A stretch of DNA of 26,608 nucleotides, from IMG/VR virus record IMGVR_UViG_3300023216_002972, positions 1-26,608 of that record; one strand, given 5' to 3'. Shown piece after piece: positions 1-26,608 of the stretch (within the stretch, counting starts at the first letter, position 1; every line of letters starts with the position of its first letter). A program made the position numbers and the translations under genes. Source of the DNA: a virus. The notes under the pieces were generated by a model. The model made no database searches, was not told the DNA's origin, and worked only from the letters and a program-made list of their open reading frames with translations.

Positions 1-294
1 CTATTTCACCGAGGGCCTTGATGAAAGCACGGTGAAGATCCTCGCTGGCAGATCATTCATGTTTCCGAAATACATGAAGTCCAGAGACAACCCGTAAAAC
101 TTGTGCAGCTTCTTGGCCATTTCCAGGCTGAGAGGCCGCTTGCCGTTTTCGACCGGACCATAGGATTGTTCGCTTAGCTCGGCGCCTTCTGCAAAGGCGC
201 GTTTGCTTTGTTCAAACGCCAATGTTCGGACCGCCGCTAAGCGCGCGCCGATAGCCTCGTTTGAATCGTTACCCTGATGCATATTCGGTTTCAT
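1..294 (-). CDS. Small XRE-family HTH protein, probable prophage repressor
   Basis: Predicted 97-aa DNA-binding protein, the only leftward gene at this end and divergent from the Cro-like gene. Residues about 16-72 form an XRE/Cro-C1 helix-turn-helix fold: a helix near IGARLAAVR, a recognition segment near LSEQSYGPVENGKRPLS, then helices AKKLHKFYGLSLDFMYFG. The short tail (73-97) leaves no room for an S24/LexA-like autopeptidase domain, so RecA-stimulated self-cleavage is not expected; release of lysogeny would need an antirepressor or another route (inference). The start ATG (complement 292-294) is preceded by AGGG about 10 nt upstream. The stop lies exactly at base 1, so the gene is complete. 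The operator repeats just upstream suggest it represses both itself and the rightward early operon. Confidence 0.8.
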   Translation of the reverse strand: MKPNMHQGNDSNEAIGARLAAVRTLAFEQSKRAFAEGAELSEQSYGPVENGKRPLSLEMAKKLHKFYGLSLDFMYFGNMNDLPARIFTVLSSRPSVK

Positions 295-303
295 GCAGGC
301 ACC

Positions 304-378
304 CTAAACGAACGGTTTAGATTGCGGTAAAACGAACCGTTTAGTTTTTTATCTAGACAAACTAAACGAAACTGATAA
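304..378. promoter_or_regulatory. Divergent operator region with three related sites
   Basis: Between the divergent repressor and Cro-like genes lie repeated half-sites. O1 at 304-320 is CTAAACGAACGGTTTAG, a 6+6 bp palindrome with a 5-bp centre. O2 at 328-344 is TAAAACGAACCGTTTAG and matches O1 at 14 of 17 positions. O3 at 362-378 starts with the identical left half CTAAACGAA but has a degraded right half. O1 and O2 are 24 bp apart and O2 and O3 are 34 bp apart. A further inverted pair, GTTTAGTTT (339-347) and AAACTAAAC (359-367), spans O2-O3. A lambda OR-like three-site switch is the natural reading. A possible -10 (GATAAT, 374-379) lies so close to the ATG at 390 that the rightward mRNA could be nearly leaderless; no convincing -35 was found. 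Confidence 0.75.
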
Positions 379-389
379 TAAATCTCGGC

Positions 390-662
390 ATGACACATGC
401 TGTAGAAAACTCGAAAGATGGTAAATTTGAATCCATCGATCACTTCTTGGACGTGGTCGGTCGCAGGGATTTCCAAGACGATACCGGGTTCAAATGCCAG
501 CAGGTTACCAACGCTAAGCGACGTAAGGTGTTCCCGTCTGATTGGTTTTGGGCGGTCAGAGCTTTTTGTCAGCGGCGCGGATTTGAGGTGCCAGAGCACC
601 TTTTTAAAGGGTACGTCGCTCCTGAAGCAGAAGTTGCTCCCTCTTCGGAGGATGCGGCATGA
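390..662 (+). CDS. Cro-like HTH regulator
   Basis: A 90-aa protein, first gene of the rightward early operon. Residues 16-48 (IDHFLDVVGRRDFQDDTGF and the following QQVTNAKRRKVFP) fit the short HTH of phage Cro/YdaS-type proteins: a helix ending in VGR..FQ, a turn, a recognition helix with QxVxNxxRR, then FPSDWFWAV. The C-terminus is acidic and disordered. There is no good Shine-Dalgarno in front of the ATG at 390, consistent with a short or leaderless transcript. It probably binds the same operators as the leftward repressor and sets the lytic state. The HTH assignment is from motif reading; the Cro role is inferred from its position. Confidence 0.7.
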   Translation: MTHAVENSKDGKFESIDHFLDVVGRRDFQDDTGFKCQQVTNAKRRKVFPSDWFWAVRAFCQRRGFEVPEHLFKGYVAPEAEVAPSSEDAA

Positions 663-1093
663 GACATGAACGGGGCGATGTGTTTCGGTCTGGGTCATAT
701 CCTCATGATGCCAGTGATCGTCCGGAAACTTCTTTCCAGGAGGAAGACAATTTTCCATACGCCAACAGTGGCGGGCCGGAAAATAATGTCCGGATCAATC
801 GTGTCAGCCTTCAGGACGTGGCCCGTGAGCGGTTTGCCGACTTGTTGCGTGTGGCTTTCCCCGCCCGCGACGATGCAGGCGTCGCGCGCCGATGTTCCGA
901 GGTGATGGGTGTCACAGAAAAGACCGTGCGCGGGTGGCTCAAAATGGAGCACAGCGCGCCTTTCGACATCGTCTTTGCCATCGGCTGCATGGTGGGCGTT
1001 TTCAAGGTCATGGAAGTGATGACGCGCGGCGAGTCCCGTCACACCGTTTTAGGCAAAATTGTACAGGGAGCGGCCCGTGTCTTTGGCAGATGA
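659..1093 (+). CDS. HTH protein, possible CII-like early regulator
   Basis: A 144-aa protein overlapping the preceding stop by ATGA, with GGAGGA six bases before the start. The first 45 residues are polar and probably disordered. Residues about 50-125 look helical, with an HTH-like core at 74-99 (GVARRCSEVMGVTEKTVRGWL): a short helix, a glycine turn, and a recognition helix with TEKTVRGWL. Its place as second gene after the Cro-like gene matches CII-type or other early regulators, but I cannot name a family. The product is probably a DNA-binding regulator of early transcription. Confidence 0.6.
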   Translation: MRHERGDVFRSGSYPHDASDRPETSFQEEDNFPYANSGGPENNVRINRVSLQDVARERFADLLRVAFPARDDAGVARRCSEVMGVTEKTVRGWLKMEHSAPFDIVFAIGCMVGVFKVMEVMTRGESRHTVLGKIVQGAARVFGR

Positions 1094-1415
1094 ATTCTTC
1101 ATGCTTTTGAAAAGCGACATGAGCTCGGCGGCGATTGATCAGCTGGTCACGCGCCCAGGCTTATGGATCCGCAACACTCTTGTGCATTTCGCGATGGGCT
1201 ATGTTGGCTGCCACGTTTGGCTGCAGTCGCGCAAGTCTCGCCGCGTTCTACTCTGTTTTGTGGCGGGCTACTGCGCTTTGCAAATCATTCAATTGTTTTC
1301 CCCCGGTCGGCTGTCCGTCCTGGTTCTGGACGGCTTCTTTGATGTCTTCGTCCTGAACGCAGGGTGGGCAGCCGCCTTTGTTGTAGCGATGAAAGGTGTT
1401 TCCGATGACGCGTGA
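1077..1415 (+). CDS. VanZ-like small membrane protein
   Basis: The GTG at 1077 is chosen over the TTG at 1059 because AGGGAG lies six bases upstream; this gives 112 aa. Three hydrophobic stretches at about 33-50, 57-75 and 80-106 indicate an inner-membrane protein. The pattern HFAMGY, then Q..QLF.PGR (residues about 69-78), then D..FDVF..NAGW (85-97), resembles the VanZ-like signature (H..GY, then E/Q..Q.F.PGR...D...N..G). VanZ-like proteins are implicated in glycopeptide tolerance or envelope lipid handling; the role in phages is not established. It overlaps the end of the upstream HTH gene by 17 nt. A holin or superinfection-exclusion role is possible but has no direct support. Confidence 0.6.
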   Translation: MSLADEFFMLLKSDMSSAAIDQLVTRPGLWIRNTLVHFAMGYVGCHVWLQSRKSRRVLLCFVAGYCALQIIQLFSPGRLSVLVLDGFFDVFVLNAGWAAAFVVAMKGVSDDA

Positions 1416-1542
1416 TCAAAAACCAATGTTTGAAGACGAATTTCCAGAATGGGCCGGTTGGCTCGTCGTGGCTATGTTCCTTGCGGCTTTGTTCTTTGGC
1501 CTGGGTGTTTGGTACGCCTGCGTGCTGGAGATCCGCACGTGA
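1405..1542 (+). CDS. 45-aa single-span membrane protein
   Basis: This small ORF starts MTRDQKPMFEDEFPEW, has a hydrophobic span at about residues 17-40 (AGWLVVAMFLAALFFGLGVW) and ends VLEIRT. An AAGGTG Shine-Dalgarno lies a few bases before the ATG, and it overlaps the VanZ-like gene by 11 nt, so the two are probably translationally coupled. The acidic N-terminus and single span fit a bitopic accessory membrane peptide. It may partner with the upstream protein. No family is recognised. Confidence 0.55.
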   Translation: MTRDQKPMFEDEFPEWAGWLVVAMFLAALFFGLGVWYACVLEIRT

Positions 1543-1556
1543 AGCTGGCGGCGACA
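1542..1556. repeat. 15-bp direct repeat, left copy
   Basis: AAGCTGGCGGCGACA begins on the last base of the 45-aa gene's stop codon. It recurs exactly at 1979-1993, where it forms the 5' arm of a hairpin. The two copies are 437 bp apart and bracket the leftward gene at 1603-1884. Confidence 0.8.
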
Positions 1557-1602
1557 AGACTCATGCGGCTTCCCGGCGCCCGCAATGTTCAGGTGACTGA
1601 GC

Positions 1603-1884
1603 CTAGTGACTTGGAGGTTGAGTCTTCTCTTTCTCAACGAATGCGGCGCATTCAAGGAGAGCCTGAGCTAGTGCGATTGCTCGGGGTGCACTCATCGCGA
1701 ACTGATGAACCTGGTTCCGCTCTAGAATCCGACCGGGTGTATTCTGATCCTTCTGATAGAGGCGGAAAATGACGGTATCTGACTGCATTTCAACGCCCAA
1801 TGAGGTGACAAAACTGTCTGCAAAGGCAGCAACAAGATCCCCGTCAAGGTCTGTGATCAGTTTTTGGTCATTTACTTTGAACAT
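1603..1884 (-). CDS. Reverse-strand 'moron' protein, possibly DUF3467-like
   Basis: A 93-aa protein on the opposite strand to the surrounding operon. I start at MFKVNDQ (complement 1882-1884) because AAGGAA sits 7-8 bases upstream; the longer in-frame start 11 codons earlier has no such site. The N-terminal half alternates strands (VAAFADSFVTSLGVEMQ, then VIFRLYQKD). The C-terminal half contains FAMSAPRAIALAQALLECA, similar in feel to the DUF3467 ending in which a strand is followed by '.SP..A..L...L'. That match is weak. Orientation, flanking direct repeats and a possible own promoter suggest an independently acquired gene expressed from the prophage. Function unknown. Confidence 0.6.
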   Translation of the reverse strand: MFKVNDQKLITDLDGDLVAAFADSFVTSLGVEMQSDTVIFRLYQKDQNTPGRILERNQVHQFAMSAPRAIALAQALLECAAFVEKEKTQPPSH

Positions 1885-1925
1885 ATTCAATTCCTTGTTT
1901 CCAAAATGGGCATGCAACTTTGTGG

Positions 1926-1952
1926 TGTATATTGCCCTCTGCGGGGTTGCAA
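1926..1952 (-). promoter_or_regulatory. Possible promoter of the reverse-strand gene
   Basis: Read on the minus strand, TTGCAA (1952-1947) and TATACA (1931-1926) are separated by 15 bp, about 40-70 bp upstream of the start codon at 1884. The spacer is shorter than ideal, so this is only a candidate. Confidence 0.25.
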
Positions 1953-1977
1953 ATTCTCATCCCACATCTCTGAGTTC

Positions 1978-2075
1978 AAAGCTGGCGGCGACATATCCTC
2001 TTCCGGTGTCGCCGGGACTACCAGCTTTGCTGCTGGCTCGATCTGTTTTCCTCCTCCCTCCAGATCGGGCCAGCA
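1978..2075 (+). ncRNA. Double-hairpin RNA with CCUCCUCCC loop (Cuckoo/CcsR-like candidate)
   Basis: Two adjacent hairpins occupy nearly every base. Hairpin 1: AAAGCTGG (1978-1985) pairs with CCAGCTTT (2021-2028) and CGGCGACA (1986-1993) pairs with TGTCGCCG (2007-2014), with a six-base bulge; its 13-nt loop contains CCTCTTCC. Hairpin 2: TGCTGGCTCGATCTG (2031-2045) pairs with CAGATCGGGCCAGCA (2061-2075), all 15 pairs allowing one G-U; its 15-nt loop contains CCTCCTCCC (2050-2058). Known Cuckoo-family RNAs of Rhodobacterales and Rhizobiales, such as CcsR of Rhodobacter sphaeroides, carry this anti-Shine-Dalgarno motif in hairpin loops. It may be a free sRNA or a 5' leader of the gene at 2092, which begins 16 bases after the second stem. 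No U-rich terminator follows. Confidence 0.6.
1979..1993. repeat. 15-bp direct repeat, right copy
   Basis: Second exact copy of AAGCTGGCGGCGACA. It is most of the 5' arm of hairpin 1, so the left copy at 1542-1556 could in principle also pair with the same 3' arm (2007-2027). Confidence 0.8.
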
Positions 2076-2091
2076 AAATCGCGGGGTGTGC

Positions 2092-2313
2092 ATGATGGAA
2101 GTGCAGCACGCCGGACATACAATTCTCGTAAACCGAAAAGCCGGGTTTGTGGTGGTTGGAAAGAAGTTCCACCAAGACCAGGTCGCGTGTGATCGTATCC
2201 CCTCGCGCATTGCGTTCTATGAGAGGCTGGTCGAGAAATCCAAGGGCGGGAAAGTCTATGAGCCCAAGGTCGCCGCTTTCAAAGAAGCGCAGCGCCTGGT
2301 GGGGAGGGCCTAG
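2092..2313 (+). CDS. Unknown 73-aa early phage protein
   Basis: Starts at one of two tandem ATGs (2092 or 2095). The Shine-Dalgarno is poor (GCGGGG), and the strong hairpin with the CCUCCUCCC loop ends 16 bases upstream, so translation may be controlled by that leader. The protein opens with a strand-rich part (HAGHTILVNRKAGFVVVGKKF) followed by a basic helical part (IAFYERLVEKSKGG, AAFKEAQRLVGRA). It heads the replication-gene cluster and is two bases from the next ORF. No family recognised. Confidence 0.6.
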   Translation: MMEVQHAGHTILVNRKAGFVVVGKKFHQDQVACDRIPSRIAFYERLVEKSKGGKVYEPKVAAFKEAQRLVGRA

Positions 2314-2315
2314 CC

Positions 2316-2531
2316 ATGACCGCGCCAACCCATACCGAACATTTTGCTGTTGAACATATGACCTTTGTTTTGAGGCCGGTTGCCGAGGGTGGCGCCACGT
2401 TTGCGGTTCTACCTACAGAGGCTGCTAAGTCCAGCGATCGCAAAAAGGTTCTGTTTTCGGGTGGGGTTTCCCCGACCATGCCGGGTCAGCTGCGCAAGCT
2501 GGCCGATCGGTTGGAAGAGGTTTTGCTATGA
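2316..2531 (+). CDS. Unknown 71-aa early phage protein
   Basis: Begins two bases after the previous stop and overlaps the next gene by ATGA, placing it firmly in the replication operon. The sequence has short strands (FAVEHMTFVLRPVAEGGATFAVLP, KKVLFSGGV) and a C-terminal helix (PGQLRKLADRLEEVLL), a small alpha/beta layout. No catalytic motif or signal peptide. Function unknown. Confidence 0.6.
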   Translation: MTAPTHTEHFAVEHMTFVLRPVAEGGATFAVLPTEAAKSSDRKKVLFSGGVSPTMPGQLRKLADRLEEVLL

Positions 2532-2854
2532 CCTGCATCTCTCGCCCGGCTTTTGGACTGGCTGCCAATGCAGTGGCTCTGAAGGCCATCCATGGTGAGG
2601 TGCGCCAGCGGGACTACATCAATCTTGCAGAGATGCTTTTGACCCATGCGGGCGCTGATGAGGGCGCGCGACAGGCAACTCTCACCTTCCTCCAGAACAG
2701 CCGCCATGACATGCCCGCCGCGGGCAAGGCGCTGCAGGACTTCGTACTGGAATGGTCCAGTGACATAGATCCCCGCCGCCCAAGTGAGGTGCTGGCGGAA
2801 ATCGAGATCGAAGCCAAAACGGCGCCCTGGCGCGAAAGGGCGGATCTGCAATGA
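2528..2854 (+). CDS. Unknown 108-aa helical early phage protein
   Basis: Overlaps both neighbours by ATGA. It is predominantly helical and acidic (INLAEMLLTHAGADEGARQATLTFLQ, AGKALQDFVLEW, PSEVLAEIEIEAKTA). Translational coupling directly to the primase suggests a replication accessory or loader role, but this is inference from position only; no family is recognised. Confidence 0.6.
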   Translation: MTCISRPAFGLAANAVALKAIHGEVRQRDYINLAEMLLTHAGADEGARQATLTFLQNSRHDMPAAGKALQDFVLEWSSDIDPRRPSEVLAEIEIEAKTAPWRERADLQ

Positions 2855-4038
2855 GTTTCGCGGAAGATCCCCGGCTGCAAGATGCCAAAGATAAGTCGGT
2901 CGAAGAAGTGCTGGCGCTGCTGCAGATCTATGGCCTGCGACGTTCGCCCAATCAGCGAGAGATGTGCGGTGCTTGCCCCAGTTGCGGCGATGCGGGGCAC
3001 AACCCGAAAAAGGGCCCATCCGACCGCTTCAACATCAACCTTACAACCGGTGCGCACTTCTGTCGCCGGTGCGATTTGCGCGGTGGCGACGTGATCGCCC
3101 TGGTGCAGAACGTGCAGGGCGGCAGCTTTGTGGAAGCCTTGACCTTCCTGTGTGGAGAGAAGCTGGATGCGGAAACGCCAGAGCAGAAGGCCGCGCGGGA
3201 GAAGCGCCAATCTGAGGCCCGCGCCAAAGCTGAAGAGAAGCAAAAAAGACAGGCTTCCTATGAAGCGAAAAGGCGGCAACAGGCCATTAAGGATGGTCGC
3301 GCGATTTGGTTTAGGGCTCGCAAAGCCAACCATGTGGCGACACTTCGAGGATACCTGACCGCGCGCGGTTTGGGTGCCCTATACGGCAAGGGTTTTCCTC
3401 CTGTAGTCAGATACTTGCCAGATCATCCTTATGTTAAGTCGATCGGCGGCGTATTGCGGACGCTTCACCGTGGCCCCTGTATGATTGCCGGCATTCACAA
3501 TGCAGATGGTGTTGGCACCGCGGTACACCAGACTTGGATTGATCCGACACAACCCGGCAAGAAAGCCCGAATACTTCATGACTGCACCGCGATGCCGGCC
3601 AAAATGGTGCGCGGCTCCAAAAAGGGCGGTGCCATTCGCTTGGTCACGCCTGCGGGTGCCACCACGCTAGTGATGGGAGAGGGGATCGAAACGACCCTTT
3701 CCGCCTATTGCGCGGATGCGGTGCCCGGCGCGGCCTATTGGGCTGGGGTGGATCTCGGCAACATGGCGGGAAAGATGGCGCGCATCGAGGGCAAACGCTG
3801 GTCAGGTGTTCCGGACATCGCAGACATAGACGCCTTCGTTCCGCCCGCTTGGTGCCGTCATCTGATCTACATCATGGATGGGGATAGCAACCCAAAAGCG
3901 ACCCGCGCCAAGCTGGAAGCTGGTCTGGCGCGCGCGGCCGCGCTGCGTCCTGGGCTGATTGGCACAATTGTGCCGGCCGGTGATGGCGTTGACTTAAACG
4001 ACGTTTTGATGGGCGCGGGGGGCAAGGCGCATGGATGA
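2851..4038 (+). CDS. CHC2 zinc-finger / Toprim DNA primase
   Basis: A 395-aa phage primase that would make RNA primers for phage replication. The N-terminus has a zinc ribbon with C42-x2-C45 and C71-x2-C74, followed by RGGDVIALVQ, typical of CHC2/gp4-type primase fingers. A charged, probably coiled segment (about 105-150) is a linker. The C-terminal half is Toprim-like: the strand LVMGEGIETTL carries the acidic residue pair E277/E280, and HLIYIMDGDSN carries D343/D345, then a closing GDGVDLNDVLMG. Start at 2851 by ATGA overlap with the previous gene. It overlaps the helicase by 8 nt, so the two are expressed together. Confidence 0.88.
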   Translation: MSFAEDPRLQDAKDKSVEEVLALLQIYGLRRSPNQREMCGACPSCGDAGHNPKKGPSDRFNINLTTGAHFCRRCDLRGGDVIALVQNVQGGSFVEALTFLCGEKLDAETPEQKAAREKRQSEARAKAEEKQKRQASYEAKRRQQAIKDGRAIWFRARKANHVATLRGYLTARGLGALYGKGFPPVVRYLPDHPYVKSIGGVLRTLHRGPCMIAGIHNADGVGTAVHQTWIDPTQPGKKARILHDCTAMPAKMVRGSKKGGAIRLVTPAGATTLVMGEGIETTLSAYCADAVPGAAYWAGVDLGNMAGKMARIEGKRWSGVPDIADIDAFVPPAWCRHLIYIMDGDSNPKATRAKLEAGLARAAALRPGLIGTIVPAGDGVDLNDVLMGAGGKAHG

Positions 4039-5860
4039 TTTCAGCGCAGAGGTACGGGCGCAGTTTGCCAAAGGTGAACAGGTTGCCGGCGGCGAAACTG
4101 CGCCAGACCCACAAGGCAACACGACCGCGCCACCCCGCACCCCGCAAGACCCGGCGTTGGCGGAGCAGGGCGCCCGTTTCCCGCTCAACGACACCGGCAA
4201 TGGGCAGAGGTTCGCGCTCTATTGCGGCGAAGAGGCCATGTATGTGCCGCGCGTGGGTTGGCACATCTGGGATGAAAAGCGCTGGAAGCTGGATCCGGAT
4301 GGCATCGCCGTTCGCCGCCTGGCGCAGTCGATTCAGGATCATGTAATCGCCGAGATCCCTTACACGATGCTAGAGGATTGGCAGGTTACCCAGATCGATG
4401 AGGAACCAGGGCACCGCCGCAAAAAAGCAGAGCTGGAGGCGATCGAGAAAGACGCCCGCACCGCGGAGCAGGAAATCGAGCTCGAGGACGTGCAGCAAAA
4501 GCTGGCGTGGATCCGTAAGCTGAAAGATCGGCGTGCCTCGCTCAAGTCTGACCATCGCAGCTTCGCCAAAACCACTGGCAACAAAGGCCGCATCGATGCG
4601 CTGCTGACAGAGGCCGTGACCTCGCTCAATCAGGATATTGAAGATCTCGATGCGGATCCGCTGACTGTGAACACGGAATCGGGATTGCTGCGGTTTTCCA
4701 AAGAACGCGACGAATTAGATGCGTCGTTTCCCGGCGGTGGTTCAACCAAGTACATTGCGAAAGCAACGTTACTGCCTCACGAGCGGCATGTGTCGATCGA
4801 GGGGCGCAACCGCCCGCAATTCATCACCAAGATGATGCCGGTAAAATACGATCCGGCGGCCACTTGCCCGCAATTTGACGCCTTTTTGGCCCGGGTGCAG
4901 CCGGATCCGGAGATGCGCGCCTTCCTTAAGCGGTGGTTTGGCCTCTCGCTGACCGCGTTGCCGGTGCAGAAGTTCCTCTATTGCTACGGCATGGGGGCCA
5001 ACGGCAAATCGCTTCTGGCCAACCTCATGCGCCGCATGCTTGGCGACTACGCCACTATGGTGAAGATCGAGAGCCTAACCGGCAAAAATCGCAAGTCAGG
5101 CTCTGACGCCACGCCTGACCTGATGAAGCTGATCGGCGCGCGTGCCGCGATCACCAATGAACCGGAAGAGGGCGAACGCCTCCAGGAACAGAAGGTCAAG
5201 GAAATGACCGGTGGCGACAGCATGTTAGTGCGCAACCTGCATTCTGACTTTGTCGAGTTCACGCCCTATTTCAAGCTGACCTTCACCGGCAACCACAAGC
5301 TGGAGATCCGCGGCACCGATGATGGCATCTGGCGCCGGCCGTTGCTCTGTCCATTTGACGAGCAGATCCCAGAGGCCGAACGCAATGAGAAACTTGGGGA
5401 CATCCTCTTTGACCAAGAGGCGCCCGGCATTCTCAATTGGATGATCGCCGGTCTGCTTGAGTACCTCGAGGCCGGATTGCAAGAGCCTGCGCAGGTCACA
5501 GATGCCACCGAGGAATACCGCAAGGACAGCGATCCTATTGGGGACTTTCTCGGCACGGCCTGCATCATGGATGGCGGGGATGACTTCACGACAGCCCGTG
5601 ATGTGATCGACGCCTGCTACCTGTATCAGCTCGAAAACAACGCCAACTCCTGGCAGATGGGCACGCTGGCCCGCAAGCTCAAAGAGCGCGCGGACAAGTA
5701 CCGCCATCCAAACAGCGGATATGCCTATCGGCGACATAAGCGCAATGTTTGGGGCTATTCCGGCCTGCGATTGGCCGATGATTGGCGCGCCAAGATTAAT
5801 GAGTGCACACGCGACACCAACGGCAAGCCGATCCCTCGGCGAGATGTAGACGATCGATGA
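4031..5860 (+). CDS. D5/P4-type SF3 helicase (phage replication ATPase)
   Basis: A 609-aa protein of the phage/plasmid primase P4-family C-terminal type. An N-terminal region of unclear role is followed by a charged coiled-coil-like segment (about 125-175), a D5_N-like region, and an SF3 ATPase core: Walker A GMGANGKS at 320-327, Walker B-like RAAITNE at 371-377, sensor/motif C FKLTFTGNHKLEIRG at 414-428 with N421, and basic residues DDGIWRRP at 430-437. The C-terminal part (about 500-600) resembles a winged-helix DNA-binding domain. Such helicases recognise origin iterons in related elements; the repeats immediately downstream are the obvious candidate target. It works with the overlapping upstream primase. 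Confidence 0.9.
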   Translation: MDDFSAEVRAQFAKGEQVAGGETAPDPQGNTTAPPRTPQDPALAEQGARFPLNDTGNGQRFALYCGEEAMYVPRVGWHIWDEKRWKLDPDGIAVRRLAQSIQDHVIAEIPYTMLEDWQVTQIDEEPGHRRKKAELEAIEKDARTAEQEIELEDVQQKLAWIRKLKDRRASLKSDHRSFAKTTGNKGRIDALLTEAVTSLNQDIEDLDADPLTVNTESGLLRFSKERDELDASFPGGGSTKYIAKATLLPHERHVSIEGRNRPQFITKMMPVKYDPAATCPQFDAFLARVQPDPEMRAFLKRWFGLSLTALPVQKFLYCYGMGANGKSLLANLMRRMLGDYATMVKIESLTGKNRKSGSDATPDLMKLIGARAAITNEPEEGERLQEQKVKEMTGGDSMLVRNLHSDFVEFTPYFKLTFTGNHKLEIRGTDDGIWRRPLLCPFDEQIPEAERNEKLGDILFDQEAPGILNWMIAGLLEYLEAGLQEPAQVTDATEEYRKDSDPIGDFLGTACIMDGGDDFTTARDVIDACYLYQLENNANSWQMGTLARKLKERADKYRHPNSGYAYRRHKRNVWGYSGLRLADDWRAKINECTRDTNGKPIPRRDVDDR

Positions 5861-6330
5861 CGCGCCGGGCGGCATATCCCAGCGCGATCGCCGCCCGCAC
5901 CCCGCACCCCTCACACTTCCTTCGGAAAATGAATGGGCCCATTGGGCCGAACACGCCCTGCGTGGGCCGAAAGGCTGCAATGCGGGGTCGGGGGGATGTT
6001 GCGCAAAAACAAAGGGTTGCGCGCCTAGATGGGCCGGTAGGGCCAATAGGGCCGAAAGTTTCGGGGTACACGCGCGCGACCCAAAATGCGGGGTTGGGGG
6101 TAAAATCACTCTTCCATGTGGTTGCCGCCATCTTTGGCCCTATCGGCCCTATCGGCCCTGATCCGCCAATTTCATCCATGTTTTCAGGTATTTGCAGGGC
6201 TTGGCTTAACTGTCACGTTTGGCCCTACCTCTGTGCCGTTTGGCCCTATCGACCCTGCATATTCCTTTCGAAATCAACATCTTGGTTTCAATTCTTCCAG
6301 ATCAACAAAATATAGAAACGAGGGTTTAAA
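5861..6330. other. 470-bp noncoding region, candidate replication origin
   Basis: No convincing gene lies here. Its content is two oppositely oriented iteron arrays (see the separate repeat entry) followed by a clearly AT-richer stretch (about 6256-6330) just before the next gene, which could serve as a duplex-unwinding element or promoter. Placement directly after the primase and SF3 helicase is typical of phage or plasmid origins. ORFs on both strands read through it only because the repeat unit is 9 bp and free of stops. Confidence 0.55.
5934..6256. repeat. Iteron array with GGGCC core, two opposed clusters
   Basis: The left cluster reads forward: TGGGCCCATTGGGCCGAA at 5934-5951, TGGGCCGAAA at 5963-5972, and three head-to-tail 9-mers GGGCCGGTA, GGGCCAATA, GGGCCGAAA at 6031-6057. 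The right cluster is the reverse orientation: TTTGGCCCT, ATCGGCCCT, ATCGGCCCT at 6133-6159, a single TTTGGCCCT at 6218-6226, and TTTGGCCCT plus ATCGACCCT at 6239-6256. All can be written as GGGCC(A/G)A(A/T)A-like units. The exact 9-bp period would place a binding protein on nearly the same DNA face each time. Confidence 0.85.
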
Positions 6331-7029
6331 ATGATGATGCAGGAGATCAATCAGCAAGGATTGGCGGCGGCGATCGAGGCGGGTGTTGCTCGGCCAAAAG
6401 ATGAAAGCGGGCGAGAGATGATCTCTATAAAAGGGCTGCTTGAGTGGGCCTTTGCCACTGAGTGCGCGACATTGGACTATGATGAGATCGGCGAGGTGTC
6501 TGGCGGTCAGCGACCCGGTGTTGGAATGGAACACCGGATCATGCAAATGGGTGCGCTTGGCAAGCGCGCGGGTGAGCTGGTGATGCCTGACACCTCGGTC
6601 GGTCGCAGCTATCCGCACGACGATGCCGAGCTGGTGGCCACGGTTTTGCGTAACACGGTGACCTTCAATCTCGCGACACGGGTGGCGGAACTGGCGCGCA
6701 CCTGCCGCGCGCCTGAATGGGATCTCGGCCTGCAACGCCTGCAGCCAAGGGAGTGGGGGAAGCGCAACCATCATGGAATCCACGGCAAGACCGAGGTGGT
6801 GCGCGAGGTGGCCTATCTTCAGCGCGGTCGGCGGCGTGTTCGCAAGGATCTATGGGTGCCGTGTGAGTGGATGCCAAGCAACAGTCAGATCGCGTCGGCG
6901 CGGCGTGGCTATCTGGATTGGTGGGGGGCGCTCTTGTCTGTTGTGGCAGGGTTGCGAGGCGTGGAGCTGTCTCGGTTTGTGCTTACCGATCGGATGCCGC
7001 CAATGACGCCTTGGAAAGAAACCGTTTGA
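6331..7029 (+). CDS. Unknown 232-aa protein upstream of the packaging genes
   Basis: The start at 6331 (three tandem ATGs) has ACGAGGG six bases upstream. The N-terminal half is acidic and helical (GLAAAIEAGVARP, KGLLEWAFATECATLDYDEIG); the middle includes VATVLRNTVTFNLATRVAELARTC; the C-terminal half is basic (YLQRGRRRVRKDLWVPCEW) and ends with a helix (YLDWWGALLSVVAGLRGVELS). The basic C-terminus suggests nucleic-acid contact. Its position between replication and packaging genes is where late-gene activators or antiterminators often sit, but no such domain is recognised and the role is inference only. Confidence 0.65.
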   Translation: MMMQEINQQGLAAAIEAGVARPKDESGREMISIKGLLEWAFATECATLDYDEIGEVSGGQRPGVGMEHRIMQMGALGKRAGELVMPDTSVGRSYPHDDAELVATVLRNTVTFNLATRVAELARTCRAPEWDLGLQRLQPREWGKRNHHGIHGKTEVVREVAYLQRGRRRVRKDLWVPCEWMPSNSQIASARRGYLDWWGALLSVVAGLRGVELSRFVLTDRMPPMTPWKETV

Positions 7030-7070
7030 CACAATCGAGCTTCTGTTTACATATTGCCATCGAACCGAAG

Positions 7071-7163
7071 TGCGCCCGGAGCAGAGATGCTACCGGGCGC
7101 ATCTCGTTGGAGGGGCGCACCAACCAGATGTGATGCTGCATGGTCGGCGCGTTGGTGCACCCC
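7071..7163 (+). other. Two GC-rich hairpins with an alternative pairing
   Basis: In the 155-bp gap before the HNH gene, TGCGCCCGG (7071-7079) pairs with CCGGGCGCA (7093-7101). GGGGCGCACCAAC (7112-7124) pairs with GTTGGTGCACCCC (7151-7163) with one mismatch and a 26-nt loop. The first arm TGCGCCC can also pair with GGGCGCA at 7113-7119, so the two folds can be mutually exclusive. No U-tract follows. Candidate regulatory leader or packaging-related site. Confidence 0.5.
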
Positions 7164-7184
7164 GCGAAACATTGAGGTGCAGTT

Positions 7185-7556
7185 ATGGGTCGCCTAAGTG
7201 GTCGCGGCCTGCCATCGCGCCTTGGGCGCAGCAAGTCGCGCTTCCGATCGACAGCAACGTCAGAGGCAGATCGGTCCCGGCAGCGGGATGCCAGTCAGCC
7301 TTGGCGTGCCTGGTACAAGACGGCTCGATGGCAGCGCTTGCGGGCCTTCGTTCTGAAGCGTGACGGTCACCTCTGCCAGAAGACCGGCGTTGCATTGGTT
7401 GGCAAGTACCCAGCTGAGAACAGTCCAGTGGTCGACCACATAAAACCACACCGTGGCGATCCTGATCTCTTCTGGGATCCTGAGAACCTGCAGGCCGTTT
7501 CGAAGGCCTACCATGACAAAGAGAAACAGAGCTTGGAGAAGCGCGGTCTCGCATAG
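7185..7556 (+). CDS. HNH endonuclease of the packaging cluster
   Basis: A 123-aa protein with a basic N-terminus (residues 1-50) and an HNH fold: WQRLRAFVLKRDGHLC at 49-64, VVDHIKPHRGD at 82-92 with the H85 general base, FWDPENLQAV with N101, and H110. HNH proteins beside terS/terL are common in HK97-like cos phages and help the terminase cut at cos. The usual zinc-knuckle cysteines are mostly absent: only C64 remains where CxxC is typical, and the second pair is replaced by SKAYH. Start at 7185 (ATG GGT CGC) after GAGGTG. Confidence 0.85.
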   Translation: MGRLSGRGLPSRLGRSKSRFRSTATSEADRSRQRDASQPWRAWYKTARWQRLRAFVLKRDGHLCQKTGVALVGKYPAENSPVVDHIKPHRGDPDLFWDPENLQAVSKAYHDKEKQSLEKRGLA

Positions 7557-7628
7557 GGAGGGGGGGTGAAAAGTCCCCAACCCTCCATAGCCCAGACCCG
7601 CACCCCCCGCTTTCGGAGATTTTTTCTT
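7557..7628 (+). other. Hairpin and G/C-run inverted repeat, candidate cos region
   Basis: Immediately after the HNH stop, GGAGGG-GGGG (7557-7566) pairs with CCCC-AA-CCCTCC (7575-7586) with a two-base bulge. GGGGGGTG (7561-7568) is also an exact inverted copy of CACCCCCC (7601-7608). HK97-type phages carry cos between the HNH and small terminase genes, so this 72-bp spacer is the best cos candidate here. The hairpin also buries the alternative GTG start at 7566. Confidence 0.35.
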
Positions 7629-8147
7629 GTGAGTGATGAAAATCAGATGGTTGTCGACCTGTTTGGCAACGAACGATACCTCACGCCTCGCACCAAGGGG
7701 CGACCGCCCTTTGAATGGACGGAAGAAAACTCAAATAAAGTCAGTATGTTACTGGCTATGGGGTGGAGCAATGATCGGATCGCGGGCTGTGTTCTTGATC
7801 CTCGGACCGGTAAACCGATCTCTAGCGCCACTCTGAAACGGCATTTTAGAGCCGAGCTCAAGGTTCGCGACTTCGCCCGCGATCGACTCGTCGCCCGCCG
7901 GCTTATGCAGACTTTTGAGCAGGCAGAGGCTGGTAACGTTGGAGCACAGCGCTTGTTCGATCAGATGGTTGCCAAAAACGACCTGATGAGCGCAGAGGAT
8001 CGCGTGAAAAATCGCGGCAAAGATGATCAGAAGCCGAAACCGGAGGCGGTCGGCAAGAAAGAACAACGCGCGTTTGATGCTGAAGATGCAGAGGCGCGGC
8101 TGTCAGCGGAGCTGAGAGGAGAAGCGGGTGCCGCTCGACCAAATTGA
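7629..8147 (+). CDS. terS: Probable terminase small subunit
   Basis: A 172-aa protein from GTG 7629, which has GGAG ten bases upstream; an in-frame GTG at 7566 would add 21 residues but lies inside a stable hairpin. An HTH-like region follows MVVDLFGNERYLTPRTKGRP: residues about 30-72 (EENSNKVSMLLAMGWSNDRIAG, then PISSATLKRHFRAEL) form an HTH of the type seen in small terminases. Then come a helical region (LMQTFEQAEAGNVGAQRLFDQM) and a charged tail. It lies between HNH and TerL and overlaps TerL by 20 nt. It should recognise the packaging site and recruit TerL. The family call rests on HTH plus context. Confidence 0.7.
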   Translation: MSDENQMVVDLFGNERYLTPRTKGRPPFEWTEENSNKVSMLLAMGWSNDRIAGCVLDPRTGKPISSATLKRHFRAELKVRDFARDRLVARRLMQTFEQAEAGNVGAQRLFDQMVAKNDLMSAEDRVKNRGKDDQKPKPEAVGKKEQRAFDAEDAEARLSAELRGEAGAARPN

Positions 8148-9852
8148 TCCGGCACCAAGGTTTGCTTGCCCTGATTGGTGGGAGAAGCTGCAGCGGGGCG
8201 AAACGCCAATGGCGGATGTCCCGGTCAATGAGGAGCGGGCGGCTCGGGCGCTTGCCTTCTTCAACCGCCTCCGATTGCCAGACGTACCTGGAAACCCGCG
8301 CTTGGCCGACGCTTGCGGGCCGTGGTTCAAGGATATTCTGGTTGCGTTCCTTGCCAGTGAAGACCCAGAGACGAAAGAACGGCTGGTTTGGGAACTGCTT
8401 TGTGCAGTTCCGAAGAAATCGTCAAAGTCCACTTATTCGGCTGCGCTTGGGATTACAGCGCTTTACATGGAAGAGACGCCCAACGGTCAGATGTTGCTGA
8501 TTGGCCCGAGCCAAAACATCTCCGCTCGGTGTTTTGACCAGGCTCAGGCGATGATAGAGCTGGACGATGATCTGAAGCAGATTTTCCACGTGCAGGATCA
8601 TCTCAAAAAAATCACGCGTAAGAAGACCAAAACCGTTTTGGAGGTCAAAACCTTCGACACCGGGATCATCACCGGCGAGATCCCGATCCTGACCATCATC
8701 GATGAGGTGCACGAGCTCGGCAAGAAAGCCAAAGCGGCAAAAGTGATGCAGCAGATCCGCGGGGGCGGGATCACACAGACTGGTGGACAATTGCTGATGA
8801 TCACCACGCAATCGGATGAACGACCGGCGGGCATCTGGAAGTCTGAGATTGCCAAAGCGCGCCGGATTCGGGACGGGGAGGCCGGGCCAAAGCCGATTAT
8901 GTTGCCAGTGCTCTATGAGTTTCCGATCGAGCTGCAGAAAGACGAACAGTTTTGGCGGGACGTCAAAAACTGGCACTACGTGCTGCCCAACCTTGGCTGG
9001 TCAATCAACCTCGATCGACTGGAGGCCGACTACGTCAACAACGGCTCTGTCGATAAAGAGAAAGAGCAGATCTGGGTCAGCCAGCATCTCAATATTGAGA
9101 TCGGGATCGGGCTTAAGAATGACCGCTGGACCGGCGCGGACTTCTGGGAGGCTGCAACGCACAAATTGACGTTGGATGAGCTTCTGTCGTTAAGCGAGGT
9201 GATAACTGCAGGGATCGATCCGGGTGGCCAAGATGACTTGTTGTCTTTCTCGTTGTTGGGGCGACAGCGCGAGTCCGGGGCGTGGTTGCATTGGGCAAAG
9301 CACTATGCTGATCGCATTGTCCTGGAGCGGCGCAAGTCGATCGCGGCCGAGCTGGCAGATTTTGAGGCGGCCGGCGAGCTGGTGATGGTCGATGACCTTG
9401 AAGAGGAAGGCTACGCCGACATCGCAAAGACCTGCGCCATGGTGCGCGAGTTGGGCTTGTTTCCGAAGAAAAACGGGATTGGCATCGATGGCGCCGGCAA
9501 GGCGGCAAACTTGGCCGTTGATGCGCTTGAAGCCGAAGACTTTGACGCCAGCGAACACTTGCAGGCGATCAGCCAAGGCTACCGACTTAACAACATCGCC
9601 GCGACGGTCGCTGTCAAACTTAAGGGCGGGACTTTCCTGCATTCGGACCAGGACATCATGGCTTGGTGCGTGGAGAACACAAAAATGTATCAACGAGCAA
9701 ATGCCGAGTATCCGTCCAAGGAAGAGAGTGGCGCGGGCAAAATCGATGGCACCATGTCGATGCTGGATGCTGCGGAGTTGATGTCCTGGCATCCGGAGGC
9801 CGCGGGCCGCGGGCTGAATGCGTTTTTGTCTGACCCGGTGATGGTCGTATGA
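8128..9852 (+). CDS. terL: Terminase large subunit
   Basis: A 574-aa packaging motor and nuclease. It starts at GTG 8128 with GAGGAGAAG just upstream. The ATPase domain has a deviant Walker A, VPKKSSKST at 94-102, lacking the usual glycine, and Walker B ILTIIDEVHEL at 187-197 with D192/E193; coupling motif LLMITTQSDE at 222-231. The C-terminal RNase-H-like nuclease shows the acidic positions GIDPGGQDD (D364), IGIDGAGK (D454) and KIDGTMSMLDAAE (D540/D547). This is the HK97/lambdoid-like TerL layout at normal length. It docks on the portal encoded next, which overlaps by ATGA. Confidence 0.95.
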   Translation: MPLDQIDPAPRFACPDWWEKLQRGETPMADVPVNEERAARALAFFNRLRLPDVPGNPRLADACGPWFKDILVAFLASEDPETKERLVWELLCAVPKKSSKSTYSAALGITALYMEETPNGQMLLIGPSQNISARCFDQAQAMIELDDDLKQIFHVQDHLKKITRKKTKTVLEVKTFDTGIITGEIPILTIIDEVHELGKKAKAAKVMQQIRGGGITQTGGQLLMITTQSDERPAGIWKSEIAKARRIRDGEAGPKPIMLPVLYEFPIELQKDEQFWRDVKNWHYVLPNLGWSINLDRLEADYVNNGSVDKEKEQIWVSQHLNIEIGIGLKNDRWTGADFWEAATHKLTLDELLSLSEVITAGIDPGGQDDLLSFSLLGRQRESGAWLHWAKHYADRIVLERRKSIAAELADFEAAGELVMVDDLEEEGYADIAKTCAMVRELGLFPKKNGIGIDGAGKAANLAVDALEAEDFDASEHLQAISQGYRLNNIAATVAVKLKGGTFLHSDQDIMAWCVENTKMYQRANAEYPSKEESGAGKIDGTMSMLDAAELMSWHPEAAGRGLNAFLSDPVMVV

Positions 9853-11075
9853 TCCGTTTTCTGAAAGCTGCGATGCGCGGTGTGCGCGCCGAAATGAGCT
9901 ACAGTTCTAGTTGGTCGAACATTGGGGCAGGGGCGGCTCTCAACAGCCCTCTCAAAAGCACCACTTCTGGCAAAGCCGTCTCTGCCGCAAACTCGATGGA
10001 GGTTTCGGCGGTCTGGGCATGTGTGCGTAAGACGGCCGAGATGGTCGCGACCCTGCCTCTAGATCACTATCAAAAGGCAAAGGGTGATAGCCGTGAGGCG
10101 GTGGATGACGGGTTGAGCGAGCTTCTTAAAGAAGCGCCCAACAGAGATCAGACCGCGACAGAGTTTTGGGAAGGCATGATCGCGCAACAGTGCCTGACTG
10201 GAAACAGCTTTGCCGAGCGACTGTATTTTGGGAAGGAACTGGTTGGCCTACGACCTTTGCCTGACTGCCGCGCCTCCATCCGCAACGGGCGGATCGAGTA
10301 TAGTTTTGTGGACCGTGGCCGCCGCGAAAAACTTCCGGCTGACAAGGTTTTTCACTTGCGAGGGTTTGGTGCCGGAAACGGGCTTGGCATGTCGACGGTC
10401 TCCTACGGCGCCAACTCGATTGGCGCTGCGCTTGCCGCAGACGAAACCGCGAGCAGTGTCTTTTCAAATGGGGCGATGCCCGCGGGGATCCTGTATTCGG
10501 ATCAGGCGTTAAACACTGATCAGCGCGCGCAGCTCCGCGAGATGCTTGAAACCTACGTTGGATCGAGCAAGGCCGGCAAGATCATGACCGTGGAAGCCGG
10601 ATTGCAGTTCAAGCAGCTGCAAATGAACCCGGAAGATGCACAGCTATTGGAGACGCGCCGTTACAGCGTTGAAGACATTTGCCGTTGGTTTGGTGTGCCT
10701 CCGATCGTGATTGGACACTCTGCGCAAGGTCAAACCATGTGGGGCAGCGGCGTGGAAGCCATTTTGTTGAGTTGGCTCACGTTGGGCATCAATCCGTTGT
10801 TGGTGCGCCTGGAGCGCCGGATCAAGAAAGATCTGATCCCTCGTCAGCGGTGGAAGAGTCGCTATGTCGAGTTTAACCGCGAGGCCATGATCCAGATGGA
10901 CAGCAAGGCCAAAGGGGATCTGATGCTGAAGCTCGGCATGGGCGGCACCATGACGGCCAATGAGCGGCGCGCGCGACTGAACCTACCTAAACACGACGAT
11001 CCAAACGCTGAAGCCCTTTTGGCGCAAACGGCTCTGGCGCCCCTCTCTGCACTTGGAAAGGAAGAACATGAGTAA
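9849..11075 (+). CDS. HK97-family portal protein
   Basis: A 408-aa portal subunit forming the dodecameric ring at the capsid vertex through which DNA enters. Recognisable portions are SMEVSAVWACVRKTAEMVATLP at the N-terminal third, the QQCLTGNSFAERL segment, LRPLPDCRASI, the helix-rich region FSNGAMPAGILYSD, and the signature SVEDICRWFGVPPIVIGHS followed by the crown-side helix EAILLSWLTLGINPLLVRLE. The length is normal for HK97 gp3-type portals. The start overlaps the TerL stop as ATGA, and the end overlaps the protease gene by 8 nt. Confidence 0.93.
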   Translation: MIRFLKAAMRGVRAEMSYSSSWSNIGAGAALNSPLKSTTSGKAVSAANSMEVSAVWACVRKTAEMVATLPLDHYQKAKGDSREAVDDGLSELLKEAPNRDQTATEFWEGMIAQQCLTGNSFAERLYFGKELVGLRPLPDCRASIRNGRIEYSFVDRGRREKLPADKVFHLRGFGAGNGLGMSTVSYGANSIGAALAADETASSVFSNGAMPAGILYSDQALNTDQRAQLREMLETYVGSSKAGKIMTVEAGLQFKQLQMNPEDAQLLETRRYSVEDICRWFGVPPIVIGHSAQGQTMWGSGVEAILLSWLTLGINPLLVRLERRIKKDLIPRQRWKSRYVEFNREAMIQMDSKAKGDLMLKLGMGGTMTANERRARLNLPKHDDPNAEALLAQTALAPLSALGKEEHE

Positions 11076-11913
11076 ACGTGATCTACCCGCTGCGAAGGTC
11101 TCAACCCGACCGGGCGTTAAAAGCGATATTTCAGACAAAGTGTTGCAGCGCTGGAACCCAGACGTGCGCGCCGCGGCCGATGAGAATGACGATGCCACCA
11201 TCTCGATGTTGGAGCCGATCGGCGAAGATTGGTATGGCAACGGCGTGACCGCCAAGCGGATCGCTGGCGCATTGCGCAACATCGGCGATCGGGATGTCAC
11301 GGTCACGTTGAACTCGCCGGGAGGCGATTTCTTTGAGGGGCTTGCGATCTACAACCTGTTGATTGATCACCCGGGTGCCGTACACATCAAAATCGTCGGG
11401 CTTGCCGCCTCTGCCGCGTCCATCATCGCTATGGCCGGAGATACCGTGCAGATCGCACGAGCCGCGTTTCTCATGATTCACAACACTTGGGTTTTTGCGG
11501 CGGGTGATCGCAACGCGCTGCGCGAGGTTGCAGACTGGCTAGAGCCCTTCGATCGGGCCGCGGCGGACGTGTATCACGCGCGAACGGGTATCGAAACCAA
11601 AGAGATTGGTGCGATGCTGGATCGCGAAACCTGGATTGGCGGTTCTGAAGCGGTCGAGCAAGGCTTTGCGGATGGGTTGATGGGCGATGATGACCTGGTC
11701 GCGGATCCACAAAACGCGAGTCTGATCAGCCCACAGTCGGCTCAAAAGAAACTGGACATCATGCTTGCTAAGCAGGGTGTTCCTCGAACTGAACGGCGCG
11801 CGCTGGTTGCCGCCGTCAAAGGAGGTAAGCCTGGCGCTGCCTCATCCGGCATGCCTGGCGCTGCCGTCGCGGATCTGGCGCAAACCGTGCTGGACAAAAT
11901 CAACTCTCTCTGA
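11068..11913 (+). CDS. ClpP-like capsid maturation protease
   Basis: A 281-aa serine protease starting at ATG 11068 after GGAAAGGAAG; the in-frame TTG five codons earlier is less likely. The ClpP/crotonase fold is clear: VTVTLNSPGGDFFEGLAIYNLL at about 77-98, nucleophile motif GLAASAAS with S115, MIHNTW with H138, and D185 in LDRETWIGG as the likely third residue. It matures the procapsid by cutting the capsid scaffold domain of the next gene. The C-terminal tail (210-281) is Ala/Gly/Pro-rich, with a repeated PGAASSGMPGAA segment, and may act as scaffold or a self-cleavage target. Confidence 0.92.
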   Translation: MSKRDLPAAKVSTRPGVKSDISDKVLQRWNPDVRAAADENDDATISMLEPIGEDWYGNGVTAKRIAGALRNIGDRDVTVTLNSPGGDFFEGLAIYNLLIDHPGAVHIKIVGLAASAASIIAMAGDTVQIARAAFLMIHNTWVFAAGDRNALREVADWLEPFDRAAADVYHARTGIETKEIGAMLDRETWIGGSEAVEQGFADGLMGDDDLVADPQNASLISPQSAQKKLDIMLAKQGVPRTERRALVAAVKGGKPGAASSGMPGAAVADLAQTVLDKINSL

Positions 11914-11923
11914 GGAACAGAAA

Positions 11924-13225
11924 ATGAAGAAATTGATGATGCCCGCCATCTCCGTGGCGGCCTTGAGTGCTGTGCGCCCGGTGCATGTTATTGGCGGTGT
12001 GCGGGCAGAGGGCAGTCCGGAAGCGCTGATGGAAAAAGTCAGTGCGCAGCTCGACACTTTGAACACCGAGATTAAGGCCAAAGCTGAAGACGCGCTGAAG
12101 CAGGCCAGTACGGCCGGTGAGGTGTCCGCGCAGACCAAACATGAGGTCGACAAGCTGCTGAACCAGCAGACTGAGACCAATAAGGTCATGCAAGAGCTGA
12201 AGGCACTTGTGGAAGGCGTCAGTGGCGAGATGTCGGACGTAAAGCAAACGGTTGCTGAAAACAGCCAAGGTGGCCGCACGTCCAGCGTTTTGACCCTTGG
12301 CCAAGCCGTGGTTGCAGAAGAAGACAAGCTGAAAGCGTACAATGGTGGCGTGATGACCATGTCCATTCAGAACGCTGTGACCACTGCGGGCAGCTCTGGG
12401 GGCGGTCTCATCTACCACGAAGAAGAACGCGACCCTATTCGGATCCCGCGCCGGCGTCTTTTGGTGCGCTCGCTGCTGACCCAAGCCCGCGTCGGAAGCG
12501 ACCAGGTTCACTATCGTAAGCAGGTTTTGCGCACTGATGGCGCCGGAATGGTTGCTGAGGGCGCGGCCAGCGCTGCGTCGGATTTCGGTTGGGAGAAAGA
12601 CGTGGAGCGGGTCAAGAAGATCGCGACCCATACCAACATCAGCGAAGAGGCGCTGGCTGATGCCGATCAACTTCAGTCTGAAATTGACGGCGAACTGCGC
12701 TACCTGCTTGATCTGGAAGAAGAGCAACAGGTCTTGGCTGGCGATGGTGCGGGCGAGAACTTGAACGGCCTGCTTTCGGAAGCGCCGGCGTTTGTCGCTG
12801 CTGATGGTCTGCCAAATGCAAACCCGATCGACCGTTTGCGCCTTGCGATCCTGCAGGTCACGCTTGAAAACTACATGCCGGCCGAGATTCTGCTCAACCC
12901 GACAGATTGGGCCCGCATTGAGCTTGAGAAGGTGGGCGGCACGGACAATCGCTATGTCTATGGCGATCCAAACGTTGCCGGCACACCGCGCCTCTGGGGC
13001 AAAGACGTGATCGAGTCAAATTCGATGACGATTGGCGAGTGGCTGGTTGGCGACCTTCAGATGGCCGCCACCTACTACGACCGGCAAGAGACGGAGGTCA
13101 CTCTGTCCGATCAGCACGATGATAACTTTGTCACCGACATGATTACTATCAAAGCGAAGAAGCGCGCGGCGGTTGTGATCAAGCGGGCTCTGGCAATGGT
13201 GCAGGGCGACTTCACCTTCAGCTGA
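11924..13225 (+). CDS. HK97-fold major capsid protein
   Basis: A 433-aa capsid subunit from ATG 11924 with GAGGAA upstream; it begins ten bases after the protease stop. Residues about 25-115 are a coiled-coil-like scaffolding (delta) domain (MEKVSAQLDTLNTEIKAKAE, KLLNQQTETNKVMQELKAL), normally removed by the protease. The shell domain follows: GGGLIYHEEERDPI.IPRRR (N-arm), LLDLEEEQQVLAGDGAGENLNGL, the P-domain helix region LRLAILQVTLENYMPAEILLNPTDWARIEL, LWGKDVIESNSM, and the terminal beta hinge AVVIKRALAMVQGDF. The cleavage site is probably near residues 100-125. Confidence 0.95.
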   Translation: MKKLMMPAISVAALSAVRPVHVIGGVRAEGSPEALMEKVSAQLDTLNTEIKAKAEDALKQASTAGEVSAQTKHEVDKLLNQQTETNKVMQELKALVEGVSGEMSDVKQTVAENSQGGRTSSVLTLGQAVVAEEDKLKAYNGGVMTMSIQNAVTTAGSSGGGLIYHEEERDPIRIPRRRLLVRSLLTQARVGSDQVHYRKQVLRTDGAGMVAEGAASAASDFGWEKDVERVKKIATHTNISEEALADADQLQSEIDGELRYLLDLEEEQQVLAGDGAGENLNGLLSEAPAFVAADGLPNANPIDRLRLAILQVTLENYMPAEILLNPTDWARIELEKVGGTDNRYVYGDPNVAGTPRLWGKDVIESNSMTIGEWLVGDLQMAATYYDRQETEVTLSDQHDDNFVTDMITIKAKKRAAVVIKRALAMVQGDFTFS

Positions 13226-13259
13226 TCACTCACTCAGAGCTCAGACCTGAACGCGGTCC

Positions 13260-13287
13260 AGCGGCGCGCGGCTCTTAGCGCGCTGCT
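13260..13287 (+). other. Hairpin after the capsid gene
   Basis: AGCGGCGCGC (13260-13269) pairs with GCGCGCTGCT (13278-13287) over ten pairs including one G-U, with an 8-nt loop. It sits in the only sizeable gap (81 nt) within the head operon, between the capsid and the coiled-coil protein. There is no U-tract, so it is more likely an mRNA-stabilising or attenuating hairpin than a strong intrinsic terminator. Confidence 0.5.
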
Positions 13288-13306
13288 CCAAAAACTGGAG
13301 AACATT

Positions 13307-13825
13307 ATGTTATATTTTACAACGCCTTCGACGCGTTACACATCGGTCGGGATCTTCCGCCGGGGCGTCGTTTACGCGGTCGAGAAAAACGACACCAAGA
13401 CGCTGGCCGCGATCCGGGTATTGCTGAACGGGGATCGCAAGAAGAAGATCGAGCCGGTCTTTGAGAAGCTGAGCGAAAAGCAAGCCAAGAAGCGGCAGGA
13501 GGACGTTGTTACCAAAAGCCTCCCCGCATCGGCGACAAAGCCTGAAGCCGTAAATGCTGACCTTCACAGCGCTCTTCGTAAATCGTTAGAAGATCTTCGC
13601 ACTGCAGAAACAGCTTTGCTCGAAGAACAAAAATCTGTCGCGGATCTTGAAGGCCAGTTGAAAACTGAAAAAGACAAGGTAGCGGAGCTGAGTGCCCAGC
13701 TCGATGCTGAAACGGCAAAGGCTTCTGATACTAATGTGGGTGCCACGGCTATAGACGTCTCGATGGCGGCGAAGGCTGACGACAGTTCGAAAGCGGCCAA
13801 TGCCAGCAAGGACGCCGCAAAGTGA
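13307..13825 (+). CDS. Unknown 172-aa coiled-coil head-region protein
   Basis: GGAG lies about seven bases before ATG 13307. The N-terminal 50 residues look like a small beta-rich fold (MLYFTTPSTRYTSVGIFRRGVVYAV). Residues about 85-139 form a strong coiled coil (SLEDLRTAETALLEEQKSVADLEGQLKTEK and on). The tail is Ala/Ser/Lys-rich and disordered. It lies between the capsid and the head-tail connector, where decoration, scaffold or small head proteins are found. It overlaps the next gene by 4 nt. Function not recognised. Confidence 0.65.
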   Translation: MLYFTTPSTRYTSVGIFRRGVVYAVEKNDTKTLAAIRVLLNGDRKKKIEPVFEKLSEKQAKKRQEDVVTKSLPASATKPEAVNADLHSALRKSLEDLRTAETALLEEQKSVADLEGQLKTEKDKVAELSAQLDAETAKASDTNVGATAIDVSMAAKADDSSKAANASKDAAK

Positions 13826-14112
13826 GCCGTCCAACATTGTCGCAACTGAAGCCTCTGGTGTCTGCGGAGGAATTTGACGACGACGACACCATGCTTCAGT
13901 CCTTTTTGGACGCTGCGATCGAAAGTGTGGCGCAATACTTGCGGCGCGATTTGGATGTCGATTACCCGTCCGGATGGCCAGCTCCCATCCAGAATTCGGC
14001 GCTGATATTGGCAGCCTACTACAATGAGAAGCTGGGGTCGCTTGCTGAGGAAGCTGCGGGCATGCCAGCGATCGTGACAGACCCCATTGCCAGCTATCGC
14101 AGCTTGAGCTGA
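13822..14112 (+). CDS. gp6-like head-tail connector
   Basis: A 96-aa, almost wholly helical protein starting at GTG 13822 in a GTGA overlap. The pattern LSQLKPLVSAEEFDDDDTMLQSFLDAAIESVAQYLRRDL, then PIQNSALILAAYYNEKLG, is the classic HK97 gp6 / 'phage gp6-like head-tail connector' layout: first helix with DDxxLxxxLxAAxxxVxxYL, then a second helix with a YxxR/K motif. It forms the first adaptor ring under the portal. Confidence 0.85.
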   Translation: MSRPTLSQLKPLVSAEEFDDDDTMLQSFLDAAIESVAQYLRRDLDVDYPSGWPAPIQNSALILAAYYNEKLGSLAEEAAGMPAIVTDPIASYRSLS

Positions 14113-14119
14113 CCCGACC

Positions 14120-14446
14120 ATGAAGCTGAGAGAGAAGGTCGCGTTTGATGCGATCACCGCCACGCCAGACGGTTCCGGGGGGCATGAACGGACATGGGGC
14201 GAGCAACACGTTTGCCGGGCTGAGTTCATCTATTCCCGCGGCTCTGAGGCGGTGAATGCTGCGCGCCTGCAAGGTAGGTCGATATACAAAGTTAAGATCA
14301 GTTCGTGTGCTGCGGCGCGATCAATTTCGACAGATCACCGGATGCGCGATGTGCGCCGGGATGTCGAGTATCAGATCCGCGAGGTGGATGCCGTAACGGA
14401 ACCAAGATGGGTCTTTTTGATCGTTGAAAGTGGGGCTGCATCATGA
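14120..14446 (+). CDS. Head-tail adaptor / head closure protein
   Basis: A 108-aa beta-rich protein of the SPP1 gp16-type head closure family. It opens KLREKVAFDAITATPDGSGGHERTW, typical of the adaptor motif (L..RV.F......D.GG....W), and continues with CRAEFIYSRGSEAVNAARLQGR and a C-terminal strand pair EYQIREVDAVTEPRWVFLIVES. It would seal the head and form the second adaptor ring. The Shine-Dalgarno is weak and the start is seven bases after the preceding stop. Confidence 0.82.
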   Translation: MKLREKVAFDAITATPDGSGGHERTWGEQHVCRAEFIYSRGSEAVNAARLQGRSIYKVKISSCAAARSISTDHRMRDVRRDVEYQIREVDAVTEPRWVFLIVESGAAS

Positions 14447-14847
14447 GTGTATCAGTAGCGTTTCAGACTGCCGTTTTTGAAGCTCTTACCAATGATGGCG
14501 CCCTGGCTAAACTGATCGGTGACCGTGTTTTCGACAATGTACCGCAGGATGCAGAGTACCCATATGTCAGTTTTGGGCCGACAGACTTTTTCCCTTCGGA
14601 TGTTGAAGGCGTATCCGGCAGGGTTGAAGCTCTGCAGATTGATGTCTGGTCCGAAGATCATGGACGCAAGCGCGAGTGCAAGACCATCTGCGACGCTGTG
14701 AAGTCAGCTTTGCACGAAGTGGACCTGGAACTCGATGCGGGCGCGGTCGATCGGATTCAGGTCACGGGTGTGCGGGTGTTTCTGGACAAAGACAACATCA
14801 CGGCGCATGGGATCATTTCTGTGGAGTGCGAGATTGAGGAAGGCTGA
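14443..14847 (+). CDS. Tail terminator / completion protein (DUF3168-like)
   Basis: A 134-aa protein overlapping its neighbour by ATGA. It has the DUF3168 pattern: helix VAFQTAVFEALTNDGALAKLIGDRVFDNVPQDAEYPYVSFGP, then LQIDVWSEDHGRKRECKTICDAVKSALHEVDLEL, with final strands GVRVFLDKDN and GIISVECEIEE. This family forms the ring that stops tail-tube growth and joins head to tail. Length and order match HK97-like head-tail modules. Confidence 0.87.
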   Translation: MSVSVAFQTAVFEALTNDGALAKLIGDRVFDNVPQDAEYPYVSFGPTDFFPSDVEGVSGRVEALQIDVWSEDHGRKRECKTICDAVKSALHEVDLELDAGAVDRIQVTGVRVFLDKDNITAHGIISVECEIEEG

Positions 14848-15263
14848 TGGTCCAGGGGCTGTCAGAGTTCAACAGGCGCTGGGGCGCTATTCCCAAATCT
14901 GTGCGATTGGCTGTGCAGGCCGAAATGGAGAAAATCGCGGCTGCGATTGTGGGTGAGATGGACGCGGTCAAACCGCTACCCGAGATCAAAATCGGCTGGA
15001 CCTGGGGAGCGCCGCCCAAAGGCAGTATTTCAGTTGGCAGCTTTGGCGAAGGCAAGGGGCTCCGGATCACGATCTACGCCGTTGCGCCCGACTTCGCGGC
15101 GCGATGGTTTGAGTTTGGCACAGAGCCCCGTTTCCACAAGTCCGGAAAATATGTGGGGCAGATCGCAGCACAGCCGTTCTTCTATCCCATCTGGCGCCGT
15201 TGGAAGCGGCGGATCAAGGCGCGCATCACGCGCGCAATCAACAAGGCGCTGCGTAGCGCCTGA
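14847..15263 (+). CDS. HK97 gp10-family tail completion protein
   Basis: A 138-aa protein whose ATG shares a base with the previous TGA (TGATG), with GAGGAAGG upstream. It starts with helix GLSEFNRRWGAIPKSVRLAVQAEMEKIAAAIVGEM. The middle strands ITIYAVAPDFAARWFEFGTEPRFHKSGKYVG carry the gp10 signature 'A..VEFGT....' and are followed by QPFFYPIWRRWKRRIKARI. HK97 gp10-like proteins act at the head-tail joint. The strongly basic C-terminus may contact DNA or the tail terminator. Confidence 0.85.
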   Translation: MVQGLSEFNRRWGAIPKSVRLAVQAEMEKIAAAIVGEMDAVKPLPEIKIGWTWGAPPKGSISVGSFGEGKGLRITIYAVAPDFAARWFEFGTEPRFHKSGKYVGQIAAQPFFYPIWRRWKRRIKARITRAINKALRSA

Positions 15264-15281
15264 AGGCTGCAAGGGGCAACA

Positions 15282-15452
15282 ATGAAACTAAAAATTCTAA
15301 AGGATCATGATCACCGGATCACTCCGGCGAAAGTGCAGGCCTTCAAGGCCGACAAAGAGGTCGATGTGCCTCGCAAAACAGCAGACGTACTGCTCAAAGA
15401 GGACGGGGTTGCGGTCAAGGTGCCTGCATCTCCAAGCACACAGGAGAAATAA
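15282..15452 (+). CDS. Unknown 56-aa tail-region protein
   Basis: A small ORF from ATG 15282, preceded by AAGGGG, ending three bases before the tail-tube ORF. It starts MKLKILKDHDHRITPAKVQAF and ends with a polar tail. Tiny basic proteins with a leading strand and a DHDHR-like motif are frequent next to tail-tube genes in siphophages. It may be a chaperone or minor tail protein; no firm family call. Confidence 0.55.
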   Translation: MKLKILKDHDHRITPAKVQAFKADKEVDVPRKTADVLLKEDGVAVKVPASPSTQEK

Positions 15453-15455
15453 ACC

Positions 15456-15908
15456 ATGGCACCACCAAAGCTTGATCAAACCATGCTCATCCTTCTTGGT
15501 GATGGTGGCGATCCGGAAACCTTCGGCTGGCCCTGTGGCGCAAATGCCCGCAGTGTGAAGTTCATCAATAATACCGGTGAAGAATCGATTTTGGACTGCG
15601 ACGATCCCAACGGTGAACCCGCCGTTATTTTGCGCTGGATTGAAAGCCAGGATACGCAGCTCACGATTTCGGGACGTGTTGCAGTTGAAGCGTTGTCGAT
15701 GTGGCGTTCTTGGGCCGACGCGGAGGACAATGGCGGCGTTAAAAACATCCGCAGTGAAATCCAAAACGGTTCTGGCGGCGCTGGTGGTTTTCATACCTTG
15801 CCGGCCATTCTGCAGGATTTCGAGATCTCAAGAGAGGGTAAGGCATCTTCGACTTTTACTGCGACCATCGTTGCTGCTGGCAAACGTGTCTGGACGGCTG
15901 CGACCTGA
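15456..15908 (+). CDS. Phage tail tube (major tail) protein
   Basis: A 150-aa beta-rich protein with GGAG about ten bases upstream of ATG 15456. The pattern TMLILLGDGGDPETFGW, SVKFINNTGEESILDCDDPN, QLTISGRVAVEALSMWRSW, and a final strand pair AILQDFEISREGKASSTFTATIVAAGKRVW, fits the TP901-1/lambda-type tail tube fold seen in GTA-like siphophages. It polymerises into the tail tube, whose length is set by the tape measure. Overlaps the chaperone gene by one base (TGATG). Confidence 0.8.
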   Translation: MAPPKLDQTMLILLGDGGDPETFGWPCGANARSVKFINNTGEESILDCDDPNGEPAVILRWIESQDTQLTISGRVAVEALSMWRSWADAEDNGGVKNIRSEIQNGSGGAGGFHTLPAILQDFEISREGKASSTFTATIVAAGKRVWTAAT

Positions 15909-16435
15909 TGAGTGTCGAAATTGTCCGCTTCTTTGCGGGTGAAAACAGGTTGTTCCGGTGTGTCACCGGGACAATCTGGGACATTGAAGAGGCCAGCGGA
16001 AAAACAGGCATCGGTGCGCTCTATCTTCGGCTGGCCTCACATCAATATTTTGCCAAGGACGTGATGACGATCGTCCGTCTGGCATTGGTTGAAGGCGGGA
16101 TGGACCCGGTTGAAGCAGAGCGGTTGGTGCAAGAGCGGGCTGCAATGGGGCTGCTGAAAATGCAGGAGCTCGCTCTCGATATTCTGATGGCGATCATGGA
16201 AGGCATTGAGGAGGACGACACGCCGGCTGAAGGTGATCCGGAACGGCCCTACGACGTCGGCGCTATCCTTCATTCGTTTGTCCAGGCCGGCATTGCCCCA
16301 GAAAGTGTGCGCTCCATGAGCTACGCTGACTTCGTCGGCATCATGCGCGCTACCGGCCGCAAGGATGTGGACGCGCCCTCTGAAGAGGACTTTGAGGCGA
16401 TGGTCAAAGACTACGAGCGTCGGCATGGCAAATGA
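15908..16435 (+). CDS. Tail assembly chaperone, GTA-gp10-like
   Basis: A 175-aa protein between tail tube and tape measure. Residues about 1-60 (IVRFFAGENRLFRCVTGTIWDIEEASGKTGIGALYLRL, then YFAKDVMTIVRLALVEGG) match the GTA-gp10 tail chaperone pattern: two strands, a helix with E..TG.G..., then a helix with D...I.R.AL. Many siphophages make a longer form by a programmed frameshift; here one uninterrupted frame already reaches a C-terminal helical module (VGAILHSFVQAGIAPESVRSMSYADF), so no frameshift is needed. It overlaps the tape measure start by 11 nt. Confidence 0.78.
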   Translation: MSVEIVRFFAGENRLFRCVTGTIWDIEEASGKTGIGALYLRLASHQYFAKDVMTIVRLALVEGGMDPVEAERLVQERAAMGLLKMQELALDILMAIMEGIEEDDTPAEGDPERPYDVGAILHSFVQAGIAPESVRSMSYADFVGIMRATGRKDVDAPSEEDFEAMVKDYERRHGK

Positions 16436-18935
16436 TGTAGACACCGGCCTTCTCCTACGGCTGGAGGCGTCTCTCGCAAAGTTTGAGCGCCAGATGTCTA
16501 AGGCGCGTAAGACCGGCTACGATACCGCGACCGGCCTGCAAAGCAAGTTTGACGGTATGAACCGTCGAATGGCCGGATCGGCAGCCAAGGCGGCGGGAGT
16601 GTTCGAAAGAGAGCTTCAGCGCACTGAGCGTAGCTATCAATCGTTGATCGCTTCTATGGATCCTGCGGAGGCAGCCACGCAACAGCTGGCGCGTGCCGAG
16701 GAAATCTTGAACAACGCGCTGCGGCGTGGCGTGATTTCCACCGAGGCCCATGCGCGCGCTCTGGGGCTTGCAAAGCGGGAATACGTGGCAGCAACTGCCG
16801 CAATGACCAGTGGAGCTGCGCAGGCCGCCAACGGAATGCGTGGGATGCTCAATGTGAGCAGTGGCAGTCGGTTTGTATTGCAAAACACTGCAGCGCAACT
16901 CGGCGACATCGCAGTCCAGATGGAGATGGGTACCGATCCCGCGCGCATTATGGCGCAGCAGGTTCCACAAATTGCCGGTGGGTTTGCCGCGATGCGCGGT
17001 GCATTGGGGCTTCTCATACCAATGCTGGGAACTGTGGCTGCGATAGGCATTCCCGTGGCTGCATTTTTATTGCGTGCGGGAGACAACAGCGAAAAGAGCA
17101 AAAAGAAAGTTGAGACGTTTGCCGACGCCTTGGACGCGGCGTCGGCCGCGATGGATCGCGCGAAGGGCGCGATCGGTCGTATGAGCGAAAGTGAACTTGA
17201 AAGCACGTTTGGTCTGCTGACCGACAAGGTACGAGATCTGTCTATGGCATTGACTGACATCGAACTGCGCGCGGCAAAACTGGAAATGAAAGATCTGCTG
17301 GATTTCACCTTTGACGATGGCTACCGCTCCCAAATTGAAAACATGTTTGGTGCTGTCGGCGCTGCAATCGTCAATAGCGGGTCCGAGGGGGCCAAAGAGT
17401 TGGCTGACGATGTGCGGCAGCAAATTCGGGATTTGAAAGCAGAGATTTCGACGTTTGAATTGACCAAACAGCCGGTTCCCACCGCTTTGACAGGTACGCT
17501 TACAGAGATGGAGCAGGAGCTTGCGGCAATTGAGGGTCGTATTTCTGATATGGGACCGCTGATCAATGATCTAGCTGTGTCCCCAGATGTCCTGCACAGC
17601 TTCGCAGAGCTGGAAACCCAGCTTGAAGAGGCTCGGGCAGCGGGTGATTTTTCGACGATGGCGGATCTTCTGTCCGACATGCGCGTTATACTTGATGGTC
17701 TGGGGGATGCTATTTCCCAAGATGTGCGCGACAAGGTCACTCAGGCCGAAGCCGAAGCCCGCAAAATTGCCAAGGCCCTGGAGGACTCCCGGGATGCCGC
17801 AGAAGGTTTTGCAGAAACTGATTTAGCTGGCGGTGTTAGCTCGGCTGCTTCGGAGGCTCAGCGTTTGGCTCATTGGCTCGGTGTGTCGCTGAGTACTGCA
17901 GATCGTATCAGCAAAATGGGTGATCAAGGTGTGCCATCCGGTGGTGATGTGGATGAAAACGGTAATCTCTATTCCGGTCGCGGCGGTGATCCGCGTAGCC
18001 AGGGTGGGTCTGCCCTTGATTGGAACACACGTGAAGCCACGGAGTTTCTAGAAGATTACAAGCCAGATGGACCCTCGCATCAAGGCACGTCAAAAAATGC
18101 GGACTCAGACCAAATTCTTCAGTCCTCGCAGGCCGAACTTTCGTCACTGCGTCAGCGCCTCGAGATGATGGGTAAAACAAGGGCCGAAGTTGCCGGACTT
18201 ACCCTGAAATATAAGCTTCTTGAGGAAGCCAAGCGGCGCGGGGTTGATGTCGATGTCCGTCAAACCGAAACCGGGCAAACATTACGCGAGGAAATTGAGC
18301 AGCAGGCGGCCTCTCTGGAGGAGTTGGCAGCGCGATACGATGGCGCCAAAGAGCGGGCTGATCTGTTCACCGACATCAATGAAACCTTAAAAGGGGGTCT
18401 AATTGACGCTGCTCTTGAGGGAGACAATTTCGCGGACGTGCTGAAAAACGTCGCCAAAGCATTGGCGCGCGCGGCCTTGGAAGCAGCATTGTTTGGTAGT
18501 GGCCCATTTGGCGGCGGCGGATTTCTTGGGGGCCTGGGCCTTGACGCGTTGATTGGCAGTATTTTTCCCAGCGCCAAGGGTAACGTCTTTGCGGGTGGTC
18601 GTGCGGTGCCCTTCGCCAATGTCGGTGTAGTAACGGGGCCAACCCTGTTTCCGATGCCTGGCCGCCAAACAGGATTGATGGGTGAGGATGGGCCGGAGGC
18701 CATCATGCCGCTGACGCGGATTGGCGGCAAACTGGGTGTGCGGGCGCAGGGCGGCGTCGGCAGTGGTCGTGTTCAAGTTGACGTCTTTGTGAATGATGAC
18801 GGTAAGATCGGAGCGATTGCGCGGTCTGAGGCGCAAAATGTGGCCGTGAGCGTGGTTGAGGGTGGGCTACGGCAATACGACCAAGCCCTGCCTGATCGAG
18901 TCCAGGAAATCTCCAATGATCCGAGGGCGCGCTGA
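16425..18935 (+). CDS. Tail tape measure protein
   Basis: An 836-aa protein from ATG 16425 inside the chaperone's last codons; an upstream in-frame ORF extension to 16365 is rejected. The N-terminal 130 residues are helical (ASLAKFERQMSKARKTGY), followed by TAAQLGDIAVQMEMGTDPARIMAQQVPQI, a motif common in lambda-type tape measures, then one long hydrophobic stretch at 192-216 that may insert into the host membrane. Long helical segments fill the middle. The C-terminus has the lambda tape-measure ending: ALEGDNFADVLKNVAKALA, Gly-rich LFGSGPFGGGGFLGGLG, and LMGEDGPEAIMPLTR. It sets tail length. Confidence 0.92.
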   Translation: MANDVDTGLLLRLEASLAKFERQMSKARKTGYDTATGLQSKFDGMNRRMAGSAAKAAGVFERELQRTERSYQSLIASMDPAEAATQQLARAEEILNNALRRGVISTEAHARALGLAKREYVAATAAMTSGAAQAANGMRGMLNVSSGSRFVLQNTAAQLGDIAVQMEMGTDPARIMAQQVPQIAGGFAAMRGALGLLIPMLGTVAAIGIPVAAFLLRAGDNSEKSKKKVETFADALDAASAAMDRAKGAIGRMSESELESTFGLLTDKVRDLSMALTDIELRAAKLEMKDLLDFTFDDGYRSQIENMFGAVGAAIVNSGSEGAKELADDVRQQIRDLKAEISTFELTKQPVPTALTGTLTEMEQELAAIEGRISDMGPLINDLAVSPDVLHSFAELETQLEEARAAGDFSTMADLLSDMRVILDGLGDAISQDVRDKVTQAEAEARKIAKALEDSRDAAEGFAETDLAGGVSSAASEAQRLAHWLGVSLSTADRISKMGDQGVPSGGDVDENGNLYSGRGGDPRSQGGSALDWNTREATEFLEDYKPDGPSHQGTSKNADSDQILQSSQAELSSLRQRLEMMGKTRAEVAGLTLKYKLLEEAKRRGVDVDVRQTETGQTLREEIEQQAASLEELAARYDGAKERADLFTDINETLKGGLIDAALEGDNFADVLKNVAKALARAALEAALFGSGPFGGGGFLGGLGLDALIGSIFPSAKGNVFAGGRAVPFANVGVVTGPTLFPMPGRQTGLMGEDGPEAIMPLTRIGGKLGVRAQGGVGSGRVQVDVFVNDDGKIGAIARSEAQNVAVSVVEGGLRQYDQALPDRVQEISNDPRAR

Positions 18936-19603
18936 TGGCCTCCACATTTCCACTCGCTCTGGCGGATTTCTTTGAAGGCCTCCGTCTGACGTCACTGGCT
19001 TTTGAGTTGGGCGAGAACATGGAGGTCAGCGAGACCGGTGGCGGTGAGTTTTTGTCCAATGCGACGGGGCCACGCCTCTGGCACGGGGCGGTTCATATTG
19101 CCACAGACACGGTTCGGGAGATGGATCAGGTGATTGCCAAGATCGACCTCTTGCGCCAGCCGGGCCGGTCATTCTTCATCGGTGATCCCTATCATGCCCA
19201 TGGTGCGGATGATCCTGATGGCAGCGTGCTTGGCGGTGCTTCGGTCGTATTTGACAAGGTGCACGGCAATAATCGCGAGTTGAAGCTCAAAGGCGCGCCG
19301 CATGGGTATGAGGTTGTCGCGGGCGATCATATCTCCATCGCGCACGGCACCAGCCCACGGGTCTATGACTACTTTCGCGTTGTTAAGGGCAGGAAGTTTC
19401 TCAGTTCCCAATCATCGACAGTGACAGGATGGATCGAGGTCCAACCCTTCATTCCAACAGGTATCTCCAAGGGGACTGAGGTGCGCTTGGTGAAGCCCCA
19501 GCTTGAGGCTGTCTATATGCCGGATACGTTCTCGGGCGGTATGCGCAAGCCTGGAGGGCTTGCTCAAGGTGTCAGCTTTCGCTGGCAACAGATACTGAGG
19601 TAA
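18935..19603 (+). CDS. Distal tail protein (GTA gp12 position)
   Basis: A 222-aa beta-rich protein starting on the last base of the tape measure stop. It opens PLALADFFEGLRLTSLAFEL and contains IAKIDLLRQPGRSFFIGDP, GHISIA-like strands and EVRLVKPQLEAVYMPDTFSGGM. It occupies the slot of RcGTA gp12 (DUF2460, distal tail) directly after the tape measure and before the hub protein. The DUF2460 match is not clear from sequence, so the call is mainly from synteny. It probably forms the ring at the tail tip. Confidence 0.65.
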   Translation: MASTFPLALADFFEGLRLTSLAFELGENMEVSETGGGEFLSNATGPRLWHGAVHIATDTVREMDQVIAKIDLLRQPGRSFFIGDPYHAHGADDPDGSVLGGASVVFDKVHGNNRELKLKGAPHGYEVVAGDHISIAHGTSPRVYDYFRVVKGRKFLSSQSSTVTGWIEVQPFIPTGISKGTEVRLVKPQLEAVYMPDTFSGGMRKPGGLAQGVSFRWQQILR

Positions 19604-19606
19604 ACG

Positions 19607-20185
19607 ATGCCCATTCCAGCTATTGCGCGCGGCGCTGTTGTTGCAGAAACGCTGATTTGGTTTGAGGCCAAGAACCGTGAGAAAGGTCATGTCGAAACGA
19701 TTGGTCTTTGGACCGGTGCGCGCCACCAGTCGTTCAATATTGATGGTCGAACACGCAAGTATCTTGGGGGCGGTGGCGCGTTGAAAGTTGAGCCCTTGAT
19801 TGCCCAGAAGGGACTTAATGTTCAGTCCCAGACAGCCAAGCTCTCTGGCATTGCTGGCGAGGTTGAGCACCTGCTGAACGCCTATGACGCCCGCCAAGCG
19901 CCAGTAGAGATGCACCTTGCCCGCTTTGACCCGGACACCAACGCCCTGATCGGTTTGGATCGCGTGTTCCGCGGCTGGTTGGATAAAGCCCCTTCGGTGG
20001 GCGGCGCGAGAGGCGGTAAAGCAAGTGTCACCACTACATTGGTGTCAGCGGCGCGGATACTCACGCGATCACGTCCAACGAAGCGCAGTGATGCCACCCA
20101 GCAATTGCAGGGCGGTGATCGGCTGCTGCGCTACAACACCGTGTCTGGGTCGGTAAAAACCTACGTAGGTATGACAAAGCAATGA
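19607..20185 (+). CDS. Tail tip hub protein (GTA gp13 / DUF2163 position)
   Basis: A 192-aa beta-rich protein. ETLIWFEAKNREKGHVETIGLWTG, LKVEPLIAQKGLNVQSQTAKLSGI and APVEMHLARFDPDTNALIGLDRVFRGWLDKAP resemble the hub-domain start of DUF2163/BR0599-type tail proteins, where strands around 'R.F.G.ID' build the hub. A C-terminal part (GGKASVTTTLVSAARILTRSRPTKRSDATQQ) also fits. It overlaps the next gene by ATGA. It follows the GTA-like order gp12-gp13-gp14-gp15. Confidence 0.68.
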   Translation: MPIPAIARGAVVAETLIWFEAKNREKGHVETIGLWTGARHQSFNIDGRTRKYLGGGGALKVEPLIAQKGLNVQSQTAKLSGIAGEVEHLLNAYDARQAPVEMHLARFDPDTNALIGLDRVFRGWLDKAPSVGGARGGKASVTTTLVSAARILTRSRPTKRSDATQQLQGGDRLLRYNTVSGSVKTYVGMTKQ

Positions 20186-20499
20186 GACATCCAAACTGGC
20201 GCCCTGCGCTGCGCGACTACGTTGAAGACGTGGCGCGCAAACCATTCCGCTATGGTTCGCACGATTGCGCTCTGTTTACCGCTGGCGCGGTGAAGGCAAT
20301 GACGGGCGTCGATCACGCGCGCGGGTGGCGCAGCCAGTACCGCAGCCTCGCCAAAGGCCGCGAGATGTTGGCCGCCGTGCTGGATGGGGATGGCGGCGAT
20401 GCGCTTGGCGTCGTGCAGGGGGCTTTTGTGTGGGCCGCAGATCCAAACGGCCTTCGGTCCGTACCGCTGATCCAAGCCAAGAGGGCTTTCCGAGTATGA
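20182..20499 (+). CDS. NlpC/P60-like small tail protein (DUF6950-like), apparently shortened
   Basis: A 105-aa protein at the gp14 position of the tail-tip cluster, where related phages encode a cysteine peptidase or its degenerate form that assists cell-wall passage. The N-terminal part PFRYGSHDCALFTAGAVKAMTGVDHARGWRSQYRS is the recognisable DUF6950 motif with catalytic-like C30. After KGREMLAAV the text jumps to LDGDGGDALGVVQGAFVWAADPNGLRSVPL, the family's C-terminal part. The expected helical and RGD-type segment of some 25-30 residues in between seems missing. Overlaps the next gene by ATGA. Confidence 0.75.
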   Translation: MRHPNWRPALRDYVEDVARKPFRYGSHDCALFTAGAVKAMTGVDHARGWRSQYRSLAKGREMLAAVLDGDGGDALGVVQGAFVWAADPNGLRSVPLIQAKRAFRV

Positions 20500-23400
20500 T
20501 CCGTCTGCTTTCCTTTGCGCTTGGGCTGATCTTTGTTGCAGCGCCCGCAGACGCTGCGCCCCTTGTTGGCCTCGTTGGGGCAATCAAAGGGGCGATGGCC
20601 GCCAATGCGTTTCTGGCGTTCGCGGTCAAAACGGCTGCCTCTTTTGCGCTGAGTGCTGTGGCCGCTGCCCTGAAAGGCAAGCCTGAGCGCCAAACCAGAG
20701 GCATTCAGACCGAGCAAACCCTGACTGGCGGCGTCAATCCGGATAGCTTCGCAATCGGCTATTACGCGACAGCGGGCGTGGCGGTGTGTCCAACGCTGAC
20801 CCATACGGTTGGCGGCACTCCCAACAACATGGTCACCTATGTCATTGAATTGGGCTGTCTGCCGGTGGAGGGGCTGTCTCAGCTCATCGTGAGCGGCGAG
20901 CCGGTGACCATCGGCAACGGCGTGCATGCCGACTATGGAAAAGAGATCAAAGGCGACTATCAGGATCGCATGTGGATCAAGTTCTATGACGGGACACAGA
21001 CCGCCGCTGATCCGATGATGTTGGACAAGTATGGGGATGATCCGGATTTCCCATGGTCGGCGGATATGATTGGTCGCAACCGGCCTTACGCGATCATCAC
21101 AGAGAAGTACGAGTCTGATAAGTGGAACGGCTTTTCTGCCTTCCGCTTCGCTCTGAGCGGCATCAAGCTCTATGACGTGCGCAAGGACAGCTCAGCGGGC
21201 GGCGCGGGATCGCACCGCTGGAACGATCCGGCCACTTATGAGCACAGCACGAACCCTGCCGTGATGGCCTATAATATCTTGCGTGGCATTGACCTGCCAA
21301 ATGGGGATGTGTGGGGCGGTGAAGCAGGCGCTGAGGATCTTCCGGTGTCCGTTTGGGCGGCGGCGATGAATGAGTGCGACATTGATGTGCCGCGCGCAGA
21401 GGGTGGAACGGAGCCACAGTATCGCGCTGGCTTTGAAGTGTTTCTGGATCAAGAGCCTGCCGCAATTCTGGAAAAGCTGTTGGCCGCTTGCTCCGGTGAA
21501 GTGGTGGAAGATGGCGGCACATGGCACATCCGCGTGGGGCCTCCTTCGCTGCCGGTCTACTTCTTTACCGACAAGGATGTGCTCGTGTCTGAGGCGCGCG
21601 AACTTGACCCATGGCCGAGCCTGAATGAGACCATCAATGGGGTGCGGGCGAGTTTCCCAAACCCTGATGCCAGTTGGGAGATGTCAGACGCGCCAGCACA
21701 TTATCGGAGCGATCTGGAAGCAGAGGATCGCAACCGGCGCTTGGCCACCGATTTGACACTTGAAGCCTGTCCTTATGGCTTGCAGGCACAGCGACTGGCG
21801 CGCGCGTATGTAGAGGATGCGCGTCGGTTCCGTCGCCATACGCTGACACTGCCCTGTGATGCAGCCTTTGTGACACCGCTGCAATGCGTGTCGTGGTCCA
21901 GTGAACAAAACCGCTATAGCGCCAAGCTGTTTGAAGCGACACGACGCACCACCGAACTACGTGGCCTGCGCAGTCAGTTTGTTCTGCGTGAACGTGATCC
22001 CAGCGATTATGACTGGCATTCTGACTATGAGCTTCCGAGTGACTATCCGCCGGTAAACCGTACCCCGCCAGCGCCGCTTCTGCTGCCTGGGGTTGGCTTG
22101 TCCGCAATCCGGATTGGCGATGAGGCGGGCGAGGGCCGTCGCCCTGCACTGAAGCTTACGTGGACCCAAGTCGATGCGTCTTCAGTGTCTTGGGAGTGTC
22201 GGGTTAAATCCACCGGATCGATGGTATCACAGGGCACCAGCGCGGCGGTGGTGTCTGGGGAAGCTGTGTTCAGCGATGGCATATTGCCTCTAACGACCTA
22301 TGAGGTTCGGGCGTTGGTCAATCTCGCAGGTGCAAGGGATTGGACTGAGTGGCTAGAGGCCACCACCGATGCTGTTTACTTGGGGAAGAAAGATATTGCG
22401 CCACCGCTGATTGCGCATATTGATAAAGCCGCACAGGACGCGGTTAAGGCACAAGACGCAGCCGATGCGGTCGCGGCGAAGCATAATGCGCTGACGGCGG
22501 GCTTCTCAGGGCGGCTGGACGCGGCCTTTGCGGCTCGGGACACGGCCCTAGCCAATGCAGTGAGCGGTATCGATAGCGACTTGGATGCCCTTGAACAGAC
22601 GCTGCGAGCCAGCATCAACAGTGTGAGCGCCACACTGACCAACAGCCATTACACGATCGCGCAGGCAGATCAGGCAATCGCAAACGCCACGCAGTCGCTC
22701 CAATCGTCGTTGGAAAGTCCGTCCGGCTCTATTGGGTCTCTCAGTGCACGCCTGACCAATGACTACATGACCTCGACGCAAACTGGCGAAGCCATAGCGG
22801 CCGCGCGCACCAGTTTGGGTGCGGAGATTTCCAATCTGCGCGGCGCTGTGCCTGGTTGGTATCAGGCATGTGACGATCTTTCTGCTCTTCATGTCTCGGC
22901 TGGAGGTGCATTGGCGGGCGTCCCTGCGGTTGGCTTCTCTGACTACATGACCGTGACGGATCAGAATAAGACGCTGGCCACAAGTGGATCAACGAGCGGC
23001 GATGTCGTTTTTGAGCTTGGGTCTGAGTATGAGCGCCAGTTTTCCGCGCGCCGGATCAAGATTTCCGTGTTGGCTAGAAAGTCACCCAGCAACAGTGCAT
23101 CTGAGTTCGGCTTGGCCTATTCGACAAATGACAACGGCAACAGCGGCTTTATGCAAAGCGAACCTTTGCAGAGTGACTGGAGCTGGTTCTCATTTTACTA
23201 CAATGTGCCAATCCGAAAAAATGGTGGAAACGATTATATCGGTCTGTTCGCAGGCGATGCGCCTGGAACAGGTAAGCGGTTCGACGTGGCTGTGGTCTCA
23301 GTGCAAATCAGCGCGGAGGCGGATGACCTACCAGAGATCGAACAGATCACCGCTTCGCTTGATGACATTCAAGGTCTTGAGGTCACGTCAGACACGGCCT

Positions 23401-25286
23401 TTGGCACGTTCCTGTCACAGCTTGGCGTTGCCGCCAATGGCGTGATTGCGGGCGTGTCCAGCTTTGGCAGTGCTGTTGCGGACATGCTGGGGCGGGCAAG
23501 TGCTGCCTATGCGTTCCGTGTTGCGGCAGGCCAGAACACGGCAGAGCTTGAACTGGTCGCGTGGGATGACACAGAGGGGGGCGGCGCTGCGATCCGCGCC
23601 AATGGCGCGCGCTTTATTGCTGACAAGTCAATCACCACGCCGTTGCTTACGGTGACTGATCCAACCAATTATGCGCTTGGCTGCGACTTTGAGAATGAGG
23701 CAGCCCTGCCATTTGCGCTGAAGAGCAATATGGCCTTGAGCTCATCGCAGAAGAAAAACGGAACAAAGTCGCTGCAAATCACAGGCTCATCTGGCACAGC
23801 GAGATTTTTCCAAACCATCAACGTATCGCCCGGTGAGCGCATTCTGGTTCAAGCTTGGGCGAAGAGAGACGGTGCATGGGCCGGTACATCTGGTGGCAAC
23901 AAGATACGGTTTTACAACGCAACACCGGGTGCAAATAACGCCTATATTGCGGGACTCGACTACGGCGCGGGATCACTATCAACGTCTTGGGCCGAGCTAG
24001 AGAAGTCGTTCAATGTACCTGATGGATGCACACAGCTCGGCGTGCAGATTTACAATACGACAAACGGCGGCGGAAAGTGCTGGCTGGATGATATCCGCAT
24101 CCGCGACAGTTCGTTCCTGACCGGTGTTCATCGGGTCGGCACTCACATCACAGATGCGACCTTGGAGCAGCAAACCTCCATTTCCATAAGAAGGCCGGGA
24201 GAATCTTGGGCTTCGGCCTCGTTGCCAACGTTGGAGATTAAGCAAAGCGGTTCACATCGGCCATCTGGGAAATATGTCAGAACGTATCTTCGACCGCTAG
24301 GCTCAGACAGCAACATCGCGCGGGGTTTGCCGTGCTATGGCGGGCGCTATTATGAGTTCCATGCACGCGTGAGCACACATAGGTGCGATGGTCGGCTGAA
24401 AATCATGTGGCGCGAACGTGACGGCACGCATATCTCAAGCGACTACGTAGCGCTGGACATGGGCAACTCTGGCAGCTCATCTCACCCAGAGCACTGGAAG
24501 CTATACCGCGTGAAGGCTAGGGCGCCAGCGGGCGCAACGCACTACTCTGTGGTGATTGAGAAAAACCCGACGAGCTCTGGCTCTACGAGCAGTTATATAT
24601 TCGTGTTCCAACCATATTCGGCGGAAACCTCACCTCATAGCACTGAGCCTGCGCCATACTCCGTTGGGGCTGTCACCAATAGCATGAGTTCGGACAACTA
24701 TGTTCCCCGCAAGTCTGGGTGGGCTGTGCGCTCCGATGGCTCAGCTGAGTTCAAAAACATGGTTGTGCGGGACTGGATACAGGTTGGAGCTGGTTCTGAT
24801 CGCCTGAGCTATGAGAACTTCTCAGCACGCGGTTTTGACAACAACAAAGTGGCTGGATCGCTTACCTTGGGTCCAACAAGCGCGGATCATATGTGGCACA
24901 TCACATTCTCTGGCAGATGGCGGCGGCGGTCTCAATCCTACGACTGCCAATGGACGAGCCAGGACGACTACAATATCACGCGCCGTGCTAAGCGGACATA
25001 CATCCAGCTACAATATCGCACCAAAACTGGCTCCAGTTGGACGAGCTGGAAGACGGCTTATACATCCAATAAGTCGGCCTATAGCAATTCTAGCTGGGCG
25101 TATCCTGAAGGCGACCCGACGTTCCACATCATCGGTAACTACGACAACGTCGAAGTCAGGGTGCTGGTTCGCACTGAAGAGGGAAATATTGGTTCTTCCA
25201 GCGGATCGCCAACTTGTACCGGAACCAGCGGGACCTACACGAATGTCGATGACATCATCATTCACGCAGAATCCACGGTGATCTAA
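20496..25286 (+). CDS. Large host-contact tail protein (gpJ / GTA gp15-like)
   Basis: A 1596-aa central tail-tip protein that should determine host recognition. ATG 20496 overlaps the preceding stop (ATGA); an upstream ORF extension is rejected. Residues 1-20 (IRLLSFALGLIFVAAPADA) look like a signal peptide, followed by another hydrophobic stretch to about 58. Residues about 60-530 hold the J-like hub (PYAIITEKY, GFEVFLDQEPAAILEKLLAACSGEVVEDGG). A fibronectin-III-like domain is at about 535-625 and a coiled coil with two LTN repeats at 635-780. Three jelly-roll-like modules are at about 785-942, 1058-1210 and 1251-1375; GWAVRSDGSAEFKNMVVRDWIQVG near 1408 is the usual gpJ C-terminal motif before a variable tip. 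Confidence 0.88.
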   Translation: MIRLLSFALGLIFVAAPADAAPLVGLVGAIKGAMAANAFLAFAVKTAASFALSAVAAALKGKPERQTRGIQTEQTLTGGVNPDSFAIGYYATAGVAVCPTLTHTVGGTPNNMVTYVIELGCLPVEGLSQLIVSGEPVTIGNGVHADYGKEIKGDYQDRMWIKFYDGTQTAADPMMLDKYGDDPDFPWSADMIGRNRPYAIITEKYESDKWNGFSAFRFALSGIKLYDVRKDSSAGGAGSHRWNDPATYEHSTNPAVMAYNILRGIDLPNGDVWGGEAGAEDLPVSVWAAAMNECDIDVPRAEGGTEPQYRAGFEVFLDQEPAAILEKLLAACSGEVVEDGGTWHIRVGPPSLPVYFFTDKDVLVSEARELDPWPSLNETINGVRASFPNPDASWEMSDAPAHYRSDLEAEDRNRRLATDLTLEACPYGLQAQRLARAYVEDARRFRRHTLTLPCDAAFVTPLQCVSWSSEQNRYSAKLFEATRRTTELRGLRSQFVLRERDPSDYDWHSDYELPSDYPPVNRTPPAPLLLPGVGLSAIRIGDEAGEGRRPALKLTWTQVDASSVSWECRVKSTGSMVSQGTSAAVVSGEAVFSDGILPLTTYEVRALVNLAGARDWTEWLEATTDAVYLGKKDIAPPLIAHIDKAAQDAVKAQDAADAVAAKHNALTAGFSGRLDAAFAARDTALANAVSGIDSDLDALEQTLRASINSVSATLTNSHYTIAQADQAIANATQSLQSSLESPSGSIGSLSARLTNDYMTSTQTGEAIAAARTSLGAEISNLRGAVPGWYQACDDLSALHVSAGGALAGVPAVGFSDYMTVTDQNKTLATSGSTSGDVVFELGSEYERQFSARRIKISVLARKSPSNSASEFGLAYSTNDNGNSGFMQSEPLQSDWSWFSFYYNVPIRKNGGNDYIGLFAGDAPGTGKRFDVAVVSVQISAEADDLPEIEQITASLDDIQGLEVTSDTAFGTFLSQLGVAANGVIAGVSSFGSAVADMLGRASAAYAFRVAAGQNTAELELVAWDDTEGGGAAIRANGARFIADKSITTPLLTVTDPTNYALGCDFENEAALPFALKSNMALSSSQKKNGTKSLQITGSSGTARFFQTINVSPGERILVQAWAKRDGAWAGTSGGNKIRFYNATPGANNAYIAGLDYGAGSLSTSWAELEKSFNVPDGCTQLGVQIYNTTNGGGKCWLDDIRIRDSSFLTGVHRVGTHITDATLEQQTSISIRRPGESWASASLPTLEIKQSGSHRPSGKYVRTYLRPLGSDSNIARGLPCYGGRYYEFHARVSTHRCDGRLKIMWRERDGTHISSDYVALDMGNSGSSSHPEHWKLYRVKARAPAGATHYSVVIEKNPTSSGSTSSYIFVFQPYSAETSPHSTEPAPYSVGAVTNSMSSDNYVPRKSGWAVRSDGSAEFKNMVVRDWIQVGAGSDRLSYENFSARGFDNNKVAGSLTLGPTSADHMWHITFSGRWRRRSQSYDCQWTSQDDYNITRRAKRTYIQLQYRTKTGSSWTSWKTAYTSNKSAYSNSSWAYPEGDPTFHIIGNYDNVEVRVLVRTEEGNIGSSSGSPTCTGTSGTYTNVDDIIIHAESTVI
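22623..22847 (+). repeat. Two degenerate ~39-aa repeats in the tail fibre
   Basis: Copy 1 (VSATLTNSHYTIAQADQAIA, from residue 710) and copy 2 (LSARLTNDYMTSTQTGEAIA, from residue 749) share SA.LTN..(Y/M)T..Q...AIA.A..SL. They are 39 codons apart and lie in the coiled-coil shaft. Related LTN-DYY-T repeats are common in trimeric phage fibres. Confidence 0.65.
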
Positions 25287-25684
25287 TGATAAAACACTAT
25301 TTGGAGTTCGACGAAACAGGCACCTATGTCACGGGCGGTGGCTCCGGTCCTGATGTGCCAAAGGGGTTTGTCGAATGTGACGGTCCGCCGCGCAAGTTCA
25401 AAGGATATTACTTGAACTCAGAGGGCCAGCTCGTGCCGCGAAAGCAAACGCCAGAGATGGTCGAGATGGAGGGCGTCTGGTGCATAACGTTTACAGAGCC
25501 GCTTTGTATTCAAATCCGGGACGACATACTGGGTCACGTGCTCTTCCATAGGGACGCAGCCGATCCAAGTGAATCGCCCTTTGAGTTTGAATTTGAGGCT
25601 GGCACCTACAGTTTGGAGGCCCACTATCCTCTCCCTGCACTCCCATCTTCCCAGATTATTGAGGTTCAACATGATCAGGATTGA
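25286..25684 (+). CDS. Unknown 132-aa protein downstream of the fibre
   Basis: Shares one base with the fibre stop (TAATG). It is beta-rich and acidic: HYLEFDETGTYVTGGG, FKGYYLNSEGQLVPRK, VWCITFTEPLCIQIRDDILGHVLF, and SPFEFEFEAGTYSLEAHYPLP. The first part resembles the short N-terminal module of phage tail-fibre-associated proteins with a PDVPKGFV.CDGPP turn. Position suggests a fibre chaperone or an accessory tip protein. No family is firmly recognised; it overlaps the next gene by 14 nt. Confidence 0.65.
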   Translation: MIKHYLEFDETGTYVTGGGSGPDVPKGFVECDGPPRKFKGYYLNSEGQLVPRKQTPEMVEMEGVWCITFTEPLCIQIRDDILGHVLFHRDAADPSESPFEFEFEAGTYSLEAHYPLPALPSSQIIEVQHDQD

Positions 25685-26102
25685 GCGTGTTGCAGAATGC
25701 GGACGTGTTGAGCACGACCAGAAGCGTCACGCAGAGAATAGGGCGGTAAATATTGAGCGAGATCGTCGGATCGCGGCGGGGTTCTCGTTCAATGGGCATC
25801 GCTTTGACTTTGATCCTGACAGCGTGGCGAATATCACTGGCGCTGGGGCGTCTGCGGGTGTGGCGGTGTCTCTTGGTGCGGTGGTCGGCAATCTGCGGTG
25901 GGCCAATCCCGACACTGACTTTGTGTGGCTGTCGGCGGCTAACGTCAGTGTGCCAATGGATGCGCCCACGTGTTTTGCGTTCAGTCAGGCGGCGATGATG
26001 CACAAGCAGGCGCATGTATTTGCAGCCCGTGCGCTCAAGGATGCGGCCGATCTTCCTGACAACTGGAAAGACGATGCCTTTTGGCCGGTGGTGGCGACAT
26101 GA
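25671..26102 (+). CDS. DUF4376-like tail fibre accessory protein
   Basis: The start is ATG 25671 (MIRIERV), preceded by GAGG; a longer reading from 25569 overlaps the upstream gene and is rejected. The 143-aa protein has the DUF4376 layout: helix NIERDRRIAAGFSFNGHRFDFDPDS, ANITGAGASAGVAV, LRWANPDTDFVWLSAANVSVPMDA, and final helix FAFSQAAMMHKQAHVFAARALKDA. Such domains often cap or assist tail fibre proteins. It shares the fibre's operon and overlaps the next gene by 4 nt (ATGA). Confidence 0.78.
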   Translation: MIRIERVAECGRVEHDQKRHAENRAVNIERDRRIAAGFSFNGHRFDFDPDSVANITGAGASAGVAVSLGAVVGNLRWANPDTDFVWLSAANVSVPMDAPTCFAFSQAAMMHKQAHVFAARALKDAADLPDNWKDDAFWPVVAT

Positions 26103-26389
26103 TTGCAAATGGCCTTGGACCTTGGTGGTTCCCGCCGTTCATCCGCAAGTTCTTGACCCGTTTATCCAAGCGCTTCTTTAGAGAGGCGGCTTGGATCAAG
26201 CACGATGAAGGCTATGCGCGTGGCTATCCTGCGCGGGCCGTCTGTGATCGAAAGTTCCTGCAAGCCATGCTGCGGGATGCGTCCCTAACAAGCACGACGG
26301 TGCGGGTCTTGGCATGTGTTGCACTCGCTCTGTTTTACTGGACCATGGTGCGCCTCTTTGGCTGGGCCAGTTACAACAGGAAGCGATAG
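26099..26389 (+). CDS. Small membrane protein with a phospholipase-A2-like motif
   Basis: A 96-aa protein starting at ATG 26099 in an ATGA overlap. The N-terminal part has LGPWWFPPFIRKFL and then WIKHDEGYARGYPARAVCDRKFLQAML (about residues 31-57). The pattern HD..GY.......CD..FL..M resembles the catalytic helix pair of bacterial phospholipase A2-like proteins. One hydrophobic segment follows at about 69-87 (VLACVALALFYWTMVRLFGW). A lysis or membrane-penetration role is possible; the catalytic assignment is only from this motif. Confidence 0.6.
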   Translation: MIANGLGPWWFPPFIRKFLTRLSKRFFREAAWIKHDEGYARGYPARAVCDRKFLQAMLRDASLTSTTVRVLACVALALFYWTMVRLFGWASYNRKR

Positions 26390-26452
26390 TTCAGCGCCCC
26401 AATCCTCCAACTTAGTTACGACCCAGCCGACACAGAAAGGAAGCGCTTCAAA

Positions 26453-26608
26453 ATGGAAGCTGAAAGCCAATTTTCCTCGGATGAACGTGCCGCTCTCCAC
26501 TCACTTGCCGAAATGTTCCAGGACAAAGACAGTCGGGATGAGTTGCGCCGCCTCGTTCACGATGGAACGACGCTGCGCGAGATCATTCTTGCCTACAAAA
26601 CCAACCGC
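26453..26608 (+). CDS. Partial gene cut by the window end, unknown
   Basis: An open frame of 52 codons from ATG 26453, preceded by AAGGAAG about ten bases upstream, continues to the last base of the window. The visible part is acidic and helical (SSDERAALHSLAEMFQDKDSRDELRRLVHDG, then TTLREIILAYKTNR). Its place after tail genes suggests the lysis module or a small holin-type protein whose membrane part lies beyond the edge. This cannot be confirmed here. Confidence 0.55.
   Translation, partial: MEAESQFSSDERAALHSLAEMFQDKDSRDELRRLVHDGTTLREIILAYKTNR

Follow-up and report, generated by a model that had tools for sequence, protein, structure and literature searches.

Genomic context of the hairpins

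The window analysed here, a virus record of 26,608 nucleotides, carries genes for a repressor, a primase, a D5-type helicase, TerL, a portal protein and a capsid protein. An early operon starts at position 390 on the plus strand, facing the repressor gene, and runs to the primase and helicase genes. Two hairpins occupy the interval that separates the early genes from the replication genes, 805 nt before the primase gene; the second of them stops 16 nt short of the ATG at 2092. The features of this region are the following:

1 to 294, minus strand: cI-like repressor gene (HTH_3), divergent from the early operon
1542 to 1556, plus strand: direct repeat, copy 1 (repeat search), starting inside the stop codon (1540-1542) that ends the small ORF before it
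1603 to 1884, minus strand: gene of unknown function between the direct repeats, with homologues in other phages
1979 to 1993, plus strand: direct repeat AAGCTGGCGGCGACA, copy 2 (repeat search), equal to the 5' arm of hairpin 1
1978 to 2028, plus strand: hairpin 1 (fold), its loop region carrying the degenerate anti-Shine-Dalgarno (anti-SD) sequence CCTCTTCC at 1997-2004
2031 to 2075, plus strand: hairpin 2 (fold), with a 15-bp stem including one G-U pair; in relatives the loop is kept and the stem covaries
2092 to 2313, plus strand: gene lacking a Shine-Dalgarno (SD) sequence, distantly related to a gene of a Shimia prophage (L320)
2316 to 2531, plus strand: small early gene, with a homologue in the same prophage (45%)
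2528 to 2854, plus strand: pre-primase gene of 108 aa, with homologues right before the primase in L320, L324, L325, L402 and others
2851 to 4038, plus strand: primase gene (zinc ribbon and Toprim; Pfam and PHROG matches), used as synteny anchor
4031 to 5860, plus strand: D5-type replication helicase gene (PF08706)

The two direct repeats are identical over their 15 bases and enclose the reverse-strand gene, whose homologues, also on the reverse strand, are found in L437 (54%), L427 (47%) and L343 (35%). In L437 the homologue occupies the corresponding interval, after an anti-SD hairpin. When the flanks are joined across the repeats, hairpin 1 comes to lie immediately 3' of the stop codon of the short upstream ORF. 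The gene and its flanking repeats are likely to form an inserted, mobile cassette that parts the early genes from the hairpins, and in our reading the hairpins would have filled a single intergenic gap of the operon before this insertion. Judged by where they lie, the hairpins would be under the early promoter rather than under stress induction.

Structure of the hairpins

The plus strand of positions 1978-2075 is predicted to fold into the two hairpins with an energy of -50.6 kcal/mol (z -5.85), a value reached by none of 200 shuffled sequences (-29.8 ± 3.6 kcal/mol). Hairpin 1, at -23.7 kcal/mol when folded alone, pairs AAAGCTGG with CCAGCTTT in an outer stem and CGGCGACA with TGTCGCCG in an inner one. 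Hairpin 2, at -26.1 kcal/mol, presents a 15-nt loop, TTTTCCTCCTCCCTC, at 2046-2060, which contains CCTCCTCCC at 2050-2058 and could in principle bind Shine-Dalgarno sequences strongly. The original prediction had described two adjacent hairpins at this place, the second with a 15-bp stem, one G-U pair and a 15-nt loop containing CCTCCTCCC, the first with a degenerate version of the motif, and had called for folding against shuffled controls; the fold and its controls bear out this description in all its parts. The poor ribosome site that it assigned to the gene at 2092 is likewise borne out by the missing SD sequence.

A scan for stems of at least 15 bp, with at most two G-U pairs and loops of 4-20 nt, retrieves only hairpin 2 in the 26.6-kb window. 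Resampled windows lead to an expectation of 0.02 such stems even before the loop motif is required, which argues against a chance structure. An intrinsic terminator was rejected for lack of a T-run at the hairpins, and no terminator-like site was found in 1400-2900. Consensus searches detected no sigma-70-like promoter near the hairpins, the consensus covering alphaproteobacterial promoters poorly. Because neither a terminator nor such a promoter is found near the hairpins, a free small RNA would need to be processed from a longer transcript. A coding role was also considered and rejected: a frame is open across the hairpins (1864-2313), yet a good start is missing from it, and the stem covariation described below speaks against coding. 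A search among phages for DNA similar to positions 1500-2600 returned none.

Recurrence in related phages and prophages

Hairpins with the same loop first appeared among the IMG/VR relatives of the TerL protein. A primase profile search then gathered 80 loci from named genomes, mostly Rhodobacteraceae, and 80 viral loci, and the removal of near-duplicates left 113 phage or prophage loci sharing the primase, mostly from Rhodobacterales. Upstream of the primase, 24 of these 113 loci, about a fifth, carry CCTCC in a sense-strand hairpin loop, compared with three for the antisense motif GGAGG, one downstream of the primase and 0-6 in resampled upstream sequence. The loop 5-mers most enriched upstream of the primase are CTCCC, CTCCT, TCCTC and CCTCC (5.4- to 6.8-fold). 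The genes that follow the hairpin differ, and a start codon usually comes 15-27 nt after its end. The window conforms to this class, having an anti-SD-loop hairpin on the sense strand, upstream of the primase and shortly before a start codon. Its closest primase relatives, one viral (L002) and the other the Shimia prophage, keep the early genes and show no anti-SD loop hairpin; the element is therefore not universal.

Cultured phages are among the carriers. Between gp52 and gp53 of the Rhodobacter capsulatus phage RcapNL there is a hairpin of 14 bp whose loop reads CCATCCTCCTCCCT, and in Paracoccus phage vB_PthS_Pthi1 (L516, MK291444) the hairpin lies within an annotated hypothetical protein. 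In the latter, annotated p15 and p16 span a structured leader and the hairpin (L516:3084-3344) and are probably not genes. Phage Mel-JY03 carries the hairpin GCCGCCGCGCC[CCCTCCTCCC]GGCGCGGCGGC; this phage (L518) is recorded with a cyanobacterial host, Microcystis, while in both primase and anti-SD hairpin it is similar to phages of Rhodobacterales, and the host label is perhaps doubtful. Separately, a viral contig contains a SorX-like small RNA (L299:2299-2376) at 45.3 bits for a cut-off of 46.6.

Covariation of the stems around a constant loop

Among 18 distinct phage hairpins including that of the window, 97.2% of cells are paired and both-sided changes affect 8 of 10 pairs, in a set biased towards structure as pairing partly served to recognise its members. 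The covariation score is 0.49, against 0.14 for shuffled alignments, none of 500 shuffles scoring as high, and it collapses on a shift by a single column. While the stems change by compensatory substitutions, the loop, CCUCC(UCCC), stays constant. A set selected through the leader described in the next section is less exposed to this bias, and a loop-anchored count there finds at least two Watson-Crick pair types at all 12 stem positions. Conservation in related prophages, on which the original prediction had staked itself, thus takes the form of covarying stems around an unchanging loop.

The hairpins adjoin replication genes, and a feature acting as DNA, such as a replication-origin cruciform or a protein-binding palindrome, could be imagined at this place. 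Such a feature would not account for the 24:3 strand bias of CCTCC over GGAGG, for the near absence of these loops downstream of the primase or for compensatory stem changes around a constant loop. Taken together with a plain terminator or chance, we consider it very improbable. The strand bias and the constant loop indicate that the function is exerted by RNA, and the hairpins very probably constitute a functional anti-SD-loop RNA element.

The structured leader of Paracoccus-type phages

In Paracoccus-type phages the anti-SD hairpin stands at the end of a conserved structured leader of about 270 nt. Its alignment (A5) comprises L395:2770-3061, L462:3185-3474, L472, L363, L359, L357 and L362; the leader has an invariant core of 24 nt, CCTGCGGCTGGCCCGGCCGAGAGC, and displays compensatory change in 21 of 65 predicted pairs. 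It also includes a hairpin resembling a terminator, followed by CCTTTTTATTC. Loci picked by the core alone (54, of which 29 are distinct) have the anti-SD hairpin in about 21 of the 29 cases, mostly at a fixed distance. One locus (L352) has kept the stem and changed the loop. In another (L361) the hairpin is missing where its relatives have one, and it is therefore not essential. Against Rfam, the longer form of the leader yields only sub-threshold ar14 and CcsR1 matches, over its last part. The window has neither the conserved leader nor its core.

Relationship to Cuckoo/CcsR, ar14 and other regulatory RNAs

The phage element resembles the Cuckoo/CcsR RNAs (RF02791; CcsR1-4 of Rhodobacter sphaeroides) in its adjacent hairpins, its CCUCCUCCC loop, its variable stems and its alphaproteobacterial setting. 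It differs from them in lying in an early operon as a single or degenerate double hairpin, with neither DUF1127 gene nor terminator, whereas the host RNAs form tandem arrays of several units of about 83 nt. Cuckoo RNAs are further characterised by cotranscription with the DUF1127 gene, RpoH-dependent induction under stress and processing by RNase E. No Rfam family matches the window at its gathering cut-off. The best match is CcsR1, covering hairpin 1 only (model positions 44-77), at 14.5 bits for a cut-off of 65.3, a threshold that host arrays of the same clade, at 30-52 bits, do not reach either. Other measured phage elements score up to about 22 bits with this model, L257 reaching 21.8 and the prophage L395 19.6. 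Within the window, the motif CCUCCUCCC, expected in every adjacent loop of a Cuckoo RNA, is present in loop 2 only, loop 1 reading CCUCUUCC; there is no second copy forming a tandem array, no DUF1127 gene among the neighbouring proteins and no 3' Rho-independent terminator in 1400-2900. The original prediction of a Cuckoo/CcsR-like RNA therefore holds for the loop motif, the site in a phage early operon and the compensatory conservation; it does not hold for family membership, given the degenerate loop 1, the missing array, DUF1127 gene and terminator, and a covariance-model score, proposed at the time as a check, that falls far under the cut-off.

The ar14/NfeR1 RNAs (RF02344) are another point of comparison, being composed of several hairpins with the same anti-SD loop motif and variable stems (PMC10746234). 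Unlike the phage element, ar14 measures 123 nt and has a sigma-70 promoter to itself, and its model finds no match in positions 1900-2150 at E<=10; the prophage L395 scores 25.1 bits for a cut-off of 58.8. Double hairpins resembling ar14 (36.5-37.6 bits) were also noticed on contigs classed as viral, which may be phage or flanking host DNA (L301:1266-1358, L061:4365-4446 and L098:1930-2011, all on the minus strand). As judged from sequence and predicted fold, the element is of the Cuckoo/ar14 anti-SD kind and encoded by phages, yet stands outside the Cuckoo family by the features examined; since these defining features are lacking, we do not file it as a Cuckoo RNA.

Regulatory RNAs encoded by phages are otherwise exemplified by PreS of lambda and VpdS of VP882, which a review describes as Hfq-dependent and endowed with named targets, unlike the present element (PMC12197685). 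A word search of that review gave no alphaproteobacterial entry and one mention of Shine-Dalgarno, concerning the host RNA FnrS. For this group of phages, a literature search of partial coverage turned up no account of RNAs with anti-SD loops. To our knowledge, anti-SD loop RNAs of the CcsR/ar14 type are described only as host stress regulators. The viral RNA element is real and apparently undescribed.

All 13 host genomes tested contain CcsR copies, most of them in tandem arrays and typically at 30-52 bits, and in one host locus a DUF1127-like gene adjoins the array. In Paracoccus sp. R12_2, the prophage (L359) hairpin loop TCTCCTCCTCCCT is identical to a loop in the CcsR array of the same strain. 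A Paracoccus genome also has a CcsR1-like match of 28.2 bits apart from its main array (G004:C8:39855-39939, plus strand). RNase E excises host CcsR RNAs from a precursor that encodes protein, and the DUF1127 protein CcaF1 promotes this maturation (PMC10253847). By analogy, the phage hairpin might mimic CcsR and recruit or titrate host CcaF1 and RNase E, which would either fix where the replication mRNA has its 5' end or interfere with the CcsR stress response. The occurrence of CcsR arrays in prophage hosts, the DUF1127-like neighbour, the identity of phage and host loops and the existence of phage decoys of host RNA regulation, such as AgvB in the review cited above (PMC12197685), are compatible with this idea, and sequences cannot tell bait from base pairing; we hold it to be improbable.

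Action in cis or in trans

The original prediction offered as an alternative that the hairpins act as the leader of the gene at 2092. In general terms, the loop would pair with the SD sequence of the next gene, or block the ribosome at that site, and so control translation of the replication cluster. The position fits: in most phages a gap of 15-27 nt leads from the hairpin to the start codon of one gene or another, although a gap this short could simply reflect compact genomes. The loop matches the SD sequence strongly in L402 (-20.8 kcal/mol), and a match is plausible in L351, L440, L429, L357, L362 and L462. Across 21 phages, however, loops pair no better with their own downstream site than with permuted ones (means of -8.8 and -9.2 kcal/mol, p 0.85), so that specific matching in cis is not supported. 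The downstream gene of the window has no SD sequence, and its site pairs with the loop at -5.8 kcal/mol. Many loops moreover keep the full host 9-mer CCUCCUCCC though the downstream sites differ. The position speaks for the leader proposal and the unmatched loop and ribosome site against it, and we regard control in cis as rather unlikely. The absence of tuning between a loop and the ribosome site that follows it favours action in trans over a purely cis switch, and the element has about an even chance of acting mainly in trans.

Predicted duplexes point to no consistent target. Within the window the loop pairs best (-20.8 kcal/mol) with an SD-like G-run that precedes the called start of terS. 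This candidate was rejected: the start is probably mis-called, relatives conserving a later GGAGATTTTT start region, and in these relatives terS is not the best partner of the loop. For ar14 loops, predictions give multiple mRNA targets (PMC10746234).

A possible role in early phage expression

The reading that we prefer, to which we give an even chance, is that a temperate phage of Rhodobacterales encodes the hairpins in its early operon as an anti-SD RNA element, with a Cuckoo- or ar14-like action. The trans role is favoured because tuning to the element's own site is missing, the host 9-mer is often kept and the processing of host precursors offers a precedent (PMC10253847). The hairpin RNA would be transcribed from the repressor-controlled early promoter, and host RNases would cut it out of the early mRNA, as with the host CcsR RNAs. 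Its loop would then pair with the Shine-Dalgarno sequences of other mRNAs, those of the host and possibly also of the phage, and this pairing would damp translation of the targets early in infection or induction.

More tentatively, and with somewhat less than an even chance, the hairpins may represent a widespread, fast-evolving class of early anti-SD RNAs in Rhodobacterales temperate phages, joined in Paracoccus to the leader of about 270 nt. Such a class would re-use the host CcsR code, throttling competing mRNAs or disarming the CcsR/CcaF1 stress circuit during induction. If this is true, a phage class sharing the loop code of its hosts, situated at a fixed place in early operons and present in the cultured phages RcapNL and Pthi1, would provide a route by which phages set alphaproteobacterial translation. 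The cellular role of CcsR and ar14 loops becomes testable in a small, inducible system.
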